A DNA stretch of 63,494 nt from Azohydromonas caseinilytica (GTDB lineage Bacteria; Pseudomonadota; Gammaproteobacteria; Burkholderiales; Burkholderiaceae_C): positions 1-63,494 of the forward strand of contig NZ_JABBFW010000031.1 of NCBI RefSeq assembly GCF_012927045.1, given 5' to 3'. The notes beneath the pieces were generated by a model that did no database searches, was not told where the DNA came from, and saw only the letters and a list, made by a program, of their open reading frames with translations. Positions 1 through 63,494 of this stretch are shown here, piece after piece; the stretch's first letter is position 1; each line of letters starts with the position of its first letter. A program made the position numbers and the translations under genes.

Positions 1-79
1 GCCCAGCGGGCAGCTCCCCTTCACCGAACAGGCTGGGCTGGCCTTGTTCACTCCCTGCTGCGGACGGCGCTTGACTCAT
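1..79 (-). CDS. 5' end of an unidentified gene, cut by the window edge
   Basis: An ATG at 79-77 opens a frame that stays open to base 1 (26 codons: Ser/Ala/Gln/Gly-rich start, then SLFGEGELP). The composition resembles the flexible N-terminus of a cytoplasmic enzyme, but 26 codons are too few to name a family. It would be divergent to the gene starting at 398. No strong SD is visible. It may be chance. Confidence 0.35.
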   Translation of the reverse strand, partial: MSQAPSAAGSEQGQPSLFGEGELPAG

Positions 80-397
80 GCGCCCATTGTCCCGGCGGCC
101 GGGAGATTCATTCACACCTTCTGAGCGGTTGAGGCCTCACCGGCCTTGCACCGGTGATGTTTGCCGAAGGAGGCGGCCGGTGGCCGCCTCTTATTGCCGG
201 CCTTGCCGTTGCGGGAAAGCTCTGTCCAGCAAGAAGTGGGGACAGCGCTGCGCGTATCGGATGTATCGATCGCTCGCGTGTTTACCGGGCGATGAAACGA
301 CCGGTTGCCTGGTGCTCATCGATCAAGCAACTCGCAACAAGCGCGGTCCGGTTCAGCGGGCCTACTGCGCCGCTTGTTCCACGATGCCGAAGGATCG
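80..397. other. Intergenic region without convincing gene
   Basis: About 320 bases between the window-edge frame and the HD-like gene. Short frames run through it, but none has family resemblance or a good SD. It presumably holds the promoters of the divergent genes. I see no clear hairpin or operator. Confidence 0.4.
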
Positions 398-922
398 ATG
401 CAAGCCGTGCTGAGCCATCCCCTGGTCCTTGCCGCCGACCGTTATGCCGAACAGGTGCAGCCAGCCCGCCGCGCGCGGCGGGCCCATGCCGTGTCGAAGC
501 TGGTGGCCGCCTATGTGACCCGGCCCGAGGTGGTGGCCGCGGCTGCGCTTCAGGAAGTCGCCCCGTATTGCGCCTTTGACGAGCTGCGTGCCCGCTTCGG
601 CGAGCCGACGGCCCGGCTGGTGGCGGAAATCCAGCCCGGTGGCTGCGGTAGCCGGAAGGGCGAGGGAAATTCCACCCGCGCGGCGCTGAAGACTCGGCGC
701 CTGCAGCGCCTGAGCCCGGAGGCGCAATCCATCCGCCTGGCCACGCTGATCCAGCGCACCATGCGGCTGCTGGAGCGGCCCCTGACCCTGGCGCGCGTGG
801 GGCTGGCGCAGACCTGCGCGGAGCTGGCGGCGCTGGAGCGCGCGCACCCGGTGCTGCAGAGCATCGCCCGCAAGTTGTGCGGCGCGGCGTCGCGGCGCCT
901 GGGGGCCGTGCAGGGCGCCTGA
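398..922 (+). CDS. RelA/SpoT HD-domain-like protein with degenerate HD motif
   Basis: A 174-residue cytoplasmic protein. It follows the RelA/SpoT (ppGpp hydrolase) HD fold in outline: HPLVLAADRYAEQ near the start, then HAVSKLVAAYVTRPEVVAAA, then FDELRARFGEPTARLVAEIQP around residue 75. In active enzymes an AALLHD motif sits where this protein reads AAALQE, so the metal-binding His-Asp pair is replaced by Gln-Glu. The earlier His (RRAHAVSKL) is kept. A Gly/Lys-rich insert (PGGCGSRKGEG) follows. AAGGA precedes the ATG; an in-frame start at 305 would add 31 unlikely residues. It ends 2 bases from the convergent ATPase gene. It may be a catalytically dead ppGpp-binding or regulatory relative. The fold assignment is inference by pattern; no synthetase domain is present. 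Confidence 0.6.
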   Translation: MQAVLSHPLVLAADRYAEQVQPARRARRAHAVSKLVAAYVTRPEVVAAAALQEVAPYCAFDELRARFGEPTARLVAEIQPGGCGSRKGEGNSTRAALKTRRLQRLSPEAQSIRLATLIQRTMRLLERPLTLARVGLAQTCAELAALERAHPVLQSIARKLCGAASRRLGAVQGA

Positions 923-923
923 C

Positions 924-3332
<2,409 letters not shown>

Positions 3333-3336
3333 GGCC

Positions 3337-3615
3337 TTAGCCCCTCGTGTCCGATGTGGAGTCATTCCCGCCGTGCGGCCTGCCGTGATGGCGATGGCCA
3401 TGCCCATGTCCGCCATGGCCATGGAACAGGTGCATCAGCGGGCAGGCCAGCAGCAGCAGGTAGGGCCAGAAGCCCAGGACATGGCCCCAGTGCTCGCGCA
3501 GCAGGTAGAAGCCGCCGATCAGCCCCAGCATGACGAGGACCGCGGTCCAGGGGCTGCGCCGCGTGCCGCCTTCCGGGCCGGCGACCGGCGTCTCGTGATG
3601 GTGAGAACTGTCCAT
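3337..3615 (-). CDS. DUF2933-like small membrane protein with His-rich tail
   Basis: A 92-residue protein: His cluster (DSSHHHE) at the N-terminus, two adjacent hydrophobic segments ([27 protein letters not shown] and [14 protein letters not shown]), then a C-terminal [15 protein letters not shown] run. This matches the DUF2933 pattern found beside copper and heavy-metal exporters; the function is unknown and metal binding by the His tail is inferred. The ATG at 3615 follows AAGGAGG with 8-base spacing; a TTG six codons upstream overlaps that SD and is rejected. It sits directly upstream of the P-type ATPase. Confidence 0.75.
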
Positions 3616-3732
3616 GCCAGGGTCCTCCTTCAAGGCGCCGCCTCGTGACTGGCCGCATCGGAAGCATTGGGTTTCCCATCATGGGAAGGTCAAGCCCGCG
3701 CAGGCGACGGGGTGGCTGCGCGGGAGCCGGGC

Positions 3733-4227
3733 TCAGGGCTTGGCGGGAGACGGGGCAGGCGTGGCCGGCAGGCGGTCCATCATCATCTGCATCATGGACT
3801 GCATCATGTCCATGCGCTGCTCCAGCATCTGCATGCGCGCAGCGGGCGTGGCGGGTGCCGAAGCCGCACCGCGCGGGGCGTTCATGCCGCCCATGCCGCC
3901 GCTCGGCCCCATGCCGCCCATCATGGCCATGCCGTCCTGCATCAGCTTCATGTGCTCGGCCATCAGCGCCTCGCGCTCCTGTGGCGTGCGCGCCCGCGCC
4001 ATCTTCTCGTGCATCTCGCGCATGGCTTTCATGTGCTGTTCCATGTTGCCCATTGGGACCGCGCTGGCCGCGGGTGGCGGCATGGGTGTGGCGGCCGGTG
4101 TGGTGGCTGCCGGCGCTGAAGCACCCTCGGGATGGTGCTCGGCGTGCTCATCCGGCTTGAGCTGCGCGCAGGCGCCGAGGGACAAGGCGGCCATGATGGT
4201 CGTGAAGGCAAGGGGGCGAAGTGCCAT
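3733..4227 (-). CDS. Met-rich lipoprotein, probable periplasmic copper binder
   Basis: A 164-residue lipoprotein: signal peptide with lipobox LSLGAC (Cys about 19), a His/Pro/Ala linker (DEHAEHHPEG), then a charged helical stretch (MKAMREMHEKMARARTPQEREALMAEHMKLMQDG) and Met/Gly-rich runs (MAMMGGMGPSGGMGGM; MDMMQSMMQMMMDR). Met and His richness in the copper cluster suggests Cu(I) storage or sequestration; no enzyme domain is visible. GGAGGACC precedes the ATG at 4227; the in-frame extension to 4290 lacks an SD and a signal peptide start. It is transcribed toward the ATPase operon and is perhaps part of it. Confidence 0.75.
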   Translation of the reverse strand: MALRPLAFTTIMAALSLGACAQLKPDEHAEHHPEGASAPAATTPAATPMPPPAASAVPMGNMEQHMKAMREMHEKMARARTPQEREALMAEHMKLMQDGMAMMGGMGPSGGMGGMNAPRGAASAPATPAARMQMLEQRMDMMQSMMQMMMDRLPATPAPSPAKP

Positions 4228-4362
4228 GGTGCAGGTCCTCCAGAAGTATCGAGGTGTGGAAGCAGGCGCCCCCGCGGCGGCGGATGCCACGCGGGGATGG
4301 GACGCGCAGCCCGCCCGGCACGGGCCATGACGGCGTGCCGGGCGAGGCTGGCCAGGGCGGCT

Positions 4363-4827
4363 CTAGATCGTGAGCCTCAGGAACGCGATGGCGATGGGGG
4401 GCGGTGCCGGCAGGGTGGCGGCATCGGGACGCAGCACGCGCACCGGCGCGAGAGCGGGAAGAACCAGGCAGGACGCGGCCGTGGCCGACGCGATGCAGTC
4501 CAGCCAGGGCAGTTCACCGGTGCCGGCCTTGACCACGGCGTGCCGCTCGCCGTCGCACAGGTGCTTGCACGCCTGCTGGCCGGGTAAGCCGTCATGGCTA
4601 TGGCCGTCATCGGTGGCGGCCAGGCCCGCTTCGCCATGCTCATGCGAGTGCGCCAACACGCCGGGCTCATGCTCATGCTCATGCGTCGCCATGAGTTGAG
4701 GCGCTTGCTGCCCCCGCTCCAGCAGCACGCAGGCATTGGCGGCGCCCGCGAACCACCCGAGCAGCAGCACCCAGGCCATCAGCCGGGCGATGCAGCGGGT
4801 GAAAGCGCGGTGGAACAGGAAGCGCAT
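4363..4827 (-). CDS. His-rich secreted protein of unknown function (copper cluster)
   Basis: A 154-residue protein. An N-terminal hydrophobic signal or anchor (MAWVLLLGWFAGAANA) is followed by a Cys, a His/Glu-rich segment (THEHEHEPG...HSHEHGEAG...DGHSHDG), a CKHLCDGE Cys pair, a second hydrophobic stretch (ASATAASCLVLPALAPV) and a final LPAPPPIAIAFLRLTI. I do not recognise a named family. The His-rich linker and context suggest metal binding at the membrane or in the periplasm. The MRFLFHRAF start at 4827 was chosen; the upstream in-frame Met lacks a signal-like start. It is divergent to the CopZ-like gene, and the perfect FNR box at 4883 lies between them. Confidence 0.6.
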   Translation of the reverse strand: MRFLFHRAFTRCIARLMAWVLLLGWFAGAANACVLLERGQQAPQLMATHEHEHEPGVLAHSHEHGEAGLAATDDGHSHDGLPGQQACKHLCDGERHAVVKAGTGELPWLDCIASATAASCLVLPALAPVRVLRPDAATLPAPPPIAIAFLRLTI

Positions 4828-4882
4828 GGACGGCGAATGCCTGACAACGGCTCTCAGCTTAGGCCCCCGGCCTGTTCCTGGA

Positions 4883-4896
4883 TTGATCCGCATCAA
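4883..4896. promoter_or_regulatory. Perfect FNR/ANR-type anaerobox
   Basis: TTGATCCGCATCAA matches the FNR consensus TTGAT-N4-ATCAA at every fixed position. Read toward the minus-strand gene, a TAAGCT hexamer lies 21 bases beyond the box, near class II spacing. Read toward the plus-strand gene, it is upstream of the CueR-type promoter. Motif match is direct; binding is inferred. Confidence 0.7.
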
Positions 4897-4912
4897 CACA
4901 GGCAGGAGGGCC

Positions 4913-4943
4913 TTGACCTTGCTACCGTGGGAAGCTTGAGACT
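4913..4943 (+). promoter_or_regulatory. CueR/MerR-type promoter of the CopZ-like gene
   Basis: The -35 element is TTGACC (4913-4918) and a weak -10 is GAGACT (4938-4943), separated by 19 bases, the overlong spacer that MerR-family activators need. In the spacer lies an imperfect dyad, ACCTT (4916-4920) and AAGCT (4932-4936), close to the CueR operator ACCTT...AAGGT. No merR-type regulator gene is in the window. Confidence 0.65.
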
Positions 4944-4973
4944 GCGTCCGTCATCCACTCGCCAGGACGCGCC

Positions 4974-5165
4974 ATGATCGAATTCACGCTCCCCACCATG
5001 ACCTGCGGCCACTGCGTCCGCGCCGTCACGCAGGCCGTCAAGGACGCCGCGCCGCAGGCCCGTGTCGAGATCGACCTGCCCAGCCACAAGCTGCAGGTGG
5101 AGAACGCGCCGGACCGCGAGGCACTGGTGAAAGCCTTGGCCGAGGCGGGCTACGACCCGGCCTGA
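4974..5165 (+). CDS. copZ: CopZ-like copper chaperone (HMA domain)
   Basis: A 63-residue single heavy-metal-associated (ferredoxin-like) domain. The metal-binding loop MTCGHC is at residues 9-14; the Met-x-Cys-x-x-Cys pair binds Cu(I). The family delivers cytosolic copper to P-type ATPases and metal sensors. The length is typical and the fold continues to the end (EALVKALAEAGYDPA). AGGA precedes the start. It is monocistronic, with a CueR-type promoter and an FNR box upstream, which suggests induction by copper and possibly by low oxygen. Confidence 0.9.
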   Translation: MIEFTLPTMTCGHCVRAVTQAVKDAAPQARVEIDLPSHKLQVENAPDREALVKALAEAGYDPA

Positions 5166-5222
5166 GGCTCGATGGCGGCAACGGCCTGACACGCCTCGGG
5201 CTGGCGCCGCCGTCACAGCGCC

Positions 5223-5228
5223 TAGAAT
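5223..5228 (+). promoter_or_regulatory. Candidate -10 box of the metal efflux operon
   Basis: TAGAAT, five of six bases matching the consensus, lies 34 bases before the GTG of the CzcI-like gene. No convincing -35 is seen 17 bases upstream, which would fit an activator-dependent promoter. Confidence 0.4.
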
Positions 5229-5262
5229 TTCGCCTGTTCACCCCGCTCGCAGTCTTTCCCCC

Positions 5263-5733
5263 GTGCGCCGCCTCATCGCCATCGTCCTGATGCTCCTGCT
5301 GCCGATCCAGTCGGCGTGGGCGCTCGTGGCCATGCCGTGCCGAGGCCATGTGAGCCCGGTGCAGCCGCTGCAGGCGGCGGCCGGGATGGTCCATGGCGGC
5401 CATGCGGCCCAGCAGGGTGGCATGGCGGGCGTCGAGGATGCGCTCCACGACCACGCGCATCACGACGCGGCGACGGCGGGGCACCAGCACCATGGCGATC
5501 ACGCTGCCGCGCCGGGTGAACAGCTTTCCGACCATGACGGCCTGGCCCCTGGCGACGATCCCTGCAGCGGCTCGGCCGCGTGCATGAGCCTGCACTCGCC
5601 GCCGCTGGCGCAGGCCACCGCCGGCCTGCCCGTGCTCAAGCTGCCCAACCTGCAGCCTCCCGGTAAAGGGGCGGACTTCAGCTCCGTGCCGTCCGCGCGC
5701 CTGCAGCGTCCGCCCATAGGCCTGCCCGCCTGA
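5263..5733 (+). CDS. CzcI-like His-rich periplasmic protein
   Basis: A 156-residue protein starting at GTG. Its signal peptide MRRLIAIVLMLLLPIQSAWA is typical of the small CzcI-like proteins that precede czcCBA operons. The mature part is His-rich (DALHDHAHHDAATAGHQHHGDHAA) with two Cys (DPCSGSAAC). Periplasmic metal binding or regulation is inferred from family position rather than a catalytic motif. It is first in the efflux operon, 122 bases before the TolC-family gene. An ATG-only start would remove the signal peptide, so GTG is preferred. Confidence 0.65.
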   Translation: MRRLIAIVLMLLLPIQSAWALVAMPCRGHVSPVQPLQAAAGMVHGGHAAQQGGMAGVEDALHDHAHHDAATAGHQHHGDHAAAPGEQLSDHDGLAPGDDPCSGSAACMSLHSPPLAQATAGLPVLKLPNLQPPGKGADFSSVPSARLQRPPIGLPA

Positions 5734-5855
5734 AGCGGCGGGCTGGTCCTCCATCCCTGGCTCGTTGACGAGGCAGCTGCCCATGCGGGCAGCCCGGCCG
5801 CGTCGCCCGCCGCTTCCGCAAGCCATGCATTCGCATCGTTGCCGAGGAAGCCTTG

Positions 5856-7118
5856 ATGAAACGACTCATCGTGTCGGCGGGACTCGCGGTTGCCCTGACC
5901 GCGCTCGCCGCCGACGCGCCACCGCCGCCCGGGCCGCTGCCCGGGGACACCACGCTGCCGGCCGCCGCGCGGCAGACACCGCAGACGCTGCAGGCCGCGC
6001 TGGAGCTGGCTTGGTCGCGCTCGCCCGCCGGCCGGGCGCTGGGCGCCCGTGGCGAGCAGGCCCTGGCCGCTGCCGAGGTGGCGCGCTCGCCCGTGGCCGG
6101 GCCGCCCACGCTCAGCCTGAGCGCGCTCGATGACCGGCTGAACCGCCGCGCCGGGCGCCGCGAGTGGGAGGCCGAGATCGGCGTGCCGCTGTGGCTGCCG
6201 GGCCAGCGCGGCGCGCAGCAGGCGCTGGCGCAGGCGCAGCTCCAGGGCCTGGCCGATGACGCGCTGGCGCGCCGGCTGCAGCTCGCCGGCGAGCTGCGCG
6301 AAGCCTGGTGGGCGCTGGCCGCCGCGCGCGAGGAAGCGGCGCTGCAGCGTGCCCGGCTCGACGCGGCCCGCGTGCTGCAGGCCGACGTGGAGCGCCGCCT
6401 GCGCGCGGGCGACCTGGCACGCACCGATGCCAACGCCGCCGCCATCGAGACACAGGCGGCTGAAGCCGCGTGGGCCGACGCCCTGCTGCAGGAGCGCGTG
6501 GCCGCGGACCGGCTGCGCGCGCTCACCGGCGGGCCCGTGCCGGACGCGCTGCCGGCCGAGCGGGCCGTGGCGGCGGAGGGCGACGCGGCCACGCATCCCC
6601 GGCTGGCCGCCGCGACGGCCGCCGTGCGCCTGGCGCAGGCGCGGCTGGCGTTGGCCGCTCGCAGCACGCGCGAGGCGCCCGAGGTGTCGCTGCGGCTGCT
6701 GCGCGAACGCTCGGACGTGAACGAGGCTTACGCCAACGCCGTCGGCGTGCGCCTGTCCGTGCCGCTGGGCTCCAGCGCGCGGCAGTTGCGCGACACGGCC
6801 GAGGTGCGCGCCGAACTGCTCGAAGCCCAGGCCGAGGAGGCTCGGTTGCAGGAGCAACTGGCGCTGGAGCTGGAGACCGCGCAGCGCGAGCGCGATGCCG
6901 TCGAAACGAAGGCGTCCCTGGCCGCCAAGCGCGCCGCGCTGGCCGGGGACACGCTGCAACTCATCCACAAATCCTTTTCCCTGGGCGAGAGCGACCTGCC
7001 CACGCTGCTGCGCGCCCGTGCCGCCGCCTTCGAGGCGCAGGCCGAGCTGCGCCGGCTGGAGGTGGCTCGCGCCGCGGCCGTCTCGCGCCAGCGCCAAGCC
7101 CTGGGAGTGCTGCCATGA
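5856..7118 (+). CDS. CzcC/CusC-type outer-membrane factor (TolC family)
   Basis: A 420-residue outer-membrane channel component of a tripartite metal efflux system. A signal peptide (MKRLIVSAGLAVALTALA) is followed by two repeats of long Ala/Arg/Gln-rich alpha-helical coiled coil, the OEP repeat that forms the periplasmic tunnel. GAGGAAG lies 5 bases before the ATG; an adjacent TTG is in frame. The stop overlaps the next start as ATGA (translational coupling). It works with the adaptor at 7691 and the RND pump at 8871. Confidence 0.88.
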   Translation: MKRLIVSAGLAVALTALAADAPPPPGPLPGDTTLPAAARQTPQTLQAALELAWSRSPAGRALGARGEQALAAAEVARSPVAGPPTLSLSALDDRLNRRAGRREWEAEIGVPLWLPGQRGAQQALAQAQLQGLADDALARRLQLAGELREAWWALAAAREEAALQRARLDAARVLQADVERRLRAGDLARTDANAAAIETQAAEAAWADALLQERVAADRLRALTGGPVPDALPAERAVAAEGDAATHPRLAAATAAVRLAQARLALAARSTREAPEVSLRLLRERSDVNEAYANAVGVRLSVPLGSSARQLRDTAEVRAELLEAQAEEARLQEQLALELETAQRERDAVETKASLAAKRAALAGDTLQLIHKSFSLGESDLPTLLRARAAAFEAQAELRRLEVARAAAVSRQRQALGVLP

Positions 7119-7672
7119 ACCGATTCCTCATCTTCATCCTGGGCCTGCTGCTGGGCCTGTTCACGCAGGCCCTGTGGGCCCATGAGGGCGAAGACCACGG
7201 CCCGCCGGCGCTGGTCAACGCCCGGCCGCTGCTGCCGCGCGTCACGGCGCATTCGGAGCTGTTCGAGCTGGTGGGCGTGCTGGAGCCGGGACGCTTGCTG
7301 ATCTGGCTGGATGCCACGCCCAGCAATGCGCCGGTCACCGGCGCGAGCGTGGAGGTCGAGGGCGCCGGCGCCAACGGCAAGGCCGCCGAGGTCGCGCCGG
7401 GCGTGTACGAGCTGAAGCTGCCCAAGGCCCCCGCGCCGGGCCAGCACCCGCTGACCTTCACCGTGCAGAGCGCCGATGACGCCGACCTGTTGGGCGCGCC
7501 GCTGGTGGTGCCGCAGGCCGATGCCGCCGCCGCGGCGACCGCCGACGCCCTGCCCCGCGCCGCGTGGACCGGCCCGGCCGTCTGGGCCGGGGCTGGCGCG
7601 GCCGCAGCGGCGGTCGTCATGGCTGCCCTTGGTGCGCTGCGTCGGCGCCGCCCCGCGGCAACCGGCCATTGA
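7115..7672 (+). CDS. Membrane-anchored periplasmic protein of the efflux operon
   Basis: A 185-residue protein: signal peptide (MNRFLIFILGLLLGLFTQALWA) ending at AHEGEDHG, a beta-rich Ig-like middle (LFELVGVLEPGRLLIWLDATPSNAPVTGASVEVEG...VYELKLPK), and a C-terminal membrane helix (WAGAGAAAAAVVMAALGAL) followed by Arg residues. Such proteins are common between czcC and czcB in Burkholderiales; the role is unknown. Its start overlaps the upstream stop by 4 bases and the adaptor gene begins 18 bases downstream, so it is a genuine operon member. Confidence 0.75.
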   Translation: MNRFLIFILGLLLGLFTQALWAHEGEDHGPPALVNARPLLPRVTAHSELFELVGVLEPGRLLIWLDATPSNAPVTGASVEVEGAGANGKAAEVAPGVYELKLPKAPAPGQHPLTFTVQSADDADLLGAPLVVPQADAAAAATADALPRAAWTGPAVWAGAGAAAAAVVMAALGALRRRRPAATGH

Positions 7673-7690
7673 ACGACGAGGACAGGTGCC

Positions 7691-8857
7691 ATGACATCGA
7701 CTTTTTCCGTATCCCTCGTTGCCCGATGCGGCCTGGCGCTGTGGCTGAGCCTGCCGCTGCTCGCCCTGGCCCACGGCGGCGAGGACCATTCCCACGACGA
7801 GCCCAAGACGGCCGCCCCCGCGGCCAAGGCCGCGCCAGCCGCCCCGGCCGGCGCCGCCAGCCTGGAGGCCTCGGCGCGCCTGCCCGACGGCAGCCTGTTC
7901 GTGCCCAAGCATGTGCAGCGGCTGCTGGCGCTGCGCACGCAGCCCGCCAGCCTGGCCGCGCTGGGCGCCAGCGCCGAGCTCAACGGCCGCGTCGTGGTCG
8001 AGCCCGGCAGTGGCGGGCGCATCCAGGCCACGCAGCCGGGCACGGTCGTGCCGGCGGGCAAGGCCTTCCCCGTGCTGGGCCAGAAGGTGCGCAAGGGCGA
8101 GGTGGTGGCCTGGCTGCGGCCCAGCGCCGGCGCGCTGGAGCGCGGCGACCGGTTGGCGCAGCAGGCCGAGGTCGGCGCCCAGGTGGCGCTGGCCGAGCGC
8201 CGCGCCGCGCGGCTGGAACAGCTCGAAGGGTCCATCCCGGCCAAGGAGATCGAGGCGGCGCGGCTGGAGCTGCAGGCGCTCAGGAAGCGCCAGGCCGTGC
8301 TCGCGGCCAGCCTGGACGCGCCCCAGGCGCTCGCCGCGCCGGTGGACGGCGTGATCAGCGCCGTCGAGGTCGTCGCCGGCCAGGTGGTGGACGCGCAGGC
8401 GCTGCTGTTCGAGGTGGTCGATCCCACGCGGCTGGCGGTGGAGGCGCCGGTCTATGACCTGACGCTGCCCGCCCGCATGGTTTCTGCCGAGGGCTCCGCC
8501 GGCGGGGCCACGCTGAAGCTGCAGCCCGCCGGCGCGGGCCGGCTGCTGCGCGAGCAGGCGCTGCCCATGCGCTTCCGGGTGCTGGACGCCACGGCGCCGC
8601 TGGCCGTGGGCCAGCCCGTGAAAGTCGTGCTGCGCACGCGCGGCGAGGCGCCGGGCGCGGCGCTGCCCGCGGCGGCGCTGGTGCGCGACGGCAATGGTCA
8701 ACCCATCGTCTGGGTGCACAGCGATCCCGAGCGCTTCGAACCGCGCCGCGTGCGCCACGAGGCGCTGGGCGCGGACAGCGTGGCGGTGCGCGAGGGCCTG
8801 AAGGCGGGCGAGCGCGTGGTGACCTCGGGCGCGGCGCTGCTGTCGCAGGTGCGCTGA
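7691..8857 (+). CDS. CzcB/CusB-type periplasmic adaptor (membrane fusion protein)
   Basis: A 388-residue adaptor linking the RND pump to the outer-membrane channel. A signal peptide ends around LALAHGGEDHSHDEP, giving a His-rich mature start. Then come a barrel-sandwich/lipoyl half (GRIQATQPGTVVPAGKAFPVLGQKVRKGEVVAWLRP), a short coiled-coil hairpin (residues about 155-210), the second lipoyl half (APVDGVISAVEVVAGQVVDAQALLFEVVD) and beta-barrel domains to the C-terminus. A GAGGACAGG stretch precedes the ATG. It is fourth in the operon and 13 bases before the pump gene. Confidence 0.9.
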   Translation: MTSTFSVSLVARCGLALWLSLPLLALAHGGEDHSHDEPKTAAPAAKAAPAAPAGAASLEASARLPDGSLFVPKHVQRLLALRTQPASLAALGASAELNGRVVVEPGSGGRIQATQPGTVVPAGKAFPVLGQKVRKGEVVAWLRPSAGALERGDRLAQQAEVGAQVALAERRAARLEQLEGSIPAKEIEAARLELQALRKRQAVLAASLDAPQALAAPVDGVISAVEVVAGQVVDAQALLFEVVDPTRLAVEAPVYDLTLPARMVSAEGSAGGATLKLQPAGAGRLLREQALPMRFRVLDATAPLAVGQPVKVVLRTRGEAPGAALPAAALVRDGNGQPIVWVHSDPERFEPRRVRHEALGADSVAVREGLKAGERVVTSGAALLSQVR

Positions 8858-8870
8858 AGGGACGGCCGCG

Positions 8871-11975
<3,105 letters not shown>

Positions 11976-12003
11976 TTTCTTCCTTCCTGAAAGGACTCTT
12001 GCC

Positions 12004-12441
12004 ATGAAGACCATTTCCACCCTGTTCGCCGTCCTGATGCTGTCCCTGGGCGGCGCCGCTGTCGCGCACGACGATGCGATGCTGGACGCGATGAAGACGG
12101 CCAACGGCGGGCAACTGCGCGCCGCCGGCATCCACCACTACGAGCTGGTGGTGGCCAAGCCGGGTACCAAGGGCGACGCGCTGCCGGTGGTGGTCTACGT
12201 GACCGACCATGCCGGCACCAAGGTGCCCACGCAGGGCGCCACCGGCACGGTGACGCTGCTGGCCGGCGGCCAGAAGAGCACCGTGCAGCTCCAGCCCGCG
12301 GGCGAGAACGTGCTCAAGGGCAGTGGTGTCTACATGCCGCAGGCGGGGCTCAAGGCCATCGTGTCGGTAAGCTTGAACGGGCAGCCGGCGGCGCAGGCGC
12401 GGTTCGAGCCGTTTGCGGCGGTGGGGGGGCATAACCACTGA
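12004..12441 (+). CDS. Periplasmic protein of unknown function, last gene of efflux operon
   Basis: A 145-residue protein with signal peptide MKTISTLFAVLMLSLGGAAVA and a mature start HDDAMLDAMKTANGGQLRAAG, the latter common in small copper/silver periplasmic proteins. The rest is beta-rich (HYELVVA, VVVYVTDHAGTK, GTVTLLAGGQKSTVQL) and ends HNH. AAAGGA sits 9 bases before the ATG. It follows the pump gene by 28 bases and is closed by the terminator at 12451. A metal-chaperone role is inferred from context. Confidence 0.7.
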   Translation: MKTISTLFAVLMLSLGGAAVAHDDAMLDAMKTANGGQLRAAGIHHYELVVAKPGTKGDALPVVVYVTDHAGTKVPTQGATGTVTLLAGGQKSTVQLQPAGENVLKGSGVYMPQAGLKAIVSVSLNGQPAAQARFEPFAAVGGHNH

Positions 12442-12450
12442 GCGAGATGG

Positions 12451-12488
12451 AAAGCGGGCCTTGACGGCCCGCGCTTTGGTCTTTTGTT
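12451..12488 (+). terminator. Rho-independent terminator of the efflux operon
   Basis: AAAGCGGGCC (12451-12460) pairs with GGCCC-GC-GCTTT (12466-12477), with a 2-base bulge and a TTGAC loop, followed by GGTCTTTTGTT. Confidence 0.7.
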
Positions 12489-12530
12489 ACGGACCCGCGA
12501 AACGCTCCCAAATACCCGGGCCGCCTCCAT

Positions 12531-12569
12531 CCCCTCGCCCGCGAAGCGGGAGAGGGGCAGGGGTGAGGG
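12531..12569. repeat. Extragenic palindromic repeat, copy 1
   Basis: A hairpin, CCCCTCGCCCGC and GCGGGAGAGGGG, followed by CAGGGGTGAGGG. The reverse complement matches the element at 14626-14663 apart from the loop and a few bases, so this is a dispersed REP/BIME-like unit. It lies between an operon terminator and the GFA gene. Confidence 0.6.
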
Positions 12570-12668
12570 TTGGGGCGGAAAGTGCGGCTGCTTTTGCGCT
12601 GAGAATATTTGGACCTGATAGAAGCCCAGTGTGAGCCGAATCCGCCGTGAATGAAGAATATGGTGTAG

Positions 12669-13085
12669 TCAGGCCAGTGGTGGATTGCGTGGGATGCGCG
12701 GTATTGCATCGCTCATCTGCAGCCAGGGTTGTGCGGAGTCGCACCAGATGTTGACTTGCGGCTGCAGCCACGAGGTGTCGTCCAGCGTCCCGGCCTTGAT
12801 CCAGTCCATCGTCGGCGTCGCGGCGAGTTCAGAAAGTATTGGAGACCCGCACTTGGAACAAAATCTGCGCAATACGGGCAGGCCGCTTTCCCCAATGTCT
12901 TGATATGTGTTCGGCTGCGCACCCTCCATGACGAGTGCGCCCTTTGGTATTGCGACGAGGATTGAGAACGCAGTGCCGGTTTGGCGCTGGCAATGCTTGC
13001 AATTGCAGATTGCGGTCATCAGCGGCGCGGCATCCGCTCTGTAGCGGACGGCCCCGCAAAGGCACCCACCTTGAATGGTTGGCAT
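12669..13085 (-). CDS. GFA-family (CENP-V/GFA domain) zinc protein
   Basis: A 138-residue cytoplasmic protein of the glutathione-dependent formaldehyde-activating enzyme fold (Gfa/CENP-V). Zinc Cys motifs are visible: GGCLCGAVRY at the start, CNCKHCQRQTGTAF, and FCSKCGSPI around residue 75. The canonical C-terminal length and WIKAGTLDD segment fit small family members of unknown substrate. The ATG at 13085 starts the conserved MPTIQGGCLCG; an ATG 4 codons upstream (13097) is also possible. It stands alone after the efflux operon. The formaldehyde role is established only for Gfa itself and should not be assumed here. Confidence 0.85.
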   Translation of the reverse strand: MPTIQGGCLCGAVRYRADAAPLMTAICNCKHCQRQTGTAFSILVAIPKGALVMEGAQPNTYQDIGESGLPVLRRFCSKCGSPILSELAATPTMDWIKAGTLDDTSWLQPQVNIWCDSAQPWLQMSDAIPRIPRNPPLA

Positions 13086-13347
13086 GGCAGTCTCCATAGA
13101 GAAAGGTCAATAGCGCCGAAAAAGCCTCCTTTCCCGTGGCGTGAGCGGCTTCGGCGGGCACGCTTCACGGCCGCAGGTAAAAGCTCAGTTTTGTGTGCGC
13201 TTGAAGATGGCGGCCTTTGGGTTTGCTGCTGTGGGCAATATAAGCGTCGAACTTTCGCATTGCCAGGTTAATGATCGCGCCAGTATCCGAAACTGGAGCT
13301 GCATGAGCGGCTAAATTCATCGGCTCTCCAGACAGGGAAGTCCGTAT
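13086..13347. other. Intergenic region with no clear gene
   Basis: A stretch of lower GC than its neighbours between the GFA gene start and the 3' end of the PEP-CTERM gene. It probably contains the GFA promoter (minus strand). No inverted repeat stood out. Confidence 0.4.
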
Positions 13348-14484
13348 TTATCTGGCGGCTGCCGAACCATTAACCCACAGCCCCAGCCCCGTGCATTCCT
13401 CCCGCCTCCGCCCCCACCTTACCGCCCCCAGTACCGCCAGCCCCGCCAGCATCCCCACCACCACCGGCGCCTCCGGCACCGGCGTGGCAAGGAACGCCCG
13501 CCCGCTGCCATCGGAAAGCGTCCCTCCGCCCAGGATCTGGCCGCGGTCGTTGAGGGCGTTGGCGAAGTCCAGCCGGTCCCAGCGCGCGTCGGAGCCGGGC
13601 GTCATCAGTCGGTTCAGCTCGAACGCCTGGCCGTCGCGGAACAGCAGGGCCGTGAACTGCCGCCGGTCCTCGTCCACCAGCGTCAGGCGGTAGCCGGTGG
13701 CCCAGTCGCGGTCGTTGAGGTCCTGCGCAAAGGTCTCGGCGCCCAGGTTGAGGTAGCCGCCATCGAGGTAGAGCGCCGTGCCGAGCAAGTCCTGGCCGGC
13801 GTCGCGCCAGAGCGTGATGGCGTGGCCGGCGTTGTTCAGCGCCGTGGCCCGGTACGAGCCGCCGTGCGCCATGTCGACCGGCTCGGGCAGCGTCCGCACC
13901 GTGCCATCGCGCAGCAGGTAGGCGCGCAGGTGCACCTCGTCGCCGGGGCGGCCGAGGCCGCCGGCAATCACGCCCGCGTCGTTGAGGGCGGCGACGGTGA
14001 AGAAGTCGGTGCCCGGAATGTCGAGGTAGCGCGCCCGCCGGCCGTCCCACACGAAGGCGCGGCCGTCGGCCTGGCCCAGCACCTGGCCCGACTCGTTGAT
14101 GTCGTAGGCCTCGCCGGTGTCGGCGCCCAGCGCGCTGGCCAGGTTGATGGAGCGGCCGTTGCGCCACAGGAAGGGCACGCGGCTGCCGTCGCCCAGGCGC
14201 CGCGTGCCGACCACGGCGCCGCGCTCGTTGAGCGCCAGCCTGCCGCCGCCCCAGGCGCCCAGGTCGTGCAGCCGGCCGCCGCGCCACAGGAAGGCCTGCT
14301 GCGAGTGGTTCTCGATGAGGGTGACGTCGCCCCGGTTGTTGAGCGAGGACACCGAGATGCTGTCCAGCCCGGTGAGGGCGTTGAGGTCCCGCACGCGGTA
14401 GCGCGGTGCTTCCTGGGCGAATGCGCCGCTTGCGGCACAGGCGGCCAGCACCGCCAGCGCCGCGCGATGAATGAATCGCGCCAT
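13348..14484 (-). CDS. HAF-repeat protein with PEP-CTERM-like sorting signal
   Basis: A 378-residue exported protein. A signal peptide (MARFIHRAALAVLAACAASGAFA) is followed by about six HAF-like beta-propeller repeats (ALNERGAVVGTR, DINESGQVLGQ, ALNDAGVIAGG, ALNNAGHAI, DLNDRDWATG, ALNDRGQILGG). The C-terminal tripartite signal is a VPEAP variant of the PEP motif, a membrane helix (VVVGMLAGLAVLGAV) and a basic cluster (RWGRRRE). Family knowledge: such proteins are cleaved and sorted by exosortase. No exosortase gene is in the window. Unusually, 16 residues follow the basic cluster. It is a close paralogue of the protein at 22895. Confidence 0.8.
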   Translation of the reverse strand: MARFIHRAALAVLAACAASGAFAQEAPRYRVRDLNALTGLDSISVSSLNNRGDVTLIENHSQQAFLWRGGRLHDLGAWGGGRLALNERGAVVGTRRLGDGSRVPFLWRNGRSINLASALGADTGEAYDINESGQVLGQADGRAFVWDGRRARYLDIPGTDFFTVAALNDAGVIAGGLGRPGDEVHLRAYLLRDGTVRTLPEPVDMAHGGSYRATALNNAGHAITLWRDAGQDLLGTALYLDGGYLNLGAETFAQDLNDRDWATGYRLTLVDEDRRQFTALLFRDGQAFELNRLMTPGSDARWDRLDFANALNDRGQILGGGTLSDGSGRAFLATPVPEAPVVVGMLAGLAVLGAVRWGRRREECTGLGLWVNGSAAAR

Positions 14485-14625
14485 TCACAGCCTCCATCCA
14501 CACCGGACCCCACGGCCCGCGAAGGCGTCATTGGCGCAAACGTCGCCGCCCCGGAGGCTTGTGCGAAGGTAGGGAGTGCAACCGGAGGTTCCAGCTTCGG
14601 GGCCAGTGTTGCGGGTGATGAAGCA

Positions 14626-14663
14626 CCCTCACCCCTGCTCCTCTCGCGCGAGCGGGCGAGGGG
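14626..14663. repeat. Extragenic palindromic repeat, copy 2
   Basis: CCCTCACCCCTGC followed by a CTCCTCTCGC/GCGGGCGAGGGG-type hairpin. It is the same element as the reverse complement of 12531-12569. It lies in the gap between the PEP-CTERM gene and the alpha/beta hydrolase gene. Confidence 0.6.
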
Positions 14664-14703
14664 AGGGCGGCGCCCGTGCTTCGGCCGGTAGACCTGCCTG
14701 TAT

Positions 14704-15771
14704 TCAGGCCGCCCGCTGCGCCCGCCCCCCGTGCAGTTCCTGCACCGGCGCCAGCGCCGCCTCGGCCAGCGAGGAAGACGTGGTCACCAGCGGCTTGGAG
14801 ATGTGCCAGGCCTCGGCGATGGCTTCCATCACGGCGGGCGTCGCGGTGTGATGGACCATGTGGCCTTCGCCGGGCACCACGTGCAGCCGGCTCTGTGGCA
14901 GCCGGTCGGCCAGGCGCTGCGATTGCCAGCGCGTGATGACCAGCAGGTCCGCCTCGCCGGCGACGATGACGGTGGGCACGCTCAGCTTGCTCTCGTGGCG
15001 GCGCTGCTTGATGCCTTCCCAGATCATCATTCCCGACTCGGCCGCGCTCGCCTGCAGCGTGCCCGGGCGCAGCGACATCCAGGTCGGATAGCGCTTCTTG
15101 AAGTTCTCCGTGACCGGCCTGGGCGCGAAGATGCGCCGCGTCATCAGTGGCCAGATCGCGCGGCTGAGCAGCGGCGAGATGGTGTGGCGCAGCAGCGGGC
15201 CCAGCACTGGCAGCGCGGGCAGGCCCATCAGTGGCGAGTCCAGGCGCAGGCTCGGCGTGTAGTAGCCCGACACCAGCACCAGCGCGCGCAGCGCCTCGGG
15301 CTCGGCCAGCCCCATGGCGAAGGCCACCATCGAGCCCCAGGAATGACCCAGCACGATGGGCCGCTCCACGCCCAGCGTGCGCAGTGCCTCCAGGAACAGC
15401 CGCGCCTGCGCCTCGGGCGTGTAGCTGTGGCCATGGGTCGGCCGCTCGCTGTGGCCGTAGCCGGGACGGTCGAACGCGTAGACGCGGAAATGGCGCGCGG
15501 CCAGGTCCACCAGGCCGCTGATCTCCATCTCGGTGGCCGAGGCGCCGTTGCCGTGCAGCAGCACCAGCGGCGGGTGGGCCGCGTCGCCGTGCACCGTGTA
15601 GTGCAGGCGCACGCCCCCGGCCGTGACGAACTGGCCCTGCGGCGGGTTTTCCGCCTCGGCCTTGCGCGTCATGGCGCGGGTCACGAGGAACGAGGTGCCG
15701 AGCACCGTGGCGGCGGCGATCAGGCCGGGCACCAGCTTCGAGGTCGAGCGGGCGGTCATGCCGATGGTCAT
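14704..15771 (-). CDS. Membrane-anchored alpha/beta-fold hydrolase
   Basis: A 355-residue protein with an N-terminal helix (LVPGLIAAATVLGTSFLV) and an alpha/beta-hydrolase domain. Motifs: oxyanion loop HGNGAS, nucleophile elbow GHSWGS (Ser about residue 133), an acid-loop GEADLLV and the catalytic His in GEGHMVHH. The substrate is unknown; the family includes haloperoxidase-like and lipase-like enzymes. AAAAGGA precedes ATG 15771; an in-frame ATG at 15789 is an alternative with a weaker SD. The C-terminal 30 residues after the His are unusually polar (TTSSSLAEAALAPVQ). Confidence 0.8.
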   Translation of the reverse strand: MTIGMTARSTSKLVPGLIAAATVLGTSFLVTRAMTRKAEAENPPQGQFVTAGGVRLHYTVHGDAAHPPLVLLHGNGASATEMEISGLVDLAARHFRVYAFDRPGYGHSERPTHGHSYTPEAQARLFLEALRTLGVERPIVLGHSWGSMVAFAMGLAEPEALRALVLVSGYYTPSLRLDSPLMGLPALPVLGPLLRHTISPLLSRAIWPLMTRRIFAPRPVTENFKKRYPTWMSLRPGTLQASAAESGMMIWEGIKQRRHESKLSVPTVIVAGEADLLVITRWQSQRLADRLPQSRLHVVPGEGHMVHHTATPAVMEAIAEAWHISKPLVTTSSSLAEAALAPVQELHGGRAQRAA

Positions 15772-15885
15772 GGGGTGGGTCCTTTTCATGGTCGTTCCCG
15801 GCCCTCGGGGCAACCGTCGTTCCCGTCTTGCTGCGGCGCACCAAAAGACGACTACCGGCCCGGGCCAGCCTCAGGCAACGGGTGT

Positions 15886-15949
15886 TGTCAAGCCGGCCGC
15901 GCCGCGGGCTGCGCCATTGCGCGGTGCCGGCGGGTACCGGTCTACAGTG
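15886..15949 (+). promoter_or_regulatory. Conserved upstream element of M14 peptidase 1
   Basis: TGTCAAGC (15886-15893), GCGCCATTGCGCG (15911-15923) and TCTACAGTG (15941-15949) recur in the same order at 18808-18873 before the second M14 gene. The gap from the second to the third block is 17 bases here and 18 in the other copy. TACAGT is a plausible -10. No -35 stands at exact spacing. Confidence 0.5.
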
Positions 15950-16076
15950 GCCGCGGACCCGGCCCGATTGGCGCGGCACGCTCATGCGCGCGCCGCGGGC
16001 CGGGGCGTTCGGCGGCTGCGGGCGTTCCCCGCGAGCTGGCCGCTCACCGCATTGCATGCCATCTGGAGGGGACGCC

Positions 16077-18695
16077 ATGCACCGCCATTCCCGTTACGCC
16101 CCAGGAGCCGGCACAGCCTGCGCCGCTGTGCTTTCCCTGTCCGTCCTGGTACTGAGCGCCTGCGGTGGCGGCAGCGGCGACAGCGCCGACGCCCCGCCAG
16201 CCCAGGCCACGGCCGCCGCCGGCGAGCGACCCGCCGCGGCCACGAGTTGCCCGCCGCTGCAGGGCACGCCCGTGTTCCAGGGGCGCGTTCCCAAGCCCGA
16301 GACCGTGCTCGGTTTCGCCCTGGGCAGCCAGGAAGTGAGCAGCGAGCAGGCGTACCAGTACATGCAGGCCGTGGACCAGGCCAGCGCGCGCGTGGTCACC
16401 GGGGAGGCGGCCAGGTCCGCCGAGGGCCGGCCGCTCAACTACGCCATCGTTGGCCGCGAAGCCAACGTTTCCGCCATGGGCCTGCAGCGCGTGCGCGACG
16501 CGGTGCGCAAGCTGCGCGACCCTGCCACTTCGGTCGCAGAGGCGGCATCCCTGGCCGCCAGCACGCCGGGCATCCTGTGGGTCAGCGCCAACGTGCACGG
16601 CAACGAGGAAAGCGGCACCGACGCGGCGCTGCGCGTGCTCTACGAGCTGGCCGACCGCGAGGACTGCGACGCCGCGCGCATCCTGGACAACAGCATCGTC
16701 GTCATCCTGCCGATCCAGAACCCCGACGGGCGCGAGGCCGACACCCGGCGCAACGCTTACGGCTTCGACATGAACCGCGACTGGTTCGCGCGCACGCAGT
16801 CCGAAACCGACGGCAAGCTGGAGCTGCTGCGCCAGTACCCGCCGTTGCTGTTCATCGACTCGCACGAGATGGGCCAGAAGAAATTCTTCTTTCCACCCAA
16901 CGCCGACCCGGTCTACCACGAGGTGCCGGACCGGGCGCTCTCCTGGATCAACAACCTGTACGGGCCGGCCATGGCCGCGGAGTTCAACCGCCTGAAGATT
17001 GCGTTCTTCACCGGCGCGACCTACGACCTCTACGCCGCCGAGTATGGCGACAGCGTGCCCACCATCGGCTTCCACGCCGCGGGCATGACCTTCGAGAAGC
17101 ACAACGGCGACCCCATCGCCACCCGGCTGCGCGAGCAGTACGTGGCGATGTGGGCTTCGCTCTCCGCCGGCGCCGGCGAGCGCCAGCGCCTGCTGGGCGA
17201 ATGGCGGGCGTCGCAGTTGGAGGCCCAGGACCAGGGCCAGCGCGGTTTCCTGGAGCCCAACGCCATCCAGTTCGACCCCAAGACGCCGCTGTACCAGGAG
17301 GTGCCGGCGCTGCAGGTGCGGCATTACTTCTTCCCCGACGATCCGGCGCGCCAGCGCGAGCTGGCGCAGCTGGTGCGGCGGCTGCAGCGCATGGACGTGC
17401 AGGTCTACCGGCTGACTGCGCCGCTGCAGGTGCCCGGCTACCGGCCCTACGGCGGCTCGCCCGATACGGCCATGCTGCCTGCGGGCACCTACTGGGTGCC
17501 GATGGCGCAGCGCCAGAAGCACTGGGTCCAGGCCCTGCTGCACGAGGACCCCTACATCCCGACCTCGTACAGCTACGACGTGTCGGGCTGGAGCAACCCG
17601 CTGCTGCTCAACCTCCCGGGTGGCTCCTCGGGCGCCGTGCTGAGCCCGCAGGCCAGCCTGGTGGGCGCCCAGGCCGTGCCGGCCTGGCCGGCACCGGCCG
17701 CCACGCCGCGCATCGGCCTGCTGGAGCTGCCCGGCACGGCCGGCTTCGAGTCCGCCGGCTCGATGCGCTACGTGTTCGAGAAGGTCTGGAAGCTGCCCTA
17801 CACCTTCCTCACGCCCGACAAGCTGCAGGCCAGCCTGGGCCGCATCGACGTGCTGCTGGTGCCTGACGGCAGCGCCAAGGAGGCGCTGCAGACGCTGGGC
17901 TCGCGCGGGCAGCAGGCGCTGGCGGACTGGGTCAAGGCCGGGGGACGCTACGTCGGCTACCAGCGCGGCGCCGAGCTGGCCGTGGGCGTGGGCATCTCCA
18001 CCGTGGTGCTCAAGGCCTCCGGCACGGCCACGTCCGGGGCGCTGGTGCGGGTGCGGCTGCAGAACGGCAGCCCGTTGGCCGCCGGCGTGGCGACCACGGG
18101 CTCCAGCGTCTCCAGGGCCTGGGTCATGTACGACGACGATGCCCGGATGAGCCCGGGCCTGGGTGTGGCGGTTGCCACCTTCCCCCCCGTCGGCACGCCG
18201 GACTTCCACGCCTCCGGCCTGCAGACCGGCCTGGAGGAGCTGGACGGCTCGGCCGCCATCGCCGACGAAACGGTGGGCAGCGGACGCAGCATCGTGTTCT
18301 CCTTCGACCCCAACTTCCGCGCCTGGACCGAGGGCACGCAGCGCATTCTCTGGAACGCGCTGCTGGGCCCGAACCCGGCGTTGGCCTCCGCGGCAGCGGC
18401 CGCCGCGCCGGAGTCCGCGCGCCAGGGCGCCGTGCAGGGGGCCCAGCGCGCCGCCCAGGCCCTGCCCGAGCTGGACAAGCCCATCCGCATCGTGGTGCGG
18501 GCGGCCGATGCGGACGCCACCCGTGCGCTGCTGCAGCGCTACGGCACCGAGTTCCAGGAGTCGCGCCGAGGCGAGCGCGTGGTGTTCCTGATCGCCAACC
18601 GCGAGGAGCTGTCCGGCGAGGAGCATCCCTTCGCGCAAGACCTCGCCGCGGAGCTGCGGCGGCTGGTCACGCCGCTGTCGGTGCGCATGCCGTGA
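16077..18695 (+). CDS. M14-family zinc metallopeptidase lipoprotein, copy 1
   Basis: An 872-residue exported lipoprotein: lipobox LVLSAC (Cys about 26) followed by GGGSG. The M14 carboxypeptidase domain has zinc ligands H174-x-x-E177 (NVHGNEES) and H263 (DSHEMG), and a Glu at 340 (TFEKH) as the likely catalytic base. A long C-terminal region (about 450-872) carries a glutamine-amidotransferase-like Rossmann segment (RIGLLELPGTAGFESAGS) and a final alpha/beta part. The family removes C-terminal residues or trims peptides; this subgroup's substrate is unknown. GGAGGGG precedes the ATG. It is the first half of a tandem duplication with 18997-21615 (same length, most residues identical) and is followed by a strong terminator. 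Confidence 0.88.
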   Translation: MHRHSRYAPGAGTACAAVLSLSVLVLSACGGGSGDSADAPPAQATAAAGERPAAATSCPPLQGTPVFQGRVPKPETVLGFALGSQEVSSEQAYQYMQAVDQASARVVTGEAARSAEGRPLNYAIVGREANVSAMGLQRVRDAVRKLRDPATSVAEAASLAASTPGILWVSANVHGNEESGTDAALRVLYELADREDCDAARILDNSIVVILPIQNPDGREADTRRNAYGFDMNRDWFARTQSETDGKLELLRQYPPLLFIDSHEMGQKKFFFPPNADPVYHEVPDRALSWINNLYGPAMAAEFNRLKIAFFTGATYDLYAAEYGDSVPTIGFHAAGMTFEKHNGDPIATRLREQYVAMWASLSAGAGERQRLLGEWRASQLEAQDQGQRGFLEPNAIQFDPKTPLYQEVPALQVRHYFFPDDPARQRELAQLVRRLQRMDVQVYRLTAPLQVPGYRPYGGSPDTAMLPAGTYWVPMAQRQKHWVQALLHEDPYIPTSYSYDVSGWSNPLLLNLPGGSSGAVLSPQASLVGAQAVPAWPAPAATPRIGLLELPGTAGFESAGSMRYVFEKVWKLPYTFLTPDKLQASLGRIDVLLVPDGSAKEALQTLGSRGQQALADWVKAGGRYVGYQRGAELAVGVGISTVVLKASGTATSGALVRVRLQNGSPLAAGVATTGSSVSRAWVMYDDDARMSPGLGVAVATFPPVGTPDFHASGLQTGLEELDGSAAIADETVGSGRSIVFSFDPNFRAWTEGTQRILWNALLGPNPALASAAAAAAPESARQGAVQGAQRAAQALPELDKPIRIVVRAADADATRALLQRYGTEFQESRRGERVVFLIANREELSGEEHPFAQDLAAELRRLVTPLSVRMP

Positions 18696-18713
18696 CGCCG
18701 GGTTGAAGTGACG

Positions 18714-18743
18714 GAAGCCGGCCGCCCACGGGCGGCCGGCTTC
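18714..18743 (+). terminator. Strong hairpin terminator after M14 copy 1
   Basis: GAAGCCGGCCGCCC (18714-18727) pairs perfectly with GGGCGGCCGGCTTC (18730-18743) around a 2-base loop. No long U-tract follows. It lies 18 bases after the stop and makes the two M14 genes separate transcription units. Confidence 0.65.
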
Positions 18744-18807
18744 GCTTCGGGGCGACGAGCCCGCGCACCAGGCCACGCGCCGCGCGCAGCCTGAAGGCGG
18801 GCCGGGC

Positions 18808-18873
18808 TGTCAAGCGCGACCCGCGCCGCCGGCAGCGCCATTGCGCGCCGGCCGCCGGGCCAGGCTTACAGTG
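18808..18873 (+). promoter_or_regulatory. Conserved upstream element of M14 peptidase 2
   Basis: TGTCAAGC (18808-18815), GCGCCATTGCGCG (18835-18847) and CTTACAGTG (18866-18873) repeat the blocks found before copy 1. TACAGT (18867-18872) is the candidate -10. Confidence 0.5.
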
Positions 18874-18996
18874 CTCGCCCCGGTCCGGACCCCGTCGCAC
18901 GCCCTGGTGCGACGCGCCGGCCGGTGCCGTCGGCAGCCTTTGCCGGGAGCCTGTCCCGCCAGCGCGCTGCGCCCTGCATGCCTCGAAGGAGACGCC

Positions 18997-21615
18997 ATGC
19001 ACCCTCACCCCCGCCACAAGAGAGCCGGCACTGCCTTGCAGGCCGGTCTGTTCTCGCTGTCCGCCCTGGTGCTGAGCGCCTGCGGCGGCGGCGACAGCCC
19101 CGGGCCCGCGGCGGCTCCGATGGCCGCGACCTCGGCCGCGGTCGAGCGCCCGGCGGCGGTGGACGCGAGCTGTCCGCCGCTGCAGGTGACCCCCGTGTTC
19201 GAGGCGCGCGTGCCCACCCCCAAGGACGTGCTGGGCTTTGCCCTGGGCACCCGGGAAGTGACGAGTGCGGAGTCGGACGCCTACCTGCAGGCCGTGGACC
19301 GGGCCAGCGCGCGCGTGGTCACGGGTATCGCCGGCCGCTCGGTGGAGGGCCGGCCGCTGCGCTATGCCATCGTGGGCCGCGAGAACAACGTGTCGCCCAT
19401 GGGCCTGCACCGCGTGCGCGACGCGGTGCGCAAGCTGCGCGATCCCGCCACCTCGGCCATCGAGGCGGCGGCGCTGGCGGCCACCACGCCGGCCATCCTG
19501 TGGGTCGCCGGCAATGTGCACGGCAACGAGGAAAGCGGCGCCGACGCCGCGCTGCGCGTGCTCTACCACCTGGCCGACCGCAAGGACTGCGACGCCGCAC
19601 GCATCCTGGACAACAGCATCGTCGTCATCCTGCCGATCCAGAACCCCGACGGCCGCGAGGCCGACACGCGGCGCAACGCCTACGGCTTCGACATGAACCG
19701 CGACTGGTTCGCGCGCACCCAGCCCGAGACCGACGGCAAGCTGGAGCTGCTGCGCCAGTACCCGCCGCTGCTGTTCATCGACGCCCACGAGATGGGCTCC
19801 GAGGACTTCTTCTTCCCGCCCAACTCCGATCCCGTCTACCACGAGGTGCCGGACCGGGCGCTCTCCTGGATCAACTACCTGTACGGGACGGCGATCTCCG
19901 CCGAGTTCAACCGCCAGAAGATTCCCTACTTCAACGGCCCGCCCTACGACCTCTACGCCGCCGAGTACGGCGACACCGTGCCCACCATCGGCTTCCACGC
20001 CGCGGGCATGACCTTCGAAAAGCACAGCGACGACCCCCTCAACCGGCGGCTGCGCGAGCACTACGTGGCGATGTGGACCTCGCTGTCCGTGGCCACCAGC
20101 GAGCGCGTGCGGCTGCTGGGCGACTGGCGGCTGTCGCACCTGGAAGCCGTGGACGAGGGCCGGCGCGGCCTGCTGGAGCCCAACGTCATCCAGTACGACG
20201 CCCCGTCGCTGTACCAGCCGGTGCCGAACCTGCGGGTGCGGCACTACTTCTTCCCCGACGACCCGGCGCGCCAGCGCGAGCTGGCGCAGCTGGTGCGGCG
20301 GCTGCAGCGCATGGACGTGCAGGTCTACCGGCTGCAGGCGCCGCTGCAGGTGCCGGACTTCCGCCCCTACGGCGCGGCCACGCGCAGCGTCACGCTGCCC
20401 GCGGGCACCTACTGGGTGCCGATGGCGCAGCGCCAGAAGCACTGGGTCCAGGCCATGCTGCACGAGGACCCGTACATTCCCACCGACTACAGCTACGACA
20501 TCACGGCCTGGAGCAACCCGCTGCTGCTCAACCTCCCGGGCGGGTCCTCGGGCGCCGTGCTGCGCCCGCAGGCCAGCCGCCTGGACCTGCAGACCGTGCC
20601 GGCCTGGCCGAAGCCGGCCGTCACGCCGCGCATCGGGTTGCTGGAACTGCCCGGCACGCTCGGCTTCGTGTGCGCCGGCTCGATGCGCTACGTGTTCGAC
20701 CGCGTCTGGCGCCTGCCCTACACCCCTCTCACGCCCGACACCCTGCAGGCCAGCCTCGCCAAGCTCGACGTGCTGCTGGTGCCCGACGGCGACGCCGAGG
20801 AGGGGCTGAAGGCGCTGGGCACCCGTGGGCAGCGCGCCCTGGCGGACTGGGTCAAGGCCGGCGGGCGCTTCGTAGGCTACGTGGGTGGTGCCGAGTTCGC
20901 CGTGGGCGCGGGCGTTTCGACCGTGGTGCTGGAGCCTTCCGACACCGCCACCTCCGGCGCGCTGGTGCGGGTGCGGCTGGATCGCGGCAGCCCGCTGGCG
21001 GAAGGCATCGCCACCTCCGGCACGGGCCGGCCCACCGCCTGGGTCATGTACTACGATGATGCCAAGATGAGCCAGGGCCTGGGACAGGCGGCCGCCACCT
21101 TCCCCGGCCTCAACGAGCCGGACTTCCATGCCTCCGGGCTGAAGACCGGGCTGGAGGAGCTGTCCGGCTCGACGGCCATTGCCGACGAGGCGGTGGGCCG
21201 CGGGCGCAGCGTGGTCTTCTCCATCGACCCGAACTTCCGCGCCTGGACCGAGGGCACGCAGCGCATCCTGTGGAACGCGCTGGTTGGCCCGAACCCATCG
21301 CTGGCTTCCGCGGCGGCGGCGGCCCAGCCCGAGGCCGAGCGCCAGGCGGCCGTGGAGGCGGCGCAGCGCGCCGCCCAGGCCCTGCCCAAGCTGGACATGC
21401 CCATCCGCATCGTGGTGCGCGCGGGCGACGCCGACGCCACGCGCGCGCTGGTGCAGCGCCACGGCGCCGAGTTCCAGGAGCTGCGCCGGGGCGAGCGCGT
21501 GGTGTTCCTGATCGCCAATCCCGAAGGCCTGTCCGGTGAGGAGCATCCCTTCGCGCACCAGCTCGCACGCGAGCTGCGGCAGCAGGTCACGCCGCTGTCG
21601 GTGCGCATGCCGTGA
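18997..21615 (+). CDS. M14-family zinc metallopeptidase lipoprotein, copy 2
   Basis: An 872-residue paralogue of the preceding gene, with lipobox LVLSAC then GGGDSPG. Zinc ligands are H175, E178 (NVHGNEES) and H264 (DAHEMG); the candidate catalytic Glu lies in TFEKHSDD. The C-terminal region is as in copy 1 (RIGLLELPGTLGFVCAGS). The copies differ mainly in the signal/linker, around residues 265-320 (SEDFFFPPNS versus QKKFFFPPNA) and 380-420. Long stretches remain near-identical in DNA, for example around 17341-17420 and 20261-20340, so recent duplication or gene conversion is likely. GAAGGAG precedes the ATG. Both copies keep all metal ligands, so both are probably active. Confidence 0.88.
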   Translation: MHPHPRHKRAGTALQAGLFSLSALVLSACGGGDSPGPAAAPMAATSAAVERPAAVDASCPPLQVTPVFEARVPTPKDVLGFALGTREVTSAESDAYLQAVDRASARVVTGIAGRSVEGRPLRYAIVGRENNVSPMGLHRVRDAVRKLRDPATSAIEAAALAATTPAILWVAGNVHGNEESGADAALRVLYHLADRKDCDAARILDNSIVVILPIQNPDGREADTRRNAYGFDMNRDWFARTQPETDGKLELLRQYPPLLFIDAHEMGSEDFFFPPNSDPVYHEVPDRALSWINYLYGTAISAEFNRQKIPYFNGPPYDLYAAEYGDTVPTIGFHAAGMTFEKHSDDPLNRRLREHYVAMWTSLSVATSERVRLLGDWRLSHLEAVDEGRRGLLEPNVIQYDAPSLYQPVPNLRVRHYFFPDDPARQRELAQLVRRLQRMDVQVYRLQAPLQVPDFRPYGAATRSVTLPAGTYWVPMAQRQKHWVQAMLHEDPYIPTDYSYDITAWSNPLLLNLPGGSSGAVLRPQASRLDLQTVPAWPKPAVTPRIGLLELPGTLGFVCAGSMRYVFDRVWRLPYTPLTPDTLQASLAKLDVLLVPDGDAEEGLKALGTRGQRALADWVKAGGRFVGYVGGAEFAVGAGVSTVVLEPSDTATSGALVRVRLDRGSPLAEGIATSGTGRPTAWVMYYDDAKMSQGLGQAAATFPGLNEPDFHASGLKTGLEELSGSTAIADEAVGRGRSVVFSIDPNFRAWTEGTQRILWNALVGPNPSLASAAAAAQPEAERQAAVEAAQRAAQALPKLDMPIRIVVRAGDADATRALVQRHGAEFQELRRGERVVFLIANPEGLSGEEHPFAHQLARELRQQVTPLSVRMP

Positions 21616-21638
21616 CGATGGCTTGAGTTGAGCGCGAA

Positions 21639-21662
21639 ACCGGCTGCCTGCGGGCGGCCGGT
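21639..21662. terminator. Bidirectional terminator between convergent genes
   Basis: ACCGGCTGCC (21639-21648) pairs with GGCGGCCGGT (21653-21662) around TGCG, with one G-T pair. It serves M14 copy 2 (plus) and the reductase (minus). Confidence 0.55.
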
Positions 21663-21707
21663 GTGGTTGCGGCGGGCAATGGGCCTCGGGGGGACTTCAC
21701 GGTTTTC

Positions 21708-22622
21708 TCAGGCTGCCTGCCCGCCGGCCCCGGCCTTGTCCTCCAGCAGCTTCACCAGCGCATGCAGCGCCCGGTTCACCGGCGTGGCGAGGCCCAGGGT
21801 CTGGCCGCGGCGCAGCACGTAGCCGTTGAGGTGGTCGATCTCGCTGCGCTTGCCGCGCGCCACGTCCTGCGCGGTGGAGGACAGCTGCGTCGGCATGGTC
21901 TGGGCGATGAGCCGTACCGCGGCGTGCGGGTCGCCGGTCACTTCGACGCCGTCGGCCCGGGCCACGGCCAGGCACTCGTCCACCACGTCGTCCAGCATGT
22001 CGGGCACACCCTCGCCCTGGGCCAGGCGGCCGTAGGGCAGCTGGGTGATGGCCGACAGCGCGTTGTAGGCGCAGTTGACGATGAGCTTGGCCCACAGCGC
22101 GCCGCGCACGTTGCCGGAGATCGTGGTGGGCACGCCGGCGGCGTTGAGCAGCCGCGCCACGGCCTCGCCGTTGTGCGAGGGCTCCATGACCAGCTCGTTG
22201 CGGCCGTGGTGGCGCACATGGCCCGGGCCGGCCATGCCGGTGGCGACGTACACCACGGTGGCCGCCACCTCGTGATCCGGCAGCACGGCGCGCAGCCGCT
22301 CGGCGTTGTCCACGCCGTTCTGCATGGACAGCAGCAGCGCGCCCGGGGCCAGGTGCGCTCGCAACTGCGCCGCAGCCGTCTCGGTGTCGGTGGACTTGAC
22401 GCAGAAGAGCACCAGGTTCGCGCCCTGGGCGGCGGACGCCTCGGTGCTGGCGGCCAGGCGCAGCCGCTGGTCGAAGCCCTGCATCTCCAGCCGCAGCCCG
22501 TCGCGCTCGATGGCCTGCACGTGCAGCGGGCGGCCGATCAGCACCACCTCGTGCCCGGCGCGCGCCAGCAGCGCGCCGTAGAAGCAGCCCACGGCACCGG
22601 CGCCCATGACGGCGACCTTCAT
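21708..22622 (-). CDS. 2-dehydropantoate 2-reductase-like protein (ApbA/PanE family)
   Basis: A 304-residue NADPH-dependent reductase, the usual length. The Rossmann motif GAGAVGCFYG starts at residue 7; the family's catalytic Lys lies in LWAKLIVNCAYN around residue 180, and the helical C-terminal domain includes RGKRSEIDHLNGY. PanE makes pantoate for coenzyme A; many paralogues act on other keto acids, so the name is not certain. The MKVAVMGAG start was chosen because it begins the conserved fold; an ATG at 22691 would add a 23-residue Pro/Ala-rich leader. Neither has a clear SD. It is a single gene with no pathway neighbours. Confidence 0.85.
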   Translation of the reverse strand: MKVAVMGAGAVGCFYGALLARAGHEVVLIGRPLHVQAIERDGLRLEMQGFDQRLRLAASTEASAAQGANLVLFCVKSTDTETAAAQLRAHLAPGALLLSMQNGVDNAERLRAVLPDHEVAATVVYVATGMAGPGHVRHHGRNELVMEPSHNGEAVARLLNAAGVPTTISGNVRGALWAKLIVNCAYNALSAITQLPYGRLAQGEGVPDMLDDVVDECLAVARADGVEVTGDPHAAVRLIAQTMPTQLSSTAQDVARGKRSEIDHLNGYVLRRGQTLGLATPVNRALHALVKLLEDKAGAGGQAA

Positions 22623-22894
22623 GCGGGCAACGGGCTGCGCCGGCGCGGCGTCGGGCTGGGATGGAGCGGAGGCGGGGGGCGGCGTGGGCATGGCGTCGGA
22701 GCAAGGTGAAAGTTGCGGGCGGACGCCGATGGTACGGGGCGGCCGGCGGGCCTCCCGGCTCTGCGGGGAGACGGGGCCCGGGCCTACGTCCGGTTGCACC
22801 GCGTACGTTCGTGCAAGAACCATGAGGCCGGCGGCCTGCGTCAATGCGCTCTGGCGGGCCGCTTCGGGCCCGCGGTGCGCAGGAGGTCGGCGTG

Positions 22895-23995
22895 ATGAGG
22901 CGTTTCTTCCATGGCATGGCGGCGCTCGTCCTGAGCGTCGGCCCCCTCGGCATGGCCTGGGCGGCGGACCCGCAGTACCGCGTGCGCGACCTCAGCGCCC
23001 TGACCGGCCTGAGCGACGCCACGGTGTTCTCGATGAACAACCGCGGCGACGTTGCGCTGTACGACCACGACAGCGGCCACGGCTTCCTGTGGCGCGACGG
23101 CACGCTGCACGACCTGGGGACCGCCGTCAGCGGCTTGGCGCTCAACGACCGCGGCGCCGTGGCGGGCACGCGCCGCGGCGCGGACGGCAGCGCGCGGGCC
23201 TTCCTGTGGCGCGACGGCCGCTTCACCGACCTCAACGACGCGCTGGGCGCCGGCAGCGCCGAGGCCAACGGCATCAACGCGTCCGGGCAGATCACCGGCA
23301 CCGCGGACGGCCGCGCCTACGTCTGGGACGGCCGGCGCGTGCGCTACCTCGACCTCCCCGGCGCCACGGGCAGCACGGGCGCGGACATCAGCGACCGGGG
23401 GGTGGTCGGCGGTGCCTTCGAGCGCGCGAACGACGGGCTCGACGCGCGGGCCTTCGTGGCGCGCGACGGGCGGGTCGAAGTGCTGCCCGAACCCATCGTG
23501 TTCGAGTTCGGCGGCCGCTACGAGGCCCTGGCCGTCAACGACAAGGGCAGCGCCGTCGTGCGCTACTGGGACTACAACTGGGGCGACATCGGCTCCAGCC
23601 TGTACCTCGATGGGCGCCTCATCGACCTGGGCGTCAACCGCCTGGCCATGGACATCAACGCGCGCGACTGGGCCGTGGGCACGAACTTCTGGGAGGTCAA
23701 CGAGGACGAGTTCGTCCGAACCGCGATGCTGTACCGCGCGGACGGCAGCCGGGATCTCAACGGGCTGCTGGTGGCCGCATCGGCCGCGCGCTGGGACCTG
23801 CAGATCGCCAACGCGATCAACGACCGCGGCCAGATCGCCGGCTACGGCGTCCTGGGCGACGGCTCCGAGCGCATCTTTCTCGCCACGCCCGTGCCCGAGG
23901 CCTCCGGCATCGCGATGCTGCTGGCCGGGCTGGGGGTCGTCGGCGCGGCGGCGCGGGTGCGGCGGCGGACGGCGGGCGGGACCGCGGCGCCCTGA
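22895..23995 (+). CDS. HAF-repeat protein with PEP-CTERM-like sorting signal, paralogue
   Basis: A 366-residue exported protein, close in order and sequence to that at 13348-14484: signal peptide (MRRFFHGMAALVLSVGPLGMAWA), QYRVRDLSALTGL at the mature start, then repeated ALNDRGAVAGT/GINASGQITGT/DISDRGVVGG/AINDRGQIAGY units of a predicted beta-propeller. The end is FLATPVPEASG, a membrane helix (IAMLLAGLGVVGAAA) and RVRRR, the PEP-CTERM tripartite signal. AGGAGG lies 8 bases before the ATG. Family knowledge predicts exosortase-dependent cell-surface sorting; no exosortase is present here. Confidence 0.8.
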   Translation: MRRFFHGMAALVLSVGPLGMAWAADPQYRVRDLSALTGLSDATVFSMNNRGDVALYDHDSGHGFLWRDGTLHDLGTAVSGLALNDRGAVAGTRRGADGSARAFLWRDGRFTDLNDALGAGSAEANGINASGQITGTADGRAYVWDGRRVRYLDLPGATGSTGADISDRGVVGGAFERANDGLDARAFVARDGRVEVLPEPIVFEFGGRYEALAVNDKGSAVVRYWDYNWGDIGSSLYLDGRLIDLGVNRLAMDINARDWAVGTNFWEVNEDEFVRTAMLYRADGSRDLNGLLVAASAARWDLQIANAINDRGQIAGYGVLGDGSERIFLATPVPEASGIAMLLAGLGVVGAAARVRRRTAGGTAAP

Positions 23996-24087
23996 AGCGG
24001 GCTACACCTGCTGCCAGGCGCCCAGGCTGGACAACCGTCTCGGCCCTGTGCCGGCCAGGGCCCGGCGGCCTGGGTTAGAAACCGGGC

Positions 24088-24429
24088 ATGGTCGGCAAGA
24101 GACACCTGCGCACCGGACAACCCTTCGTCACCGCGGCCCCCGAGGCGCCGCCGTCCTGCCCGCTGTGCGGGCGGCCCATCGTGCCCGGACCCACGTCCGA
24201 CGAGCACCACCTGGTGCCGCGCAGCCAGGGCGGCAAGGACACGCAGCTGGTGCACCGCATCTGCCACCGCAAGATCCACGCGACCTTCAGCGAGAAGGAG
24301 CTGGCGCGGCGCTTCCACAGCTGGGCGGCGTTGCGCGCGCATCCGGAGATCGCCGACTTCGTGGCCTGGGTGGCGACCAAGCCGCCCGAGTACTGGGACC
24401 GCACCATCCGCCCGCGGCGCCGGCGCTGA
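24088..24429 (+). CDS. Small HNH-domain protein
   Basis: A 113-residue protein. Zinc-knuckle CPLCGR (about residues 25-30) precedes an HNH core: DEHHLVPRSQGGKD (about 40-53) and HRICHRKIH (about 58-66). The DEHHLVP...H..H pattern matches HNH nucleases. The tail is Arg-rich (RTIRPRRRR). It has no methyltransferase or phage neighbour, so the role (repair, restriction or housekeeping) cannot be set. The SD is weak. It ends 7 bases before the next gene, suggesting cotranscription. Confidence 0.75.
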   Translation: MVGKRHLRTGQPFVTAAPEAPPSCPLCGRPIVPGPTSDEHHLVPRSQGGKDTQLVHRICHRKIHATFSEKELARRFHSWAALRAHPEIADFVAWVATKPPEYWDRTIRPRRRR

Positions 24430-24436
24430 GCCCGCC

Positions 24437-25258
24437 ATGGCGTCCCGCGCGTTCCCGGGAAGGCTCGTGACCACGCTGCTGCTGCTCGCCGTCGTCGCGC
24501 TGCTGTTCCTGGCGGCCATCTACCGCTGGCAGGACCGGCTGCTCTACATCCCGGACCGCGCGCCGGTGGAGCGCCTGGCCGTGGACGGGCTGCGGGCCTG
24601 GCCCTCGGCGCAGGATTTCAGAGGCCTCGTCGCCGAGCCGGCCGGCACGGTGCGCGGCACGGTGGTGGTGTTCCACGGCAACGCCGGGCATGCCGGGCAC
24701 CGCGCCTTCTTCGCGCAGGCGCTGGTGCCGCAGGGCTGGCGCGTGATCCTGGCCGAGCATCCCGGCTATGGCCCGCGCGGCGGCGCGCCGGGCGAGGCCA
24801 GCCTGGTGGCGGATGCGCAGGCAACGCTGGCGCGGGCGCATGAGGCCTTCGCGGGCCCGCTGCTGGTGGTCGGCGAGTCCCTGGGCGCCGCCGTCGCCGC
24901 CGGGGCGGCGGCCGGCCGGCGCGACATCGTCGCCGGGCTGCTGCTGATCACGCCCTGGGACCGGCTGGCGCACGTGGCTTCGCTGCATTACCCCTGGCTG
25001 CCGGTGCGCTGGCTGCTGCGCGACGGCTACGACAGCGTGGCCTACCTGGCGGGTTTCGGCCGCCCGGTGGTGGTGGCCGTGGCCGAGCACGACCGCATCG
25101 TGCCGGCGCGCCTGGGCCGGGCGCTGTACGCCGCGCTGGAAGGGCCGAAGCGGCTGCTGGTCATCGAAGGCGGCGGCCACAACGACTGGCCGGAGCGCCT
25201 CGATGCGGCCTGGTGGCGCGAGGCCCTCGGCGCGGCGCTGGACGAGGCGGCGCGTTGA
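24437..25258 (+). CDS. Membrane-anchored alpha/beta hydrolase (BEM46-like)
   Basis: A 273-residue protein with an N-terminal helix (LVTTLLLLAVVALLFLAAIY) and a serine-hydrolase domain: HGNAGHAGH oxyanion region, nucleophile elbow GESLGA (Ser about residue 149), an Asp in EHDRIVP and the His in GGGHNDWP. The YRWQDRLLYIPDRAP start is typical of BEM46/ABHD13-like proteins, whose substrates are largely unknown. It is convergent with ybdD, whose stop lies about 20 bases away. No SD is visible, so translation may be coupled to the HNH gene. Confidence 0.8.
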   Translation: MASRAFPGRLVTTLLLLAVVALLFLAAIYRWQDRLLYIPDRAPVERLAVDGLRAWPSAQDFRGLVAEPAGTVRGTVVVFHGNAGHAGHRAFFAQALVPQGWRVILAEHPGYGPRGGAPGEASLVADAQATLARAHEAFAGPLLVVGESLGAAVAAGAAAGRRDIVAGLLLITPWDRLAHVASLHYPWLPVRWLLRDGYDSVAYLAGFGRPVVVAVAEHDRIVPARLGRALYAALEGPKRLLVIEGGGHNDWPERLDAAWWREALGAALDEAAR

Positions 25259-25278
25259 GCCGCCGTCCCGGAGCCGGC

Positions 25279-25536
25279 TCAGCAGCAGCGCATCCCGCCC
25301 CCGCCGCCGTAGCGCCGGTCGATGGCGCGCTTGCTGTACTCCTCGCGCGTGAGCACCGGCGCGCCGGGGTGGCGCGCGGCGGCATGGGCCAGGTAGCGCT
25401 CGTAGTCGGGCATGCCCAACACCTGGCGGCAGGCCGAGCACACGCTGCGCCAGCGCGTGGCCAGGCTGGTGAAGGCGTCGCCGTCGGCGCTATCGCGTGC
25501 CGGCGCGGGGTTCTGCGCTTCGGGCCGCGCGCTCAT
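25279..25536 (-). CDS. ybdD: YbdD/YjiX family (DUF466) small protein
   Basis: An 85-residue cytoplasmic protein with the family pattern: CRQVLGMPDYERYLAHAAARHPGAPVL, then TREEYSKRAIDRRYGGGGGMRCC at the extreme C-terminus. It accompanies the CstA/BtsT pyruvate-peptide carriers; genetic work in enterobacteria suggests it is needed for transport. Its ATG overlaps the cstA stop (ATGA), so it is cotranslated. Confidence 0.9.
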   Translation of the reverse strand: MSARPEAQNPAPARDSADGDAFTSLATRWRSVCSACRQVLGMPDYERYLAHAAARHPGAPVLTREEYSKRAIDRRYGGGGGMRCC

Positions 25537-27596
25537 ACCGGCGCTCCACGCGTCGCCACCGGCGGGATCTCGTGCGCGGTGGGCTTGGACTGCCGCAGCG
25601 CCTGGGTGCAGATGCGCAGCGCGAACACGCACATCGCCAGCACCAGCAGCACGAAGAAGCCGCACACCACGGCGTCGAGGTAGTTGTTGAAGGCCACGCG
25701 CTGCATCTCCTCGATGCTCTTGGCCGGCGCCAGCACCGTGCCCTGCGCGGCGGCGTCGCTGAACTTGCGGGCCAGTGCCACGAAGCCGATGGTGGGCGAG
25801 GGGTGGAAGATCTTCTGCACGCCCGCGGTGAGCGTGGTCACCAGCAGCCACGCCGTGGGCACCAGCGTGATCCACACGTAGCGCTCGCGCTTCATCTTCA
25901 CCAGCACGCTGGTGCACAGCAGCAGCGCGATGCCGGCCAGCATCTGGTTGCCCACGCCGAAGAGCTGCCACAGCGTGTTGATGCCGCCCAGCGGGTCCAC
26001 CACGCCCTGGTACAGGAAGTAGCCCCACAGCGCCACGCAGGCCGCGGTGGCGACGAGGTTGGCCGGCAGGTTGTTGGTGTTGCCGAAGGGCTTGTACACG
26101 TGGCCCAGCATGTCCTGGATCATGAAGCGGCCCACGCGCGTGCCGGCGTCCACGGCGGTGAGGATGAACAGCGCCTCGAACAGGATGGCGAAGTGGTACC
26201 AGAAGGCCTCCATGGCCTTGCCGCCGAAGGCCTGGCCCAGGATCTGCGCCATGCCCACGGCCAGCGTGGGCGCGCCGCCGGCACGCGAGAGAATGGTGCT
26301 CTCGCCGATGTCTTTCGCCGTCTGCGTCAGCACCTCCGGCGTGATGGTGAAGCCCCAGCCGGAGATGACCTGCGCGGCGTTGGCGGCGGTGGTGCCGATC
26401 ACGGCCGCGGGCGCGTTCATCGCGAAGTAGATGCCCGGGTCCAGCACGCAGGCGGCGGTGAGCGCCATCAGCGCCACGAAGCTCTCGGTGAGCATCCCGC
26501 CGAAGCCGATGAGCCGCATGTGCGACTCCTTCTCGACCATCTTGGGCGTGGTGCCCGAGGAGATCAGCGAGTGGAAGCCCGACACCGCGCCGCAGGCGAT
26601 GGTGATGAACAGGAAGGGGAACAGCTTGCCACTGAACACCGGGCCGCTGCCGTCGATGAAGCGGGTGGTGCTGGGCATGGACAGCAGCGGCGCGACGAAG
26701 TAGATGCCCAGCGCCAGCGCCACGATGGTGCCGATCTTGAGGAAGGTGCTGAGGTAGTCGCGCGGCGCCAGCATCAGCCACACCGGCAGGCTGGCGGCGA
26801 CGGCGCCGTAGATGATCAGCGCCCAGGCCAGCTGCGTGCCGGTGAGCGTGAACAGCGGGCCCCAGGTCGGGCTCTCGGCCACCACGCGGCCCAGGAAGAT
26901 GGAGGCCAGCAGCAGCACCACGCCGAAGGCCGAGGCCTCGCCCACGCGCCCGGGGCGGATGATGCGCATGTACACGCCCATGAGCAGCGCGATGGGGATG
27001 GTGGCGGCAATGGTGAAAAGTCCCCAGGGGCTGCCCGTGAGCGCCTTGACCACCACCAGCGCCAGCACCGCCAGGATGATGATCATGATCGCCAGCACGC
27101 CGATGGAGGCCAGCGTCCCGGCCAGCGGGCCCAGCTCCATCTTGATCATCTCGCCCAGCGACTTGCCGTCGCGGCGCACCGAGGCGAAGAGCACGATGAA
27201 ATCCTGCACCGCGCCGGCGATGACCACGCCGCTGAGAATCCACAGCGTGCCGGGCAGATAGCCCATCTGCGCCGCCAGCACCGGACCGACCAGCGGGCCC
27301 GCGCCGGCGATGGCGGCGAAGTGGTGGCCGTAGAGCACCCACTTGTTGGTGGGCACGTAGTCCATCCCGTCGTTGTGGCGCAGGGCCGGCGTGGGACGGG
27401 TGTCGTCCAGGCGCAGCGCCTTGTCGGCGATGAACTTGGAATAGAAGCGGTAGGCGATGAAGTAGACGCTCAGGCCCGCCGTCACCAGCCACACGGCGTT
27501 GACCGACTCACCGCGGTGCAGCGCCAGCGTGGCGAACGAAAAGGCGCCCAGGATGGCCACCACCGGCCACAGGAGCAGGGATGCAAGCTTGTTCAC
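25533..27596 (-). CDS. cstA: Carbon starvation protein CstA, peptide/pyruvate carrier
   Basis: A 687-residue inner-membrane carrier with about 16-18 hydrophobic segments. The conserved start reads MNKLASLLLWPVVAILGAFSFATLAL; family segments GPLVGPVLAAQMGYLPGTLWIL, GFHSLISSGTTPKM and FEALFILTAVDAGTRVGRFM are all present. The family takes up pyruvate or peptides during carbon limitation. GTG at 27596 follows GGAGGAGAAG with 7-base spacing; the in-frame upstream extension is shadow. The length agrees with E. coli CstA. No LytS/LytT-type sensor is near. Confidence 0.95.
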   Translation of the reverse strand: MNKLASLLLWPVVAILGAFSFATLALHRGESVNAVWLVTAGLSVYFIAYRFYSKFIADKALRLDDTRPTPALRHNDGMDYVPTNKWVLYGHHFAAIAGAGPLVGPVLAAQMGYLPGTLWILSGVVIAGAVQDFIVLFASVRRDGKSLGEMIKMELGPLAGTLASIGVLAIMIIILAVLALVVVKALTGSPWGLFTIAATIPIALLMGVYMRIIRPGRVGEASAFGVVLLLASIFLGRVVAESPTWGPLFTLTGTQLAWALIIYGAVAASLPVWLMLAPRDYLSTFLKIGTIVALALGIYFVAPLLSMPSTTRFIDGSGPVFSGKLFPFLFITIACGAVSGFHSLISSGTTPKMVEKESHMRLIGFGGMLTESFVALMALTAACVLDPGIYFAMNAPAAVIGTTAANAAQVISGWGFTITPEVLTQTAKDIGESTILSRAGGAPTLAVGMAQILGQAFGGKAMEAFWYHFAILFEALFILTAVDAGTRVGRFMIQDMLGHVYKPFGNTNNLPANLVATAACVALWGYFLYQGVVDPLGGINTLWQLFGVGNQMLAGIALLLCTSVLVKMKRERYVWITLVPTAWLLVTTLTAGVQKIFHPSPTIGFVALARKFSDAAAQGTVLAPAKSIEEMQRVAFNNYLDAVVCGFFVLLVLAMCVFALRICTQALRQSKPTAHEIPPVATRGAPV

Positions 27597-27842
27597 GACG
27601 CTTCTCCTCCAAGAACTGCGCGGAGGCCGGGCGCGGGGCGTGCGGCCAGGGCGGGGCACGGGCCCGCGGCGGGTCAGGCGCGGGTCGCTGGAGGAGCGGG
27701 GCAAACGGCGTGCACGGGAAACCGAGAACGAAGATGTAGGCACCAAGCAAGCACAGGCACAGGAACTGACAGCCGGCACTGCGCTCGTCGGCGTTTCCTG
27801 GTCGCAGCTGCACCTGCCACGGCCGGCGGCTGCTGTCGTGGC
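27597..27842. other. Region between cstA and the DUF4276 gene
   Basis: A 246-base region upstream of cstA and downstream of the DUF4276 gene; both are on the minus strand. It should hold the cstA promoter and the 3' end of the defence-like operon. I see no U-tract terminator. Confidence 0.4.
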
Positions 27843-28418
27843 TCAGCCGTGGGCAGCGCCCTGGGCCGCAGCCTGAACCGCGCTCAGGAAGGTGAGATAG
27901 CTGCGGGAGCGGTTCTTCATCGACAAATGGCGTGCCATGCGGCGAGCGCCGTTTTGCTTGCTGAACTCGGGAATCAATTGCTCCACTTGCACCGAAGGTT
28001 TTTGCCAACTGTCCGGGTCCGTGTAGCGCTTGCGCATGGCGGCCGTATCGCATTTGGCGCCATCGTAGGCCCTGGATAACGCACCGAGATCACCCAGATA
28101 CCAGCTCTCCAGTTCCTGACAAACCAGCCGCACGATGGCTTCGGAACGCCCCGCATCCCGGCACATGGTCACCAGACGCTGTTTCAGTGCCACGCAGTCC
28201 TGGTTGTCGTTGTCGCGGACGATCACGAATCTGACGCCCGGCTCCTTCCAAGCTCTGAGCTTTATGGGGATGCTTCTGTCCAGATCGCTCTTGCCTTCAT
28301 GCTTCACACATTGAAAGTGCTGATTGACGACCCAGCCGGGAATGAGCCGCGGGAGCAGCTCGTCCAGAAGTATTTTCATTGAAGGCTCTTCAACCAGGAA
28401 AATAATTCTTCCCATCAT
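27843..28418 (-). CDS. DUF4276 protein, Toprim-like partner of an AAA ATPase
   Basis: A 191-residue protein. IIFLVEEPSMKILLDELLPRLIPG at the start, HEGKSDLDRSIPIKLRAW, VIVRDNDNQDCVALKQRL and VCQELESWYLGDLGALSRAY are the conserved blocks of DUF4276. The EEPS Glu and the RDNDNQD acidic pair resemble the metal-binding residues of Toprim nucleases; this is inference. The ATG overlaps the stop of the ATPase gene (ATGA), so the two are made together. GC is clearly lower than in flanking genes, suggesting transfer. Defence function is proposed from the ATPase-Toprim pairing, not shown. Confidence 0.8.
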   Translation of the reverse strand: MMGRIIFLVEEPSMKILLDELLPRLIPGWVVNQHFQCVKHEGKSDLDRSIPIKLRAWKEPGVRFVIVRDNDNQDCVALKQRLVTMCRDAGRSEAIVRLVCQELESWYLGDLGALSRAYDGAKCDTAAMRKRYTDPDSWQKPSVQVEQLIPEFSKQNGARRMARHLSMKNRSRSYLTFLSAVQAAAQGAAHG

Positions 28419-29587
28419 TGATTCAGCCCTTCAAACAGCCCTTGCTTCCAGAGATAACCTGGTAGATCGCCTGCCTCGTACAAGGAACGTAAATTTTCGG
28501 AGTCGACTGCGCGGCTGATGGTGGTGAATCCAGAGATTTTCTTGAGGCAATAAACTTCCTCAAGCTTCAGCGCATTCAAGAAATCAGGAGAGTGCGTTGA
28601 TATGAAAACCTGGCCGCCGCGGCGGGCATAGGCTCGAAACTCCTCGGCAAGCTCTGGCAGAAGTTCCGGGTACAACTGGTTCTCAGGTTCCTCAACGGCG
28701 AGCAATGGGAAAGGCTTGGGATCGTGCAGGAGCACGAGATAGGCAAATATTTTGATCGTGCCGTCTGACACGTAACGGGCGATGAACGGGTCTTTGAAGC
28801 TGCCGTCCTGAAAGCGCAGTACTAGACGCCCGTCTTCAGTTGGCTTGGCCTCGACCTTTTCCACGCCAGGCACCCGGCTCGCCATGACCTCCAGAATATG
28901 GTCGAATTGCTTTCGGTGGTAGGTGTAGAGATACTGTGCCACCTGAGCCACATTGTCGCCGCGCGTGGAAAGGTGTTCGGAGTATCCATCCTCGTTGCTC
29001 GGACGTGCTTCTGCAATATGAAAGTCAGAGATTTGCCAGCTTTCAATCAGCGAGCGAAACTCGGAAACAACTCGGAACTCTTTGAATTGTCCCAAACCTT
29101 TGATGGCTAGGATATCCGGTTCGTCCAATGCATATTCTGCGCGCTCCTCACTGGCGCCCAGATCCCCGTAAGCGGATTCATTGGTGATGGCCGTGCCTTT
29201 GCCGCAGGAAAAGTCAACAAAATGCCAAGGCTTTCCGCGCTGGCCCCGGCGGAATTTGAGCACTTCGCGCTCGACGACAATGCGCCCATCGCGATCGCCA
29301 ACGGCAATCTCGTAGGTGGCCAGCCGCCCGCCGGACTCCCTGAACTTGAGGCTGATTTGCAGCGGCCCTGTCGATCCACGGCTGATGAGCTCTTTCAGCC
29401 CGCCGCGCCGCATCACGGCCCGACCGACGTTCTGAGACAGGGATTCCTTCAGGAAGGAAAAGACATCGAACAGCGTTGATTTTCCGGTGCCGTTGGCGCC
29501 AACCAGCGTCACCAATCGCGGCAGGTTCTCCAACTTGGCGCGGCGAAATACGCGGTAATTTTCAATCTCTATGGATTCGATTTGCAC
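28415..29587 (-). CDS. AAA family ATPase (SMC/OLD-like), paired with DUF4276
   Basis: A 390-residue ATPase. It begins IESIEIENYRVFRRAKLENLPRLVTLVGANGTGKSTLFDVFSFL, so Walker A is near residue 31. The insertion region holds LKELISRGSTGPLQISLKF. The signature region is YVSDGTIKIFAYLVLL, Walker B is LLAVEEPENQLYPELLPEL near residue 300, and the H-loop is FISTHSPDFLNAL. This is the AAA_21/OLD ATPase layout without its own Toprim domain, which the next gene may provide. GTG at 29587 follows AAGGA at 7 bases. Relatives occur in anti-phage systems (PARIS-like, Gabija-like); a defence role here is inferred. Confidence 0.85.
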   Translation of the reverse strand: MQIESIEIENYRVFRRAKLENLPRLVTLVGANGTGKSTLFDVFSFLKESLSQNVGRAVMRRGGLKELISRGSTGPLQISLKFRESGGRLATYEIAVGDRDGRIVVEREVLKFRRGQRGKPWHFVDFSCGKGTAITNESAYGDLGASEERAEYALDEPDILAIKGLGQFKEFRVVSEFRSLIESWQISDFHIAEARPSNEDGYSEHLSTRGDNVAQVAQYLYTYHRKQFDHILEVMASRVPGVEKVEAKPTEDGRLVLRFQDGSFKDPFIARYVSDGTIKIFAYLVLLHDPKPFPLLAVEEPENQLYPELLPELAEEFRAYARRGGQVFISTHSPDFLNALKLEEVYCLKKISGFTTISRAVDSENLRSLYEAGDLPGYLWKQGLFEGLNQ

Positions 29588-29790
29588 GGCATCATCCTTG
29601 GCAGCCCATTGAGCCCTGCCGTCCGGCAAACACTGGCAGCCTATTTACACCAACGTATGCCTGCTTGGCAGTTATTCATTGACCAATGGCGGCAAGGATG
29701 ATACCCGTGCAAATGTCCGTTTCTTGGTGCAGGCGCCTTCCCATTGGATCAAAACCGCGCCTTTCGCCCGCTTGGCGCGTGCGCCCCGCC

Positions 29791-31017
29791 TCACATGCTG
29801 AAGCGCCCGCCCTCCACCGCCTGCTGGGCAATGAGAAACGCCGCCGCGTTCCAGCTCTGCCCCGCCATGCCGCAGGGCTGCAGCGTGCGGCCGTGGAACC
29901 ACTCGCTGAAGCGCCAGCCGGCCGCGGCGTTGGCGGCGGCAAGCTTCACCAGCTCCCCGCGCGCGAACTCGCGCTGGCCCAGCAGCGCCAGCGCCATCAC
30001 CCAGAAGCCGCCGATGAAGGGCCAGATGCCGCCGTTGTGGTACTGGTGCGGGTGGTTCTGCTGGTGCCGCGCCATGTACTGGCGCCACAGCTCGTGCTCC
30101 TCGTGGATGGGCTGCAGCACCGCGCGGCCGGGGTAGGGCGCGCCCGCGCCGCCGGCCTGCAGCGTCTTGAGCACCTGCTGCGCCATCGAGTCGCCCGCCA
30201 GGCCGTACAGCACCGCCAGCACGTTGCCGAACACGTCGCCCTCGTCGCCGGCGAAGGAGAGGTTCACGAAGCTCAGGTACAGCCCCGGGCTGCCCTTGCC
30301 GCGCCGCGCGTAGTGGCCCATCAGCCGGCTGCGCCGGTACTCGGGCAACTCGCGGTGGAAGGGGTGGAACAGGTGGTTGAAGTGGTAACGGGTCTCCTCC
30401 CACTGCGGCAGCTCGTACAGCGACTTGACGCGGAACCACAGCGCGTTCGTGTAGAGCACGTAGCCCGAGCGGGGCATGATGTCCGCCCAGTCGCTGGCCT
30501 CGTTCTGCTGCAGCAGGAAGAAGCGCTGGTGCTCCTGGGCCTGCAGCCAGCGGATCGCCTTCTCGACCTCGGGCTGCCAGCGCGCCTTCAGCGCCGGATC
30601 GCTGGAATGGCGGCGCACGTGGTCCACCGCGATCAGCCACCACAGCGTGGCGTCGATGCAGCCCAAGTACCAGAAGTCGGCCTCGCTGCCGGCCGGATCG
30701 ACGTACTTGGGAATCTGCCCGTTGGGCGCCTGGCCGCGCGCCAGCGCCTCCAGGCTGGCGACGGCGCCGGCCTCCAGCTCGGCATCGCCGCTGCCGGCCA
30801 TGGCCAGCACGCAGATGGCGGCGTCGCGGCCGAAGACGCGGGTGTAGCTGCGCGACTCGGCCATCGCCCCGGGCGTGGCGGCCAGCACGCCGCCGGCGGT
30901 GCAGTTGCGCCTGAGCAGGGCCAGCGATTCCTGGCGGCAGCGCTCCAGCAGCTCGGCGGCGCCGGTGTCATGGGAGCTCGGCAGCTCGGGATGGAGGGCG
31001 TCCTTCAGGGTCAACAT
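29791..31017 (-). CDS. GH100-like (alkaline/neutral invertase family) glycoside hydrolase
   Basis: A 408-residue cytoplasmic enzyme with an (alpha/alpha)6 barrel. Family blocks: YTRVFGRDAAICVLAM, QIPKYVDPAGSEADFWYLGCIDATLWWL (acidic residue candidate), NEASDWADIMPRSGYVLYTNALW, HPHQYHNGGIWPFIGGFWVMAL and RFSEWFHGRTLQPCGMAGQSWNAAAFL. In GH100 enzymes these surround the catalytic Asp and Glu that split sucrose. Database names for relatives vary (amylo-alpha-1,6-glucosidase, invertase), so the substrate is open. ATG at 31017 begins MLTLKDALHP; an upstream ATG at 31044 has no SD. A 7-base inverted repeat lies upstream at 31092. It stands apart from the glycogen cluster. Confidence 0.8.
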   Translation of the reverse strand: MLTLKDALHPELPSSHDTGAAELLERCRQESLALLRRNCTAGGVLAATPGAMAESRSYTRVFGRDAAICVLAMAGSGDAELEAGAVASLEALARGQAPNGQIPKYVDPAGSEADFWYLGCIDATLWWLIAVDHVRRHSSDPALKARWQPEVEKAIRWLQAQEHQRFFLLQQNEASDWADIMPRSGYVLYTNALWFRVKSLYELPQWEETRYHFNHLFHPFHRELPEYRRSRLMGHYARRGKGSPGLYLSFVNLSFAGDEGDVFGNVLAVLYGLAGDSMAQQVLKTLQAGGAGAPYPGRAVLQPIHEEHELWRQYMARHQQNHPHQYHNGGIWPFIGGFWVMALALLGQREFARGELVKLAAANAAAGWRFSEWFHGRTLQPCGMAGQSWNAAAFLIAQQAVEGGRFSM

Positions 31018-31091
31018 GGCTTTCTCTGGCTCTGCGGGCAGCATGGTGGAGCGGGATGGTCGCGCGGCCGGTGCGGGGCCATGCGCTCAAT

Positions 31092-31111
31092 TGGCGGGCG
31101 ATCACCCGCCA
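31092..31111. promoter_or_regulatory. Inverted repeat upstream of the GH100 gene
   Basis: TGGCGGG (31092-31098) and CCCGCCA (31105-31111) are perfect arms around 6 bases, 75 bases before the GH100 start. The spacing fits a repressor operator; no T-run follows, so a terminator is less likely. Confidence 0.35.
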
Positions 31112-31203
31112 GTTCGCAGCGGCCCGCACCCCCTCGTGACAAACGCACGCCCCGGCGCGGCGGCTCCGGATGCTGTCTCCGTTGCCTGGCGCCATGCTGG
31201 GGT

Positions 31204-31656
31204 TCAAGCCGCCGGCACGCTTCCCCCTTCGGAACGAGGCCGCGGCCCCCGTGCGGCGGCGGCCATGCGGCCGAGGCGCCGCAGGCCCCACTGCGCGGCC
31301 ACGCTCAGCACCACCAGCAGCGCCAAACCCAGCGCCCAGGCCACCCACAGCGCCGGCACCAGGAAGGGCAGCGCCGCCTGGAAGGCCGCTGCCGGGTGCT
31401 GCAGCTGCTCCAGGGCCCACAGCGCGAACTCGCGCGCGGCCTGCAGCTCCTGCGGGTCCAGCTCCATCCAGAAGGCCAGCCAGGGCGGCGCGCTCCAGTC
31501 GCTGACCCACTGCGCCAGCGCCGGCGCCGTGCCCGCGGCCGGCAGCGACGCGGCCCACTCCACCGCCCAGGCCAGGCCCCAGGCGCCCGCGGTCCAGGCC
31601 AGGGCCAGGACCAGCGTTGTCAACCAGAGGATCGATTTCATGGCGTGGGCTCTCAT
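31204..31656 (-). CDS. Membrane protein of unknown function
   Basis: A 150-residue protein with an N-terminal helix (ILWLTTLVLALAWTAGAWGLAWAVEWAA) and a second one near the C-terminus (FLVPALWVAWALGLALLVVLSVAAQWGL), followed by a basic tail (RRLGR). A Trp/Pro-rich segment (WVSDWSAPPWLAFWMELDPQEL) lies between. I do not recognise the family. The ATG overlaps the stop of the PepSY gene (ATGA) and AAGGTGA precedes it, so the two form an operon. Confidence 0.6.
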   Translation of the reverse strand: MRAHAMKSILWLTTLVLALAWTAGAWGLAWAVEWAASLPAAGTAPALAQWVSDWSAPPWLAFWMELDPQELQAAREFALWALEQLQHPAAAFQAALPFLVPALWVAWALGLALLVVLSVAAQWGLRRLGRMAAAARGPRPRSEGGSVPAA

Positions 31657-31958
31657 CAGCGCTTCACCTTGATTTGCTGCGCCAGCAGCTCGCCGCTGCG
31701 GCCGTCAACCTTCAGCTCGACCCGCTGTCCCTGGCCGTCACGGGCCTCGACCTCGTAATGGCCATCGTCCTCCAGCTCGATCTCGGTGATGTCGCGGTAG
31801 CCGCGCGCGGCCAGGCGCTCGACGACCTGCGGGATGCTCAGGGCCGGCACCGGGGCGGCAGGGGCCGGCGTGGACGCCGCGGTCTGTGCCTGCGCGCCGA
31901 TGGCGGCGGTGGCGAGGAGGGCGGCGGCCAGGGGGCGAAAGCTCTTCAGGATGTTCAT
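31656..31958 (-). CDS. Secreted PepSY-domain protein
   Basis: A 100-residue protein: signal peptide (MNILKSFRPLAAALLATAAIGAQAQ), an Ala/Pro linker, and one PepSY domain (LSIPQVVERLAARGYRDITEIELEDDGHYEVEARDGQGQRVELKVDGRSGELL). PepSY modules occur in peptidase propeptides and near sensor kinases as periplasmic ligand or inhibitor domains. The MNIL start has GGAA upstream; an ATG 4 codons earlier is possible. It is divergent to the PepSY-response regulator-kinase operon at 32080, which suggests a shared signal system. Confidence 0.75.
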   Translation of the reverse strand: MNILKSFRPLAAALLATAAIGAQAQTAASTPAPAAPVPALSIPQVVERLAARGYRDITEIELEDDGHYEVEARDGQGQRVELKVDGRSGELLAQQIKVKR

Positions 31959-32079
31959 GGTCGTTTCCATGTCGGGAGAGGGTTGGACATGGCGTGAGGC
32001 TGCCGGGCACCGCATGAACGGCGCATGAATTGGCCGTTCACCGGGCATTCATGCCGCCGGCGCTACGCTTGCCCGGTCT

Positions 32080-32505
32080 ATGCCGCTCCAAGTCCCACCT
32101 CCACTTCCGCTCCCTGGTCCACGGCTGCGCACGCCGAAGGCCCGCGCGCGCCGCCTCGTCCTGGCGCTGTTGTGCATGCTGATGACGGGCTGTCTCACGC
32201 CGGCGCGGGGCGACGGCCAGGACCGCGCCGCGGCCGAGCGCAGCCGCGGGCGCATCCTGGCCCTGGAGCGGCTGGTGCAGCAGGTGTCGGCCCTGCTGCC
32301 CGGGCGGATGCTGGAGGTTGAATTCGAGGAGGACGACGGCGTCCCGGTCTACGAGCTGACCTGGCTGCTGCCTGACGGCCGGCGCCTGGAGATCGAGCTG
32401 GATGCGCGCGACGGCCGCTGGCTGTCGCTGCAGGGGCCGCGGCTGGAAACCGCGTTCCGCCGTGCGCCGGTCAGCAGCCCCGCCGCGCCCGGAGCCGGAC
32501 GATGA
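32080..32505 (+). CDS. PepSY-like periplasmic lipoprotein
   Basis: A 141-residue protein with Pro-rich leader, hydrophobic segment and a lipobox-like LMTGC (Cys about 38), then a helix and a PepSY-like beta unit (LPGRMLEVEFEEDDGVPVYELTWLLPDGRRLEIELDARDGRWLSLQG). The leader is unusually long for a lipoprotein. It is the first gene of an operon whose stop overlaps the next ATG (ATGA). A role as an extracytoplasmic partner of the kinase is inferred. Confidence 0.65.
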   Translation: MPLQVPPPLPLPGPRLRTPKARARRLVLALLCMLMTGCLTPARGDGQDRAAAERSRGRILALERLVQQVSALLPGRMLEVEFEEDDGVPVYELTWLLPDGRRLEIELDARDGRWLSLQGPRLETAFRRAPVSSPAAPGAGR

Positions 32506-33167
32506 GGCTGCTGGTGGCGGAAGACGAGCCCGCGCTGGCGCGGCAACTGCAGCAGGCGCTGCAGGCGGCGGGCTTCACGGTGGACGTGGCGGCCGACGGC
32601 ATCGACGCCGAGCATCTGGGCCGCGAGCTGCCCCTGGCGGCCGTGGTGCTGGACCTGGGGCTGCCCGGCAAGGACGGCTTGGCGGTGCTGCGCGCGTGGC
32701 GTGCCGCCGGGCTGGCGGTGCCGGTGCTGGTGCTCACCGCGCGCGGCAGCTGGCAGGAAAAGGTGCTGGGCATCGACGCCGGCGCCGACGACTACCTGGG
32801 CAAACCCTTCCAGATGGAAGAGCTCATTGCGCGGCTGCGGGCGCTGATCCGGCGCAGCAGCGGCCTGGCCAGCCCGGTGCTGGGCATCGGCGCGGTGCGG
32901 CTGGACACGCGCGGCTGCGCGCTGGAGGTGGAGGGCCAGCCGGTGGCGCTGACCGCGCACGAGTACCGCGTGCTGGCCTACCTGATGCACCAGCGCGGGC
33001 GCGTGGTGGCGCGCGCCGAGCTGTACGAGCAGCTGTACGCGCAGGACGCCGACCGCGACAGCAACACGCTGGACGTGTTCATCGCCCGGCTGCGGCGCAA
33101 GCTGCCGCCGGGCTTCATCGCCACGGTGCGCGGGCTGGGCTGGCGCATCGACGCGGGCGCCGCGTGA
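32502..33167 (+). CDS. OmpR/PhoP-family response regulator
   Basis: A 221-residue regulator: receiver domain 1-115 with acidic pocket (AEDEP), phosphoacceptor D51 (VVLDLGLPG), Thr switch (LTARG) and Lys (KPF). A winged-helix DNA-binding domain occupies about 125-218 (LTAHEYRVLAYLMHQRGRVVARAELYEQLY...DVFIARLRRKL...TVRGLGWRI). It is paired with the kinase starting at 33164, whose GTG overlaps the stop of this gene. Confidence 0.92.
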   Translation: MRLLVAEDEPALARQLQQALQAAGFTVDVAADGIDAEHLGRELPLAAVVLDLGLPGKDGLAVLRAWRAAGLAVPVLVLTARGSWQEKVLGIDAGADDYLGKPFQMEELIARLRALIRRSSGLASPVLGIGAVRLDTRGCALEVEGQPVALTAHEYRVLAYLMHQRGRVVARAELYEQLYAQDADRDSNTLDVFIARLRRKLPPGFIATVRGLGWRIDAGAA

Positions 33168-34549
33168 GCCGCGTCTCGCTGCGCCGCCGGCTGCTGTGGG
33201 CCGCCGCGCTGTGGATCGCCCTGGGGCTGGCCGCGGTGGGCGTGCTGCTGGTGCTGCTGTTCCGGCATCACGTGGAGCAGGAGCTGGCCGAGCGCGCGCG
33301 CGGCCAGCTCGATGCGCTGATCGCCGGCCTGGTGGTGGAGCCGGGCGCGGCCGGTGCCGCGCGGTTGGGCTTGCGGCGCGAACCGCCCGATCCGGCCTTC
33401 CACCAGCCGCTGGGCGGGATGTACTGGCTGGTGCAGGGCGCGGCCGGCCCGCCGCTGCGCTCGCGTTCCTGGTGGGACGCGCTGCCTGCCCCGGCGCTGG
33501 CGGCGCAATGGCCGAAGCTGGTGCCGGGCGAGACCGGGCGCTTCACCGGTACCGGCCCGGGCGCGCAGCCGCTGCTGCTGTGGGCGCGGCGCGTGGAGCT
33601 GGCCGGGCTGGACGCGCCGGTGGTGGTGGCCGTGGGCGCCGACGTCACGCGGCTGCAGGGCCTGACGCGCAGCTACGCCCTCACGGTCGGCGCCGCGCTG
33701 GGCGTGCTGGCGCTGGCGCTGTGGGCGGCGGCGGGGCTGCAGGTGCGCTCCGGCCTGGCGCCGTTGGGACGGTTGCAGGTGGCGCTGCAGCGCCTGCGCG
33801 GCGGCGAGGCGAGCCGCATCGAGGGCCGCTATCCGGCCGAGGTGCAGCCGCTGGTGGCCGACCTCAATGCCGTGCTGGACCACAACGAGCGGCTGGTGCG
33901 GCAGGCGCGCGAGCAGTCCGGCAACCTGGCGCATGGGCTCAAGACGCCGCTGGCCGTGATCGGCAATGCCGCTGTGCACTGGCCGGGCGAGGAGGGCGAG
34001 CTGGTTCGGGCCCAGCTGGCGCTGCTGCAGCGGCAGGTGGACCTGCACCTGGTGCGCGCGCGGGCCGCGGCGCAGTCCCTGGACGCCTCGCGCGGCGCCG
34101 GTCCGGGCACGCCGGTGGCAGCCGTGCTGGACGACCTGCTGCGCGTGATGGAGCGGCTGTACGCGGCGCGGGCGCTGCGCTTGGAGCGCGAGCTGCCGCC
34201 GCAGCCGCCGCGGGTGGCGGTGCCCACCGAGACGCTGCACGAGCTGCTGGGCAACCTGCTGGACAACGCGTGCCAGTGGGCGCGGTGGCGCGTACGGGTG
34301 CGCGTGGCGCCGCAGCCCGGCGCGCCGGAGAGGGTGGTCATCGAGATCCACGACGACGGGCCGGGCATCGCGCCAGAGCAGCGCGAGCGGGCGCTGCAGC
34401 GCGGCCAGCGCCTGGACGAGCGCCAGCCCGGTAGCGGGCTCGGCCTCGCCATCGCGGACGAGCTGGCGCAGCTGCATGGCGGGAGGCTGGAACTGGAGAA
34501 GTCGCCCCTGGGCGGGCTGCTGGCGCGGGTGGGCTTGCCGCGGCGGTGA
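33164..34549 (+). CDS. PhoQ-like membrane sensor histidine kinase
   Basis: A 461-residue kinase starting with GTG that overlaps the regulator stop (GTGA). Parts: transmembrane helix 1 (about 10-30), periplasmic sensor domain (about 35-165), transmembrane helix 2 (about 168-190), HAMP-like linker, phosphorylation site H257 (NLAHGLKTPLAVI), N-box NLLDNACQWA and G-boxes DDGPGIAP and GSGLGLAIADEL. The NLAHGLKTPL H-box is that of PhoQ-type kinases. Coupling with PepSY genes suggests sensing of an envelope or metal signal; the ligand is unknown. Confidence 0.9.
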   Translation: MSRVSLRRRLLWAAALWIALGLAAVGVLLVLLFRHHVEQELAERARGQLDALIAGLVVEPGAAGAARLGLRREPPDPAFHQPLGGMYWLVQGAAGPPLRSRSWWDALPAPALAAQWPKLVPGETGRFTGTGPGAQPLLLWARRVELAGLDAPVVVAVGADVTRLQGLTRSYALTVGAALGVLALALWAAAGLQVRSGLAPLGRLQVALQRLRGGEASRIEGRYPAEVQPLVADLNAVLDHNERLVRQAREQSGNLAHGLKTPLAVIGNAAVHWPGEEGELVRAQLALLQRQVDLHLVRARAAAQSLDASRGAGPGTPVAAVLDDLLRVMERLYAARALRLERELPPQPPRVAVPTETLHELLGNLLDNACQWARWRVRVRVAPQPGAPERVVIEIHDDGPGIAPEQRERALQRGQRLDERQPGSGLGLAIADELAQLHGGRLELEKSPLGGLLARVGLPRR

Positions 34550-34635
34550 GGCGGAGGTGTCGCCGGCGCAGAATCGGCCTGCTGCCGGGCGGCACACCAT
34601 CCGGCGCCGAAGCGCCCGGACCCGCCGCAAGGCTT

Positions 34636-34958
34636 TCAGGCCGGGCGCCGCGACTGGCGGCGATACAGGACCATGCCCAGGAAACCCGTGCCGCACAGCA
34701 GCAGCGCCTGGGTCGAGGGCTCGGGCACCGGCGTGGCCAGAAAGGCATGCACCGATCCGTCCGTCAGGCGGCCCATGCCCACGATCTGGCCTTTGTCGTT
34801 GATGGCGTTGCCGCCGAAAAGCATTTGCCACTGCGGCTCGTTCGTGACCACGAGGTCCTGCAGGTCATGACCTTCGCCGTCGCGATAGACCACCGCCAAA
34901 CTGCCCCGGCGGCGGCCGGCAGAAGCAGCATGGCAATCCAGCGCAGCACCTGTTTCAT
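34636..34958 (-). pseudogene. Decayed HAF/PEP-CTERM gene (internal deletion, frame shift)
   Basis: A GAGGAG SD and ATG at 34958 begin a normal signal peptide (MKQVLRWIAMLLLPAAAGA), but the frame then reads nonsense. In another frame from about 34905, AVVYRDGEGHDLQDLVV...NAINDKGQIVGMGRLTDGSVHAFLATPVPEPS, a membrane helix and RRQSRR match the C-terminus of the paralogues at 13348 and 22895. About 250 residues of propeller are missing. A short protein from TTG 34899 could still be made, but it lacks a signal peptide. Loss by deletion is the simplest reading. Confidence 0.7.
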
Positions 34959-35083
34959 GTCGATCTCCTCATGAACCCTTGGAGTGAGACGGGACGCCGG
35001 AAATATCCGTGCCGGCGTGAGCCGCTGAAAATGTCAGGTTCTTGGTTGCGGAAACGGCGGCAGAATTGAATGGGGCACAGGAT
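34959..35083. other. Short gap upstream of the decayed PEP-CTERM gene
   Basis: A 125-base, AT-richer stretch between the lipoprotein stop (35084) and the decayed gene start. It contains the original promoter of the latter. No obvious terminator. Confidence 0.35.
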
Positions 35084-36241
35084 TTATTTTTGTTTATCAA
35101 GGATGTTCTGATCCTTGGTTTGTATGGAGGCCTGCGAGCGCAGGATTTCTCCTGTCCTGGTGATGCCTTTTAGGATCGCTTTGTCATCGTTGGCGCTCAA
35201 GCCCGTGGCGGCTGTATTGAACATGCAAAGCAGGTCGGGCAGCTTGTCGTGGTTGAGGTCCACCGCCGTCGGGCAAGCGGAAAGGCTGATTTCTTCGCCA
35301 GTCTTGCCGAATCGCAGGGTGGCGGGTTGTACCATTTTGGGCGCATCGAAATCGGGCGAAGACAATAGGGCTACCGGGAGCTTGCCGTTGCTCGCAAGAT
35401 TCACCTTGTTGTGCGGATTTCCGGGCCTGATGTCGATATTCACATCGATGAGCGGAATGCCCTCGATCTCGATTTCGCCGATTTCGAACTCGCGCAGCGT
35501 GTACCTGTGCATGAGCGCCAGGAAATCGCGTAGAACGATGCGGTCCGTCGGGATGGTGCCCAGCGATGTATTGGCCAGCATGAACTCCCTGTTCACGAAC
35601 CATCCCAAGGAGTTTGTCGGTCCGAATCCCCGCCCCAAGGGTATTGTTTCCGAAGTCGTGCCTATTTCGAAGGTTGCGCTGATGAAGGCGCCCGCATAGA
35701 AATCCGGTCCTGAGGGCAGCGGCCCTTGATAGGCTTTCAAGCTGGTGATCAACACCTTGCGGCCGAGATACATGGTGATGAGGGGGGCGACCGGGAGGCC
35801 ATCGTCGGCCGTGCCGATCTTGAGCATGTGCGCGGCAGTGACGCTGAATGGATAAATCCCATCGTTCAACGTGCCGCTGCCGCCGGCATAGTCGAGCAGC
35901 CTGTACGTGCCCGCGAGAATGCTTCTTCCGGTCGGCGTTTTTGTGCCTGTATAGACGTGCTCAAAACCGAAAAGCCCTGACTCCGGCGTGCGCTTGATGT
36001 CGTAACCCGTGATCGGTATGGGGCGGGGTATGGCTTCGACCGGTGTTTCGGCGGTTGAAGCAGCAGCCATGGCCTGCATCGGAAATTCCCTTCCGGAAAT
36101 CGGAAGTTCACTGCCGCCGCCGCAGCCGCCAAGCAGGAGAGCGAGGGCCGGCACGGCAAGAAAATGCCTTTCGAGCCCCATCAGGCCCGAGCTGGCAAAA
36201 CCGGTTTTCTGCTCTCCAGGCCATGAGCGACAGCGTGCCAT
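35084..36241 (-). CDS. Lipoprotein with a VDIDI-type C-terminal domain, function unknown
   Basis: A 385-residue lipoprotein: lipobox LLLGGC (Cys about 40), Gly run, then a beta-rich middle (YRLLDYAGGSGTLNDGIYPFSVTAAH...) that I do not recognise. The C-terminal part, IDVNIDIRPGNPHNKVNLASNGKLPVALLSSPDFDAPKMVQPATLRFG...VDLNHDKLPDLLCMF, is a repeated domain often seen in secreted PEP-CTERM-type proteins, here without a sorting tail. ATG at 36241 follows CCGGAGG, giving a long 28-residue n-region; an ATG at 36181 gives a conventional signal but no SD. GC is lower than in flanking genes. Confidence 0.65.
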   Translation of the reverse strand: MARCRSWPGEQKTGFASSGLMGLERHFLAVPALALLLGGCGGGSELPISGREFPMQAMAAASTAETPVEAIPRPIPITGYDIKRTPESGLFGFEHVYTGTKTPTGRSILAGTYRLLDYAGGSGTLNDGIYPFSVTAAHMLKIGTADDGLPVAPLITMYLGRKVLITSLKAYQGPLPSGPDFYAGAFISATFEIGTTSETIPLGRGFGPTNSLGWFVNREFMLANTSLGTIPTDRIVLRDFLALMHRYTLREFEIGEIEIEGIPLIDVNIDIRPGNPHNKVNLASNGKLPVALLSSPDFDAPKMVQPATLRFGKTGEEISLSACPTAVDLNHDKLPDLLCMFNTAATGLSANDDKAILKGITRTGEILRSQASIQTKDQNILDKQK

Positions 36242-36690
36242 TTCAACCTCCGGTCATTGGTAGAGTCGCGCACCGTGAAGCGTGGACGCGCCGCAAAAAG
36301 ATAGGCGCCTGGCAGGAGCCTGGTCTGATTCAGCGCAAGCGCGAGGGCGGTGCAAAACCTGTTTTGTGCCAACCGGTAAAGTGCCGTTGCGAGATTTGTT
36401 CACGGGGCGCAATCCGCGTGCTGCCTCGCTGGCACGGATGGGCATATTGGATTGCGTGCATTCCTGCCTGTCGGGCCCGGTTTCACCGGGTCAGCCAGGG
36501 GCAGGGGCTGGACTTCAGGAAGCCCAAGAGTTCCATCCGTGTCTTGGTTTTGTCGAGGCACGCCCCCACACTGCCGTTTACCCCATCCCCAGCCGTGACT
36601 TTCGTCACCTCCAGTTCGTGAAGGACGACACAGCGCCGGCATGACGTTTCGCAGCGTGGCCGGGCGCGGCGGGTGCCTAGAGTTGCCTGC
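36242..36690. other. Regulatory gap with palindrome and conserved promoter
   Basis: About 450 bases between divergent genes. It holds a 14-base palindrome CAAAACCTGTTTTG (36353-36366), a possible operator upstream of the lipoprotein, and the conserved regulatory module at 36595-36681 before the Crp-like gene. No gene seen. Confidence 0.5.
36595..36683 (+). promoter_or_regulatory. Three-part conserved promoter of the Crp/Fnr-like gene
   Basis: GTGACTTTCGTCAC (36595-36608, a GTGA-N6-TCAC CRP-type site), CGTTTCGCAG (36645-36654) and TGCCTAGA (36674-36681, with TAGAGT as -10). Gaps of 36 and 19 bases are identical to those at 41144-41230. The -10 places transcription at about the ATG (36691), suggesting a leaderless mRNA. 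Confidence 0.65.
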
Positions 36691-37317
36691 ATGAAACGCC
36701 TCCTCCTCACCCACCCGCTGCGCAACACCATCAGCCTTCAGCTGAAGTTCCACCCGCTGCTGGCGGGCCTGGACGACGCTGCCCATGCCGAGCTGGCCAG
36801 CCTGGTCACCGTGCACGAGGTGCACCGTGGCGAGCGCCTGCTGGAGCAGGGCAGCCGGGAGCTGAGCCAGTTCCTGGTGATCGAAGGGCTGCTCAAGCGC
36901 GTGGTGACCGGCGCCAACGGGCGCGAGATGACGCTGCGCTTCGCCGGCGAGCACGACATGGAAACCTGCTACGAGGCCTGGCGCGATGGCGCCGGCGCGG
37001 GCTTCTCGGTCGTCGGCGCCAGCGGCGCGCTGGTCGTCTCGCTGAGCATGAGCGACTGGTGCGACTTCCTGGACCGCCATCACGCCGTGCGGCAGGCGTT
37101 CCAGGAGCGGCTGGTGCAGATCGGCACGGCCATCGTGGAGCATGCGGTCGGGCTGCTGCTGCTCGACGCGCCGAGCCGCGTGCACCAGTTCTCCTCCAAG
37201 CACCGCGAGCTGGTCGACCGCCTGCCGCACAAGGACCTGGCCTCGTACCTGAACCTGTCGGCAGAAACCTTCTGCCGCGTGACGCGGCGCCAACGGCCGG
37301 CTCTGCAGGCTGCCTGA
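36691..37317 (+). CDS. Crp/Fnr-family transcription regulator
   Basis: A 208-residue regulator: cyclic-nucleotide-binding-like beta-roll (about 20-120: RGERLLEQGSRELSQFLVIEGLLKRVVTG), dimer helix (about 130-150) and an HTH (HKDLASYLNLSAETFCRVTRRQ) whose E-T-x-x-R arrangement matches the Crp/Fnr recognition helix. No N-terminal Cys cluster, so it is not an oxygen-sensing [4Fe-4S] FNR. It ends soon after the recognition helix, leaving no room for the full wing. No SD; the leaderless start is supported by the -10 at 36678. It may bind the CRP-type sites upstream of itself and at 41144, which is untested. Confidence 0.85.
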   Translation: MKRLLLTHPLRNTISLQLKFHPLLAGLDDAAHAELASLVTVHEVHRGERLLEQGSRELSQFLVIEGLLKRVVTGANGREMTLRFAGEHDMETCYEAWRDGAGAGFSVVGASGALVVSLSMSDWCDFLDRHHAVRQAFQERLVQIGTAIVEHAVGLLLLDAPSRVHQFSSKHRELVDRLPHKDLASYLNLSAETFCRVTRRQRPALQAA

Positions 37318-37399
37318 GGCGCGGCGCGTGATGGCCATGTCCCCAGCCTTGTCACAGCCCGACCCGGGAGGGCCGGAGCCGGGCCGTATATTGAGCTGC

Positions 37400-38095
37400 A
37401 TGAACGCGGAACGAGCCCCTGCCCAGCGCATCCGGTTGCTGATCGTCGATGACCAGGCCCTGGTGCGGCGCGGCCTGGCGCTGATGCTGTCGATGGAGCC
37501 CGACATGGAGGTCGTGGGCGAGGCCAGCGACGGCCTGGAGGCGGTGGAACAGGCCAAGCGGCTGAGGCCCGACGTCGTGCTGATGGACCTGCACATGCCG
37601 CGCAAGGGCGGCGTGGGCGCCACGCGCGAGATCACCGCCTCGCTGCCCCAGACGCGCGTGCTGGTGCTCACGACCATGGAGGCCGAGCAGTCGGTGTTCG
37701 ACGCGGTACGCGCCGGCGCGATGGCCTACCTGCTCAAGGACGCCACCGAGCAGGAGGTGGTCGAGACGGTGCGCGGCGTGCACCGCGGCGAGTCGCACAT
37801 GACGCCGCAAATCGCGCGGAAGATGCTCGACCAGTTCCGCCGCATGGCCGAGGCGGCACCGCCGCCGGAGTACCGGCACGAGGAGCCGCAGGAGGAGGCG
37901 GCGCCGCTGTCCGAGAAGGAAAGCAAGGTGCTGCAGCTCATCGCCGAGGGCAAGAGCAACAAGCAGATCGGCACCATGCTGTTCCTGGCCGAGGGCACGG
38001 TGAAGAACTACGTGAGCCGCATCATGGAGAAACTGCACGCCGGCAGCCGCACCGAGCTGGCCGTGATCGCGCTGCGGCAGCGGCGCGTCGAATAG
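37400..38095 (+). CDS. NarL/FixJ-family response regulator
   Basis: A 231-residue regulator: receiver domain with acidic pocket (IVDDQ), phosphoacceptor D63 (VLMDLHMPRKGG), Thr (VLTT) and Lys (LLKD). A charged linker (AEAAPPPEYRHEEPQEE) leads to a LuxR-type HTH (LSEKESKVLQLIAEGKSNKQIGTMLFLAEGTVKNYVSRIMEKL). It is convergent with the MFS gene (2-base gap). Its likely partner is the NarX-like kinase at 39488-41014, on the other side of the MFS gene. The start has a weak SD. Confidence 0.88.
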   Translation: MNAERAPAQRIRLLIVDDQALVRRGLALMLSMEPDMEVVGEASDGLEAVEQAKRLRPDVVLMDLHMPRKGGVGATREITASLPQTRVLVLTTMEAEQSVFDAVRAGAMAYLLKDATEQEVVETVRGVHRGESHMTPQIARKMLDQFRRMAEAAPPPEYRHEEPQEEAAPLSEKESKVLQLIAEGKSNKQIGTMLFLAEGTVKNYVSRIMEKLHAGSRTELAVIALRQRRVE

Positions 38096-38096
38096 C

Positions 38097-39491
38097 TCAG
38101 GGCACCGCTTCGAGCAGCCGTTGCCGCATCGGCCGCAGCACGAACCACGCCAGCAGCGCCCCCACCCCGTTCATCGCGCAGGCGATCAGGAACACGGCGT
38201 GCCAATCGCGCGTCATCAGCACCAGCGTGCTCGACAGCGGCACCGCGAGCGAGGCCACGCCCTTGGCGGTGTAGAGCAGGCCGGCGTTCGCCGCCGCGTA
38301 CTTCGAGCCGAAGGTGTCCGCGCAGGTCGAAGGGAACAGGCTGTAGATCTCGCCCCAGGCCAGGAACAGCGCGCCGGTAAGCAGCACGAAGCCCAGCGGG
38401 TGGCCGCCGAACTCGTACAGCGCCAGGATGGCGACCGCCTCCAGGCTGAAGGCCAGCACCATGGTCTGCTCGCGCCCGATGCGGTCGGACACCCAGCCGA
38501 AGAACAGGCGCGACAGGCCGTTGAGCACGCGGTCCAGCGCCAGCGCGAAGGTCAATGCCGGCAGCACCAGCCCGGCGATGTTCACCGGGAGGTCGTCGAT
38601 TTTGAAGTCGCGGGCGATGAGCGCGAGCTGCGCCGTGGCCATCAGGCCGCCGGCCGCCGTCAGCACGAAGATCGCGTACATCACCCAGAACACCGGCTGG
38701 CGCAGGGTTTCGCCGGGCGTGTAGTCGCGCTGCGACTGGCGCAGGTGTAGCGGCGGCGGCGGGGTTTCAACCTGCCTGAGCAGCTTGTTTGGGTCCTCCA
38801 GGCCCAGCGCCATCAGCATCACGAGCAGGCCCTGGCCGAGGCCGAAGTACAGGAAGGCGGCCTCGTGGCCGCGCGAGGCGATCACCATCGAGATTGGCAC
38901 GACGGTGAGCGCCGAGCCGGCGCCGAAGCTCGCCACCACCAGGCCCACCGCGAGACCGCGCCGCTCGGGAAACCACTTCAGGGCGCTGCCCACGCAGGTG
39001 CCGTAGACCGCGCCCGCGCCGATGCCGGTGATTGCGGAGGCCGCGTACAGCAGCGCCAAGGAGTCCACGAAGGCGTTCATCACCCAGCCGATCGCGCACA
39101 GCAGGCCCGCGCCGAGCACCACCGGGCGCGGGCCGAAGCGGTCGACAAGGTAGCCCGCCAGCGGCACGAACCAGGTCTGGGTGAGCACGAAGATGGCGAA
39201 GGCGACCTGGATCGCCGCGTGGCTCCAGCCGAAGCGCTCGGCGAACGGGTTGACGAACAGCGTCCAGCCGTACTGCAGGTTGGCGATGGTGGCCATGCAC
39301 ACCATCGCCATCGCCAGCTGCCCCCAGCGGAAGCGCGGGTCCGGCGGCGCGTCGTCGCTGAGGTCGTCCAGCCAGGGGGCGGCAGCCCGCCGCGGGGTGA
39401 TGTCGTCGTCCACGGTGTTGGCCGGCCCGCCGCGGGCCGCAGCGCAACATTCGACAAGGGATGGCATGCGGGTGCTTCCTTCCACGCTCAT
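38097..39491 (-). CDS. MFS transporter, OFA (oxalate/formate antiporter) type
   Basis: A 464-residue inner-membrane carrier with 12 hydrophobic segments. OFA-family signature regions: NLQYGWTLFVNPFAERFGWSHAAIQVAFAIFVL at helix 1, GYLVDRFGPRPVVLGAG in loop 2-3, GIGAGAVYGTCVGSALKWFPERRGLAVGLVVASFG, and GWVSDRIGREQTM in loop 8-9. Family members exchange small monocarboxylates or dicarboxylates; the substrate here is unknown. ATG overlaps the stop of the kinase gene (ATGA), so sensing and transport are coupled at translation. The first 45 residues are a cytoplasmic extension. Confidence 0.88.
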   Translation of the reverse strand: MSVEGSTRMPSLVECCAAARGGPANTVDDDITPRRAAAPWLDDLSDDAPPDPRFRWGQLAMAMVCMATIANLQYGWTLFVNPFAERFGWSHAAIQVAFAIFVLTQTWFVPLAGYLVDRFGPRPVVLGAGLLCAIGWVMNAFVDSLALLYAASAITGIGAGAVYGTCVGSALKWFPERRGLAVGLVVASFGAGSALTVVPISMVIASRGHEAAFLYFGLGQGLLVMLMALGLEDPNKLLRQVETPPPPLHLRQSQRDYTPGETLRQPVFWVMYAIFVLTAAGGLMATAQLALIARDFKIDDLPVNIAGLVLPALTFALALDRVLNGLSRLFFGWVSDRIGREQTMVLAFSLEAVAILALYEFGGHPLGFVLLTGALFLAWGEIYSLFPSTCADTFGSKYAAANAGLLYTAKGVASLAVPLSSTLVLMTRDWHAVFLIACAMNGVGALLAWFVLRPMRQRLLEAVP

Positions 39492-41014
39492 GGCGTGTGG
39501 GCGGCGTGGCCCAGGCGGTCGTTCGATGGGCTCATCTCGGGGCCGACGCGCAGCCGCAGGCGCACGGCGGTGCCGGCCCCCGGTGCGCTGCGCAACTCCA
39601 GCTCGGCGTCGATCAGCTGCGCCTGCTCGCTGATGCCGACCAGGCCGTAGTGCCCGGGATGCGGTTCGGCGAGGTCGAAACCGACCCCGTCGTCGGCAAT
39701 GGCCAGCTCGATGGTGCCGTTGTCCAGGTCCTTCAAGGCGACCTGGACATGCGAGGCCTGCGCGTGCCGGTCGATGTTGCGCAGCACCTCCTCGGCGATG
39801 CGGAACAGCGTTTCCGCACGCGGGTCGGCGAAGGTGGCTGCCTGTGGGTCGGTGCTGAAGCGCACATCCAGCCCCGTGCGCTCGGCAAACCGGTTCACCG
39901 CGCCGCCCAGCGCGGCGCCCAGGCCGAGGTCGCGCACGGCGTTGAGCCGCATCTGGCTCACCGCCTCGCGCGCCTCCTTGATGCCCTGGCGCGCCACTTC
40001 CTCGGCACGTTCGAGCTCGGCGCCCAGCTTCTGCGGGTCGTGCGCATGCAGCATGCGCAGCGTGCGCACCTCGACCAGCATCTCCATCATCGAGTGGGCC
40101 AGGGTGTCGTGCAGGTCGCGGGCCAGCCGCAGCCGCTCGCGCACCACCGCCGCATAGCGGCTGTCGGCCGCCAGGCGCTCGACCTCGCGCGTGCGCGCCT
40201 GCACGCGCTGCTCCAGCTCCTGCGTCAGCCGGTCGAGCTCGTCGTGCTCCTGGCGTTGCGCCTGCAGCAGCCGGCTGAAGGCGCGCCCCAGCACCGCCAC
40301 CTCGTCGCGGCCCTTGGGCTCGACGATGCCGTCGGCCTCCTGCCGGGCGACGCGCCGCACCTGGGCCGTCAGCTCGCCCAGCCGCCGCGTGAGGCGGCGC
40401 GCGAACATCGCGCCCACGAGGGCGGCCGTGATGCTGAGCAGGATCGAGATGGCGGTCAGCTTCTCCTGCAGGCTGCCGCCGCCGCCATGGCCGCGCTCCT
40501 CGGCCGGCTGCACCACCGCCACGTGCATGCCCAGGGCGCTCAGCGCGGGCGCGGCATCGCGGGGCGCGCTCACGACGAGGGTGCGCTGGCCGTCGTCGGC
40601 CGGCAGCACCGCCACGCCGGGCAGCACCGGCGCGAGCGGCGGCAGCGGCGAACCGGACGGGCGCTCGAACACGATGCCGTGACGCTCGTTCAGCAGCAGG
40701 ACGCGGGCAAGCGGGTCGGGCTTCACGCGCTCGCGCACGTCATCGATGAGGGCGGCCAGCCGCTCCTGGGACGGCAGGTGCGGCGCGGACCCGCTCTCGC
40801 CAGGCTGGTTCACGAGGGCCCGCTCCAGCTCGGCGGCCACCTGGCTGGCGAAGCGCTTCAACAGCGCATCGCGCTGCGCCAGCATGCTGTTGGCGGCATA
40901 GTCGCCCACCGCCACCAGGGCGAGCGCGATCGTGAGCGAGAGGGCGACGGCAAGCCAGGCGACTGCCGTCGCGAGGCTGCGTCTGGGATCAAGGGCACTG
41001 AAACTGCGGAACAT
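39488..41014 (-). CDS. NarX/NreB-type sensor histidine kinase (HisKA_3)
   Basis: A 508-residue membrane kinase: helix 1 (about 13-38), periplasmic domain about 40-190, helix 2 (LTAISILLSITAALVGAMFA), HAMP (RRLTRRLGELTAQVRRV), coiled coil (residues about 250-290), HisKA_3 H302 (RLARDLHDTLAHSM) and HATPase (TLFRIAEEVLRNIDRHA; DDGVGFD; GLVGISEQAQLI). Its partner is the NarL-like regulator at 37400. The periplasmic part has no recognised nitrate P-box, so the signal is not nitrate by sequence alone. ATG at 41014 was chosen because the 60-base upstream extension begins with TTG and lacks an SD. Confidence 0.88.
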   Translation of the reverse strand: MFRSFSALDPRRSLATAVAWLAVALSLTIALALVAVGDYAANSMLAQRDALLKRFASQVAAELERALVNQPGESGSAPHLPSQERLAALIDDVRERVKPDPLARVLLLNERHGIVFERPSGSPLPPLAPVLPGVAVLPADDGQRTLVVSAPRDAAPALSALGMHVAVVQPAEERGHGGGGSLQEKLTAISILLSITAALVGAMFARRLTRRLGELTAQVRRVARQEADGIVEPKGRDEVAVLGRAFSRLLQAQRQEHDELDRLTQELEQRVQARTREVERLAADSRYAAVVRERLRLARDLHDTLAHSMMEMLVEVRTLRMLHAHDPQKLGAELERAEEVARQGIKEAREAVSQMRLNAVRDLGLGAALGGAVNRFAERTGLDVRFSTDPQAATFADPRAETLFRIAEEVLRNIDRHAQASHVQVALKDLDNGTIELAIADDGVGFDLAEPHPGHYGLVGISEQAQLIDAELELRSAPGAGTAVRLRLRVGPEMSPSNDRLGHAAHTP

Positions 41015-41143
41015 CTTTGGGCGCCGATGTTCGCCACTCCAGGCCCCTTGTCCATTGGTGTATCGACTGAACAACCTTCAGCCGGCAGCCGTGTAGGCAC
41101 CACGGCGCCGCGCAGGCGGATCAGGGCGACCGGGCGCAAGAAG

Positions 41144-41230
41144 ATGACGAAGGTCACTGTGTTGTCGTGCCTTGCGTCACTGCCTCGCGGTGCCGTTTCG
41201 CAGGGGACAACGGGCGGTGCTCTGCCTAGA
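41144..41230 (+). promoter_or_regulatory. Three-part conserved promoter of the 90-residue gene
   Basis: ATGACGAAGGTCAC (41144-41157), CGTTTCGCAG (41194-41203) and TGCCTAGA (41223-41230), with 36- and 19-base gaps identical to those at 36595. The -10 is TAGATT (41227-41232). Confidence 0.65.
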
Positions 41231-41259
41231 TTTCCCTCATGCGTCGTACAGGAGTGCCC

Positions 41260-41532
41260 ATGGACACGGCCACCGCTTCAGCCTTGTTGTCGCGCGACGA
41301 CATGTTCGTCGACCTGGTCAGCTTCAAGTGGCTGATGGCCGACATGGGCTGCTGGATCGACCTGCCCCGCATGCGGTACGACACCGCCTATGCCTGCGAA
41401 TGCGCGTCCCGGGGCCTGTCGGCGCGCTGTTCCGTGCTGCAGCAACGCAGCCGGGAGCTGCTGTCCCTGCTGGCGGCGCCGGTGGCGATGGAGCCCACGC
41501 TCAACGATCTCGGCGCGCGCATGCAGCGATGA
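41260..41532 (+). CDS. Small protein of unknown function, co-regulated with the Crp/NarX cluster
   Basis: A 90-residue, soluble-looking protein: MDTATASALLSRDDMFVDLVSFKWLMADMGCWIDLP at the start, a CECASRGLSARC pair of Cys motifs, and a helical tail (LQQRSRELLSLLAAPVAMEPTLNDLG). I do not recognise the family. AGGAG precedes the ATG at 41260; an in-frame ATG at 41239 lies 8 bases after TGCCTAGA and could be a leaderless start. The matching promoter module implies joint regulation with the Crp/Fnr-like gene. Confidence 0.6.
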   Translation: MDTATASALLSRDDMFVDLVSFKWLMADMGCWIDLPRMRYDTAYACECASRGLSARCSVLQQRSRELLSLLAAPVAMEPTLNDLGARMQR

Positions 41533-41631
41533 CGCCGACATGGAGCTCGTTCCGCACGCAACGGCATGGCGAAGGTCCCGGCTGCCGGCTCGCGCCAGCC
41601 ACCGGGGCCCCTGTCTGCTCACGGGTACTGC

Positions 41632-44600
41632 TCAGCCTTCGACCGCCAGGCCGCCCGCCGGCAGCGTCTCGAACACCTCCGCCACCCGCAGCCGGCCGTT
41701 GCGCGCCACGTGTTTCTCTCCGGTGAGCACGTTGCGCAGCGTCAGCCCTTCGGCCCAGGCCGGCAGCTCGACCACGGTGTCGCCCCAGGCTTCTTCTCCC
41801 AGCGGCCAGCCGGGCTGGAAGCCCAGCAGCCGCGCGAAGAAGCGCCCGGCCACCGTGACCAGCCGCTGCCCGTCCGCCGTCTCGCGCGCGAAGGCGACGA
41901 CGTGGTCGGCCCGCTCGCCGGCGGCGCTTAGCGGCTGGTAGTTGCCGTCGCGGAAGAGAGCCGGCTGCCGCGCCCGCCACTGCAGCAGCTGCCAGGTCAG
42001 CCACAGCTTCAAGCGGCCGTCGTGCGGGGAGGGCGTGAGCTCCTGCACGTTCACCAGGCCATCGGGCGAGTCGCGCAGCCGCTCGAACTCGTCCAGCAGC
42101 GCCGTGCGCTGGCCGTAATCGACCGCGCGGCGGTTGTCCGGGTCCACCAGGCTGAAATCCAGCAGCTCGTTGCCCTGGTACAGGTCCGGCACGCCGGGCA
42201 GCGTGTACTTCAGCAGTGTCAGCGTCAGCGAGTTCAGCGCGCCGAACCAGGCCAGGATCTCGGCCTGGGACTGGATCTCGGTCAGCAGCGGGTTGGGCTT
42301 CACGCGCGGCAGCGCGCTGCGGATGAAGGCCAGCAGCGCCTCCTCGTACTCGGCGTCCGGGTTCACCCAGCTGCTGTGCCGCTTGGCCTCGCGCACCGCC
42401 TTGAGCGCGTAGCGCTCGATGCGCTCGCGGTACTCGGGCAGCGCCTCTTCCGTCAGCCCGCCCGCGGGCAGCGTGCCCAGCAGCGTCTGCAGCAGCAGGT
42501 ACTCGTCGGCGCGCGAGGGCATGAGGTGGCCCTCCTGCGCCTCCACGCGCGCGCGCTGCAGCTGCGGCGCCTTGTAGAAGCGCCGCAGCGACAACCGCCA
42601 GGCCGCGGGGAACTCGCTGAGCACGTCCAGGCGGCAGCGCACGTCCTCGCTGCGCTTGTTGTCGTGCGTGGAGGTGGCCAGCATGGTGTGCGGCCAGCGC
42701 GCGGCGCGGTCGCCGTTGGCGCCGTGGAAGGCGCGCAGCGTCATGCCGAAGGTGCCCGGCTCGCCGCCCACCTCGTTCACCGGCAGGAAGCGGTTGTAGC
42801 GGTAGAAGGCGGTGTCCTCCACGCCCTTGGCCGTCACCGGCGCGGTGAACTGCTGGAAGCGCATCGCGAAGCGCCGCACGCGCTCCTGCAGCGCCTCGTC
42901 CGCGCCGTCCACGGCTTCGGCCAGCAGCGTGCTGCGCACGAAGTCGAACACCGTGGTGTCGGCGGCGCGGCTGCGCCGGCGCGCGGCCGACACCGCCCAG
43001 TCGATGAAGCGCCGGTCCTGCGCCGACGGGCTGCGCACGATGTAGGTGCGGTACACCGGCATGCACGCCGCCACCTCGGCCAGCGCGCGGCGCAGGCTGT
43101 TGAGGCTGTGGTCGCGCGTGCGCCGGTGCGAGCGCGCGATGCGCAGCAGCTCGGTCGCCAGCACGGTCAGCTCCGAGGACAGCGACACGCGCATGATCAG
43201 CTGCTTGCCCTGGTAGGCCATCTCCTCGAAGGGCTCGTCGTCGCCGCTGACGGCCTGCCAGATGCGGTCGAAGCGCTCGCGCGCGGCGCAGTCGATGAGC
43301 ACGCCGTTGAGCACGTTCATCGCGCGGTAGCCGGTGGTGCCGTGCACCGCCCAGCTCTCGGGCACGTCCTCATGCCCGGCGGCGATCTTCTCGGCCACCA
43401 CGTACAGCGGCCGGGGCGGGCGGCCCTGCTCGTCCTTCTCCGGCAGCAGCAGGCCCACGCGCCGCGCGTAGCCCTGCTGCAGCCAGTCGAAATACTGCGT
43501 GGGGTCGTGCAGGCCGTCGGGGTGGTCGATGCGCAGCCCGTCCACCACGCCGGCGGCGCACAGCTCCAGCGCCAGGCCGTGCGTGGCCTCGAACACGGCC
43601 GGCTCCTCCATGCGCAGCGCCGCCAGCTCGTTGACGTCGAAGAAGCGCCGGTAGTTGATCTCGTCCGAGGCCACGCGCCAGAAGGCCAGGCGCCAGGCCT
43701 GCGCGGCATGCAGCGCGTCCAGCGCGTCGGGCGTCTGCCACTCGGCCATCGCGCCCTCGATGGCGCCCTGCACGCGGCCGTCCTCGCGCAGCAGCGCCAC
43801 CAGCCGTTCCTTGAGCAGCGCCTGGTCGCGCTGGCGCTCGAAGCGCGCCTGCGGCGCCGCGTCCTCGCGCGCGGGCAGGTGCCGGCAGGCGGTGGCGAGA
43901 CTCTGCAGCGCCAGCGAGGCGGCGCCGTCCAGGTGCTCCGAGGCCCGCTCCAGCAGCGGCGCCACGGTGCGCGGGTCCAGCGGGAAACGGTGCTCCCAGT
44001 ACTGCAGCGCGAAGGTGCCTTGTTCCGGCTCGAAGACGAGCTGCAGCTCGCCCGCCTCCAGCACCTGGCCGTAGTGCTGGCCCAGCACCGGCAGCAGCAC
44101 CTTGCCGTGCAGCGCCGGATCGACCGGCTGCCAGTCGATGTCGAAGTAGCGCGCATAGGCCGAGGCCTCGCCATGCTCCAGCACGTCCGCCCACCACGCG
44201 TTGTGCCCGCCGATCACGCCCATGTGGTTGGGCACGATGTCGAGGATGAGGCCGAGTCCCAGCTCCTTCGCCGCGGCGGCGAAGCGCTCGAAGCCCTCGC
44301 GCCCGCCCAGCTCCGGGTTGAACTCGTCATGCGCCACCACGTCGTAGCCGTGCATGCTGCCGGCGCGCGCGCGCATCAGCGGCGAGCAGTACACGTGGCT
44401 CACGCCCAGCCGTTGCAGGTAGGGCAGCACGGCGATGCCGTGCTCGAAGTTGAAATCCTTGTGGAACTGCAGCCGGTAGGTGGCGCGCGGCACGGCGGCT
44501 TGCGCGCGCGGCAGCTGCGCGGCCTTCAGCGGCGCATGCGGGCGTTCGCGCGCCAGCACGGCCGTGAGCGACTGCACCCGCGCGTCCGCGCGCAGCGCGT

Positions 44601-46710
44601 CCAGCGCCAGCGGCAGCTTCTGGCGCCAGTTGGGGTGCTCGTTGACGGTGCCGGGCAGGTTGGGCTGGTCCAGCACGCCCAGCACGTCTTCCAGCTGCAC
44701 CATCTGCACGTAGGAGGGCGTGCGCGCCACGTAGGTGTGCACCGCCTCCACCAGCGCCTGCGTCAGCGGCGGCTGGTGTGCCAGGTCGATGCTCACGCCC
44801 TCGGGCAGCAGGTCCTCGTGCTGCAGCGCCAGCAGCAGCCGGTACTTCTCCTGCGCGCGGGCCACGAGCTGCTCCTCGTACACCTTCTCGTCGGGGTACA
44901 GGCCCAGGCCCTTGCGCACCTGCAGGTCATGCCCGTTCCACCAGCCCGCCAGCGTCGGCAGGTCGTGGGTGCTGATCGCCACCAGCGCCAAGCGCGGGTA
45001 CTCGCGCGGCGGTTTGAAACTGCCGCCCTCGCCGCGCTCGAAGTACAGCAGCCGGTACGACAGCACCTCGGCCTCGGCCAGGGCGGCGCGCATCTCGTCG
45101 GCCACGGTGCCGAGGTCTTCGCCGATGACCATGCAGCGGTTGCGCTGGCTCTCCAGCGCCACCACCGCCATCAGCTCCTGGAGCGGGTAGTGCACGTAGG
45201 CGCCCTTGGTGGCGCCGCCCTGCGGCGGAATCCAGTACAGCCGCATCAGGCCCATCACGTGGTCGATGCGCAGCGCCCCGGCGTGGCGCATGTTGGCGCG
45301 CAGGGTGTCGATGAAGAAGCGCAGCCTCGTCTGCAGCAGCCGGTCCGGGCGCAGCGGCGGCAGGCCCCAGTCCTGGCCCTGGACGTTGATCTCGTCCGGC
45401 GGCGCGCCCACCGTGGCGCCGGTGGCGTAGAGCGAGGACTGCCCCCAGCTGTCGGCGCCGGCACGGTCCACCGACACCGCCAGGTCCAGGTACAGCCCCA
45501 CCGCCAGCCCGCGCGAGCGGCAGCGGTGCGACACGCGCGCGAGCTGCTGGTCGGCCTGCCACTGCAGGTACTCGTGGTACTCCACGGCCTCGCGCTGCTC
45601 GCGCTGGAAGCGGCGCACCGCCTCGCCGCGCGGGTCGCGGTATTCCTCCGGCCACACCGGCCAGCCCCACACGCCGGCGTCGCGGGCGTGGAACTGCGCC
45701 TGCAGCGCCTCGAAGGTGGCAAACAGGCGCAGCGGCTCGCCCCGGTCGGCCTGGAAGGCGCGGAAGGCCCGGCCGCGCGCGCTGGCGGTGTCCAGGTGCC
45801 GCTCGCGGAAATGCGCGTACAGGCGGCGCAGCACCTCGGTCTTGGCGCTGGCCACGCCGGCGTAGTCCACCTGCGGCGCCTCGCGCAATTGCTGCAGCCG
45901 GTTCTGGAAGGCGGCCGAGCGCACCAGCGCCTGCGCCGTCTCGCATTCGCGGAAGTCCTCGATGACTTCCACGTCCAGGTAGATCAGGTTGAGCTGCGAG
46001 CGCGAGGACGGGCTGTAGGGGCTGATGTGGTAGGGGTTGTGGCTGAAGAGCGCGTGCAGCGGATTGAGGCCCACGATGCCCGCGCCGCGCTCGCCGAAAT
46101 CCGCCACCAGCTCGGCGAGGTCGCTGAAGTCGCCGATGCCCCAGTTGCGCTGCGAGCGCAGTGCGTAGAGCTGCAGCGCCGGGCCCCAGACGCGGCCCTC
46201 ACCCTGCAGCTCCTGCGGGCGCCAGCAGCGCGCCGGCGCGGCAATGAGCAGCGTCTCGCCCAGCGCGATGCCCTCGGTCTCCAGCACCAGGCGGTGGTAG
46301 CCCGCGGGCAGCCGCGTGCCGATGGTGAGAAGCAGCGCGCGCATGGCGCGGCCGTGCACGCTGGCCTGCTCCAGCTGCGGCAGCGTGTCGGCATTGGCGT
46401 CGTAGGCGTGGACCGCACCGTCCTCCTGGTGCAGGGTCCAGCGCAGCAGCCGCACCTCGCGCGGCAGCCGGATCGGCAGCTCGAAGTGCGCCGCCTCGGC
46501 GTTCACGGCCAGCACCTGCGGCAGCGGGCGGTGCCAGTCCGCGGCCTCGGCGGCGTCGAAGGCTTCCTCGTCCAGCGCCGTCACGCCCAGCTCGGCCAGG
46601 ATGGCCTTCAGCCCCTCGTCGGGCACCGCGTGGTGGTTGCCCCAGACGTCATGCCATTCGGTGCCCACTTTCAGCCGCTCGCACCAGCGGCGCAGCATCC
46701 CTTCAGCCAT
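41632..46710 (-). CDS. Fused 4-alpha-glucanotransferase (MalQ) and maltooligosyltrehalose synthase (TreY)
   Basis: A 1692-residue cytoplasmic fusion. The MalQ half (about 1-725, GH77) has GLNPLHALF, HGLALYLDL-type and ALRIDHVMGLMRLYWIP (nucleophile Asp), MVIGEDLGTV (acid/base Glu) and ISTHDLPTLAGWW. The TreY half (about 740-1692, GH13_26) starts RATYRLQFHKDFNFEHGIAVLPYLQRLGVSHVYCSP and keeps GLILDIVPNHMGVI, DGLRIDHPDGLHDP and AEKIAAGHE. MalQ rearranges maltodextrins and TreY converts the reducing end to trehalose, so fusion may channel products. The start overlaps the treZ stop (ATGGCTGA), so treZ and the fusion are coupled. No frame break was seen. Confidence 0.92.
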   Translation of the reverse strand: MAEGMLRRWCERLKVGTEWHDVWGNHHAVPDEGLKAILAELGVTALDEEAFDAAEAADWHRPLPQVLAVNAEAAHFELPIRLPREVRLLRWTLHQEDGAVHAYDANADTLPQLEQASVHGRAMRALLLTIGTRLPAGYHRLVLETEGIALGETLLIAAPARCWRPQELQGEGRVWGPALQLYALRSQRNWGIGDFSDLAELVADFGERGAGIVGLNPLHALFSHNPYHISPYSPSSRSQLNLIYLDVEVIEDFRECETAQALVRSAAFQNRLQQLREAPQVDYAGVASAKTEVLRRLYAHFRERHLDTASARGRAFRAFQADRGEPLRLFATFEALQAQFHARDAGVWGWPVWPEEYRDPRGEAVRRFQREQREAVEYHEYLQWQADQQLARVSHRCRSRGLAVGLYLDLAVSVDRAGADSWGQSSLYATGATVGAPPDEINVQGQDWGLPPLRPDRLLQTRLRFFIDTLRANMRHAGALRIDHVMGLMRLYWIPPQGGATKGAYVHYPLQELMAVVALESQRNRCMVIGEDLGTVADEMRAALAEAEVLSYRLLYFERGEGGSFKPPREYPRLALVAISTHDLPTLAGWWNGHDLQVRKGLGLYPDEKVYEEQLVARAQEKYRLLLALQHEDLLPEGVSIDLAHQPPLTQALVEAVHTYVARTPSYVQMVQLEDVLGVLDQPNLPGTVNEHPNWRQKLPLALDALRADARVQSLTAVLARERPHAPLKAAQLPRAQAAVPRATYRLQFHKDFNFEHGIAVLPYLQRLGVSHVYCSPLMRARAGSMHGYDVVAHDEFNPELGGREGFERFAAAAKELGLGLILDIVPNHMGVIGGHNAWWADVLEHGEASAYARYFDIDWQPVDPALHGKVLLPVLGQHYGQVLEAGELQLVFEPEQGTFALQYWEHRFPLDPRTVAPLLERASEHLDGAASLALQSLATACRHLPAREDAAPQARFERQRDQALLKERLVALLREDGRVQGAIEGAMAEWQTPDALDALHAAQAWRLAFWRVASDEINYRRFFDVNELAALRMEEPAVFEATHGLALELCAAGVVDGLRIDHPDGLHDPTQYFDWLQQGYARRVGLLLPEKDEQGRPPRPLYVVAEKIAAGHEDVPESWAVHGTTGYRAMNVLNGVLIDCAARERFDRIWQAVSGDDEPFEEMAYQGKQLIMRVSLSSELTVLATELLRIARSHRRTRDHSLNSLRRALAEVAACMPVYRTYIVRSPSAQDRRFIDWAVSAARRRSRAADTTVFDFVRSTLLAEAVDGADEALQERVRRFAMRFQQFTAPVTAKGVEDTAFYRYNRFLPVNEVGGEPGTFGMTLRAFHGANGDRAARWPHTMLATSTHDNKRSEDVRCRLDVLSEFPAAWRLSLRRFYKAPQLQRARVEAQEGHLMPSRADEYLLLQTLLGTLPAGGLTEEALPEYRERIERYALKAVREAKRHSSWVNPDAEYEEALLAFIRSALPRVKPNPLLTEIQSQAEILAWFGALNSLTLTLLKYTLPGVPDLYQGNELLDFSLVDPDNRRAVDYGQRTALLDEFERLRDSPDGLVNVQELTPSPHDGRLKLWLTWQLLQWRARQPALFRDGNYQPLSAAGERADHVVAFARETADGQRLVTVAGRFFARLLGFQPGWPLGEEAWGDTVVELPAWAEGLTLRNVLTGEKHVARNGRLRVAEVFETLPAGGLAVEG

Positions 46711-48511
46711 CGACGTTCTCCAGGGTCACGATCACGCCGTCGGGCTGCAGCTCGCCTTCGGCGCGCAGCTCGAACACCACCTGGCCCGCCAGCGGCGGCC
46801 TGGCTGCCGGTTCCGCGCCGAAATGCGCCGCCAGCCGCAGCGTGGCGCCGTCGCCCAGCCGCCACACCACCTGCAGCAGCCCGTCCTCGACGCGGTGCTT
46901 GCCGCCGCTGCCCATGCCGGCCAGGCGCGGCGTGATCCACTGCCGCCGCAGGGCCAGCAGCTGCCGGATCAGCGCCAGGCGCCGCGCATGCGGCTCGCGC
47001 GTGCGCTCCTCCCAGTCCGGGCGGCTCACGGTGAAAGTGGCCTCGGCGTTGGGGTCGGGGATGCTGGCGCGCGCCTCCTCGCTCTTGAAGGCTTCGAAGC
47101 CGCCGAACTCCTCGCGCCGGCCCTTGGACACCGCCGCAGCCAGCTCGGGGCCGAAGTCGCAGAAGTAGAGGAAGGGCGCCGCGGCCGCGTACTCCTCGCC
47201 CATGTAGAGCATGGGGATGTGCGGCGACAGCAGCAGGCAGGCGTAGAGCGCGTCCAGCCGCTGCGACGGGCCCAGGTCGCTGATGCGCTCGCCGAAGGCG
47301 CGGTTGCCGATCTGGTCGTGGTTCTGCAGGAAGGACACGAAGGCCATGGAGGGCAGCTGCGCGCTGGGCTCGCCGCGCGGCTCGCCCTTGCGGAAGGGCG
47401 AGGGGTCGCCCTGGTAAGCGAAGCCCTCGGCCAGGCAGCGGCCCAGCGTCGCCACCGGGTCCTCGGCGTAGTCGGCGTAGTAGCCGTCGCGCTGCCCGGT
47501 GGCCAGCACGTGGGCGGCGTGGTGGAAGTCGTCGTTCCACTGCGCATCGGCGCCGGTGGGCTGGCCCTGCTCGTCGCGCTCCAGGAAGCGCGCGGTGTTG
47601 GCGTCGTTCTCCAGCACCAGGTGCACCTGGCGGAAGCGCCCCGGGCCCGCGCGCAGCCGGCGCCCGACCTCCATGGCGATGTGCGTGGCCGAGTCGTCGG
47701 CGATGGCGTGCACCGCGTCCATGCGCAGCCCGTCGAAGTGGTACTCCTCGACCCAGTACAGCGCGTTGGACACGAAGAACTCGCGCACCGTGGCGCTGTG
47801 CTCGCCGTCGAAGTTGATGGCCGCGCCCCAGGGCGTCTGGTGCGCGGGGTTGAAGAAAGGCTTGCAGTAGGCGTGCAGGTAGTTGCCTTCGGGGCCGAAG
47901 TGGTTGTAGACCACATCGACCAGCACCATCAGCCCCAGCCGGTGCGCCTCGTCCACGAAGCGCTTGAGGTCCTCGGGACGGCCGTAGCCGGCTTCCGGGG
48001 CGAAGTGCAGCACGCCGTCGTAGCCCCAGCCGCGCCGGCCCGGGAATTCGGCCAGCGGCATCAGCTCCACGGCCGTGATGCCCAGCTCCGCCAGCTCCGG
48101 CAGGCGCTGCATGGCCGCGGCGTAGCTGCCTTCGGGCGTGAAGGTGCCCAGGTGCAGCTCGTACACCACCGCCTCGTGCCAGGGCCGGCCGCGCCAGCCG
48201 CTGTCGGCCCAGGCGTAGCCATGCGGGTCGATCACCTCGCTGGGGCCGTGCACGTCCTCGGGGTTGAAGCGCGAGGCCGGGTCGGGTACCGCCAGCCCGT
48301 CGGGCAGCAGGAAGCGGTAGCGCGTGCCGGCGCGGGCCTCGGGCACGGCCAGCTCGTGCCAGCCGCCGTCGCGGGCTTCCATGGGCAGCCGGCGCGGCCC
48401 GCCGGATTCTTCGAGCTGCAGCTGCAGCGACGGGACATCGGGCGCCCACAGGCGAAAGCGCACGCCGCCGCCGTCATCGAGCAGCGTGGCGCCGAAAGGC
48501 ATGGAGTGCAT
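46703..48511 (-). CDS. treZ: Maltooligosyltrehalose trehalohydrolase
   Basis: A 602-residue GH13_10 enzyme releasing trehalose from the TreY product. An N-terminal CBM48-like beta domain (about 1-95) precedes a TIM barrel with GITAVELMPLAEFPGRRGWGYDG, DVVYNHFGPEGNY, GLRMDAVHAI (nucleophile Asp), LVLENDANTARFL (acid/base Glu) and FLQNHDQIGNR. Length is normal. A second ATG lies 9 bases in. It is downstream of glgX on the same strand. Confidence 0.93.
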   Translation of the reverse strand: MHSMPFGATLLDDGGGVRFRLWAPDVPSLQLQLEESGGPRRLPMEARDGGWHELAVPEARAGTRYRFLLPDGLAVPDPASRFNPEDVHGPSEVIDPHGYAWADSGWRGRPWHEAVVYELHLGTFTPEGSYAAAMQRLPELAELGITAVELMPLAEFPGRRGWGYDGVLHFAPEAGYGRPEDLKRFVDEAHRLGLMVLVDVVYNHFGPEGNYLHAYCKPFFNPAHQTPWGAAINFDGEHSATVREFFVSNALYWVEEYHFDGLRMDAVHAIADDSATHIAMEVGRRLRAGPGRFRQVHLVLENDANTARFLERDEQGQPTGADAQWNDDFHHAAHVLATGQRDGYYADYAEDPVATLGRCLAEGFAYQGDPSPFRKGEPRGEPSAQLPSMAFVSFLQNHDQIGNRAFGERISDLGPSQRLDALYACLLLSPHIPMLYMGEEYAAAAPFLYFCDFGPELAAAVSKGRREEFGGFEAFKSEEARASIPDPNAEATFTVSRPDWEERTREPHARRLALIRQLLALRRQWITPRLAGMGSGGKHRVEDGLLQVVWRLGDGATLRLAAHFGAEPAARPPLAGQVVFELRAEGELQPDGVIVTLENVDG

Positions 48512-48581
48512 GGGGAAGTCTCTCGGGAAGGGTGGGTTGAAGGGGCGGGCAGCCGCGTGCGCCGGCTGCCGCGAGGACGGG

Positions 48582-50714
<2,133 letters not shown>

Positions 50715-51099
50715 TGCGGCTGCGCCTGAGCAATTCCGGCGCCTGCGCGGCACCGGATGTCCGGACATGCGGGGCACAGGCGGCAGCCGCGCCGGGGCGG
50801 CGCACCAAGTCCGGCACTGGGCGGGGCGCGGCAGCCGTGCGCCGGCGCCCGGGAAATGCTGCCGCTGTCCATTTGCGGGCGCGCCTGCCGGCAATCCGAA
50901 ACAGGACGCGGCTGCCCCGGCCGCAGGTCTCGTGCGGCGGGGTTGTCTTGATTTCCAGGCGCCCGGCAGGCTGCCTGGTCTGGAAGTCAGGGCGGCACGG
51001 CGGAGAAGGCCCGTGCCGCCCGCGCCGGGGGGCGCGCTTGCTCCAAGCCTCCCGGCGGAGCCCGGCCGTCAGGCCGCGCCCAGCCTGATCGCTGCCGCG
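50715..51099. other. Region between glgX start and ackA stop
   Basis: No gene seen in 385 bases. A 9-base inverted repeat, GGCGGCACG (50991-50999) and CGTGCCGCC (51012-51020), lies about 80 bases after the ackA stop and could end the ackA operon. A 6-base repeat CCAGGC/GCCTGG lies at 50955-50978. Confidence 0.4.
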
Positions 51100-52296
51100 T
51101 CAGCCGTTGGCCGGCAGCACCACCAGGCGGGCTGCGTCCTGGGCCGCGACGCGGCCCTCGTCGGTGGGCACCACCCAGAGCTGCACCGCGCTGTCGCTCG
51201 CGTGGATGGCCATGGCCTCGGTGCCGGTGGCGCGCGCGTTGGCCTGCGCGTCGATGCGCACGCCCAGCCAGGCCAGGCGCGCGGCCACGTCGGCGCGCAG
51301 CTGCACGTCGTGCTCGCCGATGCCGCCGCTGAAAGCCAGCGCGTCCAGCCCGCCCAGGCAGGCCGTGAGCGCGCCGGTCTCGCGCACCACGCGGTGCGTG
51401 TACAGGTCGATGGCGAGCTGGGCCTCGGGGCTGTCGCTGCCGCGCAGGCGGCGCATGTCGGCCGTCAGGCCCGAGACGCCCAGCAGGCCGCTTTCCTTGT
51501 AGAGCAGCTTCTGGATGCGGTCGTGCGTCCAGCCGTGCTCCATCAGGTACAGCAGCACGCCGGCGTCCAGCGCGCCGCAGCGCGAGCCCATCATCAGCCC
51601 CTCCACCGCGGAGAAGCCCATGGTGGTGGCGACGCTGCGGCCCTCGCTCACGGCGCACAGGCTGGAGCCGTTGCCCAGGTGCGCCATCACCAGCCGGCCC
51701 TCGCTGTGCGCGCCCAAGCGGCGCAGCTCGCCCTGGATGAACTGGTACGACAGCCCGTGGAAGCCGTAGCGGCGCACGCCCTCGTCGCGCAGCGACTTGG
51801 GCAGCGCGAAGCTGTATTCCACCTCCGGCAGCGAGGCGTGGAAGGCGGTGTCGAAGCAGGCCACCTGCGGCAGCCCGGGCAGCACGCGCATGAAGGCGCG
51901 GATGCCGTCCAGGTTGTGCGGCTGGTGCAGCGGCGCCAGCGGGCACAGCGGCTGCAGGTCCTTGAGCACCTGCGGCGTGACCAGCACGCTCTGGCGGTAT
52001 TGCGCGCCGCCGTGCACCACGCGGTGCGCCACGGCCTCGATGCGCAGCGCCGCGCCCTCGGTCTCCAGCAGCTCGCTCAAGCTCACCAGCGCCTGCGCGA
52101 ACGGATCGGCCCCGGCGGCGAGCTCGCGCTGCTGGGCGCGCCCGCCGGCCTTGGCCCAGCCCAGGCGCAGTTGGCCCTGGGGCTCCAGCCCCTCGAAGCT
52201 GCCGCTGAGCAGCGCGGACTGCACCACGCCGTCACGCAGGGGGTAGACGGCAAACTTCAACGTCGACGAGCCGGCATTGACGGCAAGGATGCCCAT
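51100..52296 (-). CDS. ackA: Acetate kinase
   Basis: A 398-residue enzyme converting acetyl phosphate plus ADP to acetate plus ATP. ASKHA-fold motifs: MGILAVNAGSSTLKFAVY at the N-terminus (phosphate 1), VAHRVVHGGA, HLGNGSSLCAV, TTMGFSAVEGLMMGSRCGALDAG, RLRGSDSPEAQLAI and the C-terminal FSGGIGEHD. Length is typical. It follows the MaoC-Pta fusion by 4 bases, forming a classical acetyl-CoA to acetate operon. Confidence 0.95.
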   Translation of the reverse strand: MGILAVNAGSSTLKFAVYPLRDGVVQSALLSGSFEGLEPQGQLRLGWAKAGGRAQQRELAAGADPFAQALVSLSELLETEGAALRIEAVAHRVVHGGAQYRQSVLVTPQVLKDLQPLCPLAPLHQPHNLDGIRAFMRVLPGLPQVACFDTAFHASLPEVEYSFALPKSLRDEGVRRYGFHGLSYQFIQGELRRLGAHSEGRLVMAHLGNGSSLCAVSEGRSVATTMGFSAVEGLMMGSRCGALDAGVLLYLMEHGWTHDRIQKLLYKESGLLGVSGLTADMRRLRGSDSPEAQLAIDLYTHRVVRETGALTACLGGLDALAFSGGIGEHDVQLRADVAARLAWLGVRIDAQANARATGTEAMAIHASDSAVQLWVVPTDEGRVAAQDAARLVVLPANG

Positions 52297-52300
52297 GGCG

Positions 52301-53734
52301 TCAGCCCTCCTGGTGCCAGTTCTTGCGCGCGTGGTCGCGGCGCGCGTTGTGCGCCACGAGCTTGGCCAGCAGCGCGGAGGCCACGCGGGCGTCCGGGCCG
52401 TCGGCGCGGCTGGTCAGGGCGATGGGCACGCGCGCGCCCAGCACCACGCCCGCGCCGGTGGCGCCGGCCAGGTACTCCAGCTGCTTGGCCAGCATGTTGC
52501 CGGCCTCCAGGTCGGGCACGGCCAGGATGTCCACGTCGCCGGCCACGGGCGACTCGATGTGCTTGATCGAGGCCGCCTGCGCCGAGATGGCGTTGTCGAA
52601 GGCCAGCGGGCCGTCGAGCACACCGCCGTTGATCTGGCCGCGGTCGGCCATCTTGCACAGCGCCGCCGCGTCCAGCGTGGAGGGCATGGAGGGGTTGACC
52701 GTCTCCACCGCCGCCAGGATCGCGACCTTGGGCTGGTCGATGCCCGTCATGCGCGCGAAGTCGATGGCGTTCTGGATGATGTCCTTCTTCTCCAGCAGCG
52801 TGGGCTGGATGTTGAGCGCGGCATCGGTGATGAGGATGGGCTTGCGGTACAGCGGCACGTCGAAGCGGAACACGTGCGACATGCGCCGGCCCGTGCGCAG
52901 CGGCTTTTGCGCCAGCACCGCGTGGATGAGCTCGTCGGTGTGCAGGCTGCCCTTCATCAGCATCTCGACCTCGCCCTTGGCGGCCATCTCGGCGGCCTTC
53001 TCGGCCGCGGCATGGGAGTAGGGCACGTCGATGATGCGCACGCTGCCCAGGTCGATGCCGGCCTGCTCGGCCACGCGGCGGATGCGCTCCTCGGGGCCGA
53101 TGAGCACCGGGTCGATCAAGTCCAACTGCGCGGCGTCGATGGCACCGGACAGCGACTCGGCGTCGCAGGGATGCACCACCGCGCACTTGGCCGCCGGGAT
53201 GTCGGCGCCCAGCGCCAGCAGCGCGCGCAGCCGCGCCTGGGCGTCGAAGAGGTGGATCTGCGGCGCCTTGTCGCGCGGCAGCTTGACCTTGGTGGTGGGC
53301 GCGAGCACGCGGGCCTTGCCGTAGAGCACGCAGGCGCCTTTCTGGTTGACAACCTCGCAGTCCAGCTCCACGCGCTTCTTGGCGTCGTCCTTGGCCGCCA
53401 CCTTCACCGTGACCGTCAGCGTGTCGGCGATGCGCACGGGCTTGGTGAAGTGCAGGTCCTGCTCCAGGTAGATGGTGCCCGGGCCGGGGAAGACCGTGCC
53501 CAGCAGCGCCGAGATCAGCGAGCCGCCCCACATGCCGTGTGCGATGACGCCGTGGAACAGCGTGTCGGCGGCGTACTCGGCGTTGAGGTGCGCGGGGTTG
53601 GTGTCGCCGGAGACGGCAGCGAAGGCCTGGATATCGGCGCCGGTGATGGTGCGCGTCAGGCTCGCGCTCTGGCCGACGCTGATCTCGTCGTAGGTGGTGT
53701 TCTCTATGTAGTCGGTTTCAAGCAGGGCGTTCAT
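52301..53734 (-). CDS. MaoC-like hydratase fused to phosphate acetyl/butyryltransferase
   Basis: A 477-residue bifunctional protein. The MaoC (R-specific enoyl-CoA hydratase) part covers about 10-140: GQSASLTRTITGADIQAFAAVSGDTNPAHL (catalytic Asp/His pattern), FHGVIAHGMWGGSLISALLGTVFPGPG. The phosphate acyltransferase domain covers about 165-470: LIDPVLIGPEERI, EVEMLMKGSLHTDELIHAVL, HVFRFDVPLYRKPILITDAALNIQP, SDPVAGDVDILAVPDLEAGNMLAKQL-like and GVVLGARVPIALTSRAD. In short, it couples enoyl-CoA hydration to acyl-phosphate formation. It is followed by ackA, with fabI and phaC upstream, suggesting acyl-CoA routing to PHA or acetate. Confidence 0.9.
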   Translation of the reverse strand: MNALLETDYIENTTYDEISVGQSASLTRTITGADIQAFAAVSGDTNPAHLNAEYAADTLFHGVIAHGMWGGSLISALLGTVFPGPGTIYLEQDLHFTKPVRIADTLTVTVKVAAKDDAKKRVELDCEVVNQKGACVLYGKARVLAPTTKVKLPRDKAPQIHLFDAQARLRALLALGADIPAAKCAVVHPCDAESLSGAIDAAQLDLIDPVLIGPEERIRRVAEQAGIDLGSVRIIDVPYSHAAAEKAAEMAAKGEVEMLMKGSLHTDELIHAVLAQKPLRTGRRMSHVFRFDVPLYRKPILITDAALNIQPTLLEKKDIIQNAIDFARMTGIDQPKVAILAAVETVNPSMPSTLDAAALCKMADRGQINGGVLDGPLAFDNAISAQAASIKHIESPVAGDVDILAVPDLEAGNMLAKQLEYLAGATGAGVVLGARVPIALTSRADGPDARVASALLAKLVAHNARRDHARKNWHQEG

Positions 53735-53770
53735 GGGGTTCGTGACGGTTGTTCTGTTGGAGCCAAGAGT

Positions 53771-53846
53771 CCCGTTCGGGCTGAGCCTGTCGAAGCCCTG
53801 CGGCCCGGTCGAGCGGCAGACCTTTCGACAAGCTCAGGGCGAACGG
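53771..53846. repeat. Dispersed inverted repeat
   Basis: CCGTTCGGGCTGAGCCTGTC (from 53772) and its partner GACAAGCTCAGGGCGAACGG (53827-53846) are inverted arms about 35 bases apart. Arms of this kind are repeated widely in many betaproteobacterial genomes (established in general; not counted here). It lies between fabI and the MaoC-Pta gene and may end transcription. Confidence 0.6.
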
Positions 53847-53861
53847 AAAACAAATTTCAGG

Positions 53862-54674
53862 TCACGCCACCGCGTGGCAGCCGGCGTCCACGTAGATGGT
53901 CTGACCGGTCATGCCCGAGGCGGCGTCGCTGCACAGGAAGCTGGTGAGCTGGGCGATCTCGTCGAGCGTGACGGCGCGCTGCAGCGGCGACTTGGCCACC
54001 GCGCCGGCCATGAGCTCGTCGAAGCCGGCGATGCCCGAGGCGGCGCGGGTGTGGATCGGGCCGGGCGAGACCGCGTGCACGCGGATGCCCTGCGGGCCCA
54101 GCTCCAGCGCCATGTAGCGCACCAGCGACTCCAGCGCGGCCTTGACCGGGCCCATCAGCCCGTAGTGCGGCACGGCCTCGTCGGCGCCCAGGTAGCTCAT
54201 GGTGATGATGGCGCCGCCCTGCGTCATGTGCGGCGCGCACAGCTTGGCCAGCGTGGCCAGCGAGTGGCACGACACCTCCATGGCACGGGCGAAGCCGGTG
54301 GAGGAGCTGTCGATGACGCGGCCGTGCAGGTCCTCCAGCGGAGCCCAGGCGATGGAGTGGATGACGAAGTCCAGGCGGCCGAGCTTCTCCACCGCGAAGT
54401 CCACCAGCGCCTGCAGCTCGCCGGGGTTCTCGACGTTGCAGGGCTTGAGCGGGATGCCCGCGGGCTCGGTCAGCGGCTGCACGAAGCGCAGCGCCTTGTC
54501 GTTGAGGCAGGACACGACCACGTCGGCGCCCTGCGCCTTGGCCAGCTCGGCGCAGCCCCAGGCGATGCTGTGCTCGTTGGCCACGCCCACGACGAGGCCC
54601 TTCTTGCCGGCCAGGCCCATGCGCGCCAGGCGCTCGGCGAGGTTCCGGGTGGAGGTGCTGATGGCTTGATCCAT
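53862..54674 (-). CDS. fabI: Enoyl-ACP reductase FabI
   Basis: A 270-residue NADH-dependent SDR completing fatty-acid elongation. LAGKKGLVVGVANEHSIAWGCA is the FabI nucleotide fold, FVIHSIAWAP the central strand, and MSYLGADEAVPHYGLMGPVKAALES carries both FabI Tyr and the Tyr-x6-Lys catalytic pair. GIRVHAVSPGPIHTRAASGI and GMTGQTIYVDAGCH complete it. The first 18 residues (MDQAISTSTRNLAERLARM) extend beyond the usual E. coli start. It is upstream of the MaoC-Pta gene on the same strand. A second fabI elsewhere in the genome is possible. Confidence 0.92.
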   Translation of the reverse strand: MDQAISTSTRNLAERLARMGLAGKKGLVVGVANEHSIAWGCAELAKAQGADVVVSCLNDKALRFVQPLTEPAGIPLKPCNVENPGELQALVDFAVEKLGRLDFVIHSIAWAPLEDLHGRVIDSSSTGFARAMEVSCHSLATLAKLCAPHMTQGGAIITMSYLGADEAVPHYGLMGPVKAALESLVRYMALELGPQGIRVHAVSPGPIHTRAASGIAGFDELMAGAVAKSPLQRAVTLDEIAQLTSFLCSDAASGMTGQTIYVDAGCHAVA

Positions 54675-54791
54675 GATGTTCTCAACCAGTTCGGTGACGT
54701 GCTTCGCTGGCGAAGCGGATGTCGGGTGGAATGTCAGCCGCCTGGGCGCCGCCGCTCGGCAGGCCGGCGGCGCCCGGTTGGCCGGGATTGT

Positions 54792-55217
54792 TCAGAGGAC
54801 GTGTGACAGCCCGAGGTCGGGCATGGCGGGGCCGAAGCCCTCGCGCTGCAGCTGCGCGTTGGCCGCGTCCAGCAGCTCCTGCGTGGCCTTGGCGCCCACC
54901 GCGCCGGCCAGGCGGCTGCACAGCTGGTAGCGCAGCACCAGCAGCGCGCGCAGCTCGTCCCACAGGTGCGCGCTGCGGCGCTCGGGCCCGCGGTAGTCGG
55001 GGCTGCCGCCGCCGCGGTTGCGCCGCTCCACGGCCACGGGCGGGGCGGGCGGGCGCTGCAGCACGCGCTCCACGTCGGCCGCCGTCTCCAGCGGCACGCG
55101 CAGCGCGATCGAGAGCTGCGCGATGCGCGCCTGCAGCGCCTGCAGCTCGCCGTCCAGGCGGTGCAGCAGGTCGGTGTCGGGGCGCTCGCCCAGCAGTGCG
55201 CTGCGCTCAGTCCGCAT
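54792..55217 (-). CDS. Unknown protein overlapping the PHA synthase gene
   Basis: A 141-residue cytoplasmic protein. A helical start (LLGERPDTDLLHRLDGELQALQARIAQLSIALRVPLETAADVERVLQ), a Pro/Arg/Gly linker (PPAPPVAVERRNRGGGSPDYRGPERRSA) and another helical half (HLWDELRALLVLRYQLCSRLAGAVGAKATQELLDAANAQL). No named domain recognised. ATG at 55217 overlaps the phaC stop by 11 bases, so it is cotranslated with phaC; granule-associated (phasin-like or regulatory) is a guess from position and helical character. An ATG at 55226 is an alternative. Confidence 0.6.
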   Translation of the reverse strand: MRTERSALLGERPDTDLLHRLDGELQALQARIAQLSIALRVPLETAADVERVLQRPPAPPVAVERRNRGGGSPDYRGPERRSAHLWDELRALLVLRYQLCSRLAGAVGAKATQELLDAANAQLQREGFGPAMPDLGLSHVL

Positions 55218-57195
55218 AGCGCACATGCACGTACTCGCCGGGCGCGTCGCACAGCGCCGCGTCGGCCGGAATGGGCGGCGCCGGCACGCGGGCCGAGGAG
55301 TGATCGACCAGCCACGCGCTCCAGGCCTCCCACCACGAGCCCTCGTGCACCGGGGCGCCGGCGGCGTAGTCCTCGGGCGTGACGTAGCCCTGGCCGCGCG
55401 TGCGCCGCGTGAGCTGGTAGCTGCGCCGCGCATGCCCGGGCTCGGAGACGACGCCCGCGTTGTGCCCGCCGCTGGCCAGCACGAAGGTGGTGTCGGTGTC
55501 GGTGAGCAGGTGGATCTTGTAGACCGACTTCCACGGCGCGACATGGTCGCGCGAGGTGCCCACCACGAACATCGGCGCGTGGATGTCCGACAGCGCCACC
55601 GCCGCGTCGCCCACGCGGTAGCGGCCCGCCGCCAGCGCGTTGTTGAGGTAGAGCGACTGCAGGTACTCGGAGTGCATGCGCTCGGGCAGCCGCGTCACGT
55701 CGGCGTTCCAGCTCATCAGGTCGTTGGGCTGGTCTTGCTTGCCCAGCAGGTAGCGGCGCACGTTGCGCGCCCAGATCAGGTCGCGCGAGCCCAGGAACTG
55801 GAACGAGCCCGCCATCTGCTTGCCGCTGAGGAAGCCCGTGCGCGCCATCTCCTCGCGCAGCGTGCGCAGCTGGTCGTCGTCGATGAACACGCCCAGCTGG
55901 CCCGGCTCGGAAAAGTCGGTGAGCGTGGTCAGCAGCGTGACGCTGGCCAGCTCGGGCAGGTCGGCGGCGGTGTCGGAATGGCGGCGGTGCGGCTGGGCAT
56001 CGCCGGCCTTGAGGCCCGCCAGCGCCGCCGCCACGATGGCCAGGAAGGTGCCGCCCAGGCAGTAGCCCGCGGCGTGGATGCGCCGCGCGCCGCTGAGGCG
56101 CCCGACCGCCGCCATGGCGTCCATCACGCCGCTGTGCAGGTAGTCGCGCATGCCCAGGTCGCGGTCGGGCTCGTCGGGGTTGCGCCAGGAGACGATGTAG
56201 ACCGTGTGCCCCTGGCCCACGAGGTAGCGCACCATGGAGTTCTGCGGCGACAGGTCCAGGATGTAGTACTTCATGATGCACGAGGGCACGACCAGCACCG
56301 GCTCCGGATGCACCGTCGCGGTCGTGGGCTCGTAGCGGATGAGCTCGATGAGGCGGTTGCGGTACACCACCTTGCCCGGCGTGACACCCACGTCGATGCC
56401 CACGCGGTAGGGCAGCGGCTGCAGCGCCGCGGCGGCCTCCTCGCCCTGCGCGCCCTGCGCGGCCTGCTGCGCCACATCCTGGCCCAGCAGCTGCAGCCCC
56501 TGCAGCAGGCTCTGGCCGCCGCTATCGCGCGCGGCCTGCCGCACCAGCGGGTTGGTGGCGGCCCAGTTCGACGGCGACACCGAATCCAGCCACTGCCGGG
56601 TGAAGAAGTTCACCAGCTGGGCATGGTGGCGCGCGACGCCGTCCACCTGGACGGCCTGCTCCCACCAGGCGCAGGCGGCCTTGTACTGGCTCTTGAAGGC
56701 GTTGAACGGCCACTGCTCCCACGCCGGATCGCGGAAGCGGTCGTCCGTCTCGCGGCGCGGCGGCGTGCCGGGTTGCTGCTGCAACGAGGCGGCGGCCAGC
56801 TCCAGCGCCAGTTGGCCCAGGGTGGACTGACGGCCCGGCGAGGCGGCCAGGTGCATGGACCAGTCGGCCCAGGCCAGCGTCAGGCTGATAGGCGACAGCC
56901 CCATTGCCGCGCGCGACAGCAGCGCGTGCGCGCTCTGGTCCAGGCGCTGCGCGGCCAGCAGCCCGGGCGCCGGCTGGGCCACCGCGGCGGAGGCGGCAGG
57001 TACGGGAAGGGTTGCGAGCGCGGCGGAGGCGGCCGGCGCTGCCGGTGCGTCGGCGGGGCTGCCGGCGGCCGGTGCGGACTTCTTGCGGGACATGCTCTTG
57101 GCGGCCGGCGAGGCCGGGCGCGTGACTTCAAGCAAGGCATCGGCGTGCTCGGCCGTGGTCTTGGTGTTCTTGGGCATCGGAAGCGGTTGGAACAT
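55207..57195 (-). CDS. phaC: Class I polyhydroxyalkanoate synthase
   Basis: A 662-residue granule-bound enzyme polymerising 3-hydroxyacyl-CoA. A long Ala/Pro-rich N-terminus (about 1-70) precedes the PhaC-N domain (WEQWPFNAFKSQYKAACAWWEQAV) and the alpha/beta-hydrolase core: lipase-like box AAGYCLGGTF with catalytic Cys 379, Asp in GTSRDHVAPW, His in ASGGHNAGVV. PYRVGIDVGVTPGKVVYRNRLIELIRYEP and VLVVPSCIMKYYILDLSPQNSMVRYLVGQGHTVY are family blocks. The start is uncertain; MPKNTK at 57177 is an alternative. No phaA or phaB in the window. Confidence 0.92.
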   Translation of the reverse strand: MFQPLPMPKNTKTTAEHADALLEVTRPASPAAKSMSRKKSAPAAGSPADAPAAPAASAALATLPVPAASAAVAQPAPGLLAAQRLDQSAHALLSRAAMGLSPISLTLAWADWSMHLAASPGRQSTLGQLALELAAASLQQQPGTPPRRETDDRFRDPAWEQWPFNAFKSQYKAACAWWEQAVQVDGVARHHAQLVNFFTRQWLDSVSPSNWAATNPLVRQAARDSGGQSLLQGLQLLGQDVAQQAAQGAQGEEAAAALQPLPYRVGIDVGVTPGKVVYRNRLIELIRYEPTTATVHPEPVLVVPSCIMKYYILDLSPQNSMVRYLVGQGHTVYIVSWRNPDEPDRDLGMRDYLHSGVMDAMAAVGRLSGARRIHAAGYCLGGTFLAIVAAALAGLKAGDAQPHRRHSDTAADLPELASVTLLTTLTDFSEPGQLGVFIDDDQLRTLREEMARTGFLSGKQMAGSFQFLGSRDLIWARNVRRYLLGKQDQPNDLMSWNADVTRLPERMHSEYLQSLYLNNALAAGRYRVGDAAVALSDIHAPMFVVGTSRDHVAPWKSVYKIHLLTDTDTTFVLASGGHNAGVVSEPGHARRSYQLTRRTRGQGYVTPEDYAAGAPVHEGSWWEAWSAWLVDHSSARVPAPPIPADAALCDAPGEYVHVRYAD

Positions 57196-57711
57196 GACGA
57201 AACGCCCGGGGGCGGCTCGACCATGACTATCGACGGACAGCGCAATTCTTAATGATGCAAATGCGCCGGGATTCCGGCCAAATTGATTTCCGACAGGAAA
57301 TTCTCGGCGTTCCACGTCATCGGCCGGATGGTGCCGCCGTCGAGCCCGGCGCCGGAGAAATCAATGAATGCCGTCGAATATTTCACGGCATTTGTTCACG
57401 AAATTCTCTCTTGCGCGATATCGTTGACGTGCGTCAAAGACTTTTGATTGCCGGCCTATATTCGGCCCCGCGTCGGGCCATTTGATGGAATTTGTTGAAC
57501 CGGCAGCCATTTGGCTGCCCGGCATACAATTCCCGGCCACATCCAAAAGATAGGGCCCTGGGTGCATATATTGATGGTGTGCGCCGCCCGGGCCGGCTTG
57601 CCGCTTCACGGCACGGCGCCCGCGGTTTTGCGGGGCAGGCGCCGCAAGCCCGCCGGGCGGCCGGCCTCCGGCGAGGTGCGAATCAAACGGGAACGCGCGC
57701 GCCGGCCGGCT
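57196..57711. other. AT-richer gap between phaC and glgC
   Basis: A 516-base region between phaC (minus start) and glgC (minus stop) with no convincing gene. It contains the FNR box at 57424, a TATATT at 57457, and a hairpin GGCAGCCA/TGGCTGCC at 57502-57519. It may hold the phaC promoter, the glgC 3' end and possibly a plus-strand sRNA. Confidence 0.5.
57424..57437. promoter_or_regulatory. FNR/CRP-type box (TTGAC-N4-GTCAA)
   Basis: TTGACGTGCGTCAA is a perfect 14-base dyad of TTGA-N6-TCAA type. On the plus strand TATATT follows after 19 bases, near class II spacing; no known gene follows there. On the minus strand it is about 230 bases before phaC, with GAGAAT 15 bases on. Direction is undecided. 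Confidence 0.5.
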
Positions 57712-58977
57712 TCACAGCCGCGCCAGCATCTCCTTGGTCACCAGCGTGATGCCCTGGTCGGTGCGGTAGAAGCGCCGCGCATCCTCGGCCGGGTCCTCGC
57801 CGATGACCAGGCCCTCGGGCAGCACGCAGCCCCGGTCGATCACCACGCGGTTCAGGCGTACGTCGCGGCCCAGCCGCACGTAGGGCAGCAGCACGCTGCG
57901 CTCGGCCTGCGCGCCGGTGTCCAGGTGCACGCTGGAGAACAGCACCGAGCGCGTCACGCGCCCGGCGACGATGCAGCCGCCCGACACCAGCGAGTCGGTG
58001 GCGCTGCCGCAGTTCGGGCGGCCCTCGCCGATGAACTTGGCCGGCGGCAGCTGCGGCTGGAAGGTCAGGATGGGCCAGCGCTGGTCGTAGAGGTCGAGCT
58101 GCGGGCGCGCGACGGTGAGGTCGATGTTGGCGTCCCAGTAGGCGTCGATGGTGCCCACGTCGCGCCAGTAGGGTTCGCCGCCGCTGCCCACCACGCCGCT
58201 GCGGCTGAAGGGATGCGCCATCACCACGCCCTCGCGCACCGCGCGCGGGATGATGTCGTGGCCGAAGTCGTGCGAGGAGCCCGCGTCGGCCACGTCGCGC
58301 GCCAGCTCGCGGAACAGGTAGTCGCGGTTGAAGATGTAGATGCCCATGCTCGCCAGCGCTGTCTGCGGCTGCCCGGGCATGGGCGGCGGGTCCTTGGGCT
58401 TCTCGACGAAGTCGGTGACGCGCCAGGAGGCGTCCACCGCCATCACGCCGAAGGCGCTGGCGTCGGCGCGCGGCACCTCGATGCAGCCCACGGTGCATTC
58501 CGCGCCGCTGGCCACGTGGTCGGCCAGCATCACGGCGTAGTTCATGCGGTAGACATGGTCGCCGGCCAGCACCACCACGTACTCCGCGCCGTAGCTGTCG
58601 ATGATGTCCTCGTTCTGGTAGACGGCGTCGGCCGTGCCGCGGTACCAGTTTTCCTCGTCGATGCGCTGCTGCGCCGGCAGCAGGTCCACGAACTCGTGCA
58701 TCTCCGCCTTCAGGAAGGCCCAGCCGCGCTGCAGATGCCGCAGCAGGCTGTGGCTCTTGTACTGCGTGATGACGCCGATGCGGCGGATGCCCGAGTTCAT
58801 GCAGTTGGACAGGGCGAAATCGATGATCCGGAACTTGCCGCCGAAATACACCGCGGGCTTGGCGCGCCGGTCGGTGAGCTGCTTGAGCCGCGTGCCGCGT
58901 CCGCCGGCCAGCACCAGCGCCACCGCGCGCTTGGGCAATTCCAGAGTCCGTGCAAGATCGTTTGCCGCCATTGGCAT
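57712..58977 (-). CDS. glgC: Glucose-1-phosphate adenylyltransferase
   Basis: A 421-residue enzyme making ADP-glucose, the first step of glycogen synthesis. The nucleotidyltransferase domain starts [41 protein letters not shown], with [14 protein letters not shown] and [14 protein letters not shown] following, [20 protein letters not shown] around residue 285, then a left-handed beta-helix with [19 protein letters not shown]. Allosteric and active-site segments are intact. ATG 58977 (MPMAAND) or 58971 (MAAND, GGGGA upstream) are both possible. Transcription is toward phaC; glgA and glgB are not in the window. Confidence 0.94.
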
Positions 58978-59063
58978 CCCCGGTTTGTGATTGACACATC
59001 TGGCAATCGATGTGCCGTGGCGCACCCGGGATATGCCCGCAGGCGCTGCGGCGCGGCGGCCAT

Positions 59064-59086
59064 GAAAAAGGGCGCCCGCGGCGCCC
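59064..59086 (-). terminator. Rho-independent terminator after ccoG
   Basis: On the minus strand, GGGCGCC and GGCGCCC arms (59080-59086, 59070-59076) around GCG are followed by CTTTTTC. It lies 35 bases past the ccoG stop and separates ccoG from glgC. Confidence 0.8.
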
Positions 59087-59120
59087 CTGGTGGAAGGCCC
59101 GGCGCGGGCCGGTCGCGGCC

Positions 59121-60569
59121 TCAGCGCGGCAGCACGAAGGTGGATTTCTCGTGCAGGCTGCGTGCGGCCGCGTCGGCCGTGGCCTGGCGCTCGATGGTGA
59201 ACTCGATCTCGTGCGCGCCCGGCGCGGTGGAGGCCGCGGTCTCGGGCGGCACGCGCAGCGCCAGCGTCACCCAGTGCGCCTCGGCCGGGCCGAGCGTGAC
59301 GTCCACGGGCTCGGCCTGCTGCAGCCCCGGCAGGCCCTCGGCCGTCACCTGGTAGCGCTGTGGTGCCTCGGTGGCGTTCATGATCTGCAGCCGATAGACG
59401 TTCTCGACGAAGCCGCCCTCGACCTGGCGCGCCAGCGTCGAGCGGTCGCGCACCACGTCCACCTTGAAGGGCGTGCGCAGGGCGATGCTGGTGCCCACGC
59501 CGATGCAGATCGCGACGAGGATGCCGGTGTAGAGCAGCACGCGCGGGCGCAGCACGCGCCGCATCACCGCGCCGCGCGAGAGGTGCTGCTGCAGCCCGTT
59601 CTGGGTGTCGTAGCGCACCAGGCCGCGCGCATAGCCCATCTTGTCCATCACCTCGTTGCACACGTCCACGCAGGCGGCGCAGCCGATGCACTCGTACTGC
59701 AGGCCCTTGCGGATGTCGATGCCGGTGGGGCACACCTGCACGCACAGCGTGCAGTCCACGCACGAGCCCAGGCCCAGCTGGGCCGGGTCGGCCTTCCTGG
59801 AGCGCGAGCCGCGCGGCTCGCCGCGCTCGGCGTCGTAGCTGATGATCAGCGTGTCCTTGTCGAACATCGCGCTCTGGAAGCGGGCGTAGGGGCACATGTA
59901 CTTGCACACCTGCTCGCGCATGAAGCCCGCGTTGCCCCAGGTGGCGAAGCCGTAGAACAGCACCCAGAAGGTTTCCCAGGGGCCGGTGGACAGGCTCATC
60001 ACCGCGCCCGCCAGCGTCTTGATGGGCGTGAAGTAGCCCACGAAGGTGAAGCCGGTCCACAGCGCGATGGCGATCCACGCCGCCTGCTTGCCGCCCTTGC
60101 GCAGCAGCTTCCCGGCGCTCCAGGGTGCCTTGTCGAGCTTTATGCGCGCGGCGCGGTCGCCTTCGATCTTGCGCTCCACCCACATGAAGATCTCGGTGTA
60201 GACGGTCTGCGGGCAGGCGTAGCCGCACCACAGCCGCCCCGCCACGGCCGTGAACAGGAACAGCCCGTAGGCCGAGACCAGCAGCAGCGCCGTGAGGTAG
60301 ATGAAGTCCTGCGGGTAGAACACCAGCCCGAAGATGTAGAAGCGCCGCGCGCCCAGGTCGAACAGCACCGCCTGGCGGCCGTTCCACACCAGCCAGGGCA
60401 GGCCGTAGAAGACCAGCTGCGTCAGCCACACGATGGCCCAGCGCCACTTGACGAAATGGCCGCTGACCGAGCGCGGGTAGATCTTCTCGCGCGCCTTGTA
60501 CAGCCAGACGACCTGAGCCGTGTCGTCCGTGGACGGGGCCGCTGCGGAATTGGAGGAGGCGGTGTTCAT
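59121..60569 (-). CDS. ccoG: Cytochrome c oxidase accessory protein CcoG (FixG/RdxA family)
   Basis: A 482-residue membrane iron-sulfur protein needed for cbb3 oxidase copper delivery; RdxA relatives reduce Cu(II). About five hydrophobic segments are seen, with a [19 protein letters not shown] motif (about 120), [20 protein letters not shown], two 4Fe-4S clusters [16 protein letters not shown] and [14 protein letters not shown], then a helix and an Ig-like FixG C-domain. Length and Cys are normal. An FNR-type box is 123-136 bases upstream. ccoNOP and ccoHIS are not in the window. A terminator follows. Confidence 0.95.
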
Positions 60570-60691
60570 GAGGAATGCGGTCGGGTTGACTGCGTGACCA
60601 TTGAAGGGCTGCCGCGCTACCCACGGCGCACCGGCGCCGGCCGGCGCGAAACCTTCTGCCTTGAAGTCTGCGCCGGCGCGGCGTGGGCGCC

Positions 60692-60705
60692 TTGAGCGAC
60701 GTCAA
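60692..60705 (-). promoter_or_regulatory. FNR-type box upstream of ccoG
   Basis: TTGAGCGACGTCAA fits TTGA-N6-TCAA. On the minus strand CAGACT follows after 21 bases as a poor -10, close to class II spacing (center about -41). cbb3-assembly genes are known FNR/ANR targets. Confidence 0.6.
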
Positions 60706-60834
60706 GAGAAGGCGGGGATCGCGGTCGTTCTCTTCCTCTCAAGTTCCGTGCCGCGCCCGGCCTGCCAGGAATCTCATGTGTCGGCAGCCACTTGGCAGTG
60801 AGGACGCGGCCCGGGCTGCCAGGGGGGCGGGGTG

Positions 60835-60854
60835 GGCTGCCATGCGTGGCAGCC
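60835..60854. terminator. Hairpin within octamer cluster
   Basis: GGCTGCCA (60835-60842) and TGGCAGCC (60847-60854) around TGCG form a perfect stem. It could end the upstream minus-strand gene (60922) or be a protein site; no U-run follows. Confidence 0.35.
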
Positions 60855-60921
60855 GCTGGCAGCCGGGCCGGCCGCGGTCGCGGGCCTCCCGGCCGGCGAC
60901 CGCCCCACGGCGCAGGCTGCC

Positions 60922-61164
60922 TCAGGCGGTGGCGTGCTCCAGCCAGCCCTCGACGCGGCCGCGACTGGGCACGCTGCCGGCGTGCACCAGGCGGCCGTTG
61001 ACGACGATGCCCGGCGTGCTCATCACGCCGTAGCCGATGAGGGCATTGAAGTCCTTCTCCATCTGCAGCGCGATGGGAATGTTCATCTCGCGCGCAACCT
61101 CGTCGATGAGGGCCAGCGTGGCGGCGCATTTGGCACATCCGGTGCCCAGTACCTTGATATCCAT
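60922..61164 (-). CDS. Small thioredoxin-fold redox protein (CXXC)
   Basis: An 80-residue single-domain protein of the thioredoxin_3/redox-active disulfide 2 type. The active site is CAKC in MDIKVLGTGCAKCAATLALI, with a cis-Pro-like STPGIVVNG around residue 50. A role in thiol or metal transfer is likely but the partner is unknown. AAGGAA precedes the ATG. It is upstream of ccoG on the same strand, so joint function with cbb3 or copper handling is possible. Confidence 0.85.
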   Translation of the reverse strand: MDIKVLGTGCAKCAATLALIDEVAREMNIPIALQMEKDFNALIGYGVMSTPGIVVNGRLVHAGSVPSRGRVEGWLEHATA

Positions 61165-61589
61165 GTGCGTTCCTTGCTCGTGGCTTGGTGGAGCGTCCGC
61201 CGGACAGGGACGACCAGCCGCGCCAGCCATGGACCGGGCATGGCAGGGCTGTGGGCCGCGTGCAAGCAGGCCTTGGGGTCGGACCCGCACCGGCACGTCG
61301 TCGTCGATGTGGTGGATCGGACGGCAGCGGGAGCATGGCTGGTCCGGGGGGCGCCGGACACTGAGGGAAATCAACCCGCGTTGAAAGCTGCGTGTAAGCG
61401 AGGGGAGGGCTCCCAACCGATGGCACTGGCCGCGGGCCGGCGTTGATCTGCGTCATGGCCGGTCACCGCCGGCCTCCCAAGATTCAAGGCCGCTGGCCCG
61501 GGCCCGTCGCGGCGAGGCGGCGCCAGGCGGCGCTGATGATGGAGTGAGTGCCGGCGCCCGGCGCATCGGCGCGCGTGCACACTGCGCCC
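61165..61589. other. Divergent gap between the thioredoxin-like and HAD genes
   Basis: 425 bases with no convincing gene and no clear regulatory palindrome. It must hold both divergent promoters. Confidence 0.4.
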
Positions 61590-62213
61590 ATGTCCTATCA
61601 GCTTTTCATTTTCGATTTCGACGGCACCCTGGCCGACTCCTTTCCGTTCTTCGTTGAGGTGTTCAACGATCTGGCGCGCAAGCATGGTTTCCGCTGCATC
61701 GAGGCGCAGGAGGTGCAGGCCTTGCGCGAGCACGGCGCGCGCGAGGTCATGAAGCGCGTGGGCATGCCCGCCTGGAAGCTGCCCATGGTCAGCGCCAGCT
61801 TCATCGGGCTGATGAAGGCGCAGACCCGGCGCATCCCACTGTTCGAAGGCATGGAGGCGGTGCTGCGCCAGCTCGCGGGCGCCGGGGTCAAGCTGGCCGT
61901 CGTCAGCTCCAACGCCGAGGACAACGTGCGCGCGGTGCTGGGCCCGGAGCTCGCGGGGCTGATCGCGCATTACGAGTGCGGCATGTCGATCTTCGGCAAG
62001 GCCTCGCGCATCCGGCGCGTGCTGGCCGCCACCGGCACGCCGGCGGCACGGGCGCTGTGCGTGGGCGACCAGGTCACGGACCTGGAGGCCTCGCGGGCCG
62101 AGGGCGTGCCCTTCGCCGCCGTGGCCTGGGGCTACGGCACGCCGCAGTCGCTGGCGGCACACAAGCCGCAGTGGCTGCTCAACGACGTGCGGGAGCTGGT
62201 CCGGCTGGCGTGA
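61590..62213 (+). CDS. HAD-family phosphatase (phosphoglycolate phosphatase-like)
   Basis: A 207-residue hydrolase: DxD motif DFDGTLADS at residues 8-16, cap domain (about 20-90), Ser motif VVSSNAED and a GDQVTDLEASRAEGV motif near residue 155 for the Mg2+ site, then SLAAHKPQWLLNDVRELV. All four HAD motifs are present. The Gph-like family acts on small phosphate esters; the true substrate is unknown. It stands alone, convergent with the PhzF gene. SD is weak at this ATG. Confidence 0.87.
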   Translation: MSYQLFIFDFDGTLADSFPFFVEVFNDLARKHGFRCIEAQEVQALREHGAREVMKRVGMPAWKLPMVSASFIGLMKAQTRRIPLFEGMEAVLRQLAGAGVKLAVVSSNAEDNVRAVLGPELAGLIAHYECGMSIFGKASRIRRVLAATGTPAARALCVGDQVTDLEASRAEGVPFAAVAWGYGTPQSLAAHKPQWLLNDVRELVRLA

Positions 62214-62256
62214 TCGCTGCGCGGACCGGCCCCGCCTGGCACGAGCCGCGTGTTCA

Positions 62257-63096
62257 TCAAAGCCGCACCGTGCCGTCGATGCAGGTGACCGATGCGCCGC
62301 CGACCCAGATCGTGCCCCGGGCATCGCGCTGCACCTGCACGCGGCCGGCGCGGCCCAGCGCCGTACCCTGGCTGGCGATGTAGCGCTCCGGCGCCAGTCC
62401 GCTGCCGATGAGCCATTGCGCCAGCGCGGCATTGAGGCTGCCGGTGACCGGGTCCTCGGCCAGGCCGTTGTGGCCGGGGAAGAAGGCCCGCACCTCGAAG
62501 GCGCAGTCGTTGCCGGCGGCATGCGGGCCCACGACGCCGATGTCCAGCCCGGCCAGCACCGCCGCGTCGGGCCGCAGTGCCAGCACCTGCTGAGCCGAGC
62601 GCAGCATCACGGCACGCCAGCCGGGGCCGTTGTCGCACCAGGCATGGCTGAGCACCTCCTCGCGCGCGATACCCAGGCCCTGCGCGATCAGCGCCACGTC
62701 GGCCTCGTCCAGCGGGCCGCTGCGGCGCAGGGGGGGTGCGGCAAAAGCCAGTTGGTGGCCGTCGCGGCGGATCGGGATCAGGCCCGCGGCGCATTCCTGC
62801 ACGATGTGCTCGCTTCGGGGCTGGCCGCCCGCTTCCAGCCAGGCGTGGCAGCTGCCCAGCGTCGGATGGCCGGCAAAGGGCAGTTCGCGCCCCGGGCAGA
62901 AGATGCGCACGCGGTAATCGGCGCCGGGCTGCGTCGGCGGCAGCAGGAAGGTGGCCTCGGAGAGGTTGGTCCAATCGGCGAAGCGCTGCATCGCCGTGCC
63001 GTCGAGCCCGCTGCTGTCCAGGACCACGGCCAGCGGGTTGCCCCGGTAGGGCTGATCGGTGAACACGTCGACTTGCTTGTAGGGCCGTGGCGGCAT
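62257..63096 (-). CDS. PhzF-family isomerase
   Basis: A 279-residue protein of diaminopimelate epimerase fold. The start is MPPRPYKQVDVFTDQPYRGNPLAVVLDSSGLDG; WTNLSEATFLLPP holds the conserved Glu, and GREL(P)FAGHPTLGSCHAWLEAGG and DPVTGSLNAALAQWL follow. The FAGHPT and DPVTGS blocks are diagnostic. PhzF itself makes phenazine precursors; most bacterial family members have unknown substrates. AAAGGA precedes the ATG. No phz genes nearby, so a phenazine role is not supported. Confidence 0.9.
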   Translation of the reverse strand: MPPRPYKQVDVFTDQPYRGNPLAVVLDSSGLDGTAMQRFADWTNLSEATFLLPPTQPGADYRVRIFCPGRELPFAGHPTLGSCHAWLEAGGQPRSEHIVQECAAGLIPIRRDGHQLAFAAPPLRRSGPLDEADVALIAQGLGIAREEVLSHAWCDNGPGWRAVMLRSAQQVLALRPDAAVLAGLDIGVVGPHAAGNDCAFEVRAFFPGHNGLAEDPVTGSLNAALAQWLIGSGLAPERYIASQGTALGRAGRVQVQRDARGTIWVGGASVTCIDGTVRL

Positions 63097-63494
63097 GGTC
63101 TTGTCCTTTCTTATGCATGGACCCGCGGGGAACAGCGGCCAGTGAGGGCGCCGCGGCACGGGCAGGAACCTGCGGTGCGCGATAGCGTGGGCGCAGTCCG
63201 GTTTGGTTGATTGGAGCTTGGCGCAGCGGCGGCGCGGGTGCGCTGCCTCTGAAGCTTTTGTCCATCCCCCTCTTGCGGACCACCCCCGACTTGTGTACAG
63301 TCACGCCCCTCGCAACGAACTTTCGCTGCTTTGCTGGAAACGCAAGGAGAGTGGAAAGGGAGTTTGGAGCAAAGCGCTCTTGGAATATCGGTCTCAGGCC
63401 TCATGGGGTTCGGGCCGGGTTTCGTGGAGTTTTGCCGGGTGCCGTGCGTGGAGTTGACGCGGCATTGGCAGCGAGGCCGGGAAATCCCCCGCGA
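63097..63494. other. Right end: no convincing gene
   Basis: About 400 bases upstream of the PhzF gene. It contains a good sigma-70-type plus-strand promoter (next entry). Short frames lack an SD or family match. The transcript's gene probably lies beyond the window. Confidence 0.4.
63273..63301 (+). promoter_or_regulatory. Sigma-70-like promoter near window end
   Basis: TTGCGG (63273-63278), exact 17-base spacer, TACAGT (63296-63301). It reads rightward out of the window. Confidence 0.6.

Follow-up and report, generated by a model that had tools for sequence, protein, structure and literature searches.

Two promoters of an Azohydromonas caseinilytica gene cluster share a 23-bp-phased triple array that a Crp/Fnr-type regulator probably binds

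In class II promoters of the Crp/FNR type, such as those served by FNR and CRP in Escherichia coli, a 14-bp TGA-N-TCA-type dyad centred near -41.5 replaces the -35 element. Two promoters in an oxalate-linked cluster of Azohydromonas caseinilytica genes, found in a 63,494-nt stretch of DNA (hereafter the window), also have a dyad in place of the -35 element, but they differ in carrying three sites spaced in a 23-bp register, of which two are degenerate, as well as in having a probably leaderless, autoregulated target. The cluster encodes a Crp/Fnr-type regulator (Crp1), of which a 43% paralogue (Crp2) lies in the same genome near oxalate-degradation genes. The operator of Crp2-type genes is nearly identical to the second motif of the HcpR (CRP/FNR) regulon, atTTGAccnnggTCAAat, with TTGAC-N4-GTCAA half-sites, although in the available passages HcpR serves other genes (hcp, frdX) in another phylum and a link to oxalate is absent (PMC545781); the window sites differ from that motif in being R/Y outside. 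CprK, a regulator of halorespiration, is likewise a Crp-Fnr protein and responds to a pathway ligand (PMC2610375). Among the matches listed in the open-access literature we found neither a Crp/Fnr regulator of oxalate genes nor a description of the Crp1/Crp2 regulator type; a term search for 'Crp' gave no hit in PMC12927642, PMC9476978, PMC10192776 or PMC4764995, the last of which names TetR and LysR regulators. We regard these proteins as a candidate family of regulators of oxalate breakdown in bacteria, for which an operator and a specificity residue can be predicted.

The crp1 gene (36691-37317, forward strand) encodes a 208-aa protein that ends soon after the recognition helix, ETFCR. It is followed by a NarL/LuxR-type response regulator gene (RR; 37400-38095, forward), an oxalate/formate-type MFS antiporter (38097-39491, reverse; TIGR04259, 571 bits for a cut-off of 335), a HisKA_3/HAMP sensor histidine kinase (HK; 39488-41074, reverse) and a gene for a 90-residue small protein (41260-41532, forward) to which Pfam and NCBIfam gave no match. 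The initial annotation had reported three motifs at equal 36- and 19-base gaps upstream of crp1 and of the 90-residue gene, and all coordinates agreed when we read them again. In the crp1 promoter, GTGACTTTCGTCAC (36595-36608) is separated by 36 nt from CGTTTCGCAG (36645-36654) and this by 19 nt from TGCCTAGA (36674-36681), with the ATG at 36691. In the other, ATGACGAAGGTCAC (41144-41157), CGTTTCGCAG (41194-41203) and TGCCTAGA (41223-41230) have the same gaps and precede an ATG at 41239, 3' of which a second ATG, with a Shine-Dalgarno sequence, is found at 41260. The promoters extend over 36595-36683 and 41144-41232, less than 5 kb apart. The pattern RTGACNNNNGTCAC-N36-CGTTTCGCAG has two matches in the 6.65-Mb genome, which are these two promoters, while a backwards-pattern control has none; box 2 plus N19 plus TGCCTAGA, with up to three mismatches, returned just the same pair (control 1+1), and RTGACNTTCGTCAY also occurs in this genome only there. 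The two promoters are identical at 48/89 positions over their full 89 nt and at 12/39 outside the boxes, where base composition predicts 11.4. As the filler is at background while the boxes keep their places, it is the spacing that is conserved and not the filler, as had been stated.

An additional box, overlooked in the first reading, lies within the 36-nt gap, exactly 23 bp from each neighbouring box. Moreover, CGTTTCGCAG forms the right-hand portion of another 14-bp site, RTG[A/C]CGTTTCGCAG, the third of its kind, and the two motifs of the first reading are better taken as a single type of site. We compared six promoters, comprising our two, those of three crp1 orthologues and that of one homologue of the 90-residue gene. 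All of them contain three 14-bp TG(A/C)C-N4-GTCA-like sites that start at 0, +23 and +46 (sites A, B and C), followed after a further 23 nt by a -10 hexamer. In the promoter of crp1, site A (36595-36608, forward) is a perfect TGAC-N4-GTCA dyad, conserved in A. aeria, A. australica and M. rhizosphaerae; site B (GTGAAGGACGACAC, 36618-36631, forward), 23 bp from A, has 6/8 consensus positions and includes TGAAGGACGACA at 36619; and site C (ATGACGTTTCGCAG, 36641-36654, forward), also 6/8, includes CGTTTCGCAG and occupies the class II position. The -10 hexamer TAGAGT (36678-36683, forward) lies 23 nt past site C and 7 nt before the ATG, and the -35 match is 0/6 at 17-nt spacing and 3/6 at 16 nt. 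Upstream of the 90-residue gene, site A (41144-41157, forward) has an inverted core, its reverse complement being TGACCTTCGTCA; site B (GTGCCTTGCGTCAC, 41167-41180, forward) scores 7/8 and includes TGCCTTGCGTCA at 41168, site C (GTGCCGTTTCGCAG, 41190-41203, forward) scores 5/8, and the hexamer TAGATT (41227-41232, forward) again begins 23 nt past C. The -35 match of this promoter, 4/6, counts against a Crp1-dependent class II reading. Read towards HK, its site A has no -10 at class II distance. Over the six promoters sites B and C are degenerate (4-7/8 and 5-6/8, respectively), and the 23 nt between the degenerate dyad C and the -10 is kept in 6/6. Beyond the promoter sites and one dyad inside crp1, no extra dyad (up to one mismatch) was found for RR, the antiporter or HK in the window.

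The layout recurs in relatives: it stands upstream of the crp1 orthologues of A. aeria, A. australica and, in another genus, M. rhizosphaerae. In a further genus it also precedes L104, the closest homologue of the 90-residue gene. Summed over the six promoters, matches to TGAC-N4-GTCA reach 34/48 at +46 and 32/48 at +23, the next best value being 26, inside the -10 region; across 72 offsets, 0/20000 shuffles gave a value as high as 32. The crp1 orthologues share a common ancestry, so the six promoters do not count as independent of one another. In A. aeria and A. australica HK does not have the 90-residue gene as a neighbour, so the promoter of that gene was examined at homologues elsewhere. 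Conservation of the motifs at orthologous genes thus holds for crp1 in three relatives and for the nearest 90-residue homologue, but does not extend to 14 more distant homologues (L004-L006, L105-L115), for which the top-scoring sites of the ~260 bp upstream include no perfect dyad (highest 7/8, L114). Within the genus, 3/7 places with RTGACNTTCGTCAY are without the array (two in A. australica and one in G003, which has no crp1), neither strand matching better than 4/8 at +23 or +46. A damaged crp1 copy in another genome (G114) has a promoter with site A and CCTAGAGT but without C, and a gap of 45 nt instead of 69.

With PF00027, the profile for a cNMP-binding-type N-terminal domain, Crp1 scores 21.4 bits and its A. 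australica orthologue 26.3, both below the cut-off of 27.5, which M. rhizosphaerae Crp2 (30.6) and the L014 homologue (29.2) exceed. L014, a 38% homologue, lies among unrelated genes, and the exact site is absent from its 15.4 kb. A profile of six relatives matched CRP structures in the PDB (best 8.4e-9 and 1.7e-8). Its best match of all (7.4e-16, profile positions 25-200) was 3dn7, a cyclic nucleotide binding regulatory protein of 194 aa, likewise short. HTH_Crp_2 gave 18.7 bits in Crp1 (cut-off 27), covering only profile positions 16-44 of 70; the PDB profile match ends at CRP residue 189-190 of 209-210, and in 57/57 Crp2-type proteins 10-21 residues separate the beginning of the ETLSR/ETMSR motif from the C-terminus. 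Crp1 has the recognition helix but, judged from its length, apparently lacks the wing. FNR, an Fe-S oxygen sensor, has an N-terminal cysteine cluster. Such a cluster was not found in Crp1 or its three orthologues: the first cysteine is residue 93 in window Crp1 and in A. aeria, and the A. australica and M. rhizosphaerae proteins each have a single cysteine earlier than residue 90, at positions 16 and 49, respectively.

The Crp2 family mostly adjoins oxalyl-CoA decarboxylase genes. A TGAC-N4-GTCA site is found within 300 bp upstream in 39/57 Crp2-type loci, with outer T/A in 39/39. At a gap of 22-23 nt on at least one strand, xAxxxT accompanies 58/60 distinct TTGAC-N4-GTCAA sites, related by descent and hence not independent cases, compared with 1-17/60 at 24 control gap pairs. 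Crp2-type sites therefore have the same class II geometry as the array promoters. The recognition helix is ET(F/L)CR in 5/5 Crp1-type proteins, and ETLSR (56/57) or ETMSR (1/57) in the Crp2 type; the outer base is R/Y in 6/6 copies of site A and T/A in Crp2-type sites. Operator base and recognition helix thus appear to vary in step. Also in favour of Crp1, M. rhizosphaerae has R/Y-type dyads at other places of the cluster: two lie between HK and RR, and one 46 bp 5' of the antiporter reading frame, where it falls within the HK frame's 3' end. These extra sites are off the class II distance (40 and 21 nt).

From the sites, spacing, conservation, class II geometry and paralogy, all seen directly, we consider it probable that Crp1 occupies the triple array and thereby switches on both crp1 itself and the 90-residue gene, from class II promoters with a phased triple operator. 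Crp1 dimers would occupy the strong upstream site A plus the weaker B and C, and the dimer at C, overlapping the -35 region (centre about -42), would recruit RNA polymerase to TAGAGT, giving a leaderless crp1 transcript. With A perfect and B and C imperfect, we suggest that C is filled only through side-by-side cooperativity, which would make a thresholded positive feedback loop. Of the initial proposal, the composite promoter containing Crp/Fnr-type sites is supported, and so is autoregulation, which we consider probable. Crp1 and Crp2 would both read TGAC-N4-GTCA half-sites, Crp1 with a purine in place of the T before TGAC. On a more tentative level, possible rather than probable, these proteins may form a short, apparently wingless, order-wide Crp/Fnr lineage, mostly beside oxalyl-CoA decarboxylase and duplicated, in which the Crp1 copy changed a residue of the recognition helix from Ser to Cys together with the outer base of its operator, and three contiguous dimers may act as a cooperative, autoactivating switch for which we infer an oxalate-related signal. 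The by-eye motif match becomes a concrete regulon hypothesis, the natural triple-site array suits the study of cooperative Crp/Fnr activation, and two paralogues with matched protein and DNA changes offer a simple test of specificity divergence after duplication.

It had been proposed that at least two different proteins act here, the second possibly the NarL-like regulator. Regulators of the NarL/LuxR family similar to DosR or LiaR can use GAC-N4-GTC dyads, HK and RR travel with crp1 (G003 is without both crp1 and HK), and M. rhizosphaerae has two R/Y-type dyads 23 bp apart between HK and RR. However, we found no tie of RR to the sites: the dyad occurs at 39/57 Crp2-type loci, neither HK nor RR lies in the flank retrieved (up to ~1.5 kb) for any of the 57, the same -10 distance recurs at 58/60 Crp2-type sites, and the outer base varies with the Crp recognition helix, so that reading of the array by RR instead of Crp1 is unlikely. 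A Crp/Fnr protein at A with an unrelated activator at CGTTTCGCAG would suit a site C that departs widely from a perfect dyad but whose TT and CAG are invariant in six promoters. Against it, C keeps exactly the 23-bp spacing of A and B, starts RTG(A/C) in 6/6, and lies at the -10 distance that perfect dyads of the paralogous type keep; CGTTTCGCAG would belong to a third site of the same kind, and we give a second protein a low probability.

Control by Crp2, or by Crp1 and Crp2 together, is distinctly unlikely. The genome does encode Crp2, and T/A-type sites lie upstream of site A by 55 bp in M. rhizosphaerae crp1, 55 bp in G114 crp1 and 36 bp in the G114 90-residue-gene promoter, but the 39/39 T/A and 6/6 R/Y outer bases set the two types apart and neither window promoter has a T/A dyad. 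It is very improbable that the layout is a mere relic of promoter duplication, which the short distance between the promoters would favour, or that an alternative sigma factor uses box 2 as its -35 element: the filler is at background, yet the layout recurs across genera, and 25 nt separate the end of TTTCGC in box 2 from the -10 hexamer. We rejected an alternative-sigma promoter at box 2, a combination with the -10 that occurs nowhere else in the genome with up to three mismatches. The preferred reading remains activation by Crp1 from the array.

Finally, the initial annotation had considered leaderless mRNAs likely for both genes. This does not fit the gene at 41260, which has a Shine-Dalgarno sequence (AGGAG, 41250-41254) and whose L104 homologue has an 85-nt gap to the ATG. 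For crp1 a leaderless mRNA is plausible, the distance from hexamer to ATG being 7, 8, 7 and 7 nt in four species.

Both promoters, at 36595-36683 ahead of crp1 (36691..37317, plus strand), which encodes the Crp/Fnr-type protein Crp1, and at 41144-41232 ahead of the gene for a 90-residue protein (start 41260), carry the three boxes with the 36- and 19-nt gaps that the initial annotation had described. The filler between the boxes is indeed unconserved (12/39 identical positions vs 11.4 expected from base composition), and a genome-wide scan for the dyad plus box 2 at the exact spacing returned these 2 places only in 6.65 Mb, with 0 in the control.

To dissect the array, six promoters were aligned on the dyad (site A), leaving out the damaged crp1 copy of genome G114, and TGAC-N4-GTCA matches were counted at every offset. 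Peaks emerged at +23 (32/48 matches, summed over the six promoters) and +46 (34/48), both already visible with five promoters; the next-best offset (26/48) lies inside the -10 region, and 0 of 20000 shuffles reached 32 matches at any of 72 offsets. These peaks indicate three 14-bp sites, A, B and C, in a 23-bp register. The box CGTTTCGCAG, previously read as a separate motif, is instead the right part of the third site, in register with A. In 6/6, the -10 hexamer TA(G/C)A(G/T)T begins 23 nt past site C and 69 nt past A. Matches to a -35 element at 17-nt spacing number, of 6, 0 in our crp1, 1 in A. aeria, 2 in A. australica, 0 in Methylibium rhizosphaerae, 3 at L104 (a G114 homologue of the 90-residue gene) and 4 in our 90-residue promoter, so that the -35 is mostly missing, the last being the exception. 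In the promoter of the damaged G114 crp1, site A and CCTAGAGT are present with a 45-nt gap and site C is absent; in this copy (L057, G114:C529, from a draft genome), crp1 and a piece of a response regulator are scrambled together, through damage or misassembly. By eye, 4/5 crp1 promoters also have TGC(C/G)GTTT(A/T)CCC 24 bp ahead of site A (window 36572); the motif is found neither in the crp1 promoter of A. australica nor in either 90-residue promoter.

A search of 399 family genomes for the 86-nt three-box pattern, with up to 3 mismatches allowed, gave 4 hits spread over 3 genomes. Apart from the window's own two, one hit directly precedes the orthologous Crp/Fnr gene of Azohydromonas aeria (G002, locus L011) and one that of M. 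rhizosphaerae (G076, L013). The promoter is also present at the A. australica orthologue (L012), there with a higher number of mismatches. In the genus, a fourth genome (G003) lacks crp1. These named relatives make Azohydromonas the probable genus of the window. The 90-residue gene is not beside the HK gene in A. aeria or A. australica; its nearest homologue outside its own genome, L104 (56% identity), has the same promoter, and a perfect dyad was found within ~260 bp upstream in 0/14 other, more distant homologues examined. Conservation at orthologous genes thus extends to crp1 orthologues and L104 and not to these 14. Several points weigh against the Crp1 model given below. Sites B and C are degenerate, and orthologous promoters are not independent cases. 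Three of the 7 RTGACNTTCGTCAY places in the genus stand without the array, one of them in the genome lacking crp1. No further dyad with ≤1 mismatch was found at the window's HK (39488..41074, minus strand), RR (37400..38095, plus) or antiporter (38097..39491, minus) genes; site A of 41144 is separated from the HK frame by 70 bp, and no -10 stands at class II distance from it on the HK strand. Elsewhere in the window, at 57425, upstream of a PHA synthase-like gene and between two minus-strand genes, TTGACGTGCGTCAA lies 19 nt before TATATT and so is not at class II distance.

The genome also encodes a Crp1 paralogue, Crp2 (43% identity), whose gene lies ~2 kb from an oxalyl-CoA decarboxylase gene, oxc (product 83.6% identical to a protein passing TIGR03254). 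Its neighbours encode two formyl-CoA transferases (TIGR03253), a second antiporter of the oxalate/formate type (TIGR04259) and the alpha subunit of a formate dehydrogenase (TIGR01591), each scoring above its cut-off. Matches at E<=1e-25 occur in 61/399 family genomes, the Crp1 type (at least 59% identity) in only four plus the damaged G114 copy; the order-level survey gave a match in 75/399 genomes. We examined 57 Crp2-type loci, the best matches (3 of the genus's own, 26 from the family, 28 from the order). A true oxc gene (73-89% identity) falls inside the fetched flank at 42 loci, 7 show only a TPP enzyme at 23-26% identity, and 8 have no oxc-like match, including the genus's own 3, where oxc is ~2 kb or more away. 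TGAC-N4-GTCA occurs within 300 bp upstream in 39/57, with T and A outside in 39/39. Among 60 distinct TTGAC-N4-GTCAA sites from all loci fetched, 58 have, on one strand or both, xAxxxT at a gap of 22 or 23 nt, against 1-17/60 for 24 other gap pairs, many of the 60 sites being kin. The family therefore seems, on these spacings, to act at the class II position, which site C also occupies. The C-termini of 57/57 Crp2-type proteins (L022-L024, L031-L056, L065-L092) lie 10-21 residues from the start of ETLSR/ETMSR, apparently making them a wingless Crp/Fnr lineage.

The recognition helix reads ET(F/L)CR in 5/5 Crp1-type proteins, and ETLSR in 56/57 and ETMSR in 1/57 of the Crp2 type; the outer operator base shifts from T to A/G in step with this change. 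We take the position to be that of Ser212 in E. coli FNR, which discriminates TTGAT from GTGA-type sites. Crp1 is most likely the reader and activator at the triple array: its dimers would occupy A first and then B and C, and the dimer on C would recruit RNA polymerase, thereby activating crp1 and the 90-residue gene. Since site A is perfect and B and C are imperfect, the array suggests cooperative filling by Crp1, a step that we infer. Crp1 has no N-terminal cysteine cluster (its first cysteine is residue 93, and two orthologues have a single one each before residue 90, at 16 and 49), and is therefore probably not an Fe-S oxygen sensor; that its signal is a metabolite of the oxalate pathway is our guess from gene context (antiporter, TIGR04259). 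Class II activation by Crp/Fnr proteins is well known; a Crp/Fnr regulator of oxalate genes was not met among the matches listed in searches of the open-access literature, nor in term searches within oxalate papers. The Crp2-type operator TTGAC-N4-GTCAA resembles one HcpR motif (PMC545781).

Across its 16.6 kb, the M. rhizosphaerae cluster has 9 exact dyads, against a mean of 0.2 in shuffled sequence. The outer bases are T/A in three (in the oxc-crp2 gap, ahead of a TctC gene and ahead of the crp1 promoter) and R/Y in four (at crp1, two in the HK-RR gap, and one that lies 46 bp before the antiporter frame, within the HK frame's 3' end); the other two are mixed (A/A at 7797, C/A at 13744). The nearest -10-like hexamers, counted by hand, are 40 nt from the antiporter site and 21 nt from the RR site, which places neither at class II distance. 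In the crp1 promoters of both M. rhizosphaerae (L013 7851) and G114 (L057), site A is preceded by a T/A-type TTGAC-N4-GTCAA site at a distance of exactly 55 bp; in the 90-residue promoter of G114 (L104, G114:C37), the distance is 36 bp. Such T/A sites upstream of an R/Y array would fit a possible Crp2-to-Crp1 cascade. In two species, at L098 (G001:C2:316205) and L100 (G003:C49:38873), an R/Y dyad also coincides with, or lies close to, the 3' end of a gene resembling formate dehydrogenase alpha; the family match was obtained for L098 only, and G003 is the genome without crp1.

Leaderless mRNAs had been predicted for both promoters. For crp1 this is probably right, since the hexamer-to-ATG gap of 7, 8, 7 and 7 nt in four species leaves no Shine-Dalgarno room. 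The 41260 gene is probably not leaderless, given AGGAG at 41250-41254 and the 85-nt gap to the ATG of its L104 homologue. The response-regulator gene (TATATT, 7 nt, ATG; window 37387-37400) has a leaderless-looking start too. The 90-residue protein (41260-41532; L004-L006, L104-L115) belongs to a VDFKWLMA-type family of small proteins with no Pfam match, present in 27/399 family genomes, and the L004-L006 gene copies adjoin CAAAGCGCTTTG-type palindromes.
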